64,000 nucleotides of DNA, taken from Candidatus Scalindua japonica (GTDB lineage Bacteria > Planctomycetota > Brocadiia > Brocadiales > Scalinduaceae). Under the pieces are notes generated by a model. That model had not been told where the DNA came from. It saw only the letters and a program-made list of their open reading frames with translations, and searched no databases. Positions 1 through 64,000 of the stretch are shown piece after piece. The stretch covers positions 62,001-126,000 of the forward strand of contig NZ_BAOS01000013.1 in assembly GCF_002443295.1 (NCBI RefSeq). The letters run 5' to 3'. A program made the translations under genes and the position numbers. Numbering within the stretch: the first letter of the stretch is position 1; each line of letters starts with the position of its first letter.

Positions 1-1
1 A

Positions 2-166
2 TCAGAGAACATGGTCAAGGAACTTGAACCAATCAGAGAAAAGAGCTTAGAACTGATCAACAACCCTGTCAGTGTAATGGATACCCTTAATGCTGGCGCC
101 GAGAAATGCCGGAAAATTGCTAAAGAAACAATGAGCGAAGTAAGATCATTGATGGGCTTGAGATAA
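2..166 (+). CDS. trpS: Tryptophanyl-tRNA synthetase, C-terminal end (partial)
   Basis: Only the last 54 codons are in the window; the gene begins upstream. The translated tail contains a segment reading NAGAEKCRKIAKETMSEVR and ends SLMGLR. The G-A-x-K-[AC]-R-x-[IL]-A-x-[ED]-T-[LM]-x-E-V-[RK] pattern closing on MGL(R/K) is the characteristic end of bacterial TrpRS, which charges tRNA-Trp in the cytosol. The stop codon TAA is at 164-166 and the gene converges on the minus-strand gene whose stop is at 173, leaving 6 bp between them. The identification rests on the C-terminal helix only. Confidence 0.8.
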   Translation, partial: SENMVKELEPIREKSLELINNPVSVMDTLNAGAEKCRKIAKETMSEVRSLMGLR

Positions 167-172
167 ATTCAT

Positions 173-1792
173 TCATAACTTATTTATATTGTAAATACGA
201 TTTGCCAGTTGTTTTGCCCGCATACCATGAATTGAGATTAAATGCCATTCCTTGAGGTTACCAATGCGCAATATTTTATTCTTCTTATATGCTAACCCAA
301 GAAAATTACCGCTCAGATCTACAATCTGGTCACCTTTTACAATATACTCGGCATAATTGCGTGTACCACGAAACCCCTCATTATCAAAAAACAATTCATC
401 CTCAGTTATCATTAACAGTCTATCTCTTTTGAATACAAAATAATCTTCACTGACTCCACGAATTCTGTCCATAACACCTAATCGTTTATGATTACGTAAC
501 GAAAACAGCACAGGCATATATGAAGTGAAAACAGATGCTTTGTCAATAGGCAAACAATGTTTAATCTCTTCACTGATTACCAACGCTGCTATCTTAACCT
601 TGCCTGGTTTAACAAATAACTTTGTAACCGGTTTGTCATTGACCGATATTTTATAGGTGGCATTATTACTATACGATGTTGAAGGGTCCAGCCCTATCTG
701 GTCTAATAGCGTGAATAGTACATATTCATCTCCCATCTTAACAGGTATCCCCTGCATGGTTATCACTTTATAACTCCCCTTAGAGCCGATTGTTATGGTA
801 AATGTAACCAGTTTGTCTAATATGTTTTCACTGTACGCGCTATCAGCTGGTTGAATAATACTTTGGATTTTTGATTTTACTTTCGCGGTCTCTCCTTCAG
901 CAATACTGGCGATTTTTAAAGCTTTTGCTTCGGCCTCCCTGGCTATACCGGCTTTTTTTAATGCAATCTCTTTCTGGTTATTGGCTTGTTCCGCTAAGTT
1001 GAGAGCGATCGTTTCATTTTCACTGGCTTTTGCAGCATTTAACCGCTCTTCCTCGGCAATTTTACGTGCAATCTCTTCGCTTTTTCTCGCCTCCTTCTCC
1101 TTTAATCTGGCCTCCTTTGCCAACTTAAGTGCATCCTCTTCCCTCTTCCTGGCCTCATCTGCTCTCTTTTTAGCCTCTTCCGCTTTCAATCGTAACATCT
1201 TAGCAACTGCGAGGGCTTTCTGTTTATCCTCTTTTGTCTTTTCTGCCTCAGTTTTTACATTTTTTACAATTTGCAATGCGTGCTGTTCTTGTTTCGTGGC
1301 TTTTTCCAGGGCTACTTGCAACTGGCCTAAAGATTTTAACGCCTGCTGCTCTCTCTCCCTGGCCTTTTCTGATTCTGCTTGTGACTCTTTTACGATTTTC
1401 TGTGTTTTCTCTTCATTCTCCCGAGACTTTAGCAATAACTTACTAAACTCTTCCTTTTCACTGATAACCTTTGACAATTTTGTTTCAACCTTTGCAACCT
1501 TTTCCTTCTCAACCTTTACCAATTGCCTGATTTTTTTGGCCTCAGCTTTGGCATACAACGTTGATTGAATGGCTTTCTCCCTTTCCTTATCCAATGCGGA
1601 AATTTCATTCTTTAGTTCCAGGACCTGTGCGTGAGATTTTTCCGATTCTTGTTCAGCCTGGATCTTCGACTCTTTTAGCTTGTTATAATCATCAACGGTT
1701 AAATAACTGTTATGAAACGGATTTACCTGGCTGAGGGTAGTCAGGTAAAGAATCAGAAAGATATCACACATACCAACAAGAAATATTCTCAT
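173..1792 (-). CDS. Membrane-anchored coiled-coil protein
   Basis: A 539-residue protein with a hydrophobic N-terminal segment (about residues 3-22) that could be a signal anchor. A very long Ala/Glu/Lys/Arg-rich coiled coil follows (about 35-310), with many heptad-like repeats of the type EEARKxADEARKRE. The C-terminal globular part (about 311-539) is not one I recognise; it is rich in beta-type sequence and contains TFTITIGSKGSYKVITMQGI. The gene starts 6 bp after the stop of the ExbB/MotA-like gene at 1799-2356 and shares its strand, so the two are almost certainly one operon. A membrane motor-like protein beside a long coiled coil suggests a mechanical or envelope-spanning role, but no function is assigned. 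Confidence 0.75.
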   Translation of the reverse strand: MRIFLVGMCDIFLILYLTTLSQVNPFHNSYLTVDDYNKLKESKIQAEQESEKSHAQVLELKNEISALDKEREKAIQSTLYAKAEAKKIRQLVKVEKEKVAKVETKLSKVISEKEEFSKLLLKSRENEEKTQKIVKESQAESEKAREREQQALKSLGQLQVALEKATKQEQHALQIVKNVKTEAEKTKEDKQKALAVAKMLRLKAEEAKKRADEARKREEDALKLAKEARLKEKEARKSEEIARKIAEEERLNAAKASENETIALNLAEQANNQKEIALKKAGIAREAEAKALKIASIAEGETAKVKSKIQSIIQPADSAYSENILDKLVTFTITIGSKGSYKVITMQGIPVKMGDEYVLFTLLDQIGLDPSTSYSNNATYKISVNDKPVTKLFVKPGKVKIAALVISEEIKHCLPIDKASVFTSYMPVLFSLRNHKRLGVMDRIRGVSEDYFVFKRDRLLMITEDELFFDNEGFRGTRNYAEYIVKGDQIVDLSGNFLGLAYKKNKILRIGNLKEWHLISIHGMRAKQLANRIYNINKL

Positions 1793-1798
1793 AATAAT

Positions 1799-2356
1799 TT
1801 ATACCTCTTCAACAAAACCTGGAGTTGACGTATCCGGCAGAGGAACAATAATGGTAAATTTCGCGAATAAATGTAATAAAATACCGGATATAGTAGTAAT
1901 ATATGCCAATGGAGCAGATAGAGAACCTGTCATAAACTGAGTTAAGCAGACACCCAACAAAGACCCTAACAACCCAAGGTACATCGGCATCTCACAAAGA
2001 AATATTATCTCTCTTCTTTCTCTCTGACTTAAACATCCACTCTTTGCCTTTTGTGACGCAAAGAGGATTGGAAACATCTGTAACGCCCCGAATGTCGCGA
2101 GAAGGACTAAAATCCACTTGGAGATTACGAATGGCGTGTTGTTTGTACTTTGTGGATTGGTATCAATAAGATATTGGGTATTATTGTCTACCGGAGGTTT
2201 GAAATCGGAAATCGGTCCGGGAGAGACCACAAGATAACCGATAAAACCAAGTAACAAGATAAACAATACCAAGAGAGGTATAAAGATATGGAGCGCCCCT
2301 GAATTCCCGCTATAGTTCATTATTGGTTCTTCAATATTCTCTTCTTTATTGGTCAC
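1799..2356 (-). CDS. Small ExbB/TolQ/MotA-like membrane protein
   Basis: 185 residues with an N-terminal cytosolic stretch, a transmembrane helix at about 21-45, a second at about 80-100 and a hydrophobic pair at about 125-172. The segment GLLGSLLGV (128-136), followed by AYITTISGILLHLF (151-164), resembles the paired motif of the proton-channel families ExbB, TolQ and MotA, where a GLLGTxxG helix precedes an A-L/I-x-T-T-x-x-G helix. This is a family resemblance read by eye, not a proven homology. The start is GTG at 2356, chosen because a GAGGGA ribosome-binding site lies just upstream. It is followed at once by the coiled-coil gene. Confidence 0.6.
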   Translation of the reverse strand: MTNKEENIEEPIMNYSGNSGALHIFIPLLVLFILLLGFIGYLVVSPGPISDFKPPVDNNTQYLIDTNPQSTNNTPFVISKWILVLLATFGALQMFPILFASQKAKSGCLSQRERREIIFLCEMPMYLGLLGSLLGVCLTQFMTGSLSAPLAYITTISGILLHLFAKFTIIVPLPDTSTPGFVEEV

Positions 2357-2588
2357 AATTTGTTCCCTCTTTCTTTTTGGAGTTCAGTAATATTCTTTCC
2401 TGACAGATCACTATTGTTGGCATTAAGATGGCATTAATAAATTTTACTCTTTTTATCAACCATTTCAAATCAAAACCGATCAATATTAAATATGAGATTT
2501 TATTCCGTTACATTGTTGAATGTGATAAAATACTCTTTGTCGTCACTTCCTTCTGACTTATTCGGGTTTCCAATATTTCAAAATTCAA

Positions 2589-3770
2589 ATGACAAAAAAC
2601 AATGGTAGAGTCTTATCTACATCAATACTCCTGTTAACGTTTTCTCATCTCTTTAATGATTTTTATGCCGGTTTTTTAATGCCTCTTCTCTCCTATTTTC
2701 AGTCACATCTCCACTTAACAATAACACAAGTGTCCATATTGCCCACTGTGCTTGCGGTGTTTGGTTCAATCTTGCAGCCCGTATTCGGATTTCTTGGTGA
2801 CAGGTTCAGCAAGAAACTATTTGTCGTAACCGGTGTTCTCTGTTCCGCAATTTTTATGAGTTGTATAGGTTTTGCGCCAAACTTCATTTTACTTATTTTT
2901 ATGCTCATATTCGGGGCTTCAGGTGTAGCCTCCTTTCATCCCAATGGAGCGGCTACTGTTGCTGGTCTTATCCAAAACAGATCTACTTTTTTGATGTCTA
3001 TCTTCCTTATGGCCGGTTGTATAGGGCTGGCCGGAGCGCCATTTATTATCACTTCGATTGTATCTTTCGGTGGTTTTAACAAACTATGGTTATTGTCTTT
3101 GCCAGGCGTAATACTGTCTTTAATATTGATTAAGGTTTTACCCGGTTTTCATGGAAATAATAGTAAGACAAGGCTATCTGATTTTAAAATACTTTTTGTC
3201 AGAACATCGCGCCCGTTGTGGATTATGTTTTTAATAATGTTTACCCGTTCGGTAGTCATTACAAGTTTTATGAGCTTCATGTCAATCCTTTTTACGGAAA
3301 GAGGGCTCACAATGCACAGAAGCGGGATTGCCATATCCACTTTTCTGGTCAGTGGAAGTATCGGCGGTTTGATCGGCGGATATCTTTCTGATAAAATAGG
3401 CAGAAAGATCATAATAGCCGGCTCCTCAATCTTTGCTTGTCCTCTACTTTTATGGTTTTTACATGCAGACGGGAATTTTTCGATGATATTATTGGGTTTA
3501 AGCGGCATGGTTATTTTTGGAGCTTCTGCTGTTAATATATTAATAGTTCAAAGATTGTGTCCGGACATGGCCAGCTCTATTGCCGGGATCTCAATGGGAC
3601 TTGTCTGGGGTTCTGCAGGCCTTATGCTCCCTGTAGTCGGGTATATTGCGGACCATCATAATATGTGGACATCCTTAAGGATTGTAGCATTAACGCTTCC
3701 GTTAGCAGGAATGCTGGTTTTAATGCTGCCGGATATTGATAGTCCGGCGAAACATCTGAGTAAAGAGTAG
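2589..3770 (+). CDS. MFS transporter, fosmidomycin-resistance (Fsr) type
   Basis: 393 residues with about 12 hydrophobic helices, the usual length of a major facilitator. The first helix contains FSHLFNDFYAGFLMPLL and is followed by LTITQVSILPT, the pattern of Fsr-like exporters (HLxxDxxxGxLPxLLP). The cytosolic loops hold the MFS signatures GFLGDRFSKK (after TM2) and GYLSDKIGRK (after TM8). Such proteins export drugs or small metabolites by proton antiport in the inner membrane; the substrate cannot be read from sequence. The gene stands alone, divergent from the membrane pair at 173-2356. The 232-bp intergenic space must hold both promoters. Confidence 0.85.
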   Translation: MTKNNGRVLSTSILLLTFSHLFNDFYAGFLMPLLSYFQSHLHLTITQVSILPTVLAVFGSILQPVFGFLGDRFSKKLFVVTGVLCSAIFMSCIGFAPNFILLIFMLIFGASGVASFHPNGAATVAGLIQNRSTFLMSIFLMAGCIGLAGAPFIITSIVSFGGFNKLWLLSLPGVILSLILIKVLPGFHGNNSKTRLSDFKILFVRTSRPLWIMFLIMFTRSVVITSFMSFMSILFTERGLTMHRSGIAISTFLVSGSIGGLIGGYLSDKIGRKIIIAGSSIFACPLLLWFLHADGNFSMILLGLSGMVIFGASAVNILIVQRLCPDMASSIAGISMGLVWGSAGLMLPVVGYIADHHNMWTSLRIVALTLPLAGMLVLMLPDIDSPAKHLSKE

Positions 3771-3831
3771 TAAATTCTGAGTATTTAGTTTATTATCTCA
3801 AATTAAGTCGCTATAGCGACGAAAGACTATC

Positions 3832-3927
3832 CTTCGACTCCCCGTCCCATCCGGCACAGGCGAGGCACTCGTAATGATGTCACACTGAGCGCCTGCCCGA
3901 CTTCGTCATTCAGGCGGGGAGTCGAAG
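3832..3927. repeat. Palindromic intergenic repeat between fsr-like gene and argS
   Basis: A perfect 13-bp inverted repeat (CTTCGACTCCCCG at 3832-3844 and its complement at 3915-3927) encloses a shorter nested one (CGCCTG at 3890-3895 with CAGGCG at 3911-3916). The GCCTGCCCG/CAGGCGGG wording recurs near 32041-32070, which suggests a dispersed palindromic repeat family rather than a gene-specific terminator. It could still fold and stop transcription after the transporter. Confidence 0.6.
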
Positions 3928-3991
3928 TGTAATCAATATTGAAATATACACATATTTTTAAAATACAAAAACATATTCAAAAAGGAACAAA

Positions 3992-5707
3992 ATGGATATA
4001 TTTATAAAAAACATTGTAGATGTTCTAAAAGTGGAGGTCCCACTTTCTGAGGAAGAGATAGAGGGTTTCATAGAGATCCCTCCTGATCTTGAAAAAGGCG
4101 ACTATGCGTTTCCATGTTTTGCCATTGCGAAACAGTTAAGGAATGCCCCTGCAAAAATATCCGCCGAACTTGCGCAAAAACTGCCAACCGGTGGAATAAT
4201 TACTGAAATCAAAGCCATAGGTCCATACCTGAACTTTTATGTCTCCAGGAAAATGATCTTTAAAGCAGTTCTGGATGAGGTATTTACAAAATCAGACTCT
4301 TACGGATGTTCGGAATCCGGAGCAGGCAAAACTGCCGTCATTGATTACTCTTCCCCAAACATTGCAAAACACCTGGCAGTACATCATCTCCGTTCTGCGG
4401 TAATTGGGAACGCCATTCACAACATATACAAGACCATAGGATATAAATGTATAGGGATAAACCATCTGGGCGATTGGGGTACGCAGTTCGGACAATTAAT
4501 AGTCGCCTTTAAGAGATGGGGTCCGGACACAAAGGGCCACGTCTCTATAAAAGAGACAGGGCTCGACATCACCAAACTTAACGAACTGTATGTTAAGTTC
4601 CATAAGGAGGCCAAAGATAACCCGTCTCTGGAAAATGAGGCCAGAGATTGGTTTAAGAAGCTGGAAAATGGAAATGAAGAGGCGGAGAAAACATGGCAAT
4701 ACTTTAAAGACATCAGTCTGTCAGAGTTTCAAAGGGTATATGAAAAACTGGGCATAACGTTTGATTCATACGCTGGCGAGAGTTTTTATAACAACATGCT
4801 TGATGATACAGTTAACAGAATAAAAGATGCGGGGCTGGCTGAAATAAGCGAAGAGGCCCTGATCGTAAACCTTGAAGAGTATGACATGCCCCCCTGTATA
4901 TTGAGAAAGAAGGATGATGCCAGTCTCTACGCAACCAGGGACATATGTGCCGCTGAATATAGAAAGCGGGAGTATGATTTTAACAAACTTATCTACGTCG
5001 TAGGATCAGAACAGAGACTACACTTCAAACAATTCTTCAAAGTCCTTGAACTTATGGGATATGAATGGGTGGACGACTGCGTACACGTAGATTTCGGCCT
5101 GATAAAGTTTAAAGGTGGAAAAATGTCCACACGAGAAGGTAAAGTCATCCTGCTGGAAGATCTGCTGGAAGAGTCGTGTAAGATTGCCATGGAAATTATA
5201 GAAGGAAAAAATGCGGATCTTGAAAACAAAACGGAAGTGGCAAATCAAGTTGGCATTGGTGCCATAATCTTCTCAGAGCTGAGCACTAAAAGGGTCAAGG
5301 ATGTCCTGTTCGATTGGGACGAAATCCTTAATTTTGACGGTGAGACCGGCCCATACGTCCAATACACCCATGCAAGGCTCTGCAGTGTATTGAGAAAGTG
5401 TGGTGAAACAGCTACAAATGAGGTAAATTTTGATCTCTTTAAAGAAGATGATGAACTGCTGTTAGTCAAAAAACTGGAATTCTTACAATTGACAATAATA
5501 CGTGCCGCGCGACACTGTGAACCATCGATAATAAGTAAATACCTGCTTGACCTCTGCAGCACATTCAACAGGTTCTACCAACACCACAGGATACTTATTG
5601 ATGATAGTGAGTTAAAGAAAGCAAGGATTCTATTGATTGATTCCGTCAGACAGGTGATAAAGAATGGCCTAAGCATACTTGGCCTCAAAGCTCCAGAGAG
5701 GATGTGA
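3992..5707 (+). CDS. argS: Arginyl-tRNA synthetase
   Basis: 571 residues, normal for bacterial class I ArgRS, which charges tRNA-Arg in the cytosol. The N-terminal Arg-specific domain (about 1-90) contains GDYAFPCF. The catalytic core begins with DYSSPNIAKHLAVHHLRSAV (about 118-137), and HLGDWGTQFG follows. The KMSK-type loop is K-M-S-T at 377-380, within FKGGKMSTREGK. The C-terminal anticodon-binding helical domain includes GETGPYVQYTHAR and ends SILGLKAPERM. An AAGGAA ribosome site precedes the ATG. One oddity: the HIGH signature reads A-V-H-H instead of H-V-G-H. Confidence 0.95.
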   Translation: MDIFIKNIVDVLKVEVPLSEEEIEGFIEIPPDLEKGDYAFPCFAIAKQLRNAPAKISAELAQKLPTGGIITEIKAIGPYLNFYVSRKMIFKAVLDEVFTKSDSYGCSESGAGKTAVIDYSSPNIAKHLAVHHLRSAVIGNAIHNIYKTIGYKCIGINHLGDWGTQFGQLIVAFKRWGPDTKGHVSIKETGLDITKLNELYVKFHKEAKDNPSLENEARDWFKKLENGNEEAEKTWQYFKDISLSEFQRVYEKLGITFDSYAGESFYNNMLDDTVNRIKDAGLAEISEEALIVNLEEYDMPPCILRKKDDASLYATRDICAAEYRKREYDFNKLIYVVGSEQRLHFKQFFKVLELMGYEWVDDCVHVDFGLIKFKGGKMSTREGKVILLEDLLEESCKIAMEIIEGKNADLENKTEVANQVGIGAIIFSELSTKRVKDVLFDWDEILNFDGETGPYVQYTHARLCSVLRKCGETATNEVNFDLFKEDDELLLVKKLEFLQLTIIRAARHCEPSIISKYLLDLCSTFNRFYQHHRILIDDSELKKARILLIDSVRQVIKNGLSILGLKAPERM

Positions 5708-5952
5708 TAAAACTTCTTAGACAGGATTCACAGGATGACCAGGATGTTGACAATCTTGATTATAAGGTTTGTCCTTTCACCATTTCAAATAACTTGAAAC
5801 GATTGACCTATCTGTTGGAAATCTGCTGTTTCCAGCCGTAAGCATTATGCCTGTATTTGTTGAAATTACTTCTTTTCTATCACAAATAGTTCCTGCATTC
5901 CTGTTTTCCTTAGAGAAACTTTACTAAGAAAGATAAATTTTGTAATTTCTGT

Positions 5953-5981
5953 TTGACAGATGATATATACTGATATATTAT
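5953..5981 (+). promoter_or_regulatory. Sigma-70-type promoter of tRNA-fMet
   Basis: TTGACA at 5953-5958 and TATTAT at 5976-5981 are separated by 17 bp. This is a near-perfect housekeeping promoter, placed so that transcription would begin around 5988, just before the tRNA at 5996. Confidence 0.85.
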
Positions 5982-5995
5982 ATTGTTATTGGAGA

Positions 5996-6072
<77 letters not shown>

Positions 6073-6079
6073 ATTATAT

Positions 6080-6113
6080 AAGGACTTAGGACTTTGTTCT
6101 AAGTCCTTTTTTA
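6080..6113 (+). terminator. Intrinsic terminator after tRNA-fMet
   Basis: AAGGACTTAG (6080-6089) pairs with CTAAGTCCTT (6099-6108), followed by a run of T. The stop codon of the minus-strand integrase (6086) lies inside this hairpin, so the last codons of the integrase are written in terminator sequence. A diverged copy of the same hairpin follows the tRNA fragment at 20470-20507. Confidence 0.85.
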
Positions 6114-7125
6114 TTGCAGGTGTCCAAAAAGTGTCCATCTTTATAAAATTTCTGCATAAAAATGGTACCATCTTGGTGAGTAATGTTTGGAATGTATCCA
6201 CTATATTTCTTGAACAACATCTCTACAGAAGTATGCCCCATCATCCTAGCTATCCAACTTGGATTTTCACCCGTGGAAAGCATTAAGGTTCCAAAAGTAT
6301 GTCTGGTCTGATACATAATTCGCCTTCTAAGCCCTGTCTCTTTTAAAGCAGGATACCATATCCGCTTTCTAAGGTTGCCAATATCGACAATTTTCCCTTT
6401 TTTGGAGACAAAAACGTAAGGACTGCTTAGAAAAGTTTTTTCAGACTGTCTTTCAAGAGCCGCTTTAACAGGTGGCAGCATATCTATTGATCTGCGGCTT
6501 GCAACGGTCTTAGGTGAGCTTTCCTCACCCATTACCCTGGCATCAACGACATTGATCTTAGCCCTGTTGAAATCAATATTATCCCACTTCAATGCTATCT
6601 GTTCAGACGGACGTATTCCGGTAAAAAATGCTACTTCAAAGTAATCCCTGAAATGTATATCTATATTCTCCAGAAACAATCTGACTTCTTCCATACTGAG
6701 TGGTTTGATTTCCGTCTTTTCTACCCTTAGCATACCAATACCATCTATTGGATTGATTGTAATGATCTTACGTCTATATGCAGTCTTATACATGGTCTTT
6801 AACGGCACAAGGATATTATTAACCCTCTTGTTGCTCAGTTTATCCTTTAAATCTTTAATCAGGTTTTCTATATCTGCTTCTGACACCTGACCTAACCGTT
6901 TCTTGCCAAAGGCCGGGATTAAATGAAGATCAAGAATACTTTTGTAATCATAATAACTTGATCGCTTAAGATGCGATTTTCTCTCTTCCAGCCATTGTTC
7001 TGCAAACTCCTTGAATAATATACCCCCTTTCGGTTTGTTAATATATCGTTCCTCCGACACTTCTATTGTACGCTTCGCCCAAGCCTTTTTTGCTAAAGTT
7101 TTTGAATGCCCTACACATTCCCGCT

Positions 7126-8796
7126 GTAAGCACCCAGTTAATCACGTCTAGCGAGTTGCTCCAGTTCCTTGGAATCGACATTCCAAGGCAGTAAATCATT
7201 TACTGGTTTTCGATCTCGTAAATACATTGGCATCTCTTCGAAAACCTTTCGAAGATACCAGTAAGGCTCTAATCCATTAGCCCTTGCAGTTTCAACCAGC
7301 GAATACCAAGTTGCAGTTGCCCTTGCACCGGCCTCGCTTTGTGCAAACAACCACACCTTTCTACCCGTCGCAATAGGCCGGATATGACGTTCCGCATTGT
7401 TGTTGTCCAGTTGCAGGCGTCCGTCTTCCACGAAAACTGTTAGTTTTGACCATTGGTTGTTAATGTAGGTAAATGCATTCGACAGCAAACCTCCATAGCT
7501 AAACGCCTGCACCTGATTTCTATTAATCCAGGAACGGATCTTATCCAAGCAAGACTTAACTACCTCTTGTCTATATCTCTTTCGTTGATCCGGTGGTTTC
7601 TCTTTTTCTTGATTGTCAAGGTAGTAGAGTTCTCTGATCAACTCCATGCCTTGCCGGGCAATATTGGCAGCGCCTGGCGAACTGGCTTTTCTTGCAACAT
7701 CAAACTTACGACGAACATGTGCCCAGCATCCCAACTGGATAACATTAGGACGCGAGGCTGATGCCCCATAACCAGCGTAACCATCGGTTTGCAAAAAACC
7801 ACTGAACCCTTCCAACAGTTTGCTGGCTACAGCTCCTGCACGGCTGGGACTGTAGTGCATAAGTACAATCGGGGTATCGTTACCGCCAGTAACACGACAC
7901 CAGATATAGGACTTCTGTTTAGCAGTTCGTCCTTCTTCGCTCAGAACCTGAAGGGTGGTTTCATCAATGTGAAGATAGTCATGTCCATCAAGCGCATTTT
8001 CCATGGTAGCTACCAGAGGAGAAATAATTTGCTCTGCACCTTTGATCATCCAGTCTGCCAATGTGGTACTGGTGAACGGTACGCCAAAACGTTTTCCAGC
8101 AATAGAAGCTATACGGTTTAGCGGAAGACCATCAGCAAATTTGCTCGAACCAACCCAGGCAAGAACACCTGGTGATGCTTGGGTTCGAGGCAAAGGAGCC
8201 GGTGGACTTTGTTGTGCAGTTATTGGCGGTTGCTTGCACTTGGAGTTAGAGCAACTGTACTTGAACTTAATGTTCTCTATTACTTGAAACCTGGCGGGAA
8301 TCACGTCGTACTGAAATGAAACCTCTTCTCCTATTCGATTCAGGCAAGAACCACAGGAACACTGTTTCTCTTCTTCCAGCAGATCATGCTCCACGCGAAC
8401 ACGCGGAAGATGCTGGGGAGGGACACGTCGACCACCAGTCTTTCTGGTGTGCTCAGGTACCTTAGTTTCGGTTGCAGGTTCAACCTCACAAGCAGCATCC
8501 TCGTTACCGAACAGCAATTGCTGGCGCTTATCAAAACGCTCAGACTTTGAACTGAAACGATGATAAAGGAGGTAGTTGATCTTTTCTTCGAGTAGCATGA
8601 TCTGGTGGTCTCTAGATTCGAGTTTACAACGCAACTCATCGTTCTGCGCAAGCACATTTTCAATACTAAAATCTGTTATTTCAACCACCGCTTCCATGAC
8701 CTAAATCATACCATATTTCCTATTCATTCGATAGCTTATACTGCAATTATTACTGGTTTTTTTACCAAACTTTAAAGGTGTTAACTTGGTGCTTAC
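7126..8796. mobile_element. IS66-family insertion sequence, single-gene type
   Basis: Bounded by 16-bp terminal inverted repeats with one mismatch: GTAAGCACCCAGTTAA at 7126-7141, and TTAACTTGGTGCTTAC at 8781-8796. The flanks carry a perfect 8-bp target duplication, TTCCCGCT, at 7118-7125 and 8797-8804; 8 bp is the size known for IS66. The element is 1,671 bp and holds only a tnpC-type transposase, without tnpA or tnpB, as in the ISBst12 subgroup. Terminal repeats, target duplication and transposase are all intact, so the insertion looks recent. Confidence 0.95.
7138..8697 (-). CDS. tnpC: IS66-family transposase (TnpC)
   Basis: 519 residues, full length for the family. The N-terminal leucine-zipper-like helix (about 15-50) leads to the zf-IS66 zinc-binding segment (CSCGSCLNRIGEE at about 118, then CSNSKCKQPP). 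The DDE catalytic core follows, with candidate acidic residues in YLHIDETTLQV, LQTDGYAGYG and LDNNNAERHIRP. The C-terminal tail EPYWYLRKVFEEMP...DLLPWN is the IS66 C-terminal domain. The stop codon overlaps the left terminal repeat of the element. It lies in the same orientation as the integrase it interrupts. Confidence 0.95.
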   Translation of the reverse strand: MEAVVEITDFSIENVLAQNDELRCKLESRDHQIMLLEEKINYLLYHRFSSKSERFDKRQQLLFGNEDAACEVEPATETKVPEHTRKTGGRRVPPQHLPRVRVEHDLLEEEKQCSCGSCLNRIGEEVSFQYDVIPARFQVIENIKFKYSCSNSKCKQPPITAQQSPPAPLPRTQASPGVLAWVGSSKFADGLPLNRIASIAGKRFGVPFTSTTLADWMIKGAEQIISPLVATMENALDGHDYLHIDETTLQVLSEEGRTAKQKSYIWCRVTGGNDTPIVLMHYSPSRAGAVASKLLEGFSGFLQTDGYAGYGASASRPNVIQLGCWAHVRRKFDVARKASSPGAANIARQGMELIRELYYLDNQEKEKPPDQRKRYRQEVVKSCLDKIRSWINRNQVQAFSYGGLLSNAFTYINNQWSKLTVFVEDGRLQLDNNNAERHIRPIATGRKVWLFAQSEAGARATATWYSLVETARANGLEPYWYLRKVFEEMPMYLRDRKPVNDLLPWNVDSKELEQLARRD

Positions 8797-8881
8797 TTCC
8801 CGCTTACGAATACCATCAACATAAAAGTCGATATACCAGCGCAATTTGCCGTCTTTGTCCTTCTTACTATAGATGCCCATG

Positions 8882-9058
8882 CTACCTCCTTTCCACTAAA
8901 TTGGATTCCAAAAATTTGTCAATTTCAGACTTTTCAAATTTTAAATGGCGTCCAATCTTATAATGGCGGATTTTTTTTGTAAAGCACCAATAACGAATCG
9001 TACTTTTTGGCACACCCAAATACTCAGCAATATCATCAACACTTAATAGCTTTTTCAT
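8882..9058 (-). CDS. Excisionase-like HTH protein (MerR/AlpA type)
   Basis: A 58-residue protein beginning MKKLLSVDDIAEYLGVPKST and continuing IRYWCFTKKIRHYKIGRHL with a final KFEKSEIDKFLE. This is the helix-turn-helix 17 / excisionase pattern: Sxx[DE]IAxYLxVxxxTI, then an aromatic-rich wing with KIGRxLKF. Its stop lies one base before the ATG of the integrase, and the GGAGG serving the integrase sits inside its last codons, so the two are translationally coupled as xis-int. It would bind the attachment region to steer excision or control integrase expression. Confidence 0.85.
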   Translation of the reverse strand: MKKLLSVDDIAEYLGVPKSTIRYWCFTKKIRHYKIGRHLKFEKSEIDKFLESNLVERR

Positions 9059-9148
9059 TTATTCTTCCCGGATATTACCTTACCGAAACAATACCGTTGT
9101 CCCGGATTACCGCATCATTTACACCTAGATTTTTCAGCACTTTCAGTG

Positions 9149-9469
9149 TTACCTTCTATACAAATTAATAGCTTGTAAATATAAACTTTCATATGAAGCT
9201 AATGCCTCGTTAAAACACTCGATACTTGCCGCACCCTCATTACATGCTTTCCATACATTGTTGATCCTGTCATCTGCATTGTTGATCTTATCATCAAGAC
9301 CAGGATGATGTTCTCCTATATACTGTATTGTACCTTCTATATAGCTTTTATTAACTTTGCTCACAGTTTCAAGAAAGACATCTTGAAGGTGTTCATCTGA
9401 GATCGGCTCTAACTTTTTTTTACTACCTTCCGGCTTTGCCCTCGAAAGATACTTTTCCATTAAATCCAT
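9149..9469 (-). CDS. Hypothetical island protein, 106 aa
   Basis: A mostly helical, charged protein containing PISDEHLQDVFLETVSKVN and ending LYLQAINLYRR. I do not recognise the family. It lies between the excisionase-like gene and the primase on the same strand. A cluster of ATTGACA-containing repeats lies directly upstream (9489-9557), so this gene may be controlled by whatever binds them. Confidence 0.5.
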   Translation of the reverse strand: MDLMEKYLSRAKPEGSKKKLEPISDEHLQDVFLETVSKVNKSYIEGTIQYIGEHHPGLDDKINNADDRINNVWKACNEGAASIECFNEALASYESLYLQAINLYRR

Positions 9470-9488
9470 TGTTTTATTCTCCTTAAAA

Positions 9489-9557
9489 CCATTGACAACA
9501 TTGACAGAATGGTATTCTACCGCTCAAAAAAGAGACTTTGTCAATGCTGTCAATGAA
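9489..9557. repeat. Iteron-like ATTGACA repeats upstream of the 106-aa gene
   Basis: A 21-bp word (CCATTGACAACATTGACAGAA) lies at 9489-9509. An inverted variant (TTCATTGACAGCATTGACAAA on the minus strand) lies at 9537-9557. Each word is itself two ATTGACA units one helical turn apart. A third, exact copy lies at 9845-9865. These could be binding sites for an island regulator or replication iterons. Confidence 0.6.
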
Positions 9558-9558
9558 T

Positions 9559-11775
9559 TCATAGCGTTTTGATTATTGGATTTACCTCAAAGGTCGCTGT
9601 TCTTGTTCCCTCGATTTCCTTGATATAGCTTCTTTCAATCAACAACTTTAGCCCCGGTGTAACTTCTCCCATTGTTTTTAAGGCATATTTATGTCTCAAG
9701 ACATCTCTTCCGGTAAATGTGTAAGGCTTATGATGTATTAAGTATTCGAGTATCCTTTTAGCTGATTCAATCTCTGGACTCTCATTCATGAGGCCAAATG
9801 TCGCTAACGCATGTTCACGATAATAGGCGCCTATTACAGCAGAACCATTGACAACATTGACAGAAATAGGATTATTTGTTGCCTGTTGTCCTTTCTCTGC
9901 ATAATGTAACAATCCAGCTATCCTTGCAACTGCGCCGGGAAGTTTAGATCCCCAATCCTTCATCGCTGACATTTGTTTACCCGGCTTCATTTCAGCTTCT
10001 ATATCGTCATGGAACTCATCCCATGCCACATGTGCTTCAGAAGACAACTCAAGATTGTGAAGACTTAGCGGCACGCTCATTAAACTAATTATATGTTCTC
10101 TATATTCTTGTTTAAGTTCCTCTGATATTGTCTCTTTCTGCCGTTTTCTATAACCTGCCCGATGTTGACAATAACAATACAAAATCCTCCCGATAAGACC
10201 GCGCCCTTTAAATTGTTTATTTCTTCCAATTTCCTTGATAATGTCTTGCTGAACAGCCAAACATATAGTTAAGGCGGGGGATCTCATAGACTGCGACTTT
10301 CTTCCTATTCTGTGATTGCTGCAAGGGTCTCCTGCATGGCCTTTTAGATAAACGTCAATATTTCCGTTACCATTTGTATTGTATCTACCAGCCATTATTC
10401 CAAAGATGCCGCCTTCTGCACTTGTTACGCTCATGCGTTCATTGTTCTCTGTCATTAATTTAAACAAGGCTTCGGATGTAATATCATCCACTATGTATAC
10501 AGGAGCCTCTTCATCGTCGCCTGTTACCTCTCCGGCCTTCTCTTCCTGATACTCATAAATAGGAGCCATCATTATATTCATTGTGCTTGTTTTGCGTTCA
10601 CCCGGATCAAGGATTGGACAAGTAAAAATATTAACTGGTTCAGTGTGTGTTAATAAGTTAACTTGGCACTTCTTTGAAAGGCATGTAGATAATGCCGCTA
10701 AATACATGCTTCCTGGCAATCCTTTATCTACTTGATTTACTTCGGCTACTGCCTCAACCATTTTTCTTCCTGTTACTGGCAACATTTCTGTGGGAAATTC
10801 CGGGAGTTTAGAAAAGTCATCAAAGGGTATGGGGTCCTGCCATTCGTTCTCATCTGCCCCAGTATTTTTATTGATAATGGGTTCTACAGTGTCTTGAGAT
10901 GGTATCCATGCGGGTGCATCCTTGATAATACTAACCAGTTTGTCTTTATCATTACCCGGTATCTCTGCCCAATCAATAATATCCCCTTTCTCTTGCAGCC
11001 CCGGCAACTCAATTATCTTCACAACACCTACTTTATTATGTATATTATTCGCAATCATTAAGGTATAATCCATGCCGGGCTTGTCATTATCAGGAATGAG
11101 AACTACTTTTTCTTTGTCGTCTATATATTTGAAATATTCATCTTTCCATTTACTTTTGGCTCCTGAATCAAGTGTTGTGGCAGGCAACCCCCACTTTCTT
11201 AAAAGTTCCGCTTTGCCTTCGCCCTCGACAAAGATCAATACCTTATTCTCGACGACATCTGGCAGGTTATAAAGTACAGGTTCGCAACCTCTGCCATTTA
11301 CCCATTTTCCATGCTTCAGATGTTTAAAGAAAAACTCCTTATTTTTCCCATCTCTTCCGGGTTCAACACGTTCCTTGATATAAAGTGTTTTGCCTTCAAC
11401 GTCTTTGTAGTTAAATGTTGCCACTACCTCTGATTCAGCAGAGGTATTTGCAATCCCATGCATTTCAGCCAATTTATTAACAGCCATATTGAAATTTACT
11501 CTTTTATAACCCATAAACAAATCAATCACGCTCCCACTTGCACCACAGGCAAAGCATTTAAATCTATTTCTGTTTTTATCTAGGTTTAAACTGGGATGAA
11601 TATCTCCGTTATTATGCGAGTGAACGTTGTAACATTTGATTTTATTTTGGTTAATAATGCTGAAACCAAGACGATTTGCGAGACCAATAATATCTACTTC
11701 TTTCTTGACTTTATCTACTAACTCTTTGTTCATAGTTTTGCCTGACTGATTTCTTCTAAAAAATAATCTATACAT
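9559..11775 (-). CDS. Phage/plasmid-type primase with DUF3987 ATPase domain
   Basis: 738 residues in three recognisable parts. A DnaG-like CHC2 zinc finger at about 48-77 has C48, H52/H60 and the pair C74-F-A-C77. A Toprim-type domain at about 170-240 contains VLIFVEGEGKAELLRKWGLP and VVLIPDNDKPG. A long C-terminal DUF3987-type domain from about 320 carries the P-loop-like PGERKTST. Proteins of this layout start replication of satellites, plasmids and phages by making RNA primers and perhaps unwinding DNA. An internal ATG at codon 15 (MNKELVDKV) is an equally plausible start and would drop a basic leader. The gene implies that the island can replicate on its own after excision. Confidence 0.85.
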   Translation of the reverse strand: MYRLFFRRNQSGKTMNKELVDKVKKEVDIIGLANRLGFSIINQNKIKCYNVHSHNNGDIHPSLNLDKNRNRFKCFACGASGSVIDLFMGYKRVNFNMAVNKLAEMHGIANTSAESEVVATFNYKDVEGKTLYIKERVEPGRDGKNKEFFFKHLKHGKWVNGRGCEPVLYNLPDVVENKVLIFVEGEGKAELLRKWGLPATTLDSGAKSKWKDEYFKYIDDKEKVVLIPDNDKPGMDYTLMIANNIHNKVGVVKIIELPGLQEKGDIIDWAEIPGNDKDKLVSIIKDAPAWIPSQDTVEPIINKNTGADENEWQDPIPFDDFSKLPEFPTEMLPVTGRKMVEAVAEVNQVDKGLPGSMYLAALSTCLSKKCQVNLLTHTEPVNIFTCPILDPGERKTSTMNIMMAPIYEYQEEKAGEVTGDDEEAPVYIVDDITSEALFKLMTENNERMSVTSAEGGIFGIMAGRYNTNGNGNIDVYLKGHAGDPCSNHRIGRKSQSMRSPALTICLAVQQDIIKEIGRNKQFKGRGLIGRILYCYCQHRAGYRKRQKETISEELKQEYREHIISLMSVPLSLHNLELSSEAHVAWDEFHDDIEAEMKPGKQMSAMKDWGSKLPGAVARIAGLLHYAEKGQQATNNPISVNVVNGSAVIGAYYREHALATFGLMNESPEIESAKRILEYLIHHKPYTFTGRDVLRHKYALKTMGEVTPGLKLLIERSYIKEIEGTRTATFEVNPIIKTL
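9845..9865 (+). repeat. Third copy of the ATTGACA double word, inside the primase gene
   Basis: Identical over 21 bp to 9489-9509, although this copy lies within coding sequence. An exact match in a gene is hard to explain by shared function of the protein and supports a DNA-level role or a local duplication. Confidence 0.6.
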
Positions 11776-11865
11776 TCTCGACTAAATTCGAGGTTTCACT
11801 GGTACATTCTTTTGCCAGAAGTTTATCACGATACCATCTTAATAAGTATTTCAACACGGACATTC

Positions 11866-12066
11866 TCATTTTGATGACACCTCAAAAAGTGCTTCACGTA
11901 TTTTATTAATATCACTTTTCTTATAAATTCGGTGGCCGTTGTCTAAGGTTGTAAAATCCTCAGCCTTCAACTTCCTTGACTTGAATAAGTAGTCCAGCCG
12001 GTAGCTGGGTATGTCTAATACTCTTAGTATTTCTGATGTGCTTAGTAACCGTTCTGTATTTGCCAC
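11866..12066 (-). CDS. Small HTH DNA-binding protein (MerR-like)
   Basis: 66 residues containing LLSTSEILRVLDIPSYRLDY followed by LFKSRKLKAED and GHRIYKKSDINKI. This is the single winged helix-turn-helix of the MerR/AlpA/excisionase superfamily. It starts with GTG behind an AGGAGGG ribosome site. Two 14-bp palindromes lie upstream at 12132 and 12252, so self-regulation is likely but unproven. It precedes the primase on the same strand and probably controls it. Confidence 0.75.
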   Translation of the reverse strand: MANTERLLSTSEILRVLDIPSYRLDYLFKSRKLKAEDFTTLDNGHRIYKKSDINKIREALFEVSSK

Positions 12067-12131
12067 TAAAAACCCTCCTGTTAATGTTGAAACAGCAATA
12101 ACGTAAACCCTTCACTATTCCTTGTTTCAGC

Positions 12132-12145
12132 GTCTAATATTAGAC
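12132..12145. promoter_or_regulatory. Operator-like palindrome, copy 1
   Basis: GTCTAATATTAGAC is a perfect 14-bp palindrome, 66 bp upstream of the small HTH gene. The same sequence recurs exactly 120 bp away. Confidence 0.6.
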
Positions 12146-12251
12146 AGAAAGGGGACTCATGGATTAAGATATTTCTGTAAGATTTGTAAATAACGATAGA
12201 TACGACGATAAATATTTTTTTGAGAAAGTTTAAAACAGGGCAAATATTGGC

Positions 12252-12265
12252 GTCTAATATTAGAC
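12252..12265. promoter_or_regulatory. Operator-like palindrome, copy 2
   Basis: A second perfect copy of GTCTAATATTAGAC, extended here to a 16-bp palindrome by flanking C and G. It sits between the HTH gene and the AAA-like regulator gene, so the pair could form a looped operator or a replication or recombination site. Confidence 0.6.
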
Positions 12266-12324
12266 GGGAGGTGATAATTCTATGGCTTGATTGGTTTACG
12301 AGTAGGTTTTATTTATCTGATTTA

Positions 12325-13725
12325 TTAACTTCTGGAAATGTCATTATCTTTGTAATCGATAACGCTTTTAGATTCATATTCGCTTGCTGTTTCTGGCATG
12401 CATTTACTGCATAATATTTGAGTATTATCGCTAACCAACTTATATATCGAAATATTTTGATCGCATTCGAAACAAATAACATTTTCTATTGTCATATTGG
12501 GTATTCTTTGAGTAATTTCTTTTGTAACAACTTGAATCGCCTCTTTAAGCTCTTTTATTTTATCCTTGTCACGGCGCACCCCAGTGTTACTTACTTCCGA
12601 TTTTAATTCTGTGAAATATTCTTTCAAGCTATCGAGATATGTATCTACTTCCTGTTTTTCTTTTAAATCATAACAATAAGCTTTAAATAAAAGGCGGTAT
12701 CCACCTTTTTCATTGGCTGGAACAGGATCACCATCAATACCAAAACATTGTCTCAGGACATTTCTCAACGATGTGATTTGAGCATTCAACGTACCTCTTT
12801 CACTATCAGTACCCAAAGGGAAACTATATTTGTTGTTATCATTTGCAATCCGTTTGAGCAATACTAAGGATTCGAGAGGCTTGAATGTCCTGGTTGCCTT
12901 TTTATCTACAAACCCTAGGTCTTTCAAAGAAACAGTGTCTTTTTCTGTACTTTTAAAGATTATACCGACTTTATCTTCCAAATGGTTTGGGAAAGCCATT
13001 GTTAAGTCTTGCCATTTAGCATTTTTTGGGGTCTTTTTGTATAATGGGGAGTTCTTGTACTGCGCCAGATCATCAACCAGTTCTTCCTCTGATCCTGCTT
13101 CTTTAGCATCCCCACCATCAAGCGAAATCAGTTTGAACTGCTTTAGAAAAGGCTTTGGAAAAGGCTTTGGAAAATCATTAAGATCATTATACGTGTACAC
13201 AACTAACCATTCAAAAATAGTTGGCAAAGGACTCGAAACATATACATTCTTTTCAAAAACAGATTGGCTCAGGTGCTTACCGTCTTTAAAAATAGTTGTT
13301 AAATGTTTGTTTTTGGATATACCATTATGCTCAGCAATAATTTTTGCTAGATTAATATAGTTTTCTACATCCTCGTTGTTTCTACAATGTAAATTATCAA
13401 GAAAAATTAGTCCATCACATCTAAACAAAAGACCGTCTCTTAATAGAACGCCATTATTGTCAACACGGCCTGCTAGTTCATTATAAACGCCCTCGCCATT
13501 CATAAACTCACAATCAATAAGTTCCCAGAAATAAGGCCCTTCGCCTCCTTTCAAATATACTCTCGCCCACATATCACGAATCTTACTCATTAAGTTCTCA
13601 TGGTCATCAGCAAGCAAGTCACCATAAAGAAAAACTGATTGACGCTTCTCACAGCACTCTAAAAGTTTATTTACAATTGGGGAGAGTTCTTTATTTTTAT
13701 AGTTGGTTTTATGTTCTTTAGCCAT
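12325..13725 (-). CDS. Unusual regulator: degenerate AAA, winged helix, zinc ribbon
   Basis: Starting at the ATG at 13725, which has a good GAGAGGTAG ribosome site, the protein is 466 residues. The open frame extends upstream to 13812 without such a site. The N-terminal 170 residues resemble the core of NtrC-type AAA+ activators (ELIDCEFMNGEGVYNELAG, then GLIFLDNLH, like the NCAAxxxxLxESELFG and GTLFLDEI motifs). No good Walker A lysine motif is evident; FLYGDLLADDHEN sits at that place. A middle segment (SLRNVLRQCFGIDGD...GGYRLLF) looks like an OmpR/PhoB-type winged helix. The end has a CxxC...CxxC zinc ribbon (CFECDQ and CSKCMP). I infer a DNA-binding regulator of the island; the function is not established. 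Confidence 0.6.
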   Translation of the reverse strand: MAKEHKTNYKNKELSPIVNKLLECCEKRQSVFLYGDLLADDHENLMSKIRDMWARVYLKGGEGPYFWELIDCEFMNGEGVYNELAGRVDNNGVLLRDGLLFRCDGLIFLDNLHCRNNEDVENYINLAKIIAEHNGISKNKHLTTIFKDGKHLSQSVFEKNVYVSSPLPTIFEWLVVYTYNDLNDFPKPFPKPFLKQFKLISLDGGDAKEAGSEEELVDDLAQYKNSPLYKKTPKNAKWQDLTMAFPNHLEDKVGIIFKSTEKDTVSLKDLGFVDKKATRTFKPLESLVLLKRIANDNNKYSFPLGTDSERGTLNAQITSLRNVLRQCFGIDGDPVPANEKGGYRLLFKAYCYDLKEKQEVDTYLDSLKEYFTELKSEVSNTGVRRDKDKIKELKEAIQVVTKEITQRIPNMTIENVICFECDQNISIYKLVSDNTQILCSKCMPETASEYESKSVIDYKDNDISRS

Positions 13726-14598
13726 GCTGCTACCTCTCTTTTGTAACTCTCTAAGTGAAAATTGGAACAACTGGTAGAGATTGCCAGCTTTCAGGAGCGA
13801 CCCTAGTCCCAATTCTTTTAGAATTAATAAATTAACATGGTTGAGAGTCTAAATCAATCCTATTAAGACATCAAGAAAACAAAAAACAAATCCGGCCCCC
13901 CTGCCCCTACCTCTTAACACATTCAATATACTGAAGTGCTTAACATATGATTTCTAATAGAATGATGGTCACATAATAACCGACTATATTGAACTGAGTG
14001 TAATAGTAACAGCGAGACAGCCGTAGAAACAAACATGAAAACTGTATCACTACAACTCAGTGAAGCTGAATAAAATATGCAACATGTGATAATATTTGTG
14101 ACAGTAGGAGTCAGTATTTTTTGCTCAGGTGGGGCAGTTTTTTGCTTTTCTGATTATTTCTTCACCACTTGTGTTAAATTATTGATATAAGTCTTTATTT
14201 TACGTCCTAAAAAACAGGTCTTGGAGCGACTTAATCATAATAACGCCCCACCATTTTTTGAGAAAAACAATCGTTCATAACTCTTTGTCAAATTAAGACT
14301 TAATTCCAACGTCGTAAAATAAGTATTATGTTATGTTCAGAAAAATTCTTAATACTGCAAGCTCATTCCGTGCTGTCATATCATATGTTTACTAAAACTT
14401 TATAACTCAATCTCTTTTCATTATTATCTATCAACACTATGCCAATATTTTTCTAGTATTGTTTTTACAGGGGCTATCAAGCTGGTTATTTTATATTCAT
14501 TTACCTGAATAGTTTACGGACTACTTACAAATATGATTTTTTTTATACCGTTTCTTAAAAGTCTATCCATAAAACAATTGAGCCATATAGCTTGTTTA
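13726..14598. other. AT-rich island stretch without a recognised gene
   Basis: About 870 bp of strongly AT-rich DNA with only short shadow frames. The upstream region of the AAA-like regulator lies at its left end. I see no RNA gene or repeat array in it. Confidence 0.6.
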
Positions 14599-15363
14599 TT
14601 ATTTCTTGTATGCCAGCTTCAAAAGAAATCTGCATATTGTGTAAATAATAAATATATACCACCACTTCCACTTAAATTTTTTAAATGGCTGCGTGACAAT
14701 ATTTTCTTTTTTATTAAGCTCCTCAATAAATTGCCTACCACTTTCTGTGTCTAAAATTTCAATCTCATTCTTACTTACGGACTTAAAAAAACTTGGCTCT
14801 ATACGCCTATATGCTTTTTCTTCTTCACTTCTTTTTTTAAATATTTCTTCATTTCTTCGTTCTTCACCCCTTCCTTTCTCTAATTCGGCCTGTTTCTTTT
14901 CCTTTTGTACATGCGGTTTATATTTTAATTCATATCCGTGATTTTCTTCTTCTATACATTTTTTAGCAATCCTGTCATTTTCTACATTTAACTCTCTCTC
15001 AACATGTTTTTGTTGTTTGCGCTCTGCTTCCCCTATCCACCACTGTTCAGGTTTTTTTACTATACAGTGTGCTCTTTCAAAACGAAATCCTGTATTTTCT
15101 ATAGAATTAATAGCAGTTTCAACATCAGTCCTAAAGAATTCTTTTTTATGATGATACTTAGAAAGTGTCCTATGAGCTTTTTTTTCAGCTTGAACCATAT
15201 CATTATAAAAATAAGCATAGTATGCAAGCTCGAAAGATTCGGGGACACCTGTAGTTTCAAGTTCTTTAGCCCTCCTTGTAGGAACTGTCTGTGACATTCC
15301 GATTTTTACCAAACCAGGCATGGAATTGTTAGTCATTATATATACAAAACCTGCTTTATCCAT
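14599..15363 (-). CDS. T5orf172/GIY-YIG domain protein with coiled coil and C-terminal TM
   Basis: 254 residues. The first ~95 carry the T5orf172 (MUG113) form of the GIY-YIG fold: GFVYIMTNNSMPGLVKIGMS, then RAKELETTGVPESFELAYYA, then AEKKAHRTLSKYHHKKEFFR. That family is related to homing and repair endonucleases and is common in phages and islands. A charged coiled coil follows (about 125-215), and a hydrophobic C-terminal helix (WWYIFIIYTICRFLLKLAY) could anchor the protein in the membrane. Nuclease activity is not certain, since many T5orf172 proteins are uncharacterised. A membrane tail on this domain is uncommon. Confidence 0.75.
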   Translation of the reverse strand: MDKAGFVYIMTNNSMPGLVKIGMSQTVPTRRAKELETTGVPESFELAYYAYFYNDMVQAEKKAHRTLSKYHHKKEFFRTDVETAINSIENTGFRFERAHCIVKKPEQWWIGEAERKQQKHVERELNVENDRIAKKCIEEENHGYELKYKPHVQKEKKQAELEKGRGEERRNEEIFKKRSEEEKAYRRIEPSFFKSVSKNEIEILDTESGRQFIEELNKKENIVTQPFKKFKWKWWYIFIIYTICRFLLKLAYKK

Positions 15364-15586
15364 AGTAGCATTTAATTAACTATTGCCAAAGCCACATCAC
15401 TATTTTTCTATAGCAAGTGCGCTTTATTACGCATTTCATCGCTAGCGATTTATTTCCATAATCCCCCTCGGACTCTCTCTTGCATGTTTATACGCTCTTA
15501 AAAACTTATCCTTATATCTAACATTAGGCGGTAAAGACATAACTTTAGTATAACCAGTCTTTACAATTCATATCTTTTGGTTTGTA

Positions 15587-16051
15587 TTATTTTTTCAGTA
15601 AGTGTTGAAAACGTTCGTAAAAAGCTTGCACTTCTCTCCTTGCCTTCAACAACTTATTATCTACAAATTTCCATTGGATTTTATCTCTTGCAATGTATGC
15701 TATATCGCAGATTTCAATGTAAGAGTTTGCAGGATCATTGTATAAATCAGAAATAACATTACGCAGCACCGTTTCACCAATAACATCATAATTAATGAAT
15801 GCATCCATTTGCAGTTGTCCTAGCTTGTTAGATACCGATTTGTCTAACGATTCGGGTATTATATCATACACTACAGAAAAAGCGTCAAGTGTCCCATCTT
15901 GATAACCTCTTAAATATAATATTCTTTCTTTAGTAGTAAGCGATTGCCAATATTTGCTATAGGTAGGTCACTCTTCTTCTGCCAATACAATATTTGGTAT
16001 TGCTAATAAAATTAAGATAAAAAACAAAATGCTAATTTTCACTCTTTCCAT
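15587..16051 (-). pseudogene. Secreted protein gene with in-frame TGA
   Basis: The ATG at 16051 has an AAGGAG ribosome site and opens a clear signal peptide (MERVKISILFFILILL, ending NIVLA-EEE). Codon 28 is TGA (15968-15970). Reading through it keeps the same frame for another 126 codons: PTYSKYWQSLTTKERILYLR, GYQDGTLDAF, and on to HLLKK. The downstream part alone could start at a GTG (15871) but would lack export. A single nonsense change (for example from TGG) explains it best. The family is unknown. Short related fragments, such as one coding VMYKEILLREHKQAREIERR, occur at about 16048-16170 and 15445-15550, which suggests a decayed tandem array. Confidence 0.6.
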
Positions 16052-16269
16052 AATCTCCTTTCTATCTCCCTTGCCTGTTTATGCTCCCTTAAAAGTATTT
16101 CTTTATACATCACATTAGTTGGCTTTGCTCTATTGGATATGATTTGTGTGGTATCAATATCTCTTCGATTACCTGTTATTTATTTACTAACAATTTGATA
16201 ACCAGCCATCAACACTAAGATGGTTGCTTCGGCTGAGTGTTGATTAATTCGTTATGCTTACTTTAAAAT

Positions 16270-16758
16270 TCAATAGAACGTTGGACGAACATTAGAAGTC
16301 CATTCAAACCAGTACTTTTCTCTATCACCTTCTGGGTCACCTTCAAAAGATGCAATATATTCTTCACCATTATAAGCAGAAATCCCTGCTAAGACAGAAC
16401 ATTTGAAATATTTTTCATAATCTGAACTAGATACATAAACAGCACATAAATTATTTTCTTTCTTTCCTTTATATGTAATTCTTATATCTTCATCGGTTCC
16501 ACGAATCCAAATAATAACCCTACATGTATCACCAATTGTTAAACAGCAAGCCCATGCATAATCAAGTTTTTTGGTTCTTTCATTTTGGAGTTTAAAACTA
16601 TCAATTTCAACATTTCCATTCTTTGTTGATTTAAATGGCTTGGTATTTAATATATACCAATTTGGTTCAGGAACAGTTTCTTTATTAGATTCTTCAGCAA
16701 AGGTCGAATACGGAATTAATAAAACAATAACTAAAATTAATGTTACAAAATTTTTCAT
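16270..16758 (-). CDS. Secreted hypothetical protein, 162 aa
   Basis: A signal peptide is plain (MKNFVTLILVIVLLIPYSTFA-EES). The mature part contains PEPNWYILNTKPFKSTKNGN and four cysteines that could form disulfides. The pattern is of a small periplasmic or outer-surface beta protein; I do not recognise a family. It follows the broken secreted gene in the cargo zone of the island and is preceded on its own strand by an AAAGGTATT ribosome site. Confidence 0.6.
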   Translation of the reverse strand: MKNFVTLILVIVLLIPYSTFAEESNKETVPEPNWYILNTKPFKSTKNGNVEIDSFKLQNERTKKLDYAWACCLTIGDTCRVIIWIRGTDEDIRITYKGKKENNLCAVYVSSSDYEKYFKCSVLAGISAYNGEEYIASFEGDPEGDREKYWFEWTSNVRPTFY

Positions 16759-17285
16759 AATACCTTTCTATGCATAACGCCTCTCTTCACCCGCCGGGCG
16801 GGGGCACAAACGAAATTATTAATATTATTGATAAACTACAATTTATAGTTTCTGTATAGCATTACTTTTATAAGTATAAGGATATTCAGAAAGCAAGATT
16901 ACTACTATAAAAAAACAATGTGAAAACCCATCTACTTATATCCCTGTAAAAATAAACTTAATTTATGAAAAGCACATCTATCATCTGATGGAGTATTTAT
17001 GTGTTGTGTGCAATCAAATAGATTGTCTATTAGGGGTATGATACTTAAGTACTTATTAAAATCAAGAGGAATAATGATAAATAACCCTGACTGGCAGAAA
17101 CCTAAAACCAAACCATACCTTCATCAACTCTCTCTAAAATGCATTGAGGATATAGCTGTATTCATGGAAGTCATTATTACAGACGAGATGAATTGTGATT
17201 CTTGCCTTATATTGCTGAGGAAAATTTAAACATCAGGGCACACAGGGAAATTACTGGTAAACTTGTTTGGTGGATTGATAAAAAA
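16759..17285. other. Gene-poor stretch upstream of the 162-aa gene
   Basis: AT-rich. A possible 76-codon plus-strand frame (16999-17229) has no recognisable motif and is probably chance. The segment around 17225-17280 resembles 18110-18170, the matching flank downstream of the second PEP-CTERM gene, pointing to duplication of a PEP-CTERM cassette. Confidence 0.4.
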
Positions 17286-17322
17286 ACACCTACATCCCTC
17301 AGCGTATGAAGAATGTAGGCGT
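17286..17322 (-). terminator. Terminator after first PEP-CTERM gene
   Basis: ACACCTACATCC and GAATGTAGGCGT form a stem. On the minus strand it is followed by a run of T. A near-identical hairpin follows the second PEP-CTERM gene. Confidence 0.7.
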
Positions 17323-17347
17323 CTGTATAAATGAAGCTATAAATTAT

Positions 17348-17806
17348 CTAACTATTATCAACCGTATCAACTGCTTTCCTTTTCCGTCTGCGTCTTACTT
17401 CCGCTCCTGCAAGCCCGGCTAAACCGATTCCAAGTAGTACGATAGTTGTGGGTTCGGGAACGGGGGTTTGCTCAAAAGCTATTCCAGAGTTATGGCGTAA
17501 ATTTGTTCCAAACGAATTAACCTGCGCCCCGGCAACTACATCTATGACATTGATATTTAGTGAATTTGTTCGGTCGAAACCGTAGAGGTAGCCATTACTA
17601 CCGAATGCTAAACTACTATTTGGATTAACACCTACCGCCATGGAACTGACTTGTAACCCAGTTGCAACATCATATCCTAACACGACACCACCTCCTGTTT
17701 CAGCAACACCATAAAGATTGCCGTCAAGGCCAAAAGCTATTCCAGAGTTATGGAGAAATGCAGAACAAAGAACTGTTAATATAGTAACCAAGACAAACTT
17801 CTTCAT
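17348..17806 (-). CDS. PEP-CTERM protein with propeller-like repeats, probably contracted
   Basis: 152 residues. A short signal peptide (MKKFVLVTILTVLCSAF) runs straight into repeats of the form LHNSGIAFGLDGNLYG / SSLAFGSNGYLYGFD / LRHNSGIAFE, similar to NHL or beta-propeller blades. The C-terminus is a classic exosortase sorting signal: VPEPTTIVLLGIGLAGLAG followed by RRRRKRK. The protein would be exported, then cleaved and displayed or released at the surface. A 23-bp exact direct repeat (17473-17495 and 17731-17753) encodes the two HNSGIAF blades; recombination between such repeats has probably removed blades and the signal-peptide junction. Confidence 0.8.
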   Translation of the reverse strand: MKKFVLVTILTVLCSAFLHNSGIAFGLDGNLYGVAETGGGVVLGYDVATGLQVSSMAVGVNPNSSLAFGSNGYLYGFDRTNSLNINVIDVVAGAQVNSFGTNLRHNSGIAFEQTPVPEPTTIVLLGIGLAGLAGAEVRRRRKRKAVDTVDNS

Positions 17807-18168
17807 AATAAATAGACCCCCCTTTAATTAAAATGTATAATTATATATACAGAAGCTTATAGTACTTAATTAATAAATCAACATGAAAATTGAAATACTA
17901 ATTGAAAAATGAAAGGCCGTGAAACTTCAGATTCACCACCTGTTTATATTTAATATGATAAACAATATATAAGAGAAGTAGTGTATGTGCCTTTTCTTTC
18001 TGTATGCATTTCTGTTATATCCCACTCACAGCCTGAACACTATAAAAGTGTTTTATAACATAATCAAAACAATCTATAACCTTACCTTTAATATTAAAAA
18101 AATATAAATATCAAGATACACAAGTATATTACTGGCAAGATGTACTGGTATGTAGTAGGCATAAAAGA
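17807..18168. other. Intergenic region between two PEP-CTERM genes
   Basis: Very AT-rich. It must hold the promoter of the first PEP-CTERM gene. No other feature is recognised. Confidence 0.5.
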
Positions 18169-18206
18169 ACACCTACATCCCTCAACTAATGAAGAATGTA
18201 GGCGTC
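18169..18206 (-). terminator. Terminator-like hairpin, second copy
   Basis: ACACCTACATCC with GAATGTAGGCG, the same hairpin as at 17286-17322. It is now separated from the PEP-CTERM gene it would serve (18617) by a MITE-like insertion. Confidence 0.6.
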
Positions 18207-18231
18207 TGTATAATAAAGCAATATCGTTTAA

Positions 18232-18604
18232 CACCGATTTTCTCAGACCGAACTGTAGTCACAATAACAACCTAATTATGCATCCAGAGAATTTGTTGAG
18301 GTACTAATATAATGACGGTTGGGCAAATTTATATATTAGTTTTTAGGGTACAAATTTGCTGATTAAACATTTTTAATAGTTTTAGTGTATATTCAAATCG
18401 TGTGGTTTTTACCTCGCAAACAGGTATGAAACTATCTATTTTAGCCTAAACTTGGATAGAGCCAGCATGATGATAATCGCTATTTAGCTGTCTTAATCGC
18501 CAAAACAACCACCTAACTATCTTACAAAGCAACCTGTACTAACGGCAAAAACAATCAAATTTCGGGTTTATTAGTGACGAGTATAATACTTGAGAAAATC
18601 GGTG
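18232..18604. mobile_element. MITE-like element with TTTAA duplication
   Basis: CACCGATTTTCTCA at 18232-18245 is exactly inverted at 18591-18604, and TTTAA flanks both ends (18227-18231 and 18605-18609). The 373-bp interior has no substantial open frame. These are the marks of a non-autonomous DNA transposon. It separates the second PEP-CTERM gene from its terminator. Confidence 0.6.
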
Positions 18605-18616
18605 TTTAATGATTAC

Positions 18617-19375
18617 CTAACTATTAATTGTTTTCTTTTTACGTCTGCGTCTTACTTCTGCTCCTGCAAGTCCAGCTAAGCCTATACCGAGAAGGGCGAC
18701 GGTTGTGGGTTCGGGTACGGTTGTACCACCATCTATGGACACTCGAACATTGTCTATACCCCACCATTCGTCTATTTGATCGGTCGGCCCACCGAAGGTT
18801 ACGGAAAATGTGCTTGCCGTATGGCTTATCTGGAAATCGTCTCCAGTACCCGTTGGATCCAGTCCCAGATAAACATGAGTCGCATCAGCTCCTGAACCGA
18901 AAGGAATAAGATCCGGGCTGCCGGGGTAGCTCTGGCCTTGGGGCTGATGGTTAGTAAATGTCCATGATCCGTTTACATCGCCACTTAAACTGAAAAAATC
19001 TGGACCAAAAGTGGTGTTATTACCATCCCATGTAGAGAATAGATATAGGTCGAATTCCAAGGCTAGTGCGGTATGGCTGCCTATACCTGTGAGATTTAAT
19101 GTGCTGCTCTGGCCAAGGGTGAAGTCTCCCAGGTAATTACTCGTTACGCCCCTGTTAGGAGTAGCGATTCTAGTGTCAGACCAGTTAGCGGATATAGGGG
19201 TCAATTCTTTAACTTTGACAGAACAAGCAGGGATCAGACCTTGAAAGCAGAATATAATGGACTGGGATTTTTCATTAGATGGATCACAAACAGACGAATA
19301 TAGGAAACAGTTAATCGCCGAACATAAAATATATTTTAGTGATCCAATTACTTTCAATGACGCTCTAGATTGCAA
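18617..19375 (-). CDS. PEP-CTERM surface protein, N-terminus probably replaced
   Basis: The C-terminal part is clear: VPEPTTVALLGIGLAGLAG plus RRRRKKK, the exosortase sorting signal, identical in design to the neighbour at 17348. The middle (about 65-225) is a beta-rich secreted domain with NWSDTRIATPNRGVTSNY and WGIDNVRVSIDGGTTVPEP, as seen in many PEP-CTERM proteins. The first ~60 residues do not form a signal peptide. They lie opposite a short plus-strand gene fragment (19257-19406), so the true 5' end seems to have been lost at a junction near 19200. It may be a truncated gene. Confidence 0.6.
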   Translation of the reverse strand: MQSRASLKVIGSLKYILCSAINCFLYSSVCDPSNEKSQSIIFCFQGLIPACSVKVKELTPISANWSDTRIATPNRGVTSNYLGDFTLGQSSTLNLTGIGSHTALALEFDLYLFSTWDGNNTTFGPDFFSLSGDVNGSWTFTNHQPQGQSYPGSPDLIPFGSGADATHVYLGLDPTGTGDDFQISHTASTFSVTFGGPTDQIDEWWGIDNVRVSIDGGTTVPEPTTVALLGIGLAGLAGAEVRRRRKKKTINS

Positions 19376-19406
19376 TGTACCGGTTCACTGCTCCATCTTA
19401 TATTAG
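19257..19406 (+). pseudogene. Fragment of a DUF2971-like gene
   Basis: A 49-codon frame contains EYRKQLIAEHKIYFSDPITF followed by NDALDCNVPVH. The pattern (residence of a short helix, then I-Y-F-S-x-P-x-x-F-N-D-x-x-D-C-x-x-P) is that of the N-terminus of DUF2971 proteins. It stops where the full family would go on for over 150 residues. It is probably a remnant joined to the PEP-CTERM gene at a rearrangement point. Confidence 0.4.
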
Positions 19407-19674
19407 TTTTACATGTATCCCTTACTATAAAAGTATGCAAAAATGTAATTTTTTATTCCTGTCTCTACAAACCTGATCTATTGACAAATAAATCCTGGTG
19501 ACTTAGTATTACCTTTCAGCCCTTCCACTTGAATGCATTATGGCAACTAGCCTTTGACAACCAAGTAGGCAAATCAAAACAGGCTAAAATAGTTGTAACT
19601 ATACCAAAAAAAATTGAGAAGCTAGTCTCTTGACGTCTGGTTAATATCATTTTTATATGAAAACCTGGAACAAT

Positions 19675-19936
19675 TTATTTGTATACATCCCCTCGTGGTC
19701 CGATATGATCTACATAGATAATTTTCTTCACTTGATCAACCCAGAATATCAATCTTATATTTCCTATTCGGATTCTGAAATATCCTTTCCATTCTCCAAA
19801 CATCGGTTTTACATCTTCACGCTGGAATAGAATTATCGATAAGTTCAGTTAATAATTCTTTAATTTTGGCTTTTCTAAATGAAGTGAGTTTGTTCAGGTA
19901 TTTGAGAGCTCGTTTGTGGACAATAACTTTAAACAT
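19675..19936 (-). pseudogene. RelE-family toxin, frameshifted
   Basis: It starts at the ATG directly after the antitoxin stop: MFKVIVHKRALKYLNKL, typical of RelE/ParE toxins. The frame breaks at about 19833 (stop after DNSIPA) and resumes one base over: FQREDVKPMFGEWKGYFRIR, then IRLIFWVDQVKKIIYVDHIG and GPRGDVYK. The GxWKGxFRIRxGxxRLIFxVD and IYVDHIGxRGDVYK blocks are RelE hallmarks. A one-base indel has inactivated the ribosome-dependent mRNA nuclease, unless it is a sequencing error. Confidence 0.8.
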
Positions 19937-20137
19937 TTAAATTGACTCTAAATCAATATAAGCATCTTTATTAGAATTATCTCTGTCAATTTTTGCATGC
20001 TTAAGATCTTCAATTGCTTCTTGAGAAAGATCAAGCCCCAATGATTCTTCAATTTTTTTGTATTCCTCCCATGGGATAATTACTTCCGTAGGATTTCCAT
20101 TAACATCTTTTACAACCTTTTGATGTATAGTAAGCAT
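19937..20137 (-). CDS. Antitoxin partner of the RelE-like toxin
   Basis: 66 residues, beginning MLTIHQKVVKDVNGNPTEVI and with IPWEEYKKIEESLGLDL, followed by an acidic tail. This is the layout of short Phd/RelB-like antitoxins paired with RelE toxins: a beta-hairpin that binds DNA or the partner, then helices that wrap the toxin. A GGAGG ribosome site precedes the ATG. It abuts the toxin gene without a gap. Confidence 0.7.
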   Translation of the reverse strand: MLTIHQKVVKDVNGNPTEVIIPWEEYKKIEESLGLDLSQEAIEDLKHAKIDRDNSNKDAYIDLESI

Positions 20138-20416
20138 TATATACCTCCTTATTGTATATCCGTATATTGTTGCAATTCATTTCTAATAATACTTCGGTAA
20201 TCATTAAAATCAAGGGAAAAGAGACCGGTGACACGCAAATCTGCCGGAACTGACAAGGGTACCGAACATGAAAGGTATCACCGGTTCAATTTCTTCTAAC
20301 AAAACAGCAGAAAACACTAGAAAACAGCAAGTAAGACGTTACTACCGAATAGCCGTAAAGCCAACAATAATAACGCCTTACTTATTTCTGTTTATTTCAT
20401 GTTATGTCTCTGATCT

Positions 20417-20463
20417 GGCTCATAACCATGAGGCCGCAGGTTCAAATCCTGTCTCCGCTACCA
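20417..20463 (+). pseudogene. Degenerate tRNA-Met 3' half, right attachment site
   Basis: GGCTCATAACC (the anticodon loop with CAT) and GCAGGTTCAAATCCTGTC (the T-arm) match tRNA-fMet at 6026-6063, and the CCGCTACCA end is preserved. No 5' half precedes it. This is the expected scar at the far end of an island integrated in the tRNA. Confidence 0.75.
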
Positions 20464-20469
20464 AATAAA

Positions 20470-20507
20470 AAAGGACTCAGGACAACCTCCTGAGTCCTTT
20501 TTTATTT
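20470..20507 (+). terminator. Terminator copy after the tRNA fragment
   Basis: AAGGACTCAGG and CCTGAGTCCTT form the stem, followed by a T run. It matches the terminator after tRNA-fMet in position and sequence. Confidence 0.8.
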
Positions 20508-20656
20508 GCCTCTAAAACAAGTGGCTGATTAGGCATTCGTGTAAATTTGTGAAATTCGTGTCTGTTACTCACTTCTTGCTTGCCCCCTGCTACTTTATTG
20601 TATTATCTGTCTTATATCTACGCTTATCCGCATCCTATTATCCACTCCTTCTTGCC

Positions 20657-20677
20657 CTCGGAACATTTTGTTCCGAG
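20657..20677. repeat. Hairpin upstream of hicBA
   Basis: CTCGGAACA and TGTTCCGAG are perfect inverted repeats with a 3-nt loop, 45 bp before the hicB promoter. It could be a terminator or a protein site. Confidence 0.45.
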
Positions 20678-20721
20678 AACGTGCTTTGCGGTGAACAATT
20701 TTTCATATTTAGCATATTCTA

Positions 20722-20750
20722 TTGACAAAGACAGGTTGCTGTTCTACTAT
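20722..20750 (+). promoter_or_regulatory. Promoter of the hicBA pair
   Basis: TTGACA (20722-20727) and TACTAT (20745-20750) are spaced 17 bp, 48 bp upstream of the hicB start codon. Confidence 0.7.
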
Positions 20751-20797
20751 TTGTTAATCGATATATTATTCATTGGAGTTTTCTATGGAGAGTGTAG

Positions 20798-21013
20798 ATG
20801 CATAATGAATTTACTGCTATTATTGAGAAAGATGAAGATTGGTATATTGCATACTGCCCTGAGATCCCAGGAGCTAATGGTCAAGGCAAGTCACACGATG
20901 AGTGTAGAGAAAATCTCGCTCAAGCCATCTCCTTAATTCTTGAAGAACGTAGAAACGATGTTTTAAGTGGCATACCAGAGAATGCAATAAAGGAAGTTGT
21001 TACAATAAAATGA
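20798..21013 (+). CDS. hicB: HicB-type antitoxin
   Basis: 71 residues beginning MHNEFTAIIEKDEDWYIAYC, followed by PEIPGANGQGKSHDECRENL and AQAISLILEERR. This is the partial RNase H-like fold of HicB antitoxins, which bind and block HicA. It lacks a separate DNA-binding domain, being of the short form. It is coded before its toxin, the reverse of the classical hicA-hicB order, and overlaps it by 4 bp (ATGA). Confidence 0.9.
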   Translation: MHNEFTAIIEKDEDWYIAYCPEIPGANGQGKSHDECRENLAQAISLILEERRNDVLSGIPENAIKEVVTIK

Positions 21014-21195
21014 AAAGGTATGCACTACTTAAACATCTGCGTAAATATGGATGTTTTCTGAAAAGAGAAGGAAGTTCACACTCATTATGGTGCAATCCAA
21101 ATACAGGTCATGTAGAAGCAATTCCCAGACACAATGAGATCCCCAACAAACTAGCAAAAAAGATTGTTAAATCTTTGAATTTACCTGAATTATAA
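21010..21195 (+). CDS. hicA: HicA-type toxin
   Basis: 61 residues: MKRYALLKHLRKYGCFLKRE, then GSSHSLWCNP...AIPRHNEIPNKLAKKIVKSL. The GSSHxLW histidine segment is the catalytic part of the double-stranded RNA-binding-like mRNA interferase HicA. Codon overlap with hicB ties their translation. The pair sits just outside the right end of the tRNA island. Confidence 0.9.
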   Translation: MKRYALLKHLRKYGCFLKREGSSHSLWCNPNTGHVEAIPRHNEIPNKLAKKIVKSLNLPEL

Positions 21196-21690
21196 ACGCA
21201 AAAGATAATTTGGGTTTCACGCCCCTTAATCTGTATTTAACTCTAGTTTAAAATACTTATTCCAATTGTAGAGTTGGTCAAGTCTCTTCTTGACTGCATG
21301 TTGCCTTTAGAATTTCAATCCCCTTGTTGCCTCCCTACTTGCATCCAAATAAATCATACAAAAACTCATTTTTGTCAAGTCCGGTTTGCTGTTTTTATCC
21401 GAGGATATCTGTGAAAATCCCTGCCCGACTATTATTGTAGGGGTTGTGGCCAGAGCTTTCCCCTTTTCGTGATAATTCGTGAAATTCGTGTCTTTGTTTT
21501 TTGCCTTTTTACTTCAACATTTCTTTTAAACACTATTCATATTTCAAGTGTAATGTGAAGCATCATACCTTTTTACTAAACTATAATATCACGATTATTT
21601 GTGATATAATGAAAAAGAAATACATTTTAACTTTTTAGAATATAGCAGGTAAAGTCTGCGGGTAGTGTGGCGTCAGTATTGAGGTAATAG
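21196..21690. other. Intergenic stretch, no gene seen
   Basis: 495 bp of non-coding DNA. It contains the phrase GTGAAATTCGTGTCT, which also occurs near 20552 and as a variant near 49651, a short dispersed word. No RNA gene recognised. Confidence 0.4.
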
Positions 21691-22293
21691 ATGAATAATT
21701 TGTTTAAAATAAAATACAAACTAATCATTAGTTGTTTATGCATCGTTATCGGTTGCTCACATGCACCTTACCGTTATAGTTTTTCCCTTATTGATCCACA
21801 AAGTGAAACGATGAGTTTTGAGGATCAAGATGTTCATTTTTCATTTATACCGTCTGCTGAAAATATACAGGTAGTAATAAAAAACAAGAGTGATTGTAAT
21901 ATAGATCTTATTAGAGATAAGGCTGAGTTTATAGACCATATTGGTGAATCCTACATCATTCATTATGGTTATGATTATGTATCAGAGGTAAGATCCTATA
22001 AAAGTAATCTAAGATATGCGACTCCAATGAGGATAAGGCCGGGAACAGAAATAATGGGACATGTCTGGATAAATGATTGGCCACACTTTCTCTTAGGAGA
22101 GGGCCCAGATCACTCACCCATGTCAGCGTACAATATAGACAACCTGAAGGAACCTCTCTTCCCAAGATACAGCTTTGAAGGAAAAGGTAAGGCCTTAAAA
22201 GGTTCAACCTTTAAATTGATCCTGCCAATTGATTGCGACGGAAAAATAACCAGCTATGATTTTACGTTTATGATAAATGATGTAATGAAATAA
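21691..22293 (+). CDS. Hypothetical lipoprotein, 200 aa
   Basis: The N-terminus (KIKYKLIISCLCIVIGC) is a type II signal peptide with Cys at about residue 22, so the product should be lipidated and kept at a membrane. The mature part is beta-rich, with HFSFIPSAENIQVVIKNKSD, RPGTEIMGHVWI and a final FKLILPIDCDGKITSYDFTF, suggesting an immunoglobulin-like fold of the kind that carries LEA or FxLYD domains. No firm family. It stands upstream of the CsrA-fusion gene on the same strand, 139 bp away. Confidence 0.65.
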   Translation: MNNLFKIKYKLIISCLCIVIGCSHAPYRYSFSLIDPQSETMSFEDQDVHFSFIPSAENIQVVIKNKSDCNIDLIRDKAEFIDHIGESYIIHYGYDYVSEVRSYKSNLRYATPMRIRPGTEIMGHVWINDWPHFLLGEGPDHSPMSAYNIDNLKEPLFPRYSFEGKGKALKGSTFKLILPIDCDGKITSYDFTFMINDVMK

Positions 22294-22432
22294 AAATCGA
22301 AAAATAATAGTTATTATGATATCGTCTTCTATAAGTCTATTATATCAGGTATAGTGTCCCCCAATTAATTGATTATACGATTATATTTATATTGTAGGTT
22401 ATATATATGATTATATAAGAAAGGTATTAAAT

Positions 22433-23530
22433 ATGGATACATATGAAAAGTGGTTTGACAAAGTGGAGGCAGAGAAAGAAGAGGCTGAAGCAGATGACAT
22501 TAAAAACAAGTTGAATGACAAAGTGCAGGCAGAGAAAAAACAGACTGAAGCAGACGACATTAAAAACAAGCTGAATGACAAAGTGCAGGTAGTGAAAGAA
22601 CAGACTGAAGCAGAGGGGATTGAAAACAAGTTGAATGACAAAGTGGAAGAAGAAACAAGGCTATCTGACATAATTCCAGAAGTGATTAAGTCACCTGGCA
22701 AATCTGAAGTTAAAAAAAATCTGTGTGACAATGAAGAAGACAAGAAAAAACTGGTTGCCGAAAATGAAACAAAAGAAGCATTGAGTGAGAAGCAGGACGA
22801 GAAAATAGGCCATCTGCAAAAGTATAAGAAGAAATTAAGTGATCTGATAAAATCCAGATCAAACAAAAAACCACCTGTCAATGTCAAGCCGAAGGATAAA
22901 CCAAATGATCAAATAAAAGTTTTTGAATTTTCAAAAGATATTAGTACCGTCGAAATAATATATGATATTTGGACAAAAGATGTTCAATTGAAAAACCGTG
23001 TTTTAGTTGTTGAAAACAACTTAGACAAAAATGGTTTTAAAGACGAGATGCTGACAATGATCAAGACTTCAGGAATTGATTATATAATTGCTCCGGGTTT
23101 CGAAAAAGGGTTTTACGAGAAAGCATCTGACGCAGAATTACAACTAATAGAATGTAGTGATACAAAGTTGATAGACGAAGGAATGAGTATCATGGTGTAT
23201 AGGGAAGCAGGTGTAATCTTTGACGTAGACAATGGGCAAGAATTTAAATTCACGCTTATGACAGATTCAGTACGGAAAAATATACTACAAAAAATAAGCT
23301 TAGAAGTTGGAGAAAGTGTACTAATCGGTAATGACTTATCGATAAGAGTCTTAGATATAGAGAAAGACCAGAGCAAAATATGTATTAATGCGTTAAAAGT
23401 AGTTACGGCCTACCCACAAAAATATCTTACGATTGGTGATGAAATTAGAATAATAATTTTCAAAATAATCCCATATCAGATTAAATTAGGAATTGAGGTT
23501 CCAGAATGCATAACCATAAACAGGCAATAG
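22433..23530 (+). CDS. Coiled coil + LeuD/aconitase-swivel-like + tandem CsrA-like protein
   Basis: 365 residues with a layout I have not met. Residues 11-70 are three 20-residue repeats (VQAEKKQTEADDIKNKLNDK and variants). A charged helical linker runs to about 160. Residues about 186-287 follow the small subunit of 3-isopropylmalate dehydratase: NRVLVVENNL, IKTSGIDYIIAPGFEKGFYE, KASDAELQLIEC, GVIFDVDNGQEFKF. The loop that should carry the substrate-binding G-C-G-S-S-R-E is replaced by LDKNGFKD, so no dehydratase activity is expected. Residues about 288-330 (VGESVLIGNDLSIRVLDIEK) and 331-365 (YLTIGDEIRIIIFKI, KLGIEVPECITINR) each resemble CsrA/RsmA, the translational regulator that binds GGA in mRNA leaders. 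The gene is monocistronic. An RNA-binding regulator with a metabolic-enzyme-like sensing domain is an inference only. Confidence 0.7.
   Translation: MDTYEKWFDKVEAEKEEAEADDIKNKLNDKVQAEKKQTEADDIKNKLNDKVQVVKEQTEAEGIENKLNDKVEEETRLSDIIPEVIKSPGKSEVKKNLCDNEEDKKKLVAENETKEALSEKQDEKIGHLQKYKKKLSDLIKSRSNKKPPVNVKPKDKPNDQIKVFEFSKDISTVEIIYDIWTKDVQLKNRVLVVENNLDKNGFKDEMLTMIKTSGIDYIIAPGFEKGFYEKASDAELQLIECSDTKLIDEGMSIMVYREAGVIFDVDNGQEFKFTLMTDSVRKNILQKISLEVGESVLIGNDLSIRVLDIEKDQSKICINALKVVTAYPQKYLTIGDEIRIIIFKIIPYQIKLGIEVPECITINRQ
22463..22642 (+). repeat. Three 60-bp tandem repeats in the CsrA-fusion gene
   Basis: Three in-frame 60-bp units encode the 20-residue coiled-coil repeats. Units 1 and 2 are closest; unit 3 has drifted. 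Copy number could vary between strains without frame loss. Confidence 0.8.
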
Positions 23531-23973
23531 ATGTTGAGTTTAGAGTTAGTAGTTCTTTTAATTGTCTATTTCACTACAGTTTGCTCCAATTGAATCTTTG
23601 CTAATATTATCTCTGGTATTTTCGGCAAGACGCCAAAAACTTCTTGTTGATAGTAGCTGAGTGTTGTTATTTTTCTAATCTGCTCAATGACACTGATGCC
23701 TTAAAGAGATGTGATCAGGATTTTTGTATCAACAATAAATCACGTATTACAGGATAGTTCAAGTTTTGCTTGATTTTTCTATAATACAGAATAGAATGAA
23801 ATGAGTACATTTAGAAGAGATATGTTTTCTAACTTAAGTCATCTAAGAAGGTTATCTGCCACAAAGATATTCTCAGAGCAGGCAGCTTCAAGCCTCAAAA
23901 TGATAACCTCATTGACTGTAACAGCAAGATGCAATAGAATTTAAGAACATTATGAAAGGAGAATAGTAAGATA
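23531..23973. other. Intergenic stretch upstream of the thioredoxin gene
   Basis: About 440 bp without a coding frame I can support. It should contain the promoter of the thiol-redox genes. Confidence 0.4.
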
Positions 23974-24300
23974 ATGTCAAGCTTACAGGCAGTAACAAAC
24001 GAAGATTTTGAACAAACTGTCATTCAGGCGAGTACGCCTGTCATGGTTGATTTTTACGCGGAGTGGTGTGGCCCATGCAAGACACAGGGCCCTATTCTTG
24101 GCCAATTAGCTGAGGAATTTGATGGGAAGGTCAAATTTGTAAAAGTAGATATAGATGTAGAAGGGAATAAAGATCTGGCGGTAAAATATGGTGTCCTGTC
24201 TGTGCCTACCCTCATACTTTTCAGTAATGGTGAAGTGAAGGAAACAATGGTGGGAGTCACAAGCAAGAGCAAACTTAAGCAAAAACTTGAAGAGATTTGA
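23974..24300 (+). CDS. trxA: Thioredoxin
   Basis: 108 residues, standard for thioredoxin. VMVDFYAEWCGPCKTQGPIL holds the redox-active C-G-P-C (32-35) and is followed by the usual KVDIDVEGNKDLAVKYGVLS and the cis-proline in SVPTL. It reduces protein disulfides in the cytosol, drawing on thioredoxin reductase. A GAAAGGAG ribosome site is present. It precedes a DsbD/CcdA-like membrane protein that commonly takes electrons from thioredoxin, suggesting a shared electron route to the periplasm. Confidence 0.95.
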   Translation: MSSLQAVTNEDFEQTVIQASTPVMVDFYAEWCGPCKTQGPILGQLAEEFDGKVKFVKVDIDVEGNKDLAVKYGVLSVPTLILFSNGEVKETMVGVTSKSKLKQKLEEI

Positions 24301-24378
24301 ATGATATAGTTTTTTTGTTAAATATTTATATTTCTCACATTTATAAGTGTAGCAAAATAGTCTTAGGGAATAAACTAT

Positions 24379-25086
24379 ATGGACAGTTTTCTACAAGGGT
24401 TGGAAGGTTACCTTAGTTCATCACCGTTTCTTGCTTTCATTGCTGTTTTTCTTGGTGGTGTGCTTACCAGCTTCACTCCCTGCGTATACCCGATGATACC
24501 GATAACAATCGCTTATATAGGGGGGCGTAGTGGTGATTCTAAACTGAAGGGCCTTTCCCTCTCGCTGTTTTATGTATTGGGAATGGCAGTAACATATTCT
24601 GCACTTGGAGCATTCGCGGCTTTGACCGGTAAGTTTTTCGGATCTGCCAGCACAAATCCGATACTTTACATCGTTATCGCCAATGTTTTTATCTTTTTAG
24701 GTTTGTCAATGCTGGATGTCATTACAATACCCATGCCATCTTTTCTTGCTGGCAGACAAACTGGAAATAAGAGTGGTAGCCGCATCGGTGCTTTTCTGGT
24801 TGGACTTCTTGCGGGTACGGTCGCCGCACCGTGTACCGCACCCGTACTGGGTGTAGTCTTGACATTTGTTGCAGCAAAACAGCAGGTTGCCTACGGTGTA
24901 AGCCTGCTCTTTGTTTTTTCCATAGGATTAGGTACTCTCTTAATACTCGCAGGTACTTTTGCCGGTTTTATGACAAGTCTGCCAAAAAGTGGGAACTGGA
25001 GTGTGATTATCAAGAAATTTTTTGGCTGGTTAATGATTGGAGTAGGTGAATATTTCCTCATAACCGCGGGGCAATTATTAGTATAG
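24379..25086 (+). CDS. CcdA/DsbD-type thiol:disulfide membrane transporter
   Basis: 235 residues with 6-7 hydrophobic helices. The two halves carry the paired cysteines of the family: TSFTPCVYPMIPIT near the N-terminus and GTVAAPCTAPVLGV in the middle. Such proteins pass reducing equivalents from cytosolic thioredoxin across the membrane, for cytochrome c maturation or periplasmic disulfide repair. The P-C-x-Y-P-M form is closer to the DsbD central domain than to the shorter CcdA. No periplasmic DsbD alpha or gamma domains are fused. It lies 78 bp after trxA. Confidence 0.88.
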   Translation: MDSFLQGLEGYLSSSPFLAFIAVFLGGVLTSFTPCVYPMIPITIAYIGGRSGDSKLKGLSLSLFYVLGMAVTYSALGAFAALTGKFFGSASTNPILYIVIANVFIFLGLSMLDVITIPMPSFLAGRQTGNKSGSRIGAFLVGLLAGTVAAPCTAPVLGVVLTFVAAKQQVAYGVSLLFVFSIGLGTLLILAGTFAGFMTSLPKSGNWSVIIKKFFGWLMIGVGEYFLITAGQLLV

Positions 25087-25188
25087 TCAATAGTATTGAA
25101 ATAAGAAATCACTCATATCCAATATTGTAAATGGAGTAGAAAACGAGAACAGTAAACACTAACAATTAGTATAAAGGAGAATAGAAAC

Positions 25189-25308
25189 ATGCCAACAGAA
25201 ACTAATGAAGTATATGAATGTGAAATATGTGGTGCTATAGTTGAAGTAAAAGAAGGTGGCGCCGGTACGTTAGAGTGTTGTGGACAACCAATGACTTTAC
25301 AGGAATAG
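25189..25308 (+). CDS. Desulforedoxin-like small iron protein
   Basis: A 39-residue protein: [20 protein letters not shown], then [19 protein letters not shown]. The C-x2-C ... C-C set binds a single iron in a rubredoxin-like tetrahedral site. The sequence matches desulforedoxin in length and spacing, and the same domain forms the N-terminus of class I superoxide reductase. AAAGGAGAATAG precedes the ATG. In anaerobes such proteins pass single electrons, often in oxygen-stress defence. No superoxide reductase domain follows. Confidence 0.92.
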
Positions 25309-25460
25309 CAAAGTACGACATATCCATTTAGAAAGAATCTAAAGTAAGAAATAGTTCACTGCAGTGAATTATTAAACATTTAATTTGAAAACTACAATAC
25401 TTATGAGAATCGTGAAGGTCGAGATTTAACAGTACTGGAAGTTACAGAAGGGAATGCAAA

Positions 25461-26645
25461 ATGAGAAAAGTTTATATGGATCATATGTCAACAACACCTA
25501 CTGATCCGAGAGTAGTAGAAGAGATGTTGCCTTTTTTTACAGAAAATTTTGGTAATCCCTCTTCTCACCTTCATTCATATGGACTCAGAGCAAAAAAAGC
25601 TGTCGACGAATCAAGGGCAAAAGTTGCCGACCTGATTAATGCCAAACCGGAGGAGATAATCTTTACCTTTACGGGAAGTGAATCCAACAATCTTGCTTTA
25701 AGAGGCCTGGCCCTTGCAAACAGAGATAGAGGAAAACACATAATTGTTTCAGAAGTTGAACATTACTCAATCTTATACACTGCACGGGAACTCGAAAAAG
25801 AGGGTTTCAGGGTCTCATATATCAAGGTAAACAAAGATGGCCTGATAGACCCTGAAGATGTTGCCAAAGCTATAAACAAGGACACCTTCCTTGTCTCTAT
25901 AATGCATGCAAATAATGAGATAGGGGTAATCCAACCAGTAGAGGAGATAGGCAAGATAACAAAAGAGAAGGGCCTCATATTCCATACCGACGCGATTGCA
26001 ACGGCAGGAGTTATCCCGGTAAATGTTACAGAGCTTGGTGTAGATTCTTTAAGCCTGACTTCACACACATTTTATGGCCCAAAAGGTATCGCAGCCCTGT
26101 ATGTAAAAGAGGGAACTGAAATTGTATCTATAATAAAAGGTGGAGCTCAGGAAGGCGGCCTCAGGCCTGGTACTGACAACATACCTGCAATTGTCGGAAT
26201 GGGTAAGGCTGCTGAGCTTGCCAAAACGGAAATGACTTCACGAATAGAACACCTTATCCCACTTCGTGACAAAATCATCAATGCACTTCCTGAAAAGATA
26301 AAATATCTCCATTTTACCGGGCATCTGACACAAAGACTTCCCGGACACGTTAGTTTCTGGATATCTTTTGCAGAAGGAGAATCACTTGTTTTATTTTTAA
26401 ATTATAAAGGTATCGCCATTGCGAGTGGCTCTGCCTGCAGCTCACCCGATCTTCAGGCATCTCACGTTCTTACAGCTATAGGTGTGCCTCCGGACGTATG
26501 TCACGGATCAATTACCGTAAGTCTTGGAAAAGATAACACGGAAGAAGATGTTGATTATTTCCTTGAGACACTACCAAAAGTAATAGACAGATGCTGGCAA
26601 ATGTCACCCCTTTATGAAGACGAAATGAAAAAAGAGCTGACTTAG
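25461..26645 (+). CDS. NifS/IscS-like protein without the PLP lysine
   Basis: 394 residues with the full fold of class V aminotransferase-type cysteine desulfurases: YMDHMSTTPTDPRV at the start, GSESNNLAL, SEVEHYSI, HANNEIGVIQP and the catalytic cysteine loop SGSACSS (Cys326). Two cofactor residues differ. The Schiff-base lysine of the SxHKxYGPKG motif is Thr203 (TSHTFYGPKG), and the Gln that follows HTDA is absent (HTDAIATAG). A normal PLP-dependent desulfurase would not work without that lysine. It may be a non-canonical or scaffold protein, or part of a lysine-less subclade. The codon (ACA versus AAA) is one base away from Lys. It lies in the redox gene set, possibly in Fe-S or sulfur handling. 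Confidence 0.8.
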   Translation: MRKVYMDHMSTTPTDPRVVEEMLPFFTENFGNPSSHLHSYGLRAKKAVDESRAKVADLINAKPEEIIFTFTGSESNNLALRGLALANRDRGKHIIVSEVEHYSILYTARELEKEGFRVSYIKVNKDGLIDPEDVAKAINKDTFLVSIMHANNEIGVIQPVEEIGKITKEKGLIFHTDAIATAGVIPVNVTELGVDSLSLTSHTFYGPKGIAALYVKEGTEIVSIIKGGAQEGGLRPGTDNIPAIVGMGKAAELAKTEMTSRIEHLIPLRDKIINALPEKIKYLHFTGHLTQRLPGHVSFWISFAEGESLVLFLNYKGIAIASGSACSSPDLQASHVLTAIGVPPDVCHGSITVSLGKDNTEEDVDYFLETLPKVIDRCWQMSPLYEDEMKKELT

Positions 26646-26793
26646 GGTCCGAGAAAAAAGCTTCTCATTTTCAGGCCATCTTTATCCGATCTTCACTCAC
26701 TGAATCCTCAGCGTAACTTAGGTTACGCTTGTGGTTGAGTTCAATCAAATCGAACAAATCGATCCTGAACCTGAGTACGGAAAAATTGGGAAG
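26646..26793. terminator. Convergent intergenic region with hairpin
   Basis: AGCGTAAC (26710-26717) and GTTACGCT (26722-26729) form a tight hairpin. The outer segments starting GGGTCCGAGAAAAAA and ending TTTTTTTCTGAGACCC are also roughly inverted, so the whole region can fold. It probably ends transcription from both sides. Confidence 0.5.
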
Positions 26794-27591
26794 TTATTTT
26801 TTTCTGAGACCCTCAGGTTTTGTTTCTGGTGTAGAAAGATAAAATTTTCTTTTTGAACAACTGTTCCAACTATCTGATTTGTATTTCTTTCTTGCTAATT
26901 CCAGAGCCTCTAACTTTTCTCTGTTATACAAATTCCTATCATTAACGCTTGCGTTGAAATATCTGGAAAAACTGTGTTTTATTGAATCCCTCAACTCTTT
27001 CTCAGGTATTTCAATGTATGTGATTTTCTTCATTAAATCATCAGTTTCCGGTTTTTGATTAAAACAATTTGAATATTTTTCAGTATTGATTCCGGTCAGT
27101 ATTGAACCATGCTGAAGTAGTTTTCCTTTGACCCTTACCTGGGCGCTACCGACAAATTTTTTCCGGTTGATTGTGAGTTCATTAAATGATGTCTCCTGGA
27201 AACAAACGGGATTATCTCTGTTTCTGGTATTCAACTTATTCATTTCCGGTTTTAACCCTAAAGCTCTTAAACCCTGAGTTATAGCACTGCTGATAATCTT
27301 ATATGATTCTACAATCGACCTGGGCATCATTTCCTTATCAACAATAAAGGCATAGGTAAGTTCTTTTTCGTGAAGAACGGCTTTCCCTCCCGTAATTCTC
27401 CTGACAACATCAATACTGTTTTCAGCACAATATTCCAGATCTATTTCATGCACATCTTGATACCTGCCAATCGAAACCGCACCTGGCTCCCATTGGTAAA
27501 ATCTAAGGACTGGTACTTTCGAAGAGAGAAGTATCTCGTCTATTGCCATATTTGTATAGGCGTCATTAAATCCTGTGTCGATAAAATCCAT
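26794..27591 (-). CDS. lipM: Octanoyltransferase/lipoate ligase family protein (LipM-like)
   Basis: 265 residues of the biotin/lipoate protein ligase fold. It has RRITGGKAVLH (64-74), the NPVCFQ segment with Cys130, and KKFVGSAQ...LLQHGSIL. The placement of Cys130 in an xCF motif before the GSAQ block matches LipM, which transfers octanoyl groups through a cysteine thioester, more than LplA, which lacks that cysteine. It makes octanoyl-GcvH or octanoyl-E2, the substrate of LipA. It lies downstream of lipA and the gcv genes on the same strand, so it likely serves glycine cleavage H-protein. Confidence 0.82.
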   Translation of the reverse strand: MDFIDTGFNDAYTNMAIDEILLSSKVPVLRFYQWEPGAVSIGRYQDVHEIDLEYCAENSIDVVRRITGGKAVLHEKELTYAFIVDKEMMPRSIVESYKIISSAITQGLRALGLKPEMNKLNTRNRDNPVCFQETSFNELTINRKKFVGSAQVRVKGKLLQHGSILTGINTEKYSNCFNQKPETDDLMKKITYIEIPEKELRDSIKHSFSRYFNASVNDRNLYNREKLEALELARKKYKSDSWNSCSKRKFYLSTPETKPEGLRKK

Positions 27592-27703
27592 TTTATTGTG
27601 AACAAGTGAAAAGTTACTACCCGCTTGAATGACAAAGTCGGACAGGAAGTTTGAAATGAGCTAAAGTTCTGTGAACGTTCTTGTTAACTTTAAGCACTTT
27701 AGT

Positions 27704-28594
27704 TTACTTATGGCACTTCAAACTTGTTTTGAGGCTATGCCGCGTTATCTCATTCGCGTGATAACTGCTCCTGACAAGTGGTCCGGAAAAAACATGTGAA
27801 AACCCCATCTCTAATGCTTCTTCTTTTAACTCATTAAATTCCCGGATAGTGTAATATTTTATTACTTCTGATAAATCTGTTCCCGGCTGAAGATACTGTC
27901 CGATAGTCAGGATTACAACGCCTGCTCTCCTTAAATCATGTAATGTTTCCAGGATCTGTTCCTTTGTTTCTCCCAGCCCAATCATTAAGCCGGATTTAAT
28001 CAATGACAGGTAATTACCCGCATGTTCTAATACTTTTAGAGAAAGATTGTAACTCCCTCCTGGTCGTACACATGGAAAGAGGTCCCGTACTACCTCTATA
28101 TTATGATTGAAGATGTATGGTTTTGAATCGAGGACACACTCCAATAGTTTTAAATCTCCTTTGAATTCAGGTGTCAGTATCTCAATCTGACACTCAGGTG
28201 AGAGCTTTCGAATCTCAATTACCGTATTATAGAAATGTTCTGCACCTGAATCATGAAGATCATCTCTTGTGACTGAGGTTATCACCGCGTAACTCAGACC
28301 AAGATTTTTAATAGCTTCTGCAATTTTTCGGGGCTCCTGTTTTTCCAACTCTTCCGGCCGACCGGTACGGATGTTACAATAGAAACATTTCCTGGTGCAG
28401 ACATCACCCATTATCAGGAATGTCGCGGTACCTCTCCCATAGCACTCTGCAATATTCGGACATTTTGCTTCTTCACATACAGTGTTTATATTATTCTCTT
28501 TCAGAGTAGACTTTATTCGATTGTAGGTTATACCGGAAGGAATTCTCACTTTAAGCCAGTCCGGATGATGTCTACGTCTTATGTGGAATGCCAT
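27704..28594 (-). CDS. lipA: Lipoyl synthase
   Basis: 296 residues. The auxiliary 4Fe-4S cysteines are C40, C45 and C51 (CEEAKCPNIAEC) and the radical-SAM cysteines are C66, C70 and C73 (CTRKCFYC). The C-terminal RSSYHA, whose Ser ligates the auxiliary cluster, is present. It inserts two sulfurs into octanoyl groups on carrier proteins. The start overlaps the end of gcvPB by 16 bp, showing tight coupling with glycine cleavage. Confidence 0.97.
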   Translation of the reverse strand: MAFHIRRRHHPDWLKVRIPSGITYNRIKSTLKENNINTVCEEAKCPNIAECYGRGTATFLIMGDVCTRKCFYCNIRTGRPEELEKQEPRKIAEAIKNLGLSYAVITSVTRDDLHDSGAEHFYNTVIEIRKLSPECQIEILTPEFKGDLKLLECVLDSKPYIFNHNIEVVRDLFPCVRPGGSYNLSLKVLEHAGNYLSLIKSGLMIGLGETKEQILETLHDLRRAGVVILTIGQYLQPGTDLSEVIKYYTIREFNELKEEALEMGFSHVFSGPLVRSSYHANEITRHSLKTSLKCHK

Positions 28595-29988
28595 GTTAAT
28601 TTGGGTTTCCTTGCAGCATGGACAGTATCGATCCTTCCAATTGGCGCCTTCAGTGGGGCCTTTGTCAGTTTCTCGGGATCGGATTCTGCCTCTTCTTTAA
28701 TTACCTTCATTGCTTCTATAAATGCATCTAGATTCTCTTTTGACTCTGTTTCTGTAGGTTCAATCAACATGGCCCCTTTGATGATTAGTGGAAAATAGAT
28801 AGTTGGCGGATGAAAACCAAAATCCATAAGACGTTTGGCAATGTCATTTGTTGTTACGCCGTCTGGCATCAAGCTGTCATCTATTACAAATTCATGCTGA
28901 CATATACGGTCATAATGCAGATGATAGTGCTCCTTCAGTTTCTCCTTCATATAATTTGCGTTCAGTACAGCATTTTCAGCAATATTTCTTAAACCTGAAG
29001 CCCCGATAGACCTGATGTAAGAGTAAGCCCTGAGAAGAATTCCAAAATTTCCGTAAAAAGAGTGTACTTTTCCGATAGAATCTTTTGATTGTTCAAATCC
29101 CAGTTTTTCGTTCTTTTTAATAATCCTGGGATTCGGCAGAAACGGTTCCAGCTCTTTCTTGACACCAACAGGACCGGAACCTGGGCCTCCCCCGCCATGA
29201 GGTGTAGAAAATGTTTTATGCAGATTCAGATGTACTATGTCTATCCCGAAATCTCCCGGTTTGACTACTCCCAGCATTGGATTCATATTGGCGCCATCAA
29301 GGTAACACAGCCCTCCATAGTCATGAATTATTTTTGTAATTTTCAGAATATTTTCGTCAAATATTCCTAATGTATTCGGATTTGTTATCATAATACCCAC
29401 AATATCTTTGCCCATATTTTGCCGCAGATCGTCAAGGTCAATCCCACCGCTTGAACTTGACTTTACATGAAGTGGCTCAAACCCGCACAGTGAAACAGAA
29501 GCTGGATTTGTACCATGGCAGGAGTCTGGAATTATGACCTTTGTACGCCTCTCACCTAACTTCTGAAACCATGCTTTCATTATCATTATTCCTGTTGATT
29601 CGCCGTGTGCTCCGGCAGCAGGTTGTGTTGAGAAGGCGTGCATTCCAGTAATCTCACAAAGGTACTGCTGTAACTGATGTATTATTTCCAGTGTTCCTTT
29701 ATTGTGTTGTGACAAAGGGTGTATGTTAAATTCCGGGATTTTAGCTGCTACCTCATTTATTTTTGGATTATACTTCATGGTGCAGCTACCCAACGGATAG
29801 GGGCCGTTATCCACGCCAAAGTTATATTTAGAGAGATTTGTGTAATGTCTGATTATCTCTACTTCAGAGAGTTCAGGTATATTCAGATCGATCCTCTTTA
29901 AATTCTCCGGGATATTAGTTTGTATGTCTAATTCACTTATATTGAATGAACTACTTCCCTCTTTTGATTTTTCATTGAGTAATTTCAT
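28579..29988 (-). CDS. gcvPB: Glycine dehydrogenase (decarboxylating) subunit 2
   Basis: 469 residues, usual for the split P-protein. PLP-binding features are FSTQPAAGAHGE, DSCHGTNPASV, LDGANMN and Lys258 in HLNLHKTFSTPHGGGG, which forms the Schiff base. With GcvPA it decarboxylates glycine and loads the methylamine on lipoyl-GcvH. It overlaps gcvPA by 17 bp and lipA by 16 bp. In an autotroph the system may run toward glycine synthesis; direction cannot be told from sequence. No gcvT is in the window. Confidence 0.97.
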   Translation of the reverse strand: MKLLNEKSKEGSSSFNISELDIQTNIPENLKRIDLNIPELSEVEIIRHYTNLSKYNFGVDNGPYPLGSCTMKYNPKINEVAAKIPEFNIHPLSQHNKGTLEIIHQLQQYLCEITGMHAFSTQPAAGAHGESTGIMIMKAWFQKLGERRTKVIIPDSCHGTNPASVSLCGFEPLHVKSSSSGGIDLDDLRQNMGKDIVGIMITNPNTLGIFDENILKITKIIHDYGGLCYLDGANMNPMLGVVKPGDFGIDIVHLNLHKTFSTPHGGGGPGSGPVGVKKELEPFLPNPRIIKKNEKLGFEQSKDSIGKVHSFYGNFGILLRAYSYIRSIGASGLRNIAENAVLNANYMKEKLKEHYHLHYDRICQHEFVIDDSLMPDGVTTNDIAKRLMDFGFHPPTIYFPLIIKGAMLIEPTETESKENLDAFIEAMKVIKEEAESDPEKLTKAPLKAPIGRIDTVHAARKPKLTWHST

Positions 29989-31261
29989 CTAAAACCCTGT
30001 CTATGTATTCTTTTGGTGTCATCTCCGTACAGCAAACCAGATAGCAATTTTCAAGATCCGGATAATATTTTTCTAAAGAGATACCAATTTCAATATGAGA
30101 TATTTTTGACTGAATATCCTTACGGATCCTTACAACAAATTCGTTAAAAAAAGGCTTATCAAAAACCAGATCAACACCTTCAATCTGGTTTAATTTGTCT
30201 GCAAAGTAAATGGCCAGTTGATTATTTAACCTCGCAAGTTTGCCAAGATTCTTTCCATAAGTAACAAGGTATACCGATGCAGCAAGCATACAGAGTCCCT
30301 CGTTCGTGCAGATATTACTAGTTGCTTTCTCTCTCCTTATATGCTGCTCTCTTGTACAGAGAGTAAGCGCAAAGCCTCTTTTGCCATGTATATCAACGGT
30401 TTCTCCCGCAAGTCTCCCCGGAATCTGTCTTACATAATCCTGTTTAACAGCAATGATACCCAGTCCTGGCCCCCCAAAATTCATTGGATTGCCAAAAGAT
30501 TGCCCTTCCGCAGTAACAATATCAACATCATATTCTGAGAATGGTTTCAGTATTGCCCAGCTTAAGGGCTCTGTCGTTGACGTAATGAGTAATATATCTT
30601 CAGCTTTTTTTCTGATCCCGTCAAGGTTTTCAATTAAGCCAAAGAAATTAGGGTTTTGGATTATTATCGCTGCAGATCCATCTGTTTTAAAATCAGAAGT
30701 TAAGCCATCTTTAATATCCACCTCTACAATTCTGATTTCACTAGCCCTGGCATATGTCTCCAGGACTTCACGATATAACGGGTTTAATGCATGTGATACA
30801 AGCACCTGTTTTTTCCCTTTTATCCTTGTCGAGAGTATCATTGACTCCGCAAGGCCGGTAGCGCCATCATACATAGAAGCATTGGAAACATCCATACCCG
30901 TCAACTCGCAGATCATACTCTGGTATTCAAATATGGCCTGGAGAGTTCCCTGACTAATTTCAGGTTGATAAGGGGTGTATGCAGTGCTGAATTCACCTCG
31001 CGATGTTACAGCGTTTACTGTTGACGGAATATAATGATTGTAATTGCCACCACCTAGAAAAGAGACATGTCTTCTATTTTTTTTTGAGATATTTTCCAGT
31101 TCACGTAAAAGTTCAAATTCTGACAACTGGTCGGGTATTCGTAATGGATTGCGAAGAATAAGACTATCCGGAATATCTTTGAACAGATCCATAACATCCT
31201 GAACGCCAATATCTTTTAACATTAATGCTCTATCATTATCTGTATTTGATATATAGTCCAT
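29972..31261 (-). CDS. gcvPA: Glycine dehydrogenase (decarboxylating) subunit 1
   Basis: 429 residues. It opens MDYISNTDNDRALMLKDIGV and holds SFLGGGNYNHYIPSTVNAVT, TAYTPYQPEISQGTLQAIFE and GQSFGNPMNFGGPGLGI, all marks of GcvPA. It forms the alpha half of the P-protein heterotetramer with GcvPB. Its start directly abuts the stop of gcvH, making gcvH-gcvPA-gcvPB-lipA one operon. Confidence 0.97.
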   Translation of the reverse strand: MDYISNTDNDRALMLKDIGVQDVMDLFKDIPDSLILRNPLRIPDQLSEFELLRELENISKKNRRHVSFLGGGNYNHYIPSTVNAVTSRGEFSTAYTPYQPEISQGTLQAIFEYQSMICELTGMDVSNASMYDGATGLAESMILSTRIKGKKQVLVSHALNPLYREVLETYARASEIRIVEVDIKDGLTSDFKTDGSAAIIIQNPNFFGLIENLDGIRKKAEDILLITSTTEPLSWAILKPFSEYDVDIVTAEGQSFGNPMNFGGPGLGIIAVKQDYVRQIPGRLAGETVDIHGKRGFALTLCTREQHIRREKATSNICTNEGLCMLAASVYLVTYGKNLGKLARLNNQLAIYFADKLNQIEGVDLVFDKPFFNEFVVRIRKDIQSKISHIEIGISLEKYYPDLENCYLVCCTEMTPKEYIDRVLDEITQ

Positions 31262-31648
31262 TTATTCAATCCCTGTAAGGAACTTATTATACTCTTCAGC
31301 ACTCATAAGCTTATCCAACTCAACTTTATCCTTTACTTTTAATTTTGCTATCCAGCCCCCTTCGAACGGCTCCTTATTAACAAGTTCAGGTGAACTCTCA
31401 AGGACATTATTAGTTTCCACTATCTCACCGTTTATGGGGCAGAAAACATCGCTTACGGATTTCACACTTTCAACAACACAGAGGTTACCGTTCTGCTCAA
31501 TCTGTTTACCTGTCTCAGGTAATTCCACAAACACTACATCCGTAAGTTGCTCCTGGGCAAAGTCTGTAATCCCTATGGTTACAATATCACCGTCGATCTT
31601 AACCCATTCATGTTCTTTCGTGTATTTTCGGTCTATAGGATTTTCCAT
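31262..31648 (-). CDS. gcvH: Glycine cleavage system H protein
   Basis: 128 residues, normal length. The lipoyl-bearing lysine is K63 in VVESVKSVSDV. It also has YTKEHEWV near the start and the PxNGEIVETN loop. The lipoyl arm shuttles the aminomethyl group between P and T proteins. It heads the gcv operon; an AGAGGAG ribosome site precedes the ATG. Confidence 0.97.
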   Translation of the reverse strand: MENPIDRKYTKEHEWVKIDGDIVTIGITDFAQEQLTDVVFVELPETGKQIEQNGNLCVVESVKSVSDVFCPINGEIVETNNVLESSPELVNKEPFEGGWIAKLKVKDKVELDKLMSAEEYNKFLTGIE

Positions 31649-31927
31649 TATTACTCCTCTGCATGATCTTTAAAGTCGTGTACTTTTCAATAAGGCAATT
31701 CCATCTATCACGATTTAATCCTAAATAGTGTATAAAATCAAGATTTAAAAGTACAATACCGTTGCGATGGAGAGGTTTAAGAAAAAAACAGTGTTAAAAA
31801 GAAAAGGTGAAATAGAATTTATTTCTTACATGATAGGAAATTTGATAATGTATGTATTTTGATCGTCAAGAGATCAAGAGATAATTAAAAGAGATTATAT
31901 CAGAATAGTTTTATTCCATATCAGCGT

Positions 31928-32106
31928 CATCCGGTTAGGTTTTTGCATATTGCAAATTAATGCTCCAAAACTGTCATTCCCGCATGCTTTAAGCGGGAAT
32001 CCAGATTGAACGAGTCACATAGATACCCGATAAAGGAATTCCTGCCCGAATAGGTACAGGCGGGCGGGTATGACAAAAGCGGTATACGCAAAAACCTAAC
32101 CGGATG
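31928..32106. mobile_element. MITE-like repeat with 19-bp perfect terminal inverted repeats
   Basis: CATCCGGTTAGGTTTTTGC (31928-31946) is exactly inverted at 32088-32106, and an outer TCAG/CTGA adds to the match. Inside is a second palindrome (CATTCCCGCATGCTTTAAGC, continuing GGGAATCC) and a GCCCGxxTAGGxACAGGCGGG segment like the one near 3890. The surrounding 31649-32277 interval has no gene. Confidence 0.65.
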
Positions 32107-32277
32107 CTTCTGATTTCAATATTTAAATATTTTTGTTAAGTGACTAATACTACTTTTTGAACCTGTTATCAAGTCCAATCCCTAATCTGCAATTTTGAGT
32201 TTATAGAAATAATCCAGTTTCTTTTGATTATATAGCGTTTTAAAACTAAAGAACCATATTTTTTCAAACAATTTTTC

Positions 32278-32616
32278 TTATACCGCAGTATCTCCCTGTT
32301 CACCAGTGCGGACTCGGTATGCGTTCATGACATCATAAACAAATATCTTTCCATCTCCAATACTGCCGGTCTGAGAAACTTCCATAATGGTCTGTACTGT
32401 TTTATCAAGATCTTCATCAGGAACAACAATTTCAATCTTGACCTTTGGTAGCAGATCAACATTGAACTTCTTTCCCTTCCACACTTCGCTTACTCCTTTC
32501 TGATGGCCATGTCCCTTTACTTCTGATACAGTTAAACACTCACATCCCGCTTCCTTGAGGGAATCCTGGGTCATGTTGAGTTTCTCCGGTCGAATAAATG
32601 CTTCAATTTTTTTCAT
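32278..32616 (-). CDS. glnB: PII nitrogen regulatory protein
   Basis: 112 residues with the PII patterns KKIEAFIRPEKL, the T-loop and TGSIGDGKIFVYDV. The T-loop residue at position 51, Tyr in enteric GlnB and the site of uridylylation, is Phe here (KKFNVDLLPK). Control is therefore likely by ATP, ADP and 2-oxoglutarate binding without uridylylation. PII trimers report nitrogen and carbon status to transporters and enzymes. No amtB is adjacent, which is unusual for GlnK but common for GlnB. Confidence 0.93.
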   Translation of the reverse strand: MKKIEAFIRPEKLNMTQDSLKEAGCECLTVSEVKGHGHQKGVSEVWKGKKFNVDLLPKVKIEIVVPDEDLDKTVQTIMEVSQTGSIGDGKIFVYDVMNAYRVRTGEQGDTAV

Positions 32617-32757
32617 AATTATTCTCCTCTCAATACAGTTAATAATTTAAACTCTGTCAAGCAGTTAACGGTCTAAAATCTTTTTATTGTTCCAGATGAA
32701 ATTTAGTGTACTGCGATAAGGCGCGTCAGGAGCTTCCTTAATCCTGATCTATTCAAC

Positions 32758-33525
32758 TTATACACCTACTGCATGGTATCCTGCGTCAACATGAAGAACT
32801 TCTCCGGTAATGCCACTTGCTAATTCACTGCATAAAAAAGCGGCGGTGCCACCGACTTCACTCGTCGTTATGTTTCGTTTCAAAGGGGCTTTGTCTTTCA
32901 TGCCTTCATACATATCCGAAAAATTCTTCAGGCCCCTGGCAGCAAGAGTTCTCATCGGACCTGCAGAGATCGCATTGGCACGAATGTTTTTTGGACCTAA
33001 ATCAACCGCTAAATAGCGAATACTTGATTCCAGCGCTGATTTGGCAACACCCATTACATCGTAATTCTTAACAGCTTTTTCTCCACCAATATATGAAAGA
33101 GCTATTATAGACCCTCCGCGTACTTCCATCAATGGCAATGCACTCCTTGATAACGCAACTAAAGAGTAACAGCTTATATCCAGAGCGAGCTTGAACCCAT
33201 CACGTGATGTGTTGATAAAACCATTAGAGAGATCCTCTTCTTTTGCAAATGCTGGAGTATGTACCAATCCGTCCAGGGCATCAACTTTGTTGCCTAATCG
33301 TTCAATAAGTTTGTCGATATCTTCATCGGATGTGACATCACACTCCCCAACATCTATTGAGTCTAAAGGTTCGAAAAGCTTCCTGACTTCATTGCCAAAC
33401 CTTTCATTTTGGTAGGTATATGCAACCTTTGCACCATGTTGCGCGAAAGATTGTGCTATTGCCCAACCAGTGCTGCGTTTGCCGGAAATATTGGCAATGA
33501 GAATTGTTTTGTCCTGAAGTAACAT
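32758..33525 (-). CDS. fabI: Enoyl-ACP reductase (NADH), FabI
   Basis: 255 residues of the short-chain dehydrogenase fold. It starts with the atypical nucleotide site IANISGKRSTGWAIAQSFAQ, and the catalytic pair is Tyr and Lys in KNYDVMGVAKSALESS. VDAGYHAVGV ends it. It performs the last reduction of each fatty-acid elongation round. It is monocistronic. Confidence 0.95.
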   Translation of the reverse strand: MLLQDKTILIANISGKRSTGWAIAQSFAQHGAKVAYTYQNERFGNEVRKLFEPLDSIDVGECDVTSDEDIDKLIERLGNKVDALDGLVHTPAFAKEEDLSNGFINTSRDGFKLALDISCYSLVALSRSALPLMEVRGGSIIALSYIGGEKAVKNYDVMGVAKSALESSIRYLAVDLGPKNIRANAISAGPMRTLAARGLKNFSDMYEGMKDKAPLKRNITTSEVGGTAAFLCSELASGITGEVLHVDAGYHAVGV

Positions 33526-33577
33526 TATTCATGCTCCTATATATTGTCTCTATAAATCTTTGTTAGTAATATTTGAG

Positions 33578-33709
33578 CTGTTCTCAATAAGTTAAGGAAT
33601 ATTTTTTATTTTGACCACCCCATTTCCCTTCCTTCTCAATGAGAGGATTAAAGTCATCGGTACTATTTGTCCGGGGAAGAGGAGAGGTTCCTTAACTTAT
33701 TGAGAACAG
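33578..33709. mobile_element. 132-bp palindromic element, 22-bp perfect ends
   Basis: CTGTTCTCAATAAGTTAAGG, continuing AA (33578-33599), is exactly inverted at 33688-33709. The 88-bp interior is non-coding. Its size and ends are those of a miniature inverted-repeat element. Confidence 0.6.
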
Positions 33710-33815
33710 ATAGTTGTAAGGTTAGATATGTTAATTGGAATAATAGATAAAATCAACTAATATTTCTAATTCTGTGAATATATTCTGGACGTCACAGATA
33801 CTAATAATTTAGAGA

Positions 33816-33873
33816 ACAGGCCTCTCTTTCGAGAGGACTCCAGTTCTGGAATCCTCTCGAAAGAGAGGCTTGT
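33816..33873 (-). terminator. Terminator of the nqr operon
   Basis: GCCTCTCTTTCGAGAGGA (33820-33837) and its exact complement at 33852-33869 form an 18-bp stem, extended by a few more pairs. It begins just after the nqrF stop codon. Confidence 0.75.
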
Positions 33874-33876
33874 CGC

Positions 33877-35514
33877 CTATTCATATTCATTAAATAATTT
33901 ATTCAGGCAGTATTCCTTATCTGATTGTTGTGATAAAATTTCCCTTATTTTATCTAAGAAAATGTAACTTTCATCGATCTTATCTCTCAGTATCAATTTA
34001 ATGATCAGGATATTCGTCATTTTTTCTATATCTCTATCGGCATGGTGTAAACCGAGCTGTTTGAACATTTTTGAAATCAGAAGTTTCTGATATATTAAGT
34101 CGAGAGATGGAGTTAGAGTTCCAGTGAAATCATCGAATAATACATTATCCTTTTTCAATCCGATATTGCTGGCAGCAGAATCTATTACCGTTACCGTCAT
34201 CGGGGCAGGACCGCACAGATAAAATGTTGTTTTAGGATCGTCGTGTTTTAGATAACTTGTTAACAATGGGCCTATAAAACCAACCTGGCCAAGCCACTTC
34301 TCTCCACTTTTGTCAATCATACCGTGTTTTATGATACTATTTTGGTGTTCTTCTGATATGCCTGAGAAACACTCCTTGTCAATATCATTTAATTCCGCCG
34401 GATTATCTCCCCTGAACGCACCGGACAACACAGGTATGAATTTAAAGTTATGATCTGTTTTATGTCGATGGAGCCACTTCAATATATAACGCATGGGAAT
34501 ATCCTGAAATCTTCTTTCACCCAGGAAGAAGTATACTTTCTCTTTACGCCCTTCTGCGAACCATTGGTCGAGAAGCGCTAATATAGGCGCAAGTCCTGCC
34601 CCTCCTGCCACAAAGACGGCTTTATGTTTCTCTTTTTTCAGGAAGAAATTGCCATAAGGGCCGGTAAACCTGACCTTCTCACCCGCCCATAAGTTCCAGA
34701 TTGATTTCTCCTGGAAGTACTCTTTTACACAGCTTGGTCCCATGCAGGGTACCCCACCATTTTCTATCTGCAAACGTGGATTTATTGGCGCTACTCTTGT
34801 AATCAGCTTTATAATGTCAGACCTTATCGTCGCTATTGAATAAGCGCGATAGAGATCAATTCCGGGGGTAAAGGGCTTATACTCTTTGCCAGTCTCTTTG
34901 CAAAAACAGGCTATCTGCTCACCATACTTTTTGTAATGCTGCTCTACATAATCCTCCGGCAAACAAATTTGTATATACTGCCCTGGCTTAAAATTGAATT
35001 TTCGCAGTGGCCGCAAACTTATTTCACACTTATCGGACGTCAATTCTACTTTCTTGATTACACGGGCTGAATATTTCTTGACCTGTAAGGTAGACTTTGG
35101 CAAAAAAATGTCAATATCTTTGTCTACCCTTACCTGGCATGATAATCTGGTATATCCGTCACCTATTCCTTTCTCAAGAAATTGTCTTGTCTCTTCTCTT
35201 GATTTACGATCAAAAAGAGAGGTTTCTGTTGGTGAATATGTTCCCATATCGGTATATAACTTTATCTTGCATTGCCCGCATGTCGCGTTTCCGCCGCAAC
35301 CTGATGGAATATTGTATCCTTTGTTCTGAAGGGTGTTAAGCAATTTGTCTCCACCCTCAATATTGAGTTTTTTTTCGAAATCGTCATCGCTGTGTATAAC
35401 AAGCTTCCGTTTCTTACCTTTGCCAAAGTACTGGTAAGTAAGTTCGCTGAGCCCTGCCATGGCTAACATAATTATGATGATAATAACGATACTTAGTAAT
35501 ATAGATGTGATCAT
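33877..35514 (-). CDS. nqrF: Na+-translocating NADH:quinone reductase subunit F, with C-terminal extension
   Basis: 545 residues against about 407 for the usual protein. The N-terminal helix (3-22) anchors it. The 2Fe-2S domain has C73, C79, C82 (SGCGGNATCGQC) and C126. The FAD and NADH parts show RAYSIA, VFVAGGAGLAPILALLDQW and YLCGPAPMTV. The usual ending, xxxDDFxG, is at about 464-468 (NVLFDDFTG). About 75 further residues follow, helical and charged, with no recognised motif. There are also inserts in the reductase part. It takes electrons from NADH and starts the sodium-pumping chain. Last gene of the operon. Confidence 0.93.
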   Translation of the reverse strand: MITSILLSIVIIIIIMLAMAGLSELTYQYFGKGKKRKLVIHSDDDFEKKLNIEGGDKLLNTLQNKGYNIPSGCGGNATCGQCKIKLYTDMGTYSPTETSLFDRKSREETRQFLEKGIGDGYTRLSCQVRVDKDIDIFLPKSTLQVKKYSARVIKKVELTSDKCEISLRPLRKFNFKPGQYIQICLPEDYVEQHYKKYGEQIACFCKETGKEYKPFTPGIDLYRAYSIATIRSDIIKLITRVAPINPRLQIENGGVPCMGPSCVKEYFQEKSIWNLWAGEKVRFTGPYGNFFLKKEKHKAVFVAGGAGLAPILALLDQWFAEGRKEKVYFFLGERRFQDIPMRYILKWLHRHKTDHNFKFIPVLSGAFRGDNPAELNDIDKECFSGISEEHQNSIIKHGMIDKSGEKWLGQVGFIGPLLTSYLKHDDPKTTFYLCGPAPMTVTVIDSAASNIGLKKDNVLFDDFTGTLTPSLDLIYQKLLISKMFKQLGLHHADRDIEKMTNILIIKLILRDKIDESYIFLDKIREILSQQSDKEYCLNKLFNEYE

Positions 35515-35598
35515 TTTATACCATTACAATTTCCCCAAAGAGGGTCATATATCACGGCCCAGTGTAAGCTAAACACCACATTGGGTATACAAAAAAGT

Positions 35599-37014
35599 TC
35601 AGAAAATTGCTATTGCACCTATACCGGTAAAGATTGCCGCCATTATCCCGAGAAGCAGTATGGCAACCGAGTCTTCATCCCATGTATTACAGGGCACAAA
35701 AAGTTTGTGACGCCTCAATAAAGCAAGCCATACGCATACCATTAACCAGTGAAGCCCAAAACCAAATGCGGTTACCGTTGTCGCCATAAAAGACAGGCCG
35801 GGAGGTATGGTAAACGTGGAACTGGCAAGAACAATGCAGTTGACGGTAATCAGCTCCAGGAATTGTCCCATTTGCTGGTATGTTTCTATTGCAAAACGCC
35901 TGAGGAGCACTCCCAGGATTTGTACAAATGTTGCAATGGTTACAATAAATACCGTTAGATAAAATATTCTTTCGAGCCGTATGGGGACCGGAGAAATTGA
36001 AGAGAGGTAATTACTGGCCCCTATTAATATTTTATTATAAACTAACCAGTTAAGGCTTGTGGACAGTGTCACTACGATAACTACCGCCAGCCCCATCTTC
36101 CACGCGGAGTCAACCTGCCTGGACTTATTAAGCAACGGACATATTCCCAGGAGCTTGCTGAGGACAATACCGTCAAAGAAAAGAGCACTCAGGAATATCG
36201 GAAGAAGAATTTGAAACTGATTGTTCAGGGAAGTAACCGCTTTTATATTTGTTATAAGGCTTACGATGAGAAGAACACCTAAGACAATGATTATGATGAG
36301 CTTTCCTGACATTTTAAATGCCGGCTTCTTTTCTCTCTCAGTAGTTTCAACCTCTGTTACCTCCTCTTTTTTCTCTAATACATTTTCCTGATATACAACA
36401 CCCGTCTTGACAAACAGTGGCCTCAGCATAAAACGCCACAAAGCAAGGGCAAAGAAACCGCCTACCGGTGTTATCATTAATACTACAACGGGAAAACTTT
36501 CCGGGAGTATCCGGAAATTCAATAACGTTCCAAACCCGAGAGGCTCTCTCATCAGTGCGAGGAAAATGAGTGCTATAGAGTAGCCGAGACATGCCTTCAA
36601 TATCTTCTTCTGCGCATCCCAGAATCCAAATGTCAATCCTTCGGCGATCACGGCAAGGACAATACAGTTTGTTGTAATTAGATCTATATATGCTTTTATG
36701 TTGAAGGCAATTCTGGGAATCGTTGCCTGGACGATCAGGTTAAATATTGTTACGAAAACAGATATAATGATCATCAAAAGGGTAATTTTATGATGAGTGC
36801 CGGTTGTGATAATGAGTTTCTTAAAAGGGTATACAAGGCAGAAGCTGAGACAGGTTACAAAAACTACACCAACTCCCATTGTGAGAGAGTTTTCCATTTT
36901 GTTTGTGACTGCCAGGGCAGAGCAGAAACCAAGACCTGCGGCTGCTGATATTATATAGTTATCTCGTAAAAAGAACTTAGATATTAACCTGATATATCTT
37001 GGCAGCATATTCAT
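35599..37014 (-). CDS. nqrDE: Fused NqrD-NqrE membrane subunit
   Basis: 471 residues with two homologous six-helix halves joined by a charged linker (about 205-235). The first half follows NqrD (GFCSALAVTNKMENSLTMGV, then ITTNCIVL). The second follows NqrE (LLGICPLL, MGLAVVIVVTLSTSLNWLVY, ITVNCIVL). All four cysteines that hold the intramembrane iron centre are kept: C31, C117, C292 and C393. In most bacteria these are two genes. One chain would fix the 1:1 ratio and the antiparallel arrangement. It overlaps nqrC by 4 bp. Confidence 0.9.
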   Translation of the reverse strand: MNMLPRYIRLISKFFLRDNYIISAAAGLGFCSALAVTNKMENSLTMGVGVVFVTCLSFCLVYPFKKLIITTGTHHKITLLMIIISVFVTIFNLIVQATIPRIAFNIKAYIDLITTNCIVLAVIAEGLTFGFWDAQKKILKACLGYSIALIFLALMREPLGFGTLLNFRILPESFPVVVLMITPVGGFFALALWRFMLRPLFVKTGVVYQENVLEKKEEVTEVETTEREKKPAFKMSGKLIIIIVLGVLLIVSLITNIKAVTSLNNQFQILLPIFLSALFFDGIVLSKLLGICPLLNKSRQVDSAWKMGLAVVIVVTLSTSLNWLVYNKILIGASNYLSSISPVPIRLERIFYLTVFIVTIATFVQILGVLLRRFAIETYQQMGQFLELITVNCIVLASSTFTIPPGLSFMATTVTAFGFGLHWLMVCVWLALLRRHKLFVPCNTWDEDSVAILLLGIMAAIFTGIGAIAIF

Positions 37015-37721
37015 AAGCTTTTTGCCTCCATTTCCTGCCAGAAGGTTTTCATCGCTTCGTTAATGATTTTTTCCATCCCTTTGCTTGTATACGAAGCTCC
37101 CGTAATTGCATGTACCTCATTTGGGCCTACTGTTTTTCTTCCCCTGACCAGCAACAATCTGGGTCTCAGTTTTTTTCCGACAAATTGCTTTTTAAATTTG
37201 TTTTCCGTCATTCTTCCACCAAGGCCGGGTGTTTCCGTATGGTCTAAAACCTCTATTCCTTTAATAGTTTCCAAATCAGGTCCGACACAGATAAAAAGAG
37301 AAATATCTGCAGCTTTGTTGAAACCATAACCAAGTTTTGTAGTAATAAATCCTACACCCTCCAGACTTCCTTCCTTGTAATAGAGGAACAATTCTTTTCC
37401 TTTTTTATACATTTTCAGCGGATCAGCTGATTGTTTCGGAGAATGAATATCTGATGTGTTTTTTCTGCTAATATTCTCACTGAAAACCTTTCGTACATCC
37501 TCTTTATCAATCTTCATCTGTTTAATACCAAAAAATTGCTTCTCTTTTGAATGATAGGGAATAGCAAAAATGTCAAGGACTGATCTTTTAAGTTTAATTT
37601 CATGGTATTCGGCTATCTTTTCTGATGTTACGAAATACAGTGACAACAAAATGGCACAAGGTATAGCGGTAATAAGAGTAATAGAAAAAACTCTGATTAA
37701 TATTATTTTAAACTCATTCAT
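37011..37721 (-). CDS. nqrC: Na+-translocating NADH:quinone reductase subunit C
   Basis: 236 residues with one N-terminal membrane helix (about 8-30) and a periplasmic FMN-binding domain. The flavinylation motif is HAITGASYTS (204-213), with Ser210 where the FMN-bearing Thr usually sits. Ser is tolerated in some ApbE targets. HTETPGLGGRMT is the second conserved block. It passes electrons from NqrB or the iron centre onward. No apbE gene is in the window. Confidence 0.93.
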   Translation of the reverse strand: MNEFKIILIRVFSITLITAIPCAILLSLYFVTSEKIAEYHEIKLKRSVLDIFAIPYHSKEKQFFGIKQMKIDKEDVRKVFSENISRKNTSDIHSPKQSADPLKMYKKGKELFLYYKEGSLEGVGFITTKLGYGFNKAADISLFICVGPDLETIKGIEVLDHTETPGLGGRMTENKFKKQFVGKKLRPRLLLVRGRKTVGPNEVHAITGASYTSKGMEKIINEAMKTFWQEMEAKSL

Positions 37722-37756
37722 TTTATTATAACGTTAACTCACTTCAAATTTATTAA

Positions 37757-38854
37757 TTATCTGTATTTTATCTTCAGTATCAGGGATTGAATTGGAATTC
37801 CTATGAGATTCATAAGTAGTATTGCATACATTATACCTTCCGGTATTGGTGTAAAACTCCTGATTACAACCGTAACAATACCGCAACCTATACCGAAAAT
37901 CCATTTACCGACCTGACTGTATGTAGTTGTAATCGGGTCTGTTGCCATAAAGAAAGCAGCGAATATAAGACCTCCGCTCAGTAGCTGAAAAATGGGAGGA
38001 GCTACGGTTTTTCCGACAACAAGAGATAAAACCGCAGAAAAGATAAATACGCTTCCTAAATACGCAACAGGAATTCTCCAGTTTGCAATCCTTTTAAAAC
38101 ATAACCATACTCCCATTATAATTATGGATATCCTGCATGTTTCTCCAAGGGAGCCGGTATTTGAACCAAACATAAAAGAAAAGTATGATGCGGTTTCACC
38201 TGTCTCTTTATAAGCCATCAAGGGCGTTGCATGTGTTACCGCGTCAACTCCGTGAATTAAAGAATGCAAAGCATGCGTCCCTGTAAATGGTTCCTGCCAT
38301 CCAATAACTACTAATGATGGAAAGCATATTGTTAACAACAGGCGACCTAGCAGTGCAGGGTTGACAAGATTATGACCAACCCCACCAAGTATATTCCTGA
38401 ACAGTATGCTTAACGCCGCCCCTACTCCGATCAGCCAGAGAGGCGCCTGTGGCGGTAATAAAGCGGGGATAAAGAAGCAGGTTACAAACCCACCTTCACT
38501 GATTCTCTCTTCTCTGGCCAGAATTACCCATACCACGTCTACTACAAACACCCCAATCACTATCGATACAATGAGCTTTGGAACAACACATAAAAATCCA
38601 TAAAAGTATATTGCAGGCACAATCCATCCAAAAAAAAGTGCTACAAGAACACCGCCCATGTACTGTTTGGCATCCAAACTACTCCGAATGAACGGAGGAG
38701 CCTTGGCTGTGTCTTTTGTGCTTCTGATTAAACCATCACACGCCTCAAAAAGTGCACCGAACAGGAAATTGACCTTCGGGCTTGATTGGACAAAATTTTC
38801 TGTGTTGTTTAACTTTTTATTTAATAATGTTTCAATACTCTTAATAATTTTCAT
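37757..38854 (-). CDS. nqrB: Na+-translocating NADH:quinone reductase subunit B
   Basis: 365 residues, mainly membrane helices. The covalent FMN motif D-x2-T-x-A-T is DAVTHAT, ending at Thr210. It has NPALLGRLLL and FFMATDPITTTYSQVGKWIF, which are typical of NqrB/RnfD. It is a core part of the sodium channel and the quinone-reduction route. It lies between nqrA and nqrC. Confidence 0.95.
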   Translation of the reverse strand: MKIIKSIETLLNKKLNNTENFVQSSPKVNFLFGALFEACDGLIRSTKDTAKAPPFIRSSLDAKQYMGGVLVALFFGWIVPAIYFYGFLCVVPKLIVSIVIGVFVVDVVWVILAREERISEGGFVTCFFIPALLPPQAPLWLIGVGAALSILFRNILGGVGHNLVNPALLGRLLLTICFPSLVVIGWQEPFTGTHALHSLIHGVDAVTHATPLMAYKETGETASYFSFMFGSNTGSLGETCRISIIIMGVWLCFKRIANWRIPVAYLGSVFIFSAVLSLVVGKTVAPPIFQLLSGGLIFAAFFMATDPITTTYSQVGKWIFGIGCGIVTVVIRSFTPIPEGIMYAILLMNLIGIPIQSLILKIKYR

Positions 38855-38997
38855 TTGTTATTTACCCTTAAGGGCAATTTGAAGTATAGTCTTTCACTCT
38901 TGACAACACAACGACTCAGCTCAGTATGAGATCTCCAGGTATTCAATGTAACATCATCATGAGCGGAGTTGAATGTGGTTCTTACCAGGATAGCTGC

Positions 38998-40008
38998 CTA
39001 GCATGCAGACTTACATTCCTTAATAATATGGAGCAGTTCCAATTTTGAAGGACATATAAAACTACATAGCCCGCATTCTATACATTTCTCCAATGCATAA
39101 TTACGTGCCTTATGTTTTTCACCTCGTGAATAACTGTGCCAGTAGAGAGCTGGCTCAAGATCAACGGGACAAATATTATCACAAAAATTACAGTATACAC
39201 AGCGTCTCAACTCTCCCATCAGGCTTGTCGTAAAGTGCAGTTCTTTGCTCTTCATGAAATGTAATGGTGTTTTATAGTCTCTCTCCTCCATTACTACAAT
39301 ACTCTTTACGAACCAGTCAATCGATTGAGTCAGGTCCTCGACCTCAATTCCGTTCAGTGGTCCATCAAAAAAGACGCGATATTTGATATCGGTCCTGATA
39401 TATTTTTTTAAAACAGTTTCAACTGGAGTACCTGTTTTTACCTTGAGTATCCTGTTTTCAATTAAACCGGTTCCTGAGACAGGTATAAGACGTACGGTAT
39501 TATCTTTTTTCAGTATATAGTGTTCATAAATACCAATAAGTGATTGTGGTTCTAATAAAAGGACTCCATGTTCAATGGTATTCTCGCCAAAAGAGGTCTT
39601 CAATCCAAGTACATTCTTTATCATCAGCACAGGTGCATCATAAGGATATATGGGTTTCATGCTATATGTATGCAGCCACTCTCTCTTTTTTCCGTACCGT
39701 ATCAAATCATTAATAAGATCATCTTCACCACGGTCAACGACTATACGGCACTCTGAATCAGGAAAGTATACTGATCTTACTTTCTCCAGTTTTTGTAAAA
39801 AATTTGTCGTATTGCCTTTAATGACAGTCCAATGAGGAAGTGCCCATGGTTCAGAGGGACATAAATTTATTATAATGTGTTCAACTTTTTTCTCTGGGAA
39901 GGTGAAGCGGAATTCTTCTGTCTGCCCGCTATATCTTACCGATACAATGTCTTCTGAAAATTCAGTTGGATATGCCTTTATCAGATCAAAACCTTTTTTG
40001 TATAGCAT
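38998..40008 (-). CDS. nqrA: NqrA-like subunit with two RnfC-type 4Fe-4S motifs
   Basis: 336 residues, shorter than the usual ~447. The middle has the SLBB-like segment RILKVKTGTPVETVLKKY and the NqrA/RnfC-type FFDGPLNGIEVEDLTQSIDW. The end carries eight cysteines in two complete ferredoxin motifs (270, 273, 276, 280 and 309, 312, 315, 319; CVYCNFCDNICP and CIECGLCSFICP). Classical NqrA keeps only a vestige (CTFVCPGK) and has no such clusters, while RnfC does. The subunit thus looks like a form between Nqr and Rnf, and may bind quinone and extra iron-sulfur centres. First nqr gene after sthA. Confidence 0.85.
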   Translation of the reverse strand: MLYKKGFDLIKAYPTEFSEDIVSVRYSGQTEEFRFTFPEKKVEHIIINLCPSEPWALPHWTVIKGNTTNFLQKLEKVRSVYFPDSECRIVVDRGEDDLINDLIRYGKKREWLHTYSMKPIYPYDAPVLMIKNVLGLKTSFGENTIEHGVLLLEPQSLIGIYEHYILKKDNTVRLIPVSGTGLIENRILKVKTGTPVETVLKKYIRTDIKYRVFFDGPLNGIEVEDLTQSIDWFVKSIVVMEERDYKTPLHFMKSKELHFTTSLMGELRRCVYCNFCDNICPVDLEPALYWHSYSRGEKHKARNYALEKCIECGLCSFICPSKLELLHIIKECKSAC

Positions 40009-40092
40009 TTAAGTTAACCTTTTAATCACGAATAACTTGAATCTTCATTATATCTTTATTATTTATCAATTTCAAATTTATGTTAATTTAGT

Positions 40093-41487
40093 TTACACGT
40101 CGTTCATTCGGTTCAGACCGGAAAGAGCGGCATACTTGTAGGTTTCCGCGAGAGTTGGATGGTTAAAGACGTTATCAATGAAATAATCAATTGTTCCACC
40201 AAACTCGATTACGGCCTGTCCAAGATGCACCAATTCAGTCGCGTTTTCTCCAATTACGTGTACCGCCAATAGTTTCTTGCTTTCCTGATGGAAGATAAGT
40301 TTCAACATACCGTCTAATGCCCCCATAATTACACCTCTGGAGGATTCTTTGAAAAACGATTTGCCTATGCTGTATGGTATGTGTTCAGCAGACAATTGCT
40401 CTTCTGTTGGGCCAACAAATGAAATTTCCGGAATGGTATATATACCTACCGGAAAGTGTGCCGACATTGGAGGCACTTTTTTCCGGAACGCATGAGTCCC
40501 GGCAATACGTCCCTGTTCAAAGGAAGTTGAGGCGAGTTGTGGGTGTCCTACCACGTCTCCCGCGGCATAAATGCGTTTATTAGAGGTTTGATAAAAATCA
40601 TTCACCACTATCATGCCTCTTTCATCTACATCGACCTTCACCTTGTTTAACCCTAAATCACCAGTGGCAACAACTCTATGGGTGCAAAACAGAGCCATCT
40701 GACTTAGTATAGACTTGCCGGAGTCTAATCTAATCTCGACATGATCATCTTTGGTTTTCCTGATGGAAGCGACAGAGTCATTTAAGAAAAACTGAGTATT
40801 GCGGACATCCAGTTGGGATATCAGATTAGTGCGTATATCTCTATCCACAAAAGCAAGAATCTCTGGTCGTTTTTCCACTACATTGATTCTTATTCCCAGG
40901 ATAGAAAATATACTGCAGAATTCCATCCCGATAATGCCGCCCCCGACAATGGTGATAGATGCAGGCAATTCCTTTATGCTCAGAACATTGTCAGTATAAA
41001 AGATACTCCTTCCGTCAAAGGGAACATTCTCAGGGAGAAATGGTGCTGTGCCTGAACAGATAACGGAAAACTTTGTTCTTACTTCCCGAAGTAACTTTCC
41101 AGAATTATCAAATATATTGATGGTGTTTCCATTCTTAAATTTTCCGTATCCCGGTAATATTTCTATACCGTTTCTTCTGAGCTGCTCTTCTATAACTTCC
41201 GTTTCGTGCCTGATCACCCAATTTACACGTTTTACCAGGTCAGCCATCTTTAGACAGTCTTTAAAGGCAGTACCGACAAAACGCAGACGATAATTTGTGA
41301 GTTGAATGGCCGCTTCTCTGAGGGTTTTTGAAGGCATCGTTCCTGTATTGGTACAAACGCCTCCCAGAAAGCGCGGTTCAATAATCGCTACTTTCTTCTT
41401 TAACTTAGCGACCGCAAGCGCCGCCTTCTGGCCGGCAGGTCCACACCCAAGTACCAGAAGATCATACTCGTAATCAGATTCAGGCAT
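40093..41487 (-). CDS. sthA: Soluble pyridine nucleotide transhydrogenase (SthA-like)
   Basis: 464 residues of the flavin disulfide-reductase family. The FAD site is LVLGCGPAGQKAALAVAKL. The redox-active pair of the family is reduced to one cysteine (LGGVCTNTGTMPSK, C45 with T50 in the second place), as in SthA, so it cannot act as a dithiol reductase. The NAD site is ITIVGGGIIGMEF, and the C-terminal dimer domain has HPTLAETYKYAAL. It balances NADH and NADPH. It is 84 bp upstream of nqrA on the same strand, suggesting joint control. Confidence 0.9.
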   Translation of the reverse strand: MPESDYEYDLLVLGCGPAGQKAALAVAKLKKKVAIIEPRFLGGVCTNTGTMPSKTLREAAIQLTNYRLRFVGTAFKDCLKMADLVKRVNWVIRHETEVIEEQLRRNGIEILPGYGKFKNGNTINIFDNSGKLLREVRTKFSVICSGTAPFLPENVPFDGRSIFYTDNVLSIKELPASITIVGGGIIGMEFCSIFSILGIRINVVEKRPEILAFVDRDIRTNLISQLDVRNTQFFLNDSVASIRKTKDDHVEIRLDSGKSILSQMALFCTHRVVATGDLGLNKVKVDVDERGMIVVNDFYQTSNKRIYAAGDVVGHPQLASTSFEQGRIAGTHAFRKKVPPMSAHFPVGIYTIPEISFVGPTEEQLSAEHIPYSIGKSFFKESSRGVIMGALDGMLKLIFHQESKKLLAVHVIGENATELVHLGQAVIEFGGTIDYFIDNVFNHPTLAETYKYAALSGLNRMNDV

Positions 41488-42003
41488 TTGATCACCACCA
41501 ATCCAAGACCTTTTCTTCTGCTTAACTTGTACAGACTTTTCGTTTAAGAATTTGAAACCTGCAAGTATTAAGAATGAGAGGTATTAAGGTAATAAAAAGT
41601 TATTTCAGACATCATAATATACACAAATAAATAGACAAACAACATTTAAATAACAACCATAAACAACCACATAGATGACTATTAAAGAATACACTTGCAA
41701 CTGATCAAGTATTTTATAAAATCCGTTATTATAATCAAAATATATAATAACTTATTGCATTTGCAAGAGATATCTATGAACTAGTATCTGGAGCTATCAT
41801 TGACGTCCATCCTGCTGTAATCGGTGGACAGGTTGGTGGGGGCTTTTTTAAGCTCATGCAGTCCATGGGCATTGATAATCCAATATTCCAATTTGAAGAG
41901 AATACATAGCAGTGCTGCTTGAGGATACACCTCGTATCTCAAGAACCTGGACAGATCGCTAAGAGTTGGAACCAATCATATTTTTCTATCCCGGAGATAA
42001 TGA
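41488..42003. other. Intergenic region with a possible gene remnant
   Basis: Mostly AT-rich. A 52-codon plus-strand frame without a start codon (41751-41906, stop to 41909) reads LIAFARDIYELVSGAIIDVH then PAVIGGQVGGGFFKLMQSMG. The composition looks protein-like, but I cannot name the family; it may be the tail of a lost gene. Confidence 0.3.
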
Positions 42004-42438
42004 ATGAACAAATACTTATCAGTTAACATACTTAGCATATTCTTCATAATAATCATCTCAGCAACTGTTTCATGCGCAGATGATATTTCTGCTATCGCTG
42101 AAGATGGCAGAGGTGTCATCCTCCACGATGATGGGACCTGGGAGTTTGGTGATCTTACAAAACCTGTCGAAGTGAAAAGCGAAGAACAGGCGAAGGAGTT
42201 AGTTAAAAACCTGCCATGTTCAAGAGGTGGCACCGTAGACCAATATCTAATTAAAAAAGCTGAAACCCTATCAGTAGATGATTTGGGTTGGCAGGTGTAT
42301 GCAATAGAAGACGGTTTTGAAGTGGAACGGTTATTATTGACCAGGAAGAAGATAGAGTCCAAATATAGATGGCATGTTTATAAATCCGGAAAATTAAAGC
42401 CTCTCAATAATAAGGCAATCGGAATTACCAAGGAGTAG
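42004..42438 (+). CDS. Secreted hypothetical protein, 144 aa
   Basis: A signal peptide (MNKYLSVNILSIFFIIIISA, ending TVSCA) is followed by IAEDGRGVILHDDGTWEFGD. The A-x-x-[ED]-DG-x-x-V-x-L-x-x-D-G-T-W-[EK] pattern is common in small periplasmic proteins of unknown function. The rest (DQYLIKKAETLSVDDLGWQV) is a compact alpha/beta domain I do not recognise. It stands alone. Confidence 0.65.
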   Translation: MNKYLSVNILSIFFIIIISATVSCADDISAIAEDGRGVILHDDGTWEFGDLTKPVEVKSEEQAKELVKNLPCSRGGTVDQYLIKKAETLSVDDLGWQVYAIEDGFEVERLLLTRKKIESKYRWHVYKSGKLKPLNNKAIGITKE

Positions 42439-42700
42439 ATTAAGAATCGTGTTAAAGACTTTTATTCAATTCTGGCAGACTTAAAAACTTTATTACTACT
42501 TCTCCATAAAAGAGTAGTCTAACTTTCCGGTTAATACTATAATAGATACATCAAGGGATTTGTTTGTAAACCATTATCCACCGTCATGTTCGGATAGCAG
42601 CCATAAGGTGTAAAACAAATTGCTTCTTCACAGGTAATAATAACATTGGCTGAAAAAGTCATAAGATTACGTGCTTGCCATGAATGATAGGAGACGAAAA

Positions 42701-43156
42701 ATGAAAATGTTAGTTGCAGTTGATTTATCTGGTGCGTCCCAGAAAATCTTGCAGTATGTAAAGACTCTTGCTTCGGATCTATCTGCAAAGGTATGGGTAG
42801 TCTATGCTGAAAAACCCGAATCGGGTTTTGTGGGTTTCGGAACGGGTCGTCCGCAATCAGTATCAGACCAGGTTGCTCAAGATTTTAATAAAAAGTGTGA
42901 AGAACTACAGAACGAGGTAGAAAAACTGCGAGCTATCGGAATAGATGCAGAGCCACTGCTTGCTCAAGGAGTTGCCGTTGAAGTTATACTTGATGAGGCG
43001 AGCAAGTTGAATGCAGATTTGATTGTTGTCGGTTCTCATGGTCACGGTGCCGTATACCATTTGATGGTTGGCAGTGTCAGCGAGGGCGTATTACATAGAT
43101 CTACCTGTCCGGTACTTGTCGTACCTACTCATGACCGCACAGAACAGAAGAAATAA
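42701..43156 (+). CDS. Universal stress protein (UspA family)
   Basis: Start taken at the ATG at 42701 (MKMLVAVDLSGASQKILQYV); an earlier ATG at 42671 would add ten residues atypical of the family. The C-terminal nucleotide-binding motif is complete: VVGSHGHGAVYHLMVGSVSE followed by GVLHRSTCPVLVV. Such proteins bind ATP and accumulate under stress or growth arrest; the exact role varies. A 15-residue Gly-rich loop (FVGFGTGRPQS) lies after strand 2. It stands alone. Confidence 0.92.
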   Translation: MKMLVAVDLSGASQKILQYVKTLASDLSAKVWVVYAEKPESGFVGFGTGRPQSVSDQVAQDFNKKCEELQNEVEKLRAIGIDAEPLLAQGVAVEVILDEASKLNADLIVVGSHGHGAVYHLMVGSVSEGVLHRSTCPVLVVPTHDRTEQKK

Positions 43157-43376
43157 TGAGGCAACAACAAGGCTTCTGAAATAAGGTCTATACTATGATT
43201 AAGGCAAGAGAGAAGTCTTCAATTATACTTTATAGCCGGATATCATTGACTCTTAAGTTGTTTTTTATCATACCATTATGATGTAAAGTAATATTACCAC
43301 TATTTACCCGAAAAATTACTTTTGTTTAATATTTATCATAACAGTAAACTACTATAGTTAAATTATTCTGATTACA

Positions 43377-44378
43377 TTGATGCCAAAAACAGCAAAGATA
43401 TTGTTATGCTCAGAAGATGACGGTTTAATGGTCAAGACCATTAAATCAGTGCTCAGTAATGAAGGCTTTACGGAAAACATTGTTCTTGTTCGAGACCAAC
43501 ATGATGTAGACACTATATCTAAAGAGATAGTGGATGCGGATGTTGTGTATCCGGACAAAGCTATGATTACCAGAGAAATGATAATGAGCGCGGAGAAAGT
43601 AAGGTTATTTCAGTACGGGACAGGATACGACACGATAGATCTTGAGTCGGCTGGAGAGAAAAATGTACCTGTCTGCAATATGCCCGGCATTACTGCCCAA
43701 TCAGTCGCGGAGCACGCAATGTACCTGATATTAGCATTAGCAAAGAATGACAGGGAATATTGTCTGGAAATGAGGGAAGGCCGATGGAATAGAGGTGTTG
43801 GTACTGAACTTGCGGGGAAAACCCTTGGCCTAATCGGGTTTGGTAATATCGGCAGGATACATGCGAGAACCGCCTGGGGATTTGGAATGAATATAATCGC
43901 ATGCAGGAACAATAAGAAGCAAGGGAATGAAGGTGTTGACTTTGTAGATGTTGTTGATTTTAATTATTTATTGGAAAAATCTGATATTGTTTCCATACTC
44001 CTTCCCTTAATAAAACATGGTAGTTGTAAGACTGAAGGAATGATCGGAGAAAATGAATTAGCAAAAATTGGTGATACCGGACTCGGATGGTTAATAAATA
44101 CATCCAGGGGCGCCATAATCAAGGAGGATGAGTTAATAGCGTCATTAGAAAGCGGTATAGTGAAAAAGGCAGCTCTGGATGTGTATGAAACAGAACCTCT
44201 TCCGGAACATAGTAAATTGAGAAAACTTTCAAATGTGTTCCTGACCCCTCACATAGCGGGTGACACAAAGGAAGCCCTGATCAGGAGATATACTCTGATT
44301 GCCGAAAATACAATAAAAGTCATGAATAATGAGAGACCACAATATATTGTAAAAGAGCTGAAATCTTTTTTTATCTGA
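43377..44378 (+). CDS. D-2-hydroxyacid dehydrogenase family protein
   Basis: 333 residues. The NAD-binding Rossmann motif is TLGLIGFGNIGRIHARTAWG. The catalytic triad positions are kept: Arg in INTSRGAIIKEDELI, Glu in LDVYETEPLP and His in FLTPHIAGDT. The AEHAMYLILALAKN helix is typical of phosphoglycerate, glyoxylate and related dehydrogenases. No ACT domain follows, so it is not the long form of SerA. The substrate is not assignable. Confidence 0.92.
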   Translation: MMPKTAKILLCSEDDGLMVKTIKSVLSNEGFTENIVLVRDQHDVDTISKEIVDADVVYPDKAMITREMIMSAEKVRLFQYGTGYDTIDLESAGEKNVPVCNMPGITAQSVAEHAMYLILALAKNDREYCLEMREGRWNRGVGTELAGKTLGLIGFGNIGRIHARTAWGFGMNIIACRNNKKQGNEGVDFVDVVDFNYLLEKSDIVSILLPLIKHGSCKTEGMIGENELAKIGDTGLGWLINTSRGAIIKEDELIASLESGIVKKAALDVYETEPLPEHSKLRKLSNVFLTPHIAGDTKEALIRRYTLIAENTIKVMNNERPQYIVKELKSFFI

Positions 44379-44440
44379 TCAGACCTATACCATCCTAACG
44401 TAATTCAAATACCCACACATACACGCATGAAAAGGAACTG

Positions 44441-45199
44441 ATGGATAATACATTTAAATATTTTTTTGCTCTTCTGCTAATAGCGGTTCTCTTTGCGGGA
44501 TGTAAAACCGGTGAAGAACCCGTTTCAGAACTTCCTGAATTTTATTCCTGGGATGAGATAACAAAAGAAGACAAAGAAGATACTGGTTATGGGGTATACA
44601 CATATGTGCTGTTTGGGAGGAGAGTAGACAACCCTGGCGCTCTTGACCCGGAAACCCGTGAACGTTACCTAAGTCTCCTAAACTCAGTAATCGGCTCTGC
44701 AGATTACGGTGGAAAGGACGGCACAAGAAGGATGAAGAAGGGACTGTCTAATGTTTTCTATCTGCCGGCAAAGATTTACTTTAAGGCAACCGGTCTGAAA
44801 CCAAAAGCACAATATTATGCCAGGGAGATTTATGACTCAAACCTTTCAACGTACCTTTTGGCAACATTGCGTAAAGCAACAGAAAACACAGAAATTCGGC
44901 AACAGTTCACTACTGGTCCAGGTCCTTTTCTCATATCGACACTACAACCGATTGGTCAATATCATGGTAAAGAATTTTCCCGCAATTCCGTTAATAATCA
45001 GAAAACCACGTCCGTCATGCTTTATGCAAACCTTTCCAAAACGAATCCTGATAACATGAAAGAGATTGTCTCTACCTACAAGAGGTATATCAAGGAAGCC
45101 AAAGACGATGCAGAAAAATTAAAGCCACTGCAATTATCACTTGTTGATTTGGTCCAGAATGCGAATGAAAACCTTCAATCTGTTAAGATAAGATTGTAA
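44441..45199 (+). CDS. Hypothetical lipoprotein, 252 aa
   Basis: The signal peptide ends in a clear lipobox (LLLIAVLFAGC, Cys 21). The mature protein is helical and charged, with EDTGYGVYTYVLFGRRVDNP, GALDPETRERYLSLLNSVIG and GKDGTRRMKKGLSNVFYLPA. The family is not recognised. It is 62 bp after the dehydrogenase gene on the same strand, with an AAAGGAACTG ribosome site. Confidence 0.7.
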   Translation: MDNTFKYFFALLLIAVLFAGCKTGEEPVSELPEFYSWDEITKEDKEDTGYGVYTYVLFGRRVDNPGALDPETRERYLSLLNSVIGSADYGGKDGTRRMKKGLSNVFYLPAKIYFKATGLKPKAQYYAREIYDSNLSTYLLATLRKATENTEIRQQFTTGPGPFLISTLQPIGQYHGKEFSRNSVNNQKTTSVMLYANLSKTNPDNMKEIVSTYKRYIKEAKDDAEKLKPLQLSLVDLVQNANENLQSVKIRL

Positions 45200-45220
45200 T
45201 AATATTCGAATCAACAACCC

Positions 45221-47488
45221 TTAGCCTTCAGCTTCCTTTTTTTGCCTGATCTCCAGTTTTTCCAGTAAAAACAGAATCTCGGCAGCATCGATATAGTCCA
45301 AATCCGGATCTGAGGCCAACCCCTTTTCACGAGAACCTGTAAGGATGGACTGCAGCTTTGAGATCAACAGCTTACCCTGTACCGGTATTTTTGGATCTTT
45401 TGCCACTTCGTCCAGGTGTTTTTTCACCTCCTCTGTTGGTTGTTGTAACATCGCATCATCAAACAGGGTACATAATCTTGCACCCGGGTTCTGGTCCTCC
45501 CCGCCATCACGACGGAACGCAAGATATAATTGGATTGCCTGTTCACGTGCCTGTGCCGCTGCATCCTGGTTACCATCAGCAAGTTCAATATCACGCAGTT
45601 TATCCCATGCCCTCCATGGTTCAACACTATGGCCATATGGTTTAAAGCACTCAATAGCTCGCTGGATTTCCTGCCTGGCTTCTTTGTATCGTTTAAGTGC
45701 AATCAATGTAATGGATAGATTTCCTCGAACACGCCCCTCATCTGCCTTGTTATTAATCTCTACATATTTCTCTGCAGATCGTTGTAAAAAAGTTACCGCT
45801 TCATCTGATCGGCCCATTTTCGAATAATGACTTCCGAGTCTCCCCAGGTTCTTGGCCTGATCCAGCAGATTATTCTGTTGTTCAGAAATGGCAAGAGATT
45901 TTTGAAAAGCCTGCTCCGCTTCTTCAAATTGACCGATTTCCTCATGTACGGCACCCATCTGCTGATAAGTAACTGCAACCATATTCATATCACCAAGATC
46001 CTCAAATATTTCACGTGCCTCATCATGAGACTTAATCGCATCTTCATATCGTTCCTGAGATAACCGTACTGTACCAAGCTGACCTTTTCCTATTGCTGCA
46101 TGTTTTTTACTATTGAATTTTCCCGCTATACGTATGCACTCTTCAAAGGCGGCAGCTGATTCATCTAAACGACTTAGATCCAGGAGGCACTCTCCTTTTT
46201 TGGCAAGTGAGGCAGATACCAATATCCCGGCAGCATCAGAATTTTTTCGCTCAGCGATCTGCTCAAAGCGTTTGATCGCTTCATTAATTGCTTGAAGCGC
46301 GTTTTCAGAAGCCCCTCCAATTCTGAGCACCCGTCCAAGCAGCGCATAAGCTTCTGCCGTATCGTGGTCTGCACCATCATAACTTTGATCACCGGCTTTT
46401 AAGCACTTGTCCAGCATTACCTGCGAAACGCTTAGAGCCTGTGGGAGGTTACCTGCCTCCAGGTATTTTTCAACCTGCACTCTTAATGTTTCAAATCTTG
46501 ATGGATTCCATTCTGAAGACTTTCTCTTCTCCTCTTCCTGAATCGTTTTGACTTTTTCGAGGATATCCGGTTTGTCCAGATGCGCGATTAATTGTTCAAG
46601 CAATGTAGCCCTGTCCAGAGTTACTTCAGGCACTTCCTGCTCCTGGACATATTCCAGGGATTTTGTCAAATTAGGCAGTTCCATCAGTGTTAGTTCATCC
46701 GCAAGTTTTGAATCCTCTGATTGTTGCTTATACAGAAATTCACTCAATTGACGTAAACACTCTGACCATCTCCCCCTGCTTTTATCGAGTACTGTTTCAT
46801 CCAATTCACTCAGGAGAAAAGGGCACAGAGATGGATGAAAGTGCAGAAAACCATAAGGCATTGGTTTTGCGAGATTCATTTCAAGTAATTCGCTAACCAG
46901 TAAATCCCTTTCAGTATCGCTCAGTTTTAAAACGTTTGCTATATTTGAAATACTACCACCCCCCTGAAACACACCCAGAGGCTTAATTTTTTCACGAATA
47001 CCAGGTGACAGTCGCTTCAGAGTATTTTCTATACCGGCAAATAGAGTGCTTTCGCGTTTATCAGTCAGACTTTTATTAAACAGAGCAACTATTTGAGAAA
47101 TAGTTGCATTTATACCACCAGGACCAATCTGGATCTGTGTTCCAAATGGTTCATTTCCAAAATGCTTATTTAACTCTGCAGACTGAACACCTGCCAACAA
47201 TAATGGAATTACCTTATAATCATCTCCTTGTTTACCGTTTACTTCCAGTGCGTACTTAGTTTCTTTCAAGACCTGAGGAGAATTTATCGTGTCCGGCCCA
47301 ATCACCGCAATAAATGCGCCTGCCTGTTCAATTGCTTTTTTTGTGTCAGGGTTCAATTCATCAGAAGACGTCTCTTCATGTGGAACAACATCGCTTTTCA
47401 GCCCCTGGTCTTCAATACCTTTACGCAGGGTTATTAAAAGCTCGTTATATTTCGCACCGTGTGAAATAAAGATATGATTGTTTTTCAT
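45221..47488 (-). CDS. TIR domain + winged helix + TPR protein
   Basis: 755 residues. The N-terminal ~140 are a TIR domain (HIFISHGAKYNELLITLRKG, AFIAVIGPDTINSPQVLKET, with YALEV after it, and VIPLLLAG). The next part (about 155-240) looks like the winged helix of STAND proteins (PLGVFQGGGSISNIANVLKL, then YGFLHFHPSLCPFLLSELDE). From about 340 to 690 there are some eight TPR-like repeats (HAAIGKGQLGTVRLSQERYE, QQMGAVHEEIGQFEEAEQAF). The usual NB-ARC or NACHT ATPase between TIR and winged helix is missing. Such proteins sense partners through TPRs and may cleave NAD in defence or signalling; the function here is not known. Monocistronic. Confidence 0.8.
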   Translation of the reverse strand: MKNNHIFISHGAKYNELLITLRKGIEDQGLKSDVVPHEETSSDELNPDTKKAIEQAGAFIAVIGPDTINSPQVLKETKYALEVNGKQGDDYKVIPLLLAGVQSAELNKHFGNEPFGTQIQIGPGGINATISQIVALFNKSLTDKRESTLFAGIENTLKRLSPGIREKIKPLGVFQGGGSISNIANVLKLSDTERDLLVSELLEMNLAKPMPYGFLHFHPSLCPFLLSELDETVLDKSRGRWSECLRQLSEFLYKQQSEDSKLADELTLMELPNLTKSLEYVQEQEVPEVTLDRATLLEQLIAHLDKPDILEKVKTIQEEEKRKSSEWNPSRFETLRVQVEKYLEAGNLPQALSVSQVMLDKCLKAGDQSYDGADHDTAEAYALLGRVLRIGGASENALQAINEAIKRFEQIAERKNSDAAGILVSASLAKKGECLLDLSRLDESAAAFEECIRIAGKFNSKKHAAIGKGQLGTVRLSQERYEDAIKSHDEAREIFEDLGDMNMVAVTYQQMGAVHEEIGQFEEAEQAFQKSLAISEQQNNLLDQAKNLGRLGSHYSKMGRSDEAVTFLQRSAEKYVEINNKADEGRVRGNLSITLIALKRYKEARQEIQRAIECFKPYGHSVEPWRAWDKLRDIELADGNQDAAAQAREQAIQLYLAFRRDGGEDQNPGARLCTLFDDAMLQQPTEEVKKHLDEVAKDPKIPVQGKLLISKLQSILTGSREKGLASDPDLDYIDAAEILFLLEKLEIRQKKEAEG

Positions 47489-47691
47489 AATGCCTCTCTA
47501 AATATTAAATTAATAATTTATGTATAGATTTCAAATATATTACGAGAAAGTATAATAATGTATGACTTTGAAATCAATATACAAAACGCCTGAGTACATA
47601 AATATTCGTGGAATATTCTTGGAATAAGTGCAGATTCTTTATTAAAATAAAATATTTTCAACATCTTATTCACTTGAAATAGTATCTTTAA
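47489..47691. other. AT-rich spacer between divergent genes
   Basis: Holds the upstream region of the TIR-TPR gene on the minus strand. No gene recognised. The cysK promoter follows on the plus strand. Confidence 0.5.
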
Positions 47692-47719
47692 TTGACATAT
47701 CCACAATCATTACTATAAT
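47692..47719 (+). promoter_or_regulatory. Perfect sigma-70 consensus promoter of the cysteine synthase gene
   Basis: TTGACA (47692-47697) and TATAAT (47714-47719) are both exact consensus, spaced 16 bp. Transcription would start near 47726, giving a leader of about 95 nt before the start codon at 47822. Confidence 0.85.
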
Positions 47720-47821
47720 GAACGATTGCAAATTTCCAGGATCCAAAGTGTTTAAGCTGGCTTGCAGTAAGCACTAAGGGATGGAGAAAAAATATTTACT
47801 ACAATAGAGAAAACGTAAAAG

Positions 47822-48763
47822 ATGAGTGGTAAGATCGAAAGCCAGGATATCGATGAGAAGATAAAGAATACTGTCTTGAGGTATGTCGGAAATACTCCTC
47901 TGGTAAGGGTTAGTACTTCTCACGATATACCTGATAAAGTAGAAATATACGCTAAGCTGGAATATCTCAATCCGGGAGGGTCTGTAAAAGACCGCCCTGT
48001 CTTGTGGATGATAAAAGATGCGATAAAGACCGGAAAACTTACTCATAACAAGGTAATTCTGGATTCTACATCAGGTAATGCGGGAATAGCATACGCAATG
48101 ATAGGATCCGCATTGGGCTATGAAGTGGATCTGGTTATACCGGGAAATGCCAGTAAAGAGAGAATGCAGACTATCAGGGCTTACGGAGCAACAATTATCT
48201 CAACTGACCCTATGAAGGGATATGATGAAGCGATAAGAAGAGCACATGAGATCTTTGCAGATAATCCGGATAAATATTATATGCCGGACCAGTACGCTAA
48301 CGAATGTAATCCAATTGCCCATTATGAAACAACAGGAAAAGAGATCCTGGAACAGACTGAAGGCAGGATCACACACTTTATTTGCGGAGTTGGCACAGGC
48401 GGCACTGTGATGGGTGTCGGCAGAAGATTGAAGGAATATAACCCGGACATAAAAGTTTATGTAATCCAACCTGAGGACTTCCCCGGAATTGAGGGGCTTA
48501 AACCCATGGGTGAGGAGTATATTAAACCAAAGATTTACCATGATGACTTTATAGAAGACCATAGGTTTCATGTAACCTCAGAGGAAGCGAAGGATACATG
48601 TAGCATTTTGGCCAAAGAACTGGCACTCTTTGTCGGTCAGTCGTCCGGTGCTTTTATGAAAGGTGCGTTAGAATTGGCATGGAAAATAGATGAAGGGGTA
48701 ATCGTCACCCTTTTTCCTGATACCGGTAGCAGATATTTCAGCACACAATTATGGGAAGAATAA
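47822..48763 (+). CDS. cysK: Cysteine synthase
   Basis: 313 residues, normal for O-acetylserine sulfhydrylase. The PLP lysine is K56 in LNPGGSVKDRP, with the substrate loop TSGNAG (83-88) and the PLP phosphate loop GVGTGGTVMGVG. It makes cysteine from O-acetylserine and sulfide, or a related acceptor; CysK and CysM cannot be told apart with certainty. The end (LFPDTGSRYFSTQLW) is conserved. The TPR lipoprotein gene begins just after its stop codon. Confidence 0.92.
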   Translation: MSGKIESQDIDEKIKNTVLRYVGNTPLVRVSTSHDIPDKVEIYAKLEYLNPGGSVKDRPVLWMIKDAIKTGKLTHNKVILDSTSGNAGIAYAMIGSALGYEVDLVIPGNASKERMQTIRAYGATIISTDPMKGYDEAIRRAHEIFADNPDKYYMPDQYANECNPIAHYETTGKEILEQTEGRITHFICGVGTGGTVMGVGRRLKEYNPDIKVYVIQPEDFPGIEGLKPMGEEYIKPKIYHDDFIEDHRFHVTSEEAKDTCSILAKELALFVGQSSGAFMKGALELAWKIDEGVIVTLFPDTGSRYFSTQLWEE

Positions 48764-48765
48764 AT

Positions 48766-49476
48766 ATGAAAAGAAATTTAATTACACTTTTTGGCATTTT
48801 AATGTTATCGCTTATGTTTATTACAATGAATTCCGGCTGCAGCGGCAAATTGAGAGACGCTGAAGAACACTACGATATAGGCACACTGCATTGGAAACAG
48901 GGAAGGATCGATGATGCTATTGAAGAGTATCAGAGGGCAATAACCGTTTTTCCTAATTTTGAAAAAGCGCATTTTAATCTTGGCTGTGTATATACCCAGA
49001 AAGGGGAATTTGATCTTGCAATTGAGTCATTCAAGAAAGGGCTGCAAATCAAACCCGATTGGTTAGAGGCACATACAAACCTTGGCGCCGCATACGAAAC
49101 AAATAATATGTTTAATGAGGCGATGGAAGAGTACAAGAAGGCGTTAGGGCTTAATCCCGGAATACCGGAATCACATGTAAATCTTGGCAATCTCTATTTC
49201 AAGATGGAAAAGTTTGATGATGCCATTGCTGAATATAATATGGCTACTAAACTCGAACCCGGCTTTGCAGAGGCATACAATAATGTAGGCTATGTATATC
49301 TCAAACAGGGGAAATACAGTCTGGCAATTAACCATCTGATGAAAGCGGTTGAACTGAAACCCGGGTATGTAAGCGCGCGTAATAATCTCGGCCAGGCATA
49401 TATAAAAGTAGGACTGCGTGAAAAAGCAATGGAACAGTATGATGCCGTTAATAAACTCACCAGTAAGAATAAGTAA
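48766..49476 (+). CDS. TPR-repeat lipoprotein
   Basis: Start taken at the ATG at 48766, giving MKRNLITLFGILMLSLMFIT and a lipobox ending in SGC; the longer frame from 48751 overlaps cysK. About six TPR units follow (YDIGTLHWKQGRIDDAIEEY, FNLGCVYTQKGEFDLAIESF, NNVGYVYLKQGKYSLAINHL, NNLGQAYIKVGLREKAMEQY). It probably acts as a protein-binding scaffold at a membrane facing the periplasm or paryphoplasm. It sits two bases after the cysK stop, so the two are co-transcribed. Confidence 0.88.
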   Translation: MKRNLITLFGILMLSLMFITMNSGCSGKLRDAEEHYDIGTLHWKQGRIDDAIEEYQRAITVFPNFEKAHFNLGCVYTQKGEFDLAIESFKKGLQIKPDWLEAHTNLGAAYETNNMFNEAMEEYKKALGLNPGIPESHVNLGNLYFKMEKFDDAIAEYNMATKLEPGFAEAYNNVGYVYLKQGKYSLAINHLMKAVELKPGYVSARNNLGQAYIKVGLREKAMEQYDAVNKLTSKNK

Positions 49477-49485
49477 AGATTTAAA

Positions 49486-49632
49486 ATGGCTATTTATGAG
49501 TCTGCTATAAATAGACGTACCATCAGGCGATTTAAACAAAAACCCATTCCGTTAGAAAACTTGAAAAATCTTGTTAACGCTGGAAGGCTGGCACTCTCCA
49601 GCACCAAAATGCAACCCATCGAATATATATAG
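49486..49632 (+). pseudogene. Nitroreductase N-terminal remnant
   Basis: 48 codons: MAIYESAINRRTIRRFKQKP, then IPLENLKNLVNAGRLALSST and KMQPIEYI, matching the first segment of nitroreductase-family flavoproteins (S-R-R-[ST]-[IV]-R-x-[FY]-x-x-x-P-[IV]-P ... LxxLxxAxRLAPS). The remaining ~130 residues are missing. It lies directly after the TPR lipoprotein on the same strand and was probably part of that operon. Confidence 0.75.
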
Positions 49633-49662
49633 TTAATTAGTGAAAATTTGTGAAATTAGTGT

Positions 49663-50487
49663 CTAATAAGCGAATAACGACTTCACCTCACCAGACCCAG
49701 GTGCAATCAACTGCTGCAAACGCTCTATAGCCACTTTCCCCTTCTCTCCCATATTAGCAGAGAAATCATTCACATAAAGACCTATGTGAGACTTCACAAC
49801 ACTCTCTTCGGTCTCCTGAGCATGTTCCTTAATAAAAGACTTTGATTTCTCCGGATTTTCCCAGGCAAACTCAACACTTTGCTGAATCAAACCGTCCACC
49901 TTTCTTGCCACGTCTTTTCCCAATTCTCTACGAATTACAATACCTCCAAGTGGGATTGGAGCTTCCGTCTTCCCCTCCCAATATTCACCCAGGTCACAGA
50001 TCAGAAACAGACCATCCTTTTCATACGTAAATCGATTCTCGTGAATCACCAGGCTCTGTACCCTGTTACCGTTTAACAAGTCGTTATACAGTTCATCAAA
50101 GAAAGCATATTCCGTTTTATATGTCATGCTTTCGCCAGCCGCCCAGAACTTGAGAAGTGCGTTTGCTGTAGTGTTTTCGCCAGGGACTCCAACTGGAATA
50201 TCAGGGTCAAGACGGTTTGATTTTGTAGAGAGTAAAAGAGGGCCGCATCCAAACCCCATAGCTCCGCCGGAATACAAGAGTCCATACATAGCCTGAACAT
50301 TCCACAGGTTCCCGTAAGAGATCTTGACAACATCAAAATTACCCGCCTGTGCTCCTTCATTCAAACTCTGCACATCGGCTGAAGTTAGCTCAAATTCAAA
50401 TGGACCAACATCAATCAGTTGCTTCAGAAGTGCGTGAAAAATAAAGGTATCATTAGGGCAGGGAGAAATCCCGATCTTCAACTTCAT
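49663..50487 (-). CDS. mqnD: 1,4-dihydroxy-6-naphthoate synthase
   Basis: Start taken at the ATG at 50487, which overlaps the mqnB stop as ATGA and opens MKLKIGISPCPNDTFIFHAL. The S-P-C-P-N-D-T-F-x-F motif and the later EAPIPLGGIVIRRELG are hallmarks of MqnD, a periplasmic-binding-protein-like enzyme that turns cyclic dehypoxanthine futalosine into 1,4-dihydroxy-6-naphthoate. It is a step of the futalosine route to menaquinone, the likely electron acceptor of the Nqr complex encoded nearby. About 274 residues, normal. Confidence 0.93.
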   Translation of the reverse strand: MKLKIGISPCPNDTFIFHALLKQLIDVGPFEFELTSADVQSLNEGAQAGNFDVVKISYGNLWNVQAMYGLLYSGGAMGFGCGPLLLSTKSNRLDPDIPVGVPGENTTANALLKFWAAGESMTYKTEYAFFDELYNDLLNGNRVQSLVIHENRFTYEKDGLFLICDLGEYWEGKTEAPIPLGGIVIRRELGKDVARKVDGLIQQSVEFAWENPEKSKSFIKEHAQETEESVVKSHIGLYVNDFSANMGEKGKVAIERLQQLIAPGSGEVKSLFAY

Positions 50488-51152
50488 AATAGAACTCCAC
50501 ACAAGATTCTCAGTGACTTTATGGCACCGACAATATCCCAACTCTCCCGATCACGAGTAGTGGCAATATTGGAAATGCTTCTAATCTGCAAAACCGGAAT
50601 CCCGAAGTCCTCTCCAAACTTCAACGCCCCTGCTCCCTCCATAGATTCTACTTCAGCACCATATTTTTCAGCCCGCATAATTCCGGTCGCCTCTTTTCCG
50701 GTCGCCGTATTCACCGTTGCTCCCGTAACAATGGGAAGACTTTTCAGAGAATCCCCAAACAAGTCGTTGAAAAGAGTAATGTCCTTACTCATATAATGTT
50801 CGATCTCACCTAGTTCAAGATCTTTCAGGGTCAAAAAAGAGCCAGAATCTTCAGCACCAAGATCGGCCATTACCTCTTTTTCAATAATAACCGGAGCGCC
50901 CAAGACCTTCACTTTAGCTCTTGCAGTGGCATAAGCGCCCGCAATACCAATTTGTACTACTCGACCAACAGGAGTGTTCAAGTGGAATCGTACCAGGGAA
51001 GCATAAGTATTCAACACCCCGATTCCAGTAACTAAGAAAGATAAGCCTCCCCTATCAAAACAGCTACCCACAGTTTCAATCTCTGGTTGAGTTATTGATG
51101 GAAAAACTCCTCCAAGCTCTAGCGAAGTGGCAGTACAAATGAGTGTTTTCAT
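50484..51152 (-). CDS. mqnB: Futalosine hydrolase
   Basis: 222 residues of the MTA/SAH nucleosidase-like fold: LVTGIGVLNTYASLVR, VVQIGIAGAYA, GATVNTATG and the catalytic-type VESMEGAGALKFGEDFGIPV. It removes hypoxanthine from futalosine in the futalosine menaquinone route. The 4-bp overlap with mqnD indicates coupled translation and supports the assignment over a plain nucleosidase. Confidence 0.92.
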   Translation of the reverse strand: MKTLICTATSLELGGVFPSITQPEIETVGSCFDRGGLSFLVTGIGVLNTYASLVRFHLNTPVGRVVQIGIAGAYATARAKVKVLGAPVIIEKEVMADLGAEDSGSFLTLKDLELGEIEHYMSKDITLFNDLFGDSLKSLPIVTGATVNTATGKEATGIMRAEKYGAEVESMEGAGALKFGEDFGIPVLQIRSISNIATTRDRESWDIVGAIKSLRILCGVLL

Positions 51153-51420
51153 GATCTTTCGATTTAATCTTAAATGTTACATAAAATCAAGGTTTAATAA
51201 AACATTGATCGGAGAAGCACAAATGTAATAAAACAAAAAAAGTGATAACACACAAAGCCACAGAGAGCACAAAGAAAGATTCTTCATTCCGCATTGCTGC
51301 ATCCAGAGAATGACAAGTGTATATCTTTGTTTAGATATTGGCACTCAAAAATTGCAATTTCTCTATGATTAAAATATTTCAAATCATGATTTTCAGGCTT
51401 GTGAATTCAAGAACAGTAAA
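51153..51420. other. Spacer upstream of mqnB
   Basis: AT-rich and non-coding. It includes the phrase AAAGCCACAGAGAGCACAAAGA, similar to repeats seen near 57150-57230. No gene. Confidence 0.4.
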
Positions 51421-51837
51421 ATGTTTGACAAACACAATTGTATGACAAGCTTAGAAATTATGAAACTACCATTTCTGACTAGACAAAAAGAGATAAGCAA
51501 AATAAATAAGGCAGTTAAACTGGCAGCATTGGCCTTTATCGTTATTTACGGAAGACGCAGTTGCGGCAAATCGACTCTTTTACAGAACGCTGCCGGAAAA
51601 CAGGATATATATTTCCTTGCCGACCAAAGATAAGCTCCTTTACAATGAGATGCATTGGCAAGTGAAATTGAACGCGCCATTTCCGGATTTGTTGCAGTCC
51701 AGTATCCATCATGGGATATTCTTCCGTCAAGTTTAAACGAACGTATAAAACCGAACTCCTGCCTGAGGCAATATGCCAGGAAAAAGGCTTCAACCAACGT
51801 TGTTACTGCTTCAGACGTTTTAAGCTGTTTGAAATAA
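51421..51837 (+). pseudogene. Decayed AAA ATPase gene (DUF234-type neighbour)
   Basis: The first 70 codons read MKLPFLTRQKEISKINKAVK and FIVIYGRRSCGKSTLLQNAA, the Walker A motif of archaeal-type ATPases of the GRRxxGKTxL class, then YFLADQR and a TAA. The same frame continues past this stop and a TGA with ALASEIERAISGFVAVQYPS, which matches the next conserved stretch of such proteins. The Walker B half and the rest are missing. A remnant. Confidence 0.7.
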
Positions 51838-51915
51838 GCTTTAGAGAATAAATCATTAACCGGACGGACGTGATTTCATCACACCTCGCCCGAAGTCAAC
51901 ATTACATATTACATA

Positions 51916-52021
51916 GGGCAATTAGCTCCGTTGGCTACCGGCCCGTACCGAACGGTACATTCTGGCGGGGAGCACTTGCTCGACAAGCAAGGGGTCACTG
52001 GTTCGAGTCCAGTATCGCCCA
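51916..52021 (+). tRNA. tRNA-Val-like gene (GAC) with a 32-nt D-loop insertion, probably a pseudogene
   Basis: The 3' part is a good tRNA half: anticodon stem CTTGC/GCAAG with loop TCGACAA, variable GGGTC, T-arm ACTGG TTCGAGT CCAGT and acceptor ATCGCCC. The 5' part GGGCAAT TA GCTC matches, but between the D-stem halves GCTC (51925) and GAGC (51970) there are 41 nt where 8-11 are normal. The extra 32 nt (51938-51969) hold a perfect hairpin, GTACCG-AA-CGGTAC. The A5-C68 pair is mismatched and base 33 is C, not T. It is probably a decayed tRNA, or an att scar. Confidence 0.6.
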
Positions 52022-52102
52022 TATTGTCAAACAAGGACTTATGAGAAGTTACAGATGAAGGAATCCTGAGAAGTGTGACCATTTTGTGACCAAAATAATT
52101 AA

Positions 52103-52140
52103 GGGGCAATGGTAAGCAAATTACCATGCCCTTTTTTTTT
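52103..52140 (+). terminator. Terminator downstream of the tRNA-like gene
   Basis: GGGCAATGGTAA (52104-52115) pairs with TTACCATGCCC (52121-52131) with one bulge, then nine T. A standard intrinsic terminator. Confidence 0.8.
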
Positions 52141-52481
52141 ATTCTCTTTTCAAACTCCATTTCAATAATTACATATAGAATTTTCACATAACGAATAAGG
52201 TTAGATTGTGTGAGGGACGAACCACAATCTGAACCGTTTGTTGGACAAGCCCGTTGTTTGGGTGCTAAACATTGTATAAGAAAATATCTTATGAAGATTG
52301 CTTCTCTTTTTTACCGCAGAAGCTATGAAGCCAAAGAAGTGGATTTTTCAATTGCTGTCGTCATGCTTTAGGAGCTACAGAACATGGTTTTTCGGCCATT
52401 TTACCTCAAATTTGGGCAAACGGGGGCCATCTCGACCCGATAATGCCGTTTTTGCAAATCTTAGATGCATAGCGGATTCGA
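52141..52481. other. Spacer, possible left end of the IS91-like element
   Basis: 340 bp without a supported gene, between the terminator at 52140 and the stop of the IS91-type transposase. IS91 elements end in short conserved origin and terminus sequences with no long inverted repeats; I cannot place the end with certainty. Confidence 0.35.
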
Positions 52482-53600
52482 TTACATAACCAGAACAGCC
52501 TCCTCTTTTGTTAACTTGTAGGGGAAAGACCTGGATTTGTGTGATGGAGGTATCATCGTTTTTATGATCTTCATTATTCCTCCACAGCATTTGCACGTAA
52601 GCTTTGGACGCTCTCTGAACCAGGCTGACGACTTATTCGGGTTGATACCGGTAAGGTACTGAAGCAATGCAATCAAGCGTTTGCTATTAGGGTGGAGGAA
52701 ACCAAAGTTCCGTGTTCGCCTGAAACCTTTGGGTAGAACATGCTGGAGAATCAACCTGAGAAACTGCGGGCCGGGAAGTGTTCTTGTGAGCATTTTTTTG
52801 CTCTTACTATCCTGGTAACGAAAGGTCACCTGACCATCTTTGCACGTAATAATATCTTTCTCTTGAATGACCCCTTTGTAGAGATAACGACCAAGATAGA
52901 CCAGTGCCTTTTCACCGTTGCCGACAAATTTGCAATCGACGACCCATGTTTTGGGATAATTAACTGGAAGCGTAAGAGCCGCTTTGTTCACGGCATCGAG
53001 CATTTTTGCTCGAAACACTTTAGCCAGCGCTTTGTGATTGAAAAGGTACCGCGTCTTTCCTTCGCTTTTTTTGAAGCTCCAAAGCTTTTTCTTCTGATTG
53101 ATGGCCCCGGCTGGCATTACCAGATGGATATGCGGGTGGTAATCGAGAGAGCGAGAGTGGGTGTGCAAAACAGTGATGGCTCCAGCGTTTCCTTGTAATA
53201 CGCTGTCATTTTGGACAAAGGTTTTTACGGTTTCCCAACAACACTGTATCATTATCGAGTAAAGCAAGCGTTGATGCTGCCATGCTAATGATCGAAGCTC
53301 TTTGGGTATAGTAAAGGTGAGCATAAAATAGTCAGCAGGCACTTCTTTTTTCAGTTGACGCTCCAACCACTGCTGACACTCATGACTCTGACAATGAGGA
53401 CAATTGCGGTTACCGCAGGAGTGCGGTACAAAAACCTGTTTTTCACAGTCATTACATTGGACCAGCATGACGCGGCTTTGCGTAGTGCGACAATCCTTCA
53501 TGGCTGCCAGGGCTTTGAATTGACTTGGCAGGATCGAACCATGATAAAGAGTGATAAAGTCAGCAATGAAGGTCTCAATTATAGAGGAGAGAGATATCAT
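52482..53600 (-). CDS. tnpA: IS91-family HUH transposase
   Basis: Start taken at the ATG at 53600, which overlaps the integrase stop; the open frame reaches back to 53615. 372 residues. A zinc-finger N-terminus ([20 protein letters not shown], then HCQ) is followed by the metal-binding HUH motif in [12 protein letters not shown], and by the nucleophile tyrosine segment [13 protein letters not shown]. Two CxxC at the end (CKCCGG) complete the layout. It moves single-stranded DNA by a rolling-circle mechanism. Full length, so possibly active. It is preceded by its own tyrosine integrase, as in a subset of IS91 elements. Confidence 0.93.
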
Positions 53601-54504
53601 ATAACATTCCCCCATTCTATGGAAAAACCATTCATCAAATCATTAATTAATTGCAAGGCATTACGATTTGTATGAGAGGTCAGGTGGGTATATTTGGCAG
53701 TGGTTAAAATACTGTGGTGGCCGAGGATTTTTTGTACTTCAAGCAGATCAACACCCGCCTCAATCAGATGGGTTGCGTAGCTGTGTCGCAGACTGTGTGG
53801 TGTAATTTTTTTTTAATTCCACACTCCCGGGCTACCTTACGCAGAGTGGCCTGAACGCCATTTCTATTCAGAGGTGTTTTTGCCAGGTGGGCTGATTTCA
53901 AGCCACCATGACGGCCTGGAAATAGAAAGACAGGATTGCGATGAACAAGCCAAAAACGGCGTAAGAGATTCAGGGTTACCTTTGGCAGGGGTACGAAACG
54001 GTCTTTATTGCCTTTGCTATCGCGGATATGCACCCGCATTCGCTGAGAATCGACATCGCTAACCTCAAGACGTAGTCCTTCACCCAGGCGGAGACCAAGA
54101 CTGTAAAGAACAAAGTAGAAGGCCCGGTAACTGAGTTTTCTCGTCACCTGGAAAAGTTGGTGGGCTTCATTAATGGTGACAATATCGGGCAAACGTTGCG
54201 TTTTGGGTGGTTTAATAAGATTTACTTGCTCCCAACGCTTATGAAGCACATGAGTGTAGAAAAACTTTAGTCCGTAGAGGTCTAATTTGACTGCGCTCCA
54301 TGAATGGGTATTGAGGAGATTGGAAAAATAGTCAAGTAGTTGCTGTTCAGATAGATCGTGTATCTGATTGTCAAAATAATCACCGATCCGTCGGATGGCA
54401 CGTGAATAAGCCTCGATTGTTTTTGGCCGGAGTCCTTTCAAGCGTAGGTGCTTTAGATGCGTTTGGTAATTTTTGTTGAAATCGGATTGAGATAATGTTT
54501 TCAT
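53597..54504 (-). CDS. Tyrosine integrase of the IS91-like element, frame broken at an A9 run
   Basis: From the ATG at 54504 the frame reads a XerC/D-like protein ([20 protein letters not shown], then [20 protein letters not shown] with the first catalytic Arg). At nine A residues (minus strand, about 53807-53815) the zero frame gives [16 protein letters not shown] and stops at 53764. A shift of -1 at the A run gives [20 protein letters not shown] and the rest ([16 protein letters not shown] with the final tyrosine box), ending at a TGA that overlaps the transposase ATG. The total after the shift is 302 residues, a normal length. This may be programmed slippage on A-AAA-AAA or a one-base deletion. 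Confidence 0.75.
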
Positions 54505-54699
54505 AGACCTGTAACCTCCTATTTGTTAATAGATTCACCCTCCCGTTGAGGGTGTGAGGTTACATTATATAATAAATTTCCGATTTTGTTCTCCGCGATA
54601 GCGGCTTCGTCCAACAAGAGTAATTGGGTATTGAGGCGGCCTCTCTTCCAAAGCCTAATTGTACTTGTTTTAAGATTATTATAATCATTGACAAATAAT

Positions 54700-54803
54700 T
54701 TTATTATAGTATATTCACTAAAAATCTGGCAGAGATTGTCAGGTTTCGCCTTTAAATATATCTTCCGCCTCAGTTCCTGTAACCCAATGGGCTCCTTTAT
54801 CAT
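54700..54803 (-). pseudogene. ltrA: Start of a group II intron maturase gene (remnant)
   Basis: The first ~28 codons, MIKEPIGLQELRRKIYLKAK, PDNL, are typical of LtrA-like group II intron reverse transcriptases (MxKEPxxLQxLRRKIYxKAK). The homology then stops at about 54720; the next 60 codons up to 54519 are unrelated. The rest of the protein has been lost, perhaps when the IS91-like element arrived. The matching intron 5' end is at about 55318. Confidence 0.65.
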
Positions 54804-55318
54804 AAAACCCTTACCTCACAATATTGTTGGAAGAATGTTAACAGCAAGGTTTCTTTGCTCCACGAATGTTAATTCGCTTCACGACTACTACAAACCTATC
54901 CGCCACCTTCTCGTCTTTCGATACACTTCCTGCTGATACAGTTATAGCATCTAGCTTGCTCCAAGAAATTTCTCTCTGGGACGAGGAAGGCTTCTCCAGT
55001 TGCCCTGCATGTCCTTGTTGCCGTGCTATCGCTACCACCCCGCCGGAGTGAATGTTCGTGTCAGTCAGATTTCGAATATCCATGCTGTCTTCGCTCTACG
55101 GTTGCAAGCTCGACCTCCGGGACTTCTCACTTTCGGGGCCACCTATGCGTTCACTCTCGTTACGGCCCGGCAACTCACTCACCTCTCTAAAAGAGGCTTT
55201 GTCAATGGGCTTCAGACATTTGGTTTCCCTCTTGTCTGCCATTCAAGCTACAGGGGTTCTGGCTCTTCCCCCCACAGGACTAACTCCTGCTGAACACGCC
55301 AGCCTTATCTGGACGCAC
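54804..55318 (-). ncRNA. 5' RNA domains of a group II intron
   Basis: The minus strand begins GTGCGTCCAGATAAGG at 55318, matching the 5' consensus GUGCGNCCAGAUA of bacterial group II introns. About 515 nt separate it from the maturase start at 54803, the usual span of domains I-III. The 3' half is missing. The intron starts exactly after a domain V of another intron. Confidence 0.55.
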
Positions 55319-55351
55319 AACCGGACGTGACAGTACCCCGTCATACGGCTC
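55319..55351 (-). ncRNA. Group II intron domain V
   Basis: The minus strand GAGCCGTATGAC ... GTCACGTCCGGTT fits domain V: GAGCCG, an internal bulge and closing CGGTT around a small loop. It is placed 20 bp after the maturase stop at 55371, where domain V is expected. Confidence 0.6.
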
Positions 55352-55370
55352 GTGTTATTCTTGATATGCC

Positions 55371-56608
55371 TCAACTGTAGCCAGCTTTCCAATGATAAAA
55401 CAACTCCGGGTTCCCTTGTCTTATCGTTTTGAGTTTTGCCACTGCTTTTCGATAACCAGTCTTATGCTTCTTACCTAGCCATTTGACCAGTTTCCGGTCT
55501 ATCAGCAGTAATGTGTTTCTCAGGCTCCTTTTACTATACTTCCCATAATACGCTATCCACCCTCGAAGCTTAGCATTAAATAGTTTGGAAATCTCAGATA
55601 TTTCAACCTTCGTATTACGCCAGATCTTCATCTCTTTTATCACTGACCGTATTCTCTTCTGGTTGGATCGGCTTATTTCGGCTGCAAATGCTGTAAAATT
55701 CTTGCCATCCCTCTTGCTCTTTCTTGCTCTTGGCTGATAGCTGAATCCAAGGAATTCAAACTTACAATCGCTATGCGTTCTCTACGTCTGTAGTCTCTGC
55801 AATACGATATACGTGTCTTCTCCTCGTTAACTTGCAGTTTTACCTCTGCCAGTCTCTGTTTTATCGATTCCAGTACTGTTTCTGCCTCTGCTCTGCTTGT
55901 GCAGTGTACCACTGCATCATCTGCGTATCTCACAAAGCTCACTTGCGGGTAGTGCTTAGATAGCCACACATCAAGTGAAAAGTGCAAGTAGAGGTTTGCA
56001 AGCAAAGGGCTTATTACTCCTCCCTGCGGCGTGCCCTTCCCGGCCTTTGGCTGTAGCGTGCCATCTTGCTTTTGCACAGGCATACCTAACCATCTCTCTA
56101 CATACATCTTTACCCACTTCTCTCCTGAAACATGTTCTACTGCTTTTAGCATCAGCACATGATCTATTTCATCAAAGAACCTGCTTATGTCCATATCTAT
56201 CACCCAGTCATGCTTGTAGCAGTTCTGTTTGACTTGGTCTATGGCTTGATGTGCACTTTTCATTGGCCTGTATCCATAGGAATTCTCATGAAAAAGGCAG
56301 TCTATCCTCTTCTCCATGTAATCCTTCACTACTTGTTGCGCTATACGATCTCGCAGTGTCGGTATTCCTAATTTACGCATTTTGCCGCCTTTCTTCGGTA
56401 TTTCCACTTCTCTTACCGCTTGCGGATGGTAACTACCCGAGGCAAGCCGGTTCCAGATCACATAGAGATTCCTCTCTGCTTTCTGGTCAAACTCTTCCCA
56501 GCTTTCATTATCTATCCCTGCGGCCTTTCCGCCTCTCTTTACCTTGCGGTATGCGTTTAACACCTGGTTGTACTCAATTGGTACTGTTTTGCATACGTGC
56601 ATATTCAT
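55371..56608 (-). pseudogene. ltrA: Group II intron reverse transcriptase/maturase, frameshifted
   Basis: The RT domain is intact: VLNAYRKVKRGGKAAGIDNE, IPKKGGKMRKLGIPTLRDRI, QQVVKDYMEKRI, GTPQGGVISPLLANLYLH and the catalytic VRYADDAVVHC. After YCRDYRRRERIAI, the reading frame shifts (about 55765-55790), and the maturase part continues one base over (CKFEFLGFSYQPRARKSKRD, NKKIR..., then FNAKLRGWIAYYGKYSKRSL in the frame ending at 55371). The gene is broken unless the indel is a sequencing error. Intron RNA precedes it (to about 57.1 kb) and domain V follows. Confidence 0.85.
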
Positions 56609-57145
56609 TTCTTAATCTTCCCTCACCTTTTTTTTTCTTCTGCAAGGTTGTTGTAGTGAATATTCCACTGAATAACCTGAGCCCTTCACTCCTTTCCGCT
56701 TTCGCGGAATGCCATCACTACTATGGCTCAGTCCGACTTCCGTTTCACGTCTTTTACACACGTTACCCCGAAACGGATATCCCGTGTTCCATAATAAAGC
56801 CAAACTTTAAGTCATGTCGCCTGTATAACGGCGGGCACATAGCCAGTAAACAGGTTTCCGCTATGCTTATCTCTGCATCCTCAGCACAATGCGATTTTGC
56901 CCTACAACTTATGCGATTTCGTTACTTCTTCAGCGATTCATTTGCATTCATCTCTTAAAGCCACACCTGATGAGTCTTTCTCACCTTTTCTCTATCCGTT
57001 CACCACAGCAGCTTTACAGCGTTTGCAGCGTAGAGTGGTTTGGCAACCCCACCTGCATGGCGTTGCCGATACTTCGCAATGGTTAGCGATTCCATTGGTG
57101 TATCATCTTTATTACGACATGTTAAAGAACTCCGTTCTTTAACTT
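56609..57145 (-). ncRNA. Group II intron RNA upstream of the maturase (approximate)
   Basis: The ~500 nt before the maturase on the minus strand have the dense GAAA and hairpin structure of domains I-IV. A hairpin (TTAAAGAAC-GGA-GTTCTTTAA) lies near 57119-57139 close to the 5' limit. The exact 5' end was not fixed. Confidence 0.45.
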
Positions 57146-57509
57146 CACGGCACAAGCAAAGAGCGCAAAGAAAAAAATATTATCTTTTATTTTATTTTTC
57201 TTTTCTCTGCGATCTCTGCGGCTTTGCGCGATTACCTACCTTATCTCTTATTCTTAACATCTGTGTTGGTCCGTGGTTAAAATTTTTCACTTTACTTCCT
57301 GTTTCGTGCCTCATGCTTCTTTCTTATCTGTCTTTTAACAATGTAAATCTATGGCTAAATATTTCTGTTCTTTCCTCTGCAATCTTTGCGGCTTAGCGTG
57401 AGTACACTACTTTTTACCTCAATAATTCTAAAATCACAAAGCGTAATCCTACAAACACTAACCACTGATTTCCGCTAAAACTACATCTACTATTGCTGTC
57501 TTAAACAAT
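57146..57509. other. Repeat-derived spacer, no gene
   Basis: The stretch contains AT-rich DNA and phrases such as CTCTGCGATCTCTGCGGCTTTGCG and TCTGCAATCTTTGCGGCTTAGCG (57215-57235, 57377-57400) that read as dispersed repeats. No supported coding frame. Confidence 0.4.
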
Positions 57510-57725
57510 TTATAAAAAAACAGTAGCCGTCCACATATCTCTTGCCGGTTCATGTTTGTAGCCTGAATTAAAACGTTTTGGTTCAATCGGTAAGATTGAA
57601 CCAGCAGGATGGTGTACAATGTCAACTACATCTGGAGGAACCCTGCCCAACGTTAGCTCACTTGCCACTTCAGTAGTTTTTAACAGTCGCTGTCCATAAT
57701 TTTTAAATAGATTAGGTAATTCCAA
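57510..57725 (-). CDS. Hypothetical short ORF, 71 aa
   Basis: MELPNLFKNYGQRLLKTTEV and FNSGYKHEPARDMWTATVFL are included. The composition is protein-like, but no family is recognised and no strong ribosome site is seen. It may be the truncated end of a longer gene. Confidence 0.3.
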   Translation of the reverse strand: MELPNLFKNYGQRLLKTTEVASELTLGRVPPDVVDIVHHPAGSILPIEPKRFNSGYKHEPARDMWTATVFL

Positions 57726-57844
57726 TCCGCTTTTATTTTAATTCTTTCGTTATGACGCTTTTTTTGATAATATATGTTCCATATTACGAGTCAGCACTAA
57801 CGTCTTAGGACAGGGCAATGACATAAAACGTTCACCTGAAATTA

Positions 57845-58108
57845 ATGGGAAAAAGGGAGAAACTTCTAAAAAAAATATTATCAGGCCAGTCCGATTATAG
57901 TATCAGCTTTAGCGACTTAACTAATTTATTGATTTTCCTAGGTTTTAAGAGAAGACTAAAAGGTAGCCACAATATATTTACTAAAGATGGTATAATTGAA
58001 CGTATAAACCTTCAGGCTGAGGGTTCAATGGCAAAAGGATATCAGATAAAGCAGATAAGGAAAATATTAACAACTTATAAATTTATAATTAATGACGACA
58101 ATGAATGA
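57845..58108 (+). CDS. hicA: HicA-type toxin
   Basis: 87 residues: KREKLLKKILSGQSDYSISF, DLTNLLIFLGFKRRLKGSHN, then IFTKDGIIERINLQAEG. The F-x-D-L-x-x-L-[LI]-x-x-L-G-F and G-S-H-x-[IF]-F blocks are HicA mRNA interferase. It overlaps hicB by 17 bp, the classical toxin-first order. It lies in the mobile-element-rich end of the window. Confidence 0.88.
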   Translation: MGKREKLLKKILSGQSDYSISFSDLTNLLIFLGFKRRLKGSHNIFTKDGIIERINLQAEGSMAKGYQIKQIRKILTTYKFIINDDNE

Positions 58109-58316
58109 ATCACAATACGAAATGATTTTGTATTGGGACAAAACAGATAAAATATTTGTTGTTGATGTCCCTGAATTACAAGGCTGTACTGCTCACGGCA
58201 ATACAAAGAAAGAGGCAATTGAAAATGCTGAAAATGCAGTGCAATTCTGGATAGAGACAGCCAGAGAAGACGGCCTTAAAATACCTGAGCCAAAAGGACG
58301 ATTAATCTTTGCTTGA
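58092..58316 (+). CDS. hicB: HicB-type antitoxin
   Basis: 74 residues (or 71 from the ATG at 58101): SQYEMILYWDKTDKIFVVDV, PELQGCTAHGNTKKEAIENA, VQFWIETAREDG. This is the HicB partial RNase H fold in short form. It neutralises the HicA encoded just upstream. Different in sequence and gene order from the pair at 20798-21195, so the two systems were gained separately. Confidence 0.88.
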   Translation: MTTMNESQYEMILYWDKTDKIFVVDVPELQGCTAHGNTKKEAIENAENAVQFWIETAREDGLKIPEPKGRLIFA

Positions 58317-58554
58317 ATGCAAGAGTTGAAAACTCAGTTGAAACAAAGTTTCTTTATACCCCTCGTTATTTGATTGCCATTTTTCGTGCCTTCACATCAT
58401 ATCTTGACTTTAACTTCTTTCATAACACTCCAAAAATACCTTTACAGTTTCTTAGTGATCTCTGTAGTTTTATTCCCTCACCTTCTACTGTTAATCACTC
58501 TTTACTCCACGTCACTCGTCCTTCATCTATCGGCAGTCTCCTGTTTACTACCTT

Positions 58555-59571
58555 CTACCCACTGGTCTCTCCCACTTCAGCATCCACTTTTGCGGTTTCT
58601 TTATAATTATCAAGGATTTCTTCTTTAACTGTTTCCGTTGTTATAGCTTCATCATCATATTGCTGAGCTGGTATTAATAACTTCACTTTATGTGCATCAA
58701 ACTCTTTGTTTATTATATGCTTTTCTTCCTTCGTCAGCCTTGCTTTACCCTTTGGCCCTCGCCCATCATCAATTATCCTTCTTCTGTCTCTCTCCCTTTG
58801 CATATTATCTTTTTGATGCTTTACAAGTTTTTCTATTGGACTCGTCTCTACCTTACCAATCTGATATATATTTTCCGCCTGCAATTCACCTCCGGTTATA
58901 AACAGGCTGTTAAAGATTATACGATCTTGAGTCTCAACTTTGGCTCCGTTTATTACAGACAAATTATCAAAGTAGTGTTCTCCTATGTATGTATCTCCTA
59001 TTGCAGCAACTGTTGTCAATTCTCCATCCGCAATATCTATCGTTATCGTTGTCTCTGTGTTATCTACTATCGTAAACGTTGCCGTATCAGCATCATTTGT
59101 ATCTGGATCTAGTTCCAATCCTATAAGTCCAAGCGCTCCAGTCACAGGATCCGGAACAGGGAAACTCGCATTCGCATCCGTCAGCACAGTTGCCGACAGG
59201 GCAGTTATCGCACCCTTGCCAGTTGATCTCAGTGGAGTACTGTCAGTAGTCGTGACTAAATTGTTATTATCTACTATCAAATCTCCATGCGCCTGCACTG
59301 ATGATTTCAGGTATATAGTACCCGCTCCGCCATCTCCAGAACTGCCATCACCACCATAAGCCGTTATGTTGTCCATATCAAAATCTGATATGTCATCAAA
59401 ATATACTGCTATACGGCCTCCTCCGCCTCCACTTCCTGGACTATTATTACTCCCCCCTACAGACCTTATACCTCCTGCGCCTGATAATGTCCCAACATTT
59501 ATATTTATACCTCCTCCACTTCCTCCTCCATAACCGGCACTGTCAGAACCATCAGCTTTAAAAAGAAAAGA
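58555..59571 (-). pseudogene. C-terminal fragment of a large glycine-rich surface protein
   Basis: The frame (about 338 residues) begins abruptly with SAGYGGGSGGGININVGTLS and IRSVGGSNNSPGSGGGGGRI, then AVYFDDISDFDMDNITAYGG. This is the pattern of very long planctomycete surface or adhesin proteins with Gly-rich filamentous beta repeats. It has no signal peptide. The end (about 245-338) is a charged helical tail with KGKARLTKEEKHIINKEFDA. The missing 5' part and the IS66-like gene 300 bp upstream suggest a truncated gene. Confidence 0.6.
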
Positions 59572-59879
59572 CACCTTCCTTACATTTTAACTGCCATGGA
59601 AAAATTTGTGAATTTACCGATTCCATGGTTGGAAAATAAAAAATAATTTTTAGAGGGGTGACTACGACCTAATTTTAGTAATCATTTAGTACAATGAAAA
59701 TCAGTGTTCTAACACATCCTATGTGTATTCTCCGCACTACCATGAAACAGGCTTAATGTTTTTATATTAGAACGTCAAAACGCTACCTTTGCTGTAGTTT
59801 TTTTGACAGTAAATGTTCGGTGAACCCATACCCCAAAACACTCTTTTAATGGAGGAAATATTTACAGAATGATTAGTGC
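59572..59879. other. Spacer between the surface-protein fragment and the IS66-like gene
   Basis: 308 bp of AT-rich DNA. It probably contains one end of the IS66-like element, but I found no clear terminal repeat. Confidence 0.35.
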
Positions 59880-61214
59880 CTAATAATACGCTCTATCCAT
59901 TTGCGTCAAAGTATGAAGGTAAATATGTGATGGTTCATCCCTGTTTTGTTTCTTATCATAAATATCTCTATTGATTTTGGGAGGTGGTATTGGGACTTTT
60001 TTCGGATCAGCCCCAAAAGAAATAAGTTGCTGGTCTGTCATATTCCATGGTAAGAATTTTTGTATATTGTTAGGAGTTTTACTTTTATATTTTGCACATT
60101 CTTTAAAGTAAGTATAGTACCAGAGATATAAATTAATACCCCATAATTCTAATGTTTGATTAATCGTAAAACTCCTTGCGGCAAGCTCGGCACTCCATAG
60201 AGCCCCCGAACCATAATAGGATTTTCTACCCATGATAGGGTTTCTCAAACCCCGCTCAGCAATATTATTATCCATTGGAATCCATGGGTAATCAATGAAA
60301 AGGATAAGGCCGTTCCAATGGTTCTTTAGACTGTTTAAAACAGCACCGCAGGCACAATGAAGGTTTGTTTTCGATAGCTCTTGTTCATGATCATTCTCCA
60401 TTTGCTCAATCGAATTACGTAGTTTTAGATCAAGTTCTGTAAACTCCAGGGAATCCCTATCAAACTCCATCCTCTGGTTGTTGATAGGGTAGATATCCGC
60501 TATTTTCCCTACCCAAACTAATGCCCATGCTTCCAATTCAGGCCACTTGACCGCCAAGTCTAAAAAATCCCTTCGTACATGTGCCCAACAAAAAGCAACC
60601 AGGAAATTTCCAGATTTTATCATACACTTATAAGCAACATAACGATCCGCGCTTATAATGCCGGATGCATTATTTTCAAAGTGTTCTTTCGGGACTTTTG
60701 CCCCACGCGAAGGCACAAGTAAAAAAACAACAGTAGTTGCCGATTGATATATCCAAAGATACCATTTATGATTTTTCTTCTCTGGCATATTAACAAATAC
60801 CATCCAACGGGTCTCATCGCAATGCCAATGGGTCTCTGTTTTGTTTTTATTAATAATTTCATCTTCAATGGGTTTTAGCAAACCGGAAATAAATTGAAAC
60901 CCTCCGGTAATGGACCCCTGTGAGACAAATAATTGAAACTTCTCCAACTCCTCTCTCAATCTATTAGTTGGCGTCTGCCAACGATATTTATCTAAAAACA
61001 CTTTTATCCAAAAAGATATTGCGTAGCCACCTCCCGATATAAGCTTATCCGGCCCTTTTGCTGTAATAATACCAGGGTTGCAGTTACAACTGCATGTAAG
61101 AGTGTATCTTCTTCTTTTTACTCCTTTCAAACTGGGCTTTCCAGTAAGATTTTTCATTTGAAAGGATATTGAATTCCCTTTGGGACTGACATACACGCCA
61201 ATCACAACCTGCAT
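59880..61214 (-). pseudogene. IS66-like transposase, N-terminus lost
   Basis: 444 residues, of which the DDE core is well kept: HWHCDETRWMVFVN (Asp), SGIISADRYVAYK (Asp), PMDNNIAERGLRNPIMGRKS (Glu). The segment LTCSCNCNPGIITAKGPDKL, the zinc-binding part, is present but begins right after the start. The usual N-terminal leucine-zipper domain is absent. Upstream on the same strand another frame holds NEKSYWKAQFERS, which looks like the missing N-terminal part, so a frameshift or deletion is likely at about 61,100-61,200. Not closely related to the intact IS66 at 7126-8796. Confidence 0.7.
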
Positions 61215-61516
61215 GCGGATGCGAGAGAGCGGGTTGAGATACCGTATTTATTTCTAACATTGAATATTTGTTATAAAAAAAGGCAGCACCTTACAAAAAA
61301 CCTCCATAAATTATCTTAAAACAACTAAACTGTTACTAATGAGTGACACCATATTGTTTGTTATCTTATTGCACTACGTAGCTTTTATGCGTGCTTAATA
61401 AGTGTTTTTTTCGTATTGACTTTTTGCGCAATAAAAGTATACTATGCCGTATATTTTCGTGTTACTTTTTTGTTAGTTTCAGCAAGATATCAGATGACGA
61501 AAGGAATGGGATAAAT

Positions 61517-62179
61517 ATGTTAAAGAAATTGACTATGGCTGGTGTGTTTGGATTTGCTCTTATGGTCTTAACTTCAAACGTTAATGCGGCATTTGTAACT
61601 TATACTGATCGTACAACCTTTGAAGTCGCTGCAGGTACCGTTACCACTGAAAATTTTAACGAGTTTACAACTCCATTGTCCATTAACCCTAAGGATTTCG
61701 GAGATTTTACTACTACTAACGCCGGTGCAAATGTTTTTGTTCTACAAGGTGGAAGTCACGCTGCTAGCGTTGACGGTACAAATTTCATTCAGTTAAGAAC
61801 CCTGACGTTCGATAAAGGCTTTAACGTTCTCTTCGATGAGGGTGTATACGCGTTTGGTTTCGATTGGAGAAATACTGACACCTCTGGAGATCATATCGAA
61901 TTTGGAATAGGAGCCACATCATTTGATCTTGGAGCACCAGGAAGTGGTTTTTTTGGAATCGTCTCTACTGAAACAATAGGTAAAGCCAGTCCGTTTTTCT
62001 TTTCCGATACAGATGGCGATGGCGGTGAACTGGTTTTCGGTGCATTTGACAACTTTACGTATAGCCATAGCGCCATGAGTGTTCCGGAGCCAGGCATTAA
62101 GCTACTGTTTGGCATCAGTCTCTTAGGGTTGGTTGGCGTAAGGGCAGCGTGTAAGATTAAAAAGATGAAAAGTTGCTAA
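61517..62179 (+). CDS. PEP-CTERM secreted protein
   Basis: Start taken at the ATG at 61517, which has an AAAGGAATGG ribosome site; the frame stays open to 61391 without one. 220 residues. The signal peptide is MLKKLTMAGVFGFALMVLTS, with cleavage after VNA. The body is a beta-sandwich-like domain (FNEFTTPLSINPKDFGDFTT, GVYAFGFDWRN, FDNFTYSHSA). The C-terminus SVPEPGIKLLFGISLLGLVG plus a basic tail is the exosortase signal. It is probably anchored or released at the cell surface. Confidence 0.88.
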   Translation: MLKKLTMAGVFGFALMVLTSNVNAAFVTYTDRTTFEVAAGTVTTENFNEFTTPLSINPKDFGDFTTTNAGANVFVLQGGSHAASVDGTNFIQLRTLTFDKGFNVLFDEGVYAFGFDWRNTDTSGDHIEFGIGATSFDLGAPGSGFFGIVSTETIGKASPFFFSDTDGDGGELVFGAFDNFTYSHSAMSVPEPGIKLLFGISLLGLVGVRAACKIKKMKSC

Positions 62180-62232
62180 TAGCTAAGTAAATACTTACCA
62201 ATATTACTTCATTATACAAGCACCTGCATTCA

Positions 62233-62944
62233 TTATTCACAAATAAAATATGGGTCAGAAGTGGCCATGGTCAAATTTCCGCTTGACTGCATGTCTCCCT
62301 TAACATGTATTTTTCTATTTTTCTTCACTCTCTCTTTCAATCGAAAATTACTTGAGGCTATCGTTTTGTATGATTTAATCTTATATTTTTTTGCAATTTC
62401 GGTAAAACTCAATCCTGACATCTCACATGACAATGATATTGCAAATAATCGAGGTACATTCACCACACCTCTCCTCGTTTGATAAAGCATATTTTCTTCT
62501 ATATTAAATTCGTCACATATTGTTTCATTGATTATTTTTGCTTTTAATGGATTTTTATGAACGTATTTTACCATATGAGCCAGGTACTCCTCTGCCTGGA
62601 TAAGTATGGCTTTAAAACGTCCTCGAAACAAAGTTCCATCTCTTTTATGTTTTGTATTATATCGTTGAGTGTAAACTCCGGTTACATGCCTCACGCATCT
62701 GGAGAAATTCCCTTCTGGAGTGTGAATAACCAGGTGATAATATTATGTGAAGCTTCACATAAATAATGAGTACTCATAAGACAATAAGCGGAATGTACAC
62801 ATAGAATAGGTCACACGCTTCTTTAAGCGCCTTTATGAAAAGCTCGTAATCGTCAGATTCAGAAAAACGCTGATTACGGTTTACTGTCCGATTCATTACA
62901 TGATACCATGCACCCGGATATTCAATTCGTAGAGGCAGTGCCAT
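62233..62944 (-). pseudogene. REP-associated tyrosine transposase (RAYT), broken
   Basis: From the ATG at 62944 the frame gives MALPLRIEYPGAWYHVMNRT, the typical start of a RAYT protein, up to ACDLFYVYI. A -1 shift brings in AYCLMSTHY. At this point a 20-bp perfect palindrome (TTATGTGAAGCTTCACATAA) has been inserted, and after it the frame resumes with HLVIHTPEGNFSRCVRHVTG and VYTQRYNTKHKRDGTLFRGR, down to a stop at 62233. The HUH tyrosine-recombinase-like parts are therefore split twice. Such genes are linked to the spread of small palindromic repeats. Confidence 0.8.
62750..62769. repeat. 20-bp perfect palindrome inside the broken RAYT gene
   Basis: TTATGTGAAGCTTCACATAA reads the same on both strands. 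It sits where the coding sequence of the RAYT gene is interrupted, so it was inserted or templated there. The coordinates are within a few bases. Confidence 0.6.
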
Positions 62945-63064
62945 GAAAAGTATTATAAAGCATTAGAAACGTGCAGTCCTATGCCCCGTTGAGTTTTGAT
63001 TTATGACATGGTTTTAGACAAAAGTAAAGATTTGTCAGGTGTTTGATTAAAGGAAAAAATGATC

Positions 63065-64000
63065 TTAATTGCAATTGGATGTAGCACTCTCAAAATAATG
63101 TTCATTTATATCCTTCTGGTCTATCCTGAAATTGGTAAGTTCATTTGTAGTCTTAAATTGGTAATCAGGATATTGAAATATCGGCATTCTCGATTCAGTT
63201 TCGCTTGCTGAATAGCCCCAGATGGTTTTGTAGGTATTTCGATCTTCACCAAAGTTCTCCATTTGATTCAAATAGGCATTTATCGATTTGGACTCAATGA
63301 TAACAACGTTTCCCATCGAGTCGATAATTGGACTATGAGTACGGGTTTGGTCATGTTCAAATTTAAGAATGCGTCGTCCATCATTTGTAATCCCGATTGT
63401 TCTGTATGAAAGACTCTTGCCAACTCCCGGCATATTTAGAACAGACCTGTCAGTAGCAATAAAAGGGATGTCTTTATTTTTTCTGAATTCTTTAAGCGAG
63501 TTGATCATATCTTCAGCATTGTCGGGCAATCCTTTGATGTAATATAAATCTTTTTTCGAAATATTGCCTACATATTTTTCTTCTACTCTTTCTTGTGCTG
63601 CCCTTTCATTGGTAGCGAAATTATGGTAGTTTTCCATAAATCCTTTGACCGAAAATGTATAGTAAGGAACTACGCCAATATCATTCAGAACCTTTCTCAG
63701 TTTTGCCGTGTGGCCGCGTCGCGAGGAGGCCGCAGTAAATACCATTTGGTTGGTAACGATCCATCCCGCATCGATTATTCTTTTAATACCGTCCCTTGCT
63801 TCGGGCGTTATTTCCATAGCCGACTGAATATGCGTTTGAATTACAAATTGTTTAACGCCAATTTCAGATGCCTTTTCCTTAAACTCGGCAAGTATTTGAA
63901 TAAGTTCAGGAGTTATTCTTTGAGGTAGGAAAACTGGTAATCTTGTACCCAATCTAACACGCAAAAGCTCGGCATATTTTTCTCCTGCCGGACGGTAATG
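63065..64000 (-). CDS. KamA-family radical SAM protein, C-terminal part (partial)
   Basis: The gene continues beyond the end of the window; at least 311 codons are seen. It has RLGTRLPVFLPQRITPELIQ, typical of lysine 2,3-aminomutase and its relatives, and then FVIQTHIQSAMEITPEARDG and TNQMVFTAASSRRGHTAKLR, followed by LNDIGVVPYYTFSVKGF. In true KamA the same region reads THFNHPxExTxE. The radical-SAM cysteine motif lies upstream of the window. The KamA family includes EpmB and uncharacterised enzymes, and the activity cannot be told. The C-terminus has no recognisable zinc motif in view. Confidence 0.8.
   Translation of the reverse strand, partial: HYRPAGEKYAELLRVRLGTRLPVFLPQRITPELIQILAEFKEKASEIGVKQFVIQTHIQSAMEITPEARDGIKRIIDAGWIVTNQMVFTAASSRRGHTAKLRKVLNDIGVVPYYTFSVKGFMENYHNFATNERAAQERVEEKYVGNISKKDLYYIKGLPDNAEDMINSLKEFRKNKDIPFIATDRSVLNMPGVGKSLSYRTIGITNDGRRILKFEHDQTRTHSPIIDSMGNVVIIESKSINAYLNQMENFGEDRNTYKTIWGYSASETESRMPIFQYPDYQFKTTNELTNFRIDQKDINEHYFESATSNCN

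Follow-up and report, generated by a model that had tools for sequence, protein, structure and literature searches.

What a chain that joins an enzyme-like domain to the RNA-binding regulator CsrA might do is the question raised by one open reading frame of Candidatus Scalindua japonica, here designated P0001 and found within a 64,000-nucleotide stretch of the genome (contig NZ_BAOS01000013.1, positions 62,001 to 126,000), which is referred to as the window. The initial annotation had read this frame as 20-residue repeats, taken for a coiled coil, followed by a part similar to LeuD, the small subunit of isopropylmalate dehydratase, and by two CsrA-like segments, the whole being envisaged as a metabolite- or redox-sensing translational regulator. 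As summarized in Table 1, the open reading frame was indeed present. The probability that its 366 codons stay open by chance was calculated to be about 2e-11 at the base composition of the window, and the GC contents at codon positions 1, 2 and 3 (0.46, 0.23 and 0.34, respectively) follow the pattern of a gene. From the N-terminus, the encoded protein consists of a repeat region (residues 1-158), a LeuD/aconitase-swivel domain (residues ~161-283) and two fused CsrA units (residues 284-365). An assembly join in P0001 is unlikely, because the junction lies in frame and at a domain border. Chance similarity as the source of the domain matches was ruled out by the E-values and the relatives, and the LeuD swivel-CsrA layout was confirmed as correct and above chance. 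The N-terminal repeats proved to be real; as regards the putative coiled coil, strong hydrophobic positions number only three in the 20-residue unit.

Table 1. Features of P0001 and its upstream region (coordinates in the window)
Feature	Position	Strand	Basis
P0001 open reading frame, 365 aa with stop	22433..23530	+	ORF call
Shine-Dalgarno-like AAGAAAGG, 8 nt 5' of the P0001 ATG	22417..22424	+	sequence
Residues 1-158, charged, containing repeats, without family match	22433..22906	+	profile search
In-frame tandem repeat of 60 bp (20-residue units), 3.2 copies, 89% match	22456..22645	+	
Degenerate LeuD/aconitase-swivel, residues 161-283	22913..23281	+	profiles, hhalign, model, Foldseek
Residues 195-206 (NNLDKNGFKDEM), where the NFGCGSSREHAP active-site loop has been lost	23015..23050	+	LeuD alignment
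CsrA half 1 (beta1-beta4), residues 284-320; L4/R6/R7 positions = I288/L290/E291	23282..23392	+	
Shared strand KVVTA, residues 322-326; placed by sequence as beta5 of half 1 and by structure as beta1 of half 2	23396..23410	+	
CsrA half 2 (beta2'-beta5'), residues 331-365; R364 = E. coli R44	23423..23527	+	

To the C-terminal part, the Pfam CsrA profile (PF02599) was matched over residues 285-365 in two stretches (E = 7.3e-15, 55 bits against a cut-off of 27), and the NCBIfam profile PRK01712 was matched at 1.4e-14; with 53.8 bits, P0001 stays below the NCBIfam CsrA equivalog cut-off of 73 bits. The two CsrA segments of the initial annotation were thus recovered, but the second is not a complete unit, as half 2 has no beta1 of its own. 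PilZ or another fold at the C-terminus, considered there as the alternative, gave no match in the Pfam and NCBIfam profile searches. An AF2 model of the CsrA part, built from a shallow alignment of four sequences, reached pLDDT values of 72-87, and its residues 321-365 overlaid residues 1-45 of CsrA at 1.4-1.9 Å, from which it follows that the shared strand sits as beta1. The Z scores of this model to CsrA were modest and the best VIA-align Z belonged to unrelated beta proteins; the CsrA assignment is therefore carried by the sequence evidence.

In CsrA, whose sheet order is beta5A-beta2B-beta3B-beta4B-beta1A (PMC3791407), each RNA site combines beta1 from one protomer with beta5 from its partner, and L4 and R44 are critical (PMC7652899). 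P0001 resembles CsrA, RsmA and RsmE in that its halves belong to the same sequence family, R44 is kept and a beta-sandwich is predicted, but differs from them in carrying two units per chain which share a strand, in lacking the C-terminal helix, in having lost R6 and R7, and in the single RNA site predicted for it. On the published CsrA topology, one RNA site would be lost because the fused halves share one strand: beta5 of half 1 would be identical with beta1 of half 2, so that the site formed by those two would disappear, leaving as the only one in the chain the site to which half 1 contributes beta1 and half 2 beta5. Such a one-site chain would be able to block one GGA site, yet unable to bridge two. 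That the chain mimics a full two-site CsrA dimer is unlikely given the shared strand and the predicted loss of one RNA site; the statement that no second subunit is needed holds as a sequence layout, in which both CsrA units lie in one chain. Another rearranged CsrA-family fold is that of RsmN (RsmF) from Pseudomonas aeruginosa, whose structures (4krw and 4k59) align with the P0001 model over 51 residues at 2.4-2.7 Å. RsmN carries an extra helix separating beta2 from beta3 and remains a dimer of two chains (PMC3791407), whereas the corresponding part of P0001, judged from both sequence and model, has strands only and no such beta2-beta3 insert.

As to the residues of the remaining site, the equivalent of R44 is present in half 2, the whole LGIEVPECITINR segment is intact, the L4 position shows a conservative change to I288, and R6 is not kept, its position being taken by L290. 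Since R44 and an aliphatic residue at the L4 position are retained but R6 and R7 are not, the affinity or specificity of P0001 is probably shifted at this site, and RNA binding is plausible in a weakened or altered form.

Free-standing fused CsrA pairs of 85-95 aa were found in Scalindua, in one Brocadiaceae and in one genus inferred as Pirellulaceae. They comprise a pair in the genome of P0001 itself (L002), those of Scalindua sp. OFTM180 (L007), S. arabica (L009) and a Brocadiaceae MAG (L034), and pairs of ~90 aa in all 6 sampled genomes of the inferred Pirellulaceae genus (L195 1501-1773, L196 1501-1767, L198, L207 and L240-L243); in the pair of Scalindua G051 (L035 1489-1773, minus strand), half 2 is broken close to its end by an in-frame TAA. 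Each stand-alone pair checked contained two Pfam CsrA stretches, and each half scored against canonical CsrA about as well as, or better than, it did against its partner half. Based on these at least comparable matches to canonical CsrA, the pairs are, as judged from their sequences, fusions of two CsrA units, for which a single origin in Scalindua and Pirellulaceae is not established. Among seven stand-alone pairs, R6, E10, S11, I14 and the LGI..P motif of half 2 were invariant and the place of R44 was occupied by R or K in all, with not one invariant column in the shared strand. This conservation, namely an invariant R6, R or K at position 44 and a variable shared strand, fits the one-site reading, and the fused pair may thus represent a natural one-site CsrA. 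In the open-access literature searched, no papers on fused CsrA pairs or on the P0001 layout were found.

The middle domain was matched by the NCBIfam LeuD profile TIGR02084 over residues 189-282 (E = 9.8e-10), its 38 bits falling short of the equivalog cut-off of 245.85 bits, and a phmmer search matched P0001 to the LeuD structure 3vba. In hhalign, the two degenerate swivels of this study aligned with five canonical LeuD over 120 columns (E = 8e-18), and the identity of the P0001 swivel to LeuD was 21-27%. A Pfam aldolase match to this domain (PF01081) was short and below its cut-off (E = 0.006), LeuD being far better. In Foldseek searches with a model of the swivel alone (pLDDT 75), the top 11 matches were LeuD structures, with the swivels of aconitase and IRP1 ranking lower; the LeuD-like fold of this model was partly guided by two LeuD rows in its shallow alignment. 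AF2 on a joint construct of residues 157-365 left the fold of the swivel unresolved (pLDDT < 50), and Foldseek with that joint model returned nothing significant. TIGR02084, hhalign and Foldseek thus uphold the identity of the LeuD-like part, which had initially been placed at residues 186-287; by alignment with LeuD, it starts at about residue 161.

Despite sharing the swivel fold with LeuD (TIGR02084; 3vba and 2pkp) over ~120 alignable columns, the domain differs in its fusion to CsrA, in its score far under the equivalog cut-off, and in two missing segments. In the alignment with the five canonical LeuD of the order, the GCGSSREHAP loop, the GCGSSRE portion of which had already been reported as lacking, was missing throughout from the P0001 swivel, and the segment of ~20 aa that follows ARYLN (YLNT...HCMEDID) was absent as well. 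With both LeuD loops lost, the substrate-binding elements are gone. In the isopropylmalate dehydratase family, the Fe-S ligands sit on LeuC, the large subunit. A LeuC-type large subunit is absent from the P0001 chain, and a profile search detected no Fe-S cluster domain in its 365 aa. As the genome retains an ordinary LeuD (L004), the P0001 swivel constitutes a second copy, which judging from its sequence is presumably catalytically dead; it would serve neither as catalyst nor as Fe-S sensor. The swivel fold also connects P0001 to IRP1 and aconitase by weak Foldseek matches (3snp and 3sn2), but P0001 lacks their Fe-S domains with the three Cys ligands, and its RNA-binding part would be CsrA rather than the swivel. 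A lone degenerate swivel of 120 aa (P0002; L006 1507-1869) adjoins a purE-like gene in another Scalindua; it shows 39% identity, passes the Pfam Aconitase_C cut-off (27.7 bits against 22.8) and carries a remnant of the active-site loop, NFGKSSSKE, as an intermediate motif. No CsrA remnant was present downstream of it in any of three frames.

We consider the chances about even that P0001 is an accessory post-transcriptional regulator, in which a dead enzyme domain, serving as a scaffold or to bind partners, is combined with a one-site single-chain CsrA. The dead swivel, together with the charged N-terminal repeats, would then provide a scaffold, oligomerization or partner docking. It is rather unlikely that the CsrA part no longer binds RNA and that the chain instead acts as a scaffold for proteins or antagonizes canonical CsrA or its partners: the replacement of R6 and R7 by L290 and E291 in a near-neutral domain (pI 6.4) would suit such a role, as would the protein surfaces offered by the acidic swivel (pI 4.5) and the charged repeats, but R364 and the entire LGIEVPECITINR segment are retained, and GGA is read largely via backbone amides in the RsmN and RsmE structures (PMC3791407).

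Meanwhile, the genomic setting bears on whether P0001 is functional at all. Downstream, the order trxA-DsbD_TM/CcdA-nifS is conserved in Scalindua; upstream of trxA (window 23530-23974), the four Scalindua relatives examined each had different DNA, and the P0001 locus is a variable stretch. A lipoprotein gene without Pfam match (200 aa, window 21691-22293), whose family occurs in many Brocadiales and is multicopy in some, lies on the other side, and a HicB/HicA-like pair named by inspection (window 20798-21195) is located 0.5 kb upstream of it. The full domain order was found in 0 of 74 other genomes of the class and in none of 392 genomes sampled across the phylum; the swivel-CsrA fusion was seen in one genome only. 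Several lone fused pairs adjoin transposase, toxin-antitoxin or restriction genes (named by inspection), and the surroundings of P0001 and the lone pairs look like accessory gene traffic. At L002, a ParE/ParD-like toxin-antitoxin pair (825-1369) adjoins the fused CsrA gene directly, and a transposase fragment lies upstream (both named by inspection). A phage or plasmid origin of P0001 was rejected: matches were obtained only to the LeuD part, and of the CsrA homologues on viral contigs none spanned both halves.

The confinement to one genome, the variable site upstream of trxA, the recent-looking DNA repeats and the in-frame TAA in the related pair of G051 would all be expected of a young, drifting fusion, in which a mobile CsrA pair and a dying LeuD copy met by chance with little or no function. 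We nevertheless regard this as unlikely, since 365 codons have stayed open behind a clean ribosome-binding site with gene-like codon-position composition, and since the core residues of the P0001 domains are kept at 33-39% identity to their relatives, a level that points to a long history of constraint. The reading originally proposed, a translational regulator that senses metabolites or redox state through the swivel, is quite improbable: enzyme-derived domains joined to RNA-binding domains are a common sensor layout and aconitases moonlight as RNA binders, but both active-site loops of LeuD are gone, the Fe-S cluster belongs to the absent large subunit, no Fe-S domain is present, and the cysteines are only four and scattered (98, 241, 317 and 359).

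The accessory regulator with a one-site CsrA thus remains our preferred reading of P0001, and the family of fused, probably one-site CsrA is a more general result than the P0001 fusion. More tentatively, planctomycetes may possess a natural family of single-chain one-site CsrA whose protomers share a strand, one member of which has come under the control of the dead aconitase-type swivel in one Scalindua, yielding a monovalent, tunable translational regulator. The contribution of bridging through two RNA sites, as opposed to one, has been addressed by engineering mixed dimers of CsrA (Mercante et al., 2009, as described in PMC7652899). If the one-site reading is true, a natural family with a fused dimer minus one site would render the bridging question testable in vivo, and a natural one-site CsrA would be a ready monovalent tool. 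The LeuD-CsrA fusion, for its part, shows how an enzyme fold stripped of its active site has been put to new use in an RNA regulator.

Follow-up and report, generated by a model that had tools for sequence, protein, structure and literature searches.

The RNF complex carries electrons from ferredoxin to NAD+ and the Na+-NQR complex from NADH to quinone; so far, the change from the former to the latter has been argued from these two end points. As summarized in the available part of a 2025 review, the two iron–sulfur clusters of RnfC link the riboflavin of RnfD to the NAD+-reducing FMN of RNF, and in NQR the riboflavin passes electrons to quinone at NqrB, in a pocket that uses N-terminal helices absent from RnfD (PMC12174285). 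NqrA is described there as free of redox cofactors. The accessible portion of a 2025 Rnf structure paper states that NqrA has lost them (PMC11889175), and a 2023 NQR structure paper gives it no cluster in the text at hand (PMC10643135). In the available part of their work, Reyes-Prieto et al. (2014) suggested an order of events in which RnfB was lost first, RnfC then decayed at its FMN, NAD and cluster sites, and NqrF arrived afterwards (PMC4014512). The literature searched, which contains few subscription papers, yielded no mention of such clusters in an NqrF-type complex.

The locus described here lies in a 64,000-nucleotide stretch of DNA, analyzed as a whole and referred to below as the window, from Candidatus Scalindua japonica (contig NZ_BAOS01000013.1, positions 62,001–126,000). 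Hydrazine synthase alpha is encoded in this genome and in 40 of the 62 genomes over which the distribution in its order was counted; hence, the host is an anammox planctomycete. With the canonical Na+-NQR (Vibrio cholerae NqrA–F, PDB 7xk3 and 8a1u), the locus shares the NqrF input, the N-terminal quinone-site stretch of NqrB, NqrC, the NqrD/NqrE core, the gene order A-B-C-D-E-F and the NqrA fold (Z 23.7). It differs in the eight cluster cysteines of NqrA, the lack of a barrel domain, a shortened membrane loop, the fusion of D and E, a longer NqrF, the replacement of NqrB Gly141 and subunits scoring under the NCBIfam nqr cut-offs. With RnfC (Acetobacterium woodii 9eri_C, Clostridium tetanomorphum 7zc6_C, Azotobacter vinelandii 8ahx_C), its best structural match, it shares the C-terminal dicluster 4Fe-4S domain, but it has no GGxxFP loop and no N-terminal barrel, is fed by NqrF instead of RnfB, and bears quinone-site marks in NqrB.

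Complexes that combine RnfC-type cluster cysteines, the flavin loop being gone, with an NQR-type N-terminal stretch of NqrB are treated here as a class of their own, defined in this analysis as the stem-grade Fe-S NQR. The window shows an NqrF-type operon, eight NqrA cysteines, no GGxxFP and NqrB Glu157, and its subunit is probably the Fe-S NqrA of a stem-grade Na+-NQR complex, i.e., of the anammox branch of an overlooked Fe-S NQR grade between RNF and canonical NQR. As far as sequence and trees can tell, it is nearly certain that the complex joins an NQR-type membrane core and NqrF to an NqrA possessing the RnfC dicluster domain without the RnfC FMN/NAD site.

The Putative Iron–Sulfur NqrA and Its Operon

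The subunit is encoded on the minus strand at 38998–40008 (336 aa, ATG start) by the first gene of a leftward operon of five genes: the NqrA/RnfC-like gene, NqrB, NqrC, an NqrD–NqrE fusion and NqrF. Two 4Fe-4S motifs are situated at its C-terminus, also on the minus strand: C270-x2-C273-x2-C276-x3-C280, followed by P (39169–39201), and C309-x2-C312-x2-C315-x3-C319, again followed by P (39052–39084). The former corresponds to CVYCNFCDNICP (residues 270–281 of the 336-aa protein) and the latter to CIECGLCSFICP (residues 309–320), the window coordinates spanning the first 11 residues in each case. Both follow the CxxCxxCxxxCP pattern; the reading frame and the eight C-terminal cysteines, pointed out earlier in a sequence-only reading of this DNA, were confirmed. 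A chance origin was rejected, as two such motifs appeared in none of 100,000 shuffles of the protein. Pfam recognizes 4Fe-4S dicluster domains only; the best NCBIfam match is rnfC TIGR01945 (104.7 bits against a cut-off of 246, from model position 151), and nqrA TIGR01936 scores 45 bits (cut-off 321). Judging from the motifs, NqrA very likely binds the clusters.

The protein is shorter than RnfC by about 100 N-terminal residues, both the barrel and the FMN/NAD loop being gone: 43–71 residues precede the column of window residue 44 in the anammox copies vs. 137–178 in RnfC. A missed upstream start codon was considered and rejected: the ATG is separated from the stop codon of the preceding gene by only 84 bases, so no alternative start could supply the lost N-terminus. 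The NqrA membrane-loop insert is also incomplete, and the residues ahead of the first cysteine are NqrA-like in part. These truncations and the D–E fusion were absent from the sequence-only reading. The upstream gene itself (40093–41487, same strand) encodes a probable Si-specific NAD(P)+ transhydrogenase (Sth-like; NCBIfam 531.7 vs. a cut-off of 465 bits) and is not conserved next to the operon in other anammox genomes (27 loci).

The structure of the subunit, modeled from an alignment of 49 sequences (mean pLDDT 89.8, pTM 0.88), found its best matches among solved structures in RnfC chains (Z 28.6–29.4, rmsd 2.8–3.4 Å over 314–316 residues). V. cholerae NqrA came second (Z 20.4–23.7, rmsd 3.9–4.1 Å), and the next family reached Z 16.1.

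The other four genes also reside on the minus strand. NqrB/RnfD (37757–38854, 365 aa) possesses the NQR-type N-terminal stretch, the equivalents of Glu157 and Gly140, and the FMN threonine in DAVTHATPL. NqrC/RnfG (37011–37721, 236 aa) has an FMN-binding domain and one N-terminal hydrophobic helix; its flavin-attachment site reads TGAS in place of a site with the Thr acceptor of canonical NqrC (SGAT, as in the ordinary operon of the same genome, L014), so FMN might be attached to serine. The NqrD–NqrE fusion (35599–37014, 471 aa) retains the intramembrane 2Fe-2S cysteines 31, 117, 292 and 393. By hydropathy alone, its linker (residues 205–262) features an extra hydrophobic helix at 239–257 (pLDDT 36 in an AlphaFold model from 3 sequences), which would let D and E halves of opposite orientation join. 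NqrF (33877–35514, 545 aa) comprises an N-terminal helix, Fer2 and NAD domains with the RAYS and GGAG motifs of FAD/NADH binding, and the 2Fe-2S cysteines Cys73, 79, 82 and 126. A C-terminal extension of about 80 residues is typical of NqrF in anammox bacteria (542–563 aa in 17 anammox loci vs. 403–414 aa in 12 canonical ones).

All the subunits fall under the NCBIfam nqrA–nqrF cut-offs: besides NqrA, this applies to nqrB (182 of 350 bits), nqrC (61 of 144), nqrD (104 of 245), nqrE (127 of 248) and nqrF (186 of 295). No RnfB polyferredoxin is present in the window operon, and the profile search of the whole window genome returned no RnfC above the family cut-off. The earlier claim that the neighbors are true nqr genes was confirmed, NqrF showing the domains, motifs and cysteines listed above, and that of an NQR complex with an RnfC-like subunit agrees with NqrF, the NqrB N-terminal stretch and the trees (see below), all of NQR type, together with the preserved eight cysteines of RnfC.

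Relatives between RNF and Canonical NQR

Relatives were collected by a protein search of the phylum plus a named scan (at least 80 loci) whose pattern consisted of the cysteines of the second motif and which supplied most of the Fe-S loci; since the pattern needs these cysteines, Cys-less members of the Fe-S grade would be missed. Both approaches together revealed full-length relatives with the same eight cysteines. An eight-Cys NqrA occurs in an operon with an NqrF-type protein longer than 300 aa at no fewer than 21 loci, a count that, like all the counts outside the window's order, is not a frequency. These loci belong to Omnitrophota, Phycisphaerae, other planctomycetes, Lentisphaerae, Eisenbacteria, Bipolaricaulota, Anammoxibacter, a Brocadiia MAG and loosely labeled MAGs.

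The canonical NqrA, on the contrary, display the cluster motifs in none of 14 cases: 11 from the planctomycete phylum (drawn from 37 genomes above the nqrA cut-off and including the window genome's own), as well as Ruegeria, Parabacteroides and Prevotella. Additional matches in G067, G045, G042 and others, considered as canonical NqrA, were rejected as true RnfC in RNF operons. In line with the earlier remark on a "vestige of one" motif, classical NqrA has no cysteine of the first motif and at most three of the second. The sequence-only reading had named as its refutation the occurrence of the same eight cysteines in many well-studied Nqr complexes; such cysteines did prove common, but in uncultured lineages and not in the 14 canonical NqrA sequences compared.

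That canonical NqrA manages without clusters lends some weight to the idea that, in the window protein, bound clusters serve solely to maintain the C-terminal fold, the complex being an ordinary NADH:quinone pump with a structural NqrA, as proposed for V. cholerae. The review cited above likewise assigns no direct function to NqrA in its available part (PMC12174285). At the same time, all eight cysteines persist in 19 of the 20 anammox copies aligned, as do both motifs in all six non-anammox planctomycete forms found without the Cys pattern (G067, G045, G042, G047, G130, G251), though the canonical fold does without them; a purely fold-holding role thus appears possible but unlikely.

Further characters grade from RNF to NQR. 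The GGxxFP FMN/NAD loop of RnfC is present in 22/22 RNF sequences and in none of 36 Fe-S, 17 anammox and 14 canonical NqrA. The region of the loop is worn in the basal Fe-S forms (e.g., LGTSGIPT) and reads GAWQFFYDA in Phycisphaerae and GLWTSLRTRP in canonical NqrA. The distance from the SLBB glycine to the first cysteine amounts to 31–33 residues in RNF, 49 in anammox bacteria, 63–68 in Fe-S NqrA and 66–73 in the canonical subunit; according to the accessible text of one source, a loop of V. cholerae NqrA in this region serves as its membrane anchor and is in contact with the inhibitor site (PMC9325719). The NCBIfam rnfC/nqrA scores change from 313/71 bits (L145) through 258/128 (L129) and 117/132 (L197) to 49/597 in canonical L260. 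As some Fe-S forms exceed the rnfC cut-off, copies linked to NqrF may be listed as rnfC in databases.

Several loci of Acetothermia/Fraserbacteria (L141, 7204–12418; L142, 4164–10015; L143; L145, 7971–14731) harbor an Fe-S NqrA and NqrB without NqrF; instead, they encode proteins with Fer2 plus an RnfB-type PF04060 domain, and cytochrome b or Rieske genes are found near L141 and L142. These four loci form the earliest branches of the NQR side and may represent a still earlier, different complex. The cultured fusobacterium Ilyobacter polytropus (pILYOP01; L278, 5956–9811) carries nqrB-C-D-E-F-like genes without nqrA immediately next to an apparent 16S rRNA gene, which suggests either an NqrA-less complex or an assembly join.

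Phylogeny of the Complex

Trees were constructed for NqrB/RnfD (82, 65 and 70 rows), NqrD+E/RnfE+A (61 and 54 rows) and NqrA/RnfC (83 rows, with the Cys and loop columns blanked) and rooted on RNF, the position of the root being assumed. The careful NqrB trees exclude 21 named loci (near-copies, long or frame-joined rows) and the quick one four; 7 (quick) and 18 (careful) rows were left out of the D+E trees, along with loci without D or E, and L148, L165 and L271 out of the NqrA tree.

In all three data sets, RNF forms one clade and everything else another, the RNF clade being supported at 100/100 in the careful NqrB trees and at 100/99 in the careful D+E tree. Canonical NQR is likewise a single clade (100/100), nested in each data set among the Fe-S forms, with the Phycisphaerae-type Fe-S NQR as its sister (99/97 and 98/88 for NqrB, 99/94 for D+E). 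A topology setting all the Cys-bearing rows of the NQR side apart from both canonical NQR and RNF was rejected by the AU test (p 0.0118, 0.0074 and 8.7e-5). Since the RNF-rooted trees nest the cluster-free NQR within the Fe-S forms and the AU test rejects their separation, the clusters are most simply seen as ancestral and lost once in classical NQR, a scenario that we regard as likely.

The phylogeny including the anammox homologues, which the earlier reading had recommended as a check, placed the window NqrA on the NQR side, outside the canonical clade. The anammox forms group together as a single clade (100/100) with a tentative place among the early Fe-S branches; its stem is long, with 1.2–3.3 changes per column, and the D+E placement (stem 2.5–3.3) is not trusted. 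Joining the anammox clade with canonical NQR was rejected (p 0.020). Its placement at the base of the NQR side, next to RNF, was not rejected for NqrB (p 0.205), and the window NqrB scores barely above the rnfD cut-off (208 vs. 207.05) and under that of nqrB (182 vs. 350). Both observations would fit a late chimera, in which an RNF of the anammox ancestor exchanged its RnfB for NqrF independently of the origin of NQR. Such a history seems very improbable in view of the strongly supported RNF clade, which excludes the anammox complex, the RNF core subunits of anammox bacteria, which branch far off within RNF, the NQR-only features of NqrB and the partly NqrA-like stretch before the first cysteine.

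Returning to the Fe-S NQR grade, its evolution may be envisaged as follows. In an RNF-like ancestor, the input module would have been swapped to NqrF, and the output subunit would have lost its flavin site with the clusters kept; canonical NQR would have experienced a later single loss of the clusters. In the anammox line, the N-terminal barrel and roughly half of the membrane-loop insert would also have disappeared, and D would have fused with E. The suggestion that the window gene is an intermediate between RNF and Nqr hence stands in part: the trees make the Fe-S family the best candidate, whereas the anammox copy is a shortened, fast-evolved offshoot and not itself the link. Fuller intermediates are present in Omnitrophota, Phycisphaerae, Anammoxibacter and the Brocadiia MAG.

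Occurrence in Anammox Bacteria

Within the order of the window genome, the short form of the subunit was detected in 16 of 17 genomes of its own family and in 29 of 33 of a second anammox family, including Candidatus Brocadia sapporoensis (L205), some partial or contig-split copies (G016, G283, G330) being counted. A long form occurs in 2/2 genomes of the third family, where the G310 protein is the same as that of Candidatus Anammoxibacter OFTM134; the Fe-S NqrA is missing from all nine genomes of the fourth family and the single one of the fifth. RnfC above the cut-off was found in 9/9 searched genomes of the second family, in 2/2 of the fourth and in 0/5 of the window's family.

Aligned short copies are 45–81% identical to the window protein. 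The cysteines of the first motif are present in 20/20 of them and those of the second in 19/20, the exception, L073 (G016), being frameshifted ahead of the second motif. The five genes of the operon stay together in 26–27 of 27 anammox loci. The window genome is in 47 contigs and a few relatives, such as L073, are frameshifted, which could point to gene decay or to an artefact of assembly or binning; this explanation was refuted by the conservation of an intact operon in many genomes, some of them single-contig, and has a negligible probability.

The window genome also possesses an ordinary nqrABCDEF-nqrM-apbE operon, located on the same contig at a distance of about 100 kb. Its nqrA (7615–8963 of L014, G000:C13:203000-216000) is broken into two frames (122 and 331 aa), probably owing to a frameshift that is either genuine or introduced by the assembly. 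About 16 kb from it lies another, truncated copy of the ordinary nqrA (3099–4085 of L015, G000:C13:224000-231000), antisense within an ORF that starts like another gene, which may reflect a recent partial duplication or misassembly.

Quinone Site and Possible Electron Partners

The N-terminal stretch of NqrB, which builds the quinone site according to the available parts of two sources (PMC12174285, PMC9325719), is characteristic of the canonical, Fe-S and anammox groups and does not occur in RNF. Glu157 was recorded in 12/12 canonical NQR, 32/34 Fe-S and 17/17 anammox sequences, and Gly140 in 12/12, 33/34 and 17/17, respectively, the window included; both are absent from all 21 RNF sequences. 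Gly141, the second glycine treated in the accessible text of Reyes-Prieto et al. (PMC4014512), is conserved in 23/34 Fe-S forms and in 0/17 anammox sequences, all of which carry Val or Ile. Given the change of Gly141 and the shortened membrane loop, quinone chemistry may differ in anammox bacteria.

A polyprenyl synthetase gene, plausibly serving the synthesis of quinone tails and thus a hint of quinone use, lies beside 10 of 38 Fe-S loci from several phyla (L131, L134, L136, L137, L151, L167, L182, L196, L199, L270) vs. none of 30 canonical or RNF loci, the locus lengths being comparable, not equal. Because of the retained quinone-site marks of NqrB and these neighbors, we judge quinone somewhat the likelier main partner, the NqrA clusters forming a side branch.

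Alternatively, the clusters may constitute a working exit or entry between the NqrB riboflavin and a soluble carrier (ferredoxin, flavodoxin or another protein), with quinone no partner in anammox bacteria. The altered Gly141 and the shortened membrane loop are compatible with this, as is the bridging of the RnfD riboflavin to the FMN of RnfC by the RnfC clusters, reported in the available part of the review (PMC12174285); once the barrel and the flavin loop were gone, a partner could gain access to the outer cluster. Nevertheless, no soluble partner gene is constant beside the operon in the 27 anammox loci, where the next gene clusters recur in at most nine, and NqrB retains Glu157, Gly140 and the N-terminal stretch. 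An acceptor below NADH presumably could not drive Na+ export under the RNF/NQR coupling direction either. We therefore hold the soluble-carrier reading to be doubtful, and the exchange of electrons with ferredoxin, raised by the sequence-only reading, has found no support so far.

Proposed Function and Significance

The complex is proposed to operate as a NADH:quinone oxidoreductase that is coupled to Na+ and has a side branch of Fe-S clusters. Electrons from NADH would pass through FAD and the 2Fe-2S center of NqrF, the 2Fe-2S center of the D–E fusion and the FMN of NqrC to the FMN and riboflavin of NqrB; electron transfer would be coupled to that of Na+, and riboflavin would reduce menaquinone at NqrB. 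The two NqrA clusters would be located next to the NqrB riboflavin, as in RnfC, and might function as a one-electron side branch, buffering electrons or handing them to a soluble partner. According to the accessible text of one source, the potential of menaquinone-7 is about −70 mV and that of NAD −320 mV (PMC12954380), so NADH oxidation can pump Na+, or an ion gradient can drive NADH formation. The anammox complex may also run in reverse, forming NADH from quinol at the expense of the ion gradient.

A more far-reaching and quite improbable version regards Fe-S NQR as a third functional class of the RNF/NQR family, with the NqrB riboflavin as a branch point from which one electron would be exchanged with menaquinone and the other, via the NqrA clusters, with a soluble low-potential carrier. 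If this were true, the ion pump would also carry out quinone-linked bifurcation or confurcation, anammox bacteria would run it backwards to supply CO2 fixation with NADH or a reduced carrier, and the classical NQR would represent a simplified descendant deprived of the second branch.

Living NqrF complexes lacking the flavin site and bearing cluster motifs put the losses on the way from RNF to NQR in order and make this step testable in protein. The Fe-S forms also provide NqrA, which has no assigned function, with a history in redox chemistry and, perhaps, a redox role today. They are relevant as well to the connection between quinone and NADH in anammox bacteria, a subject of the available part of PMC12954380.
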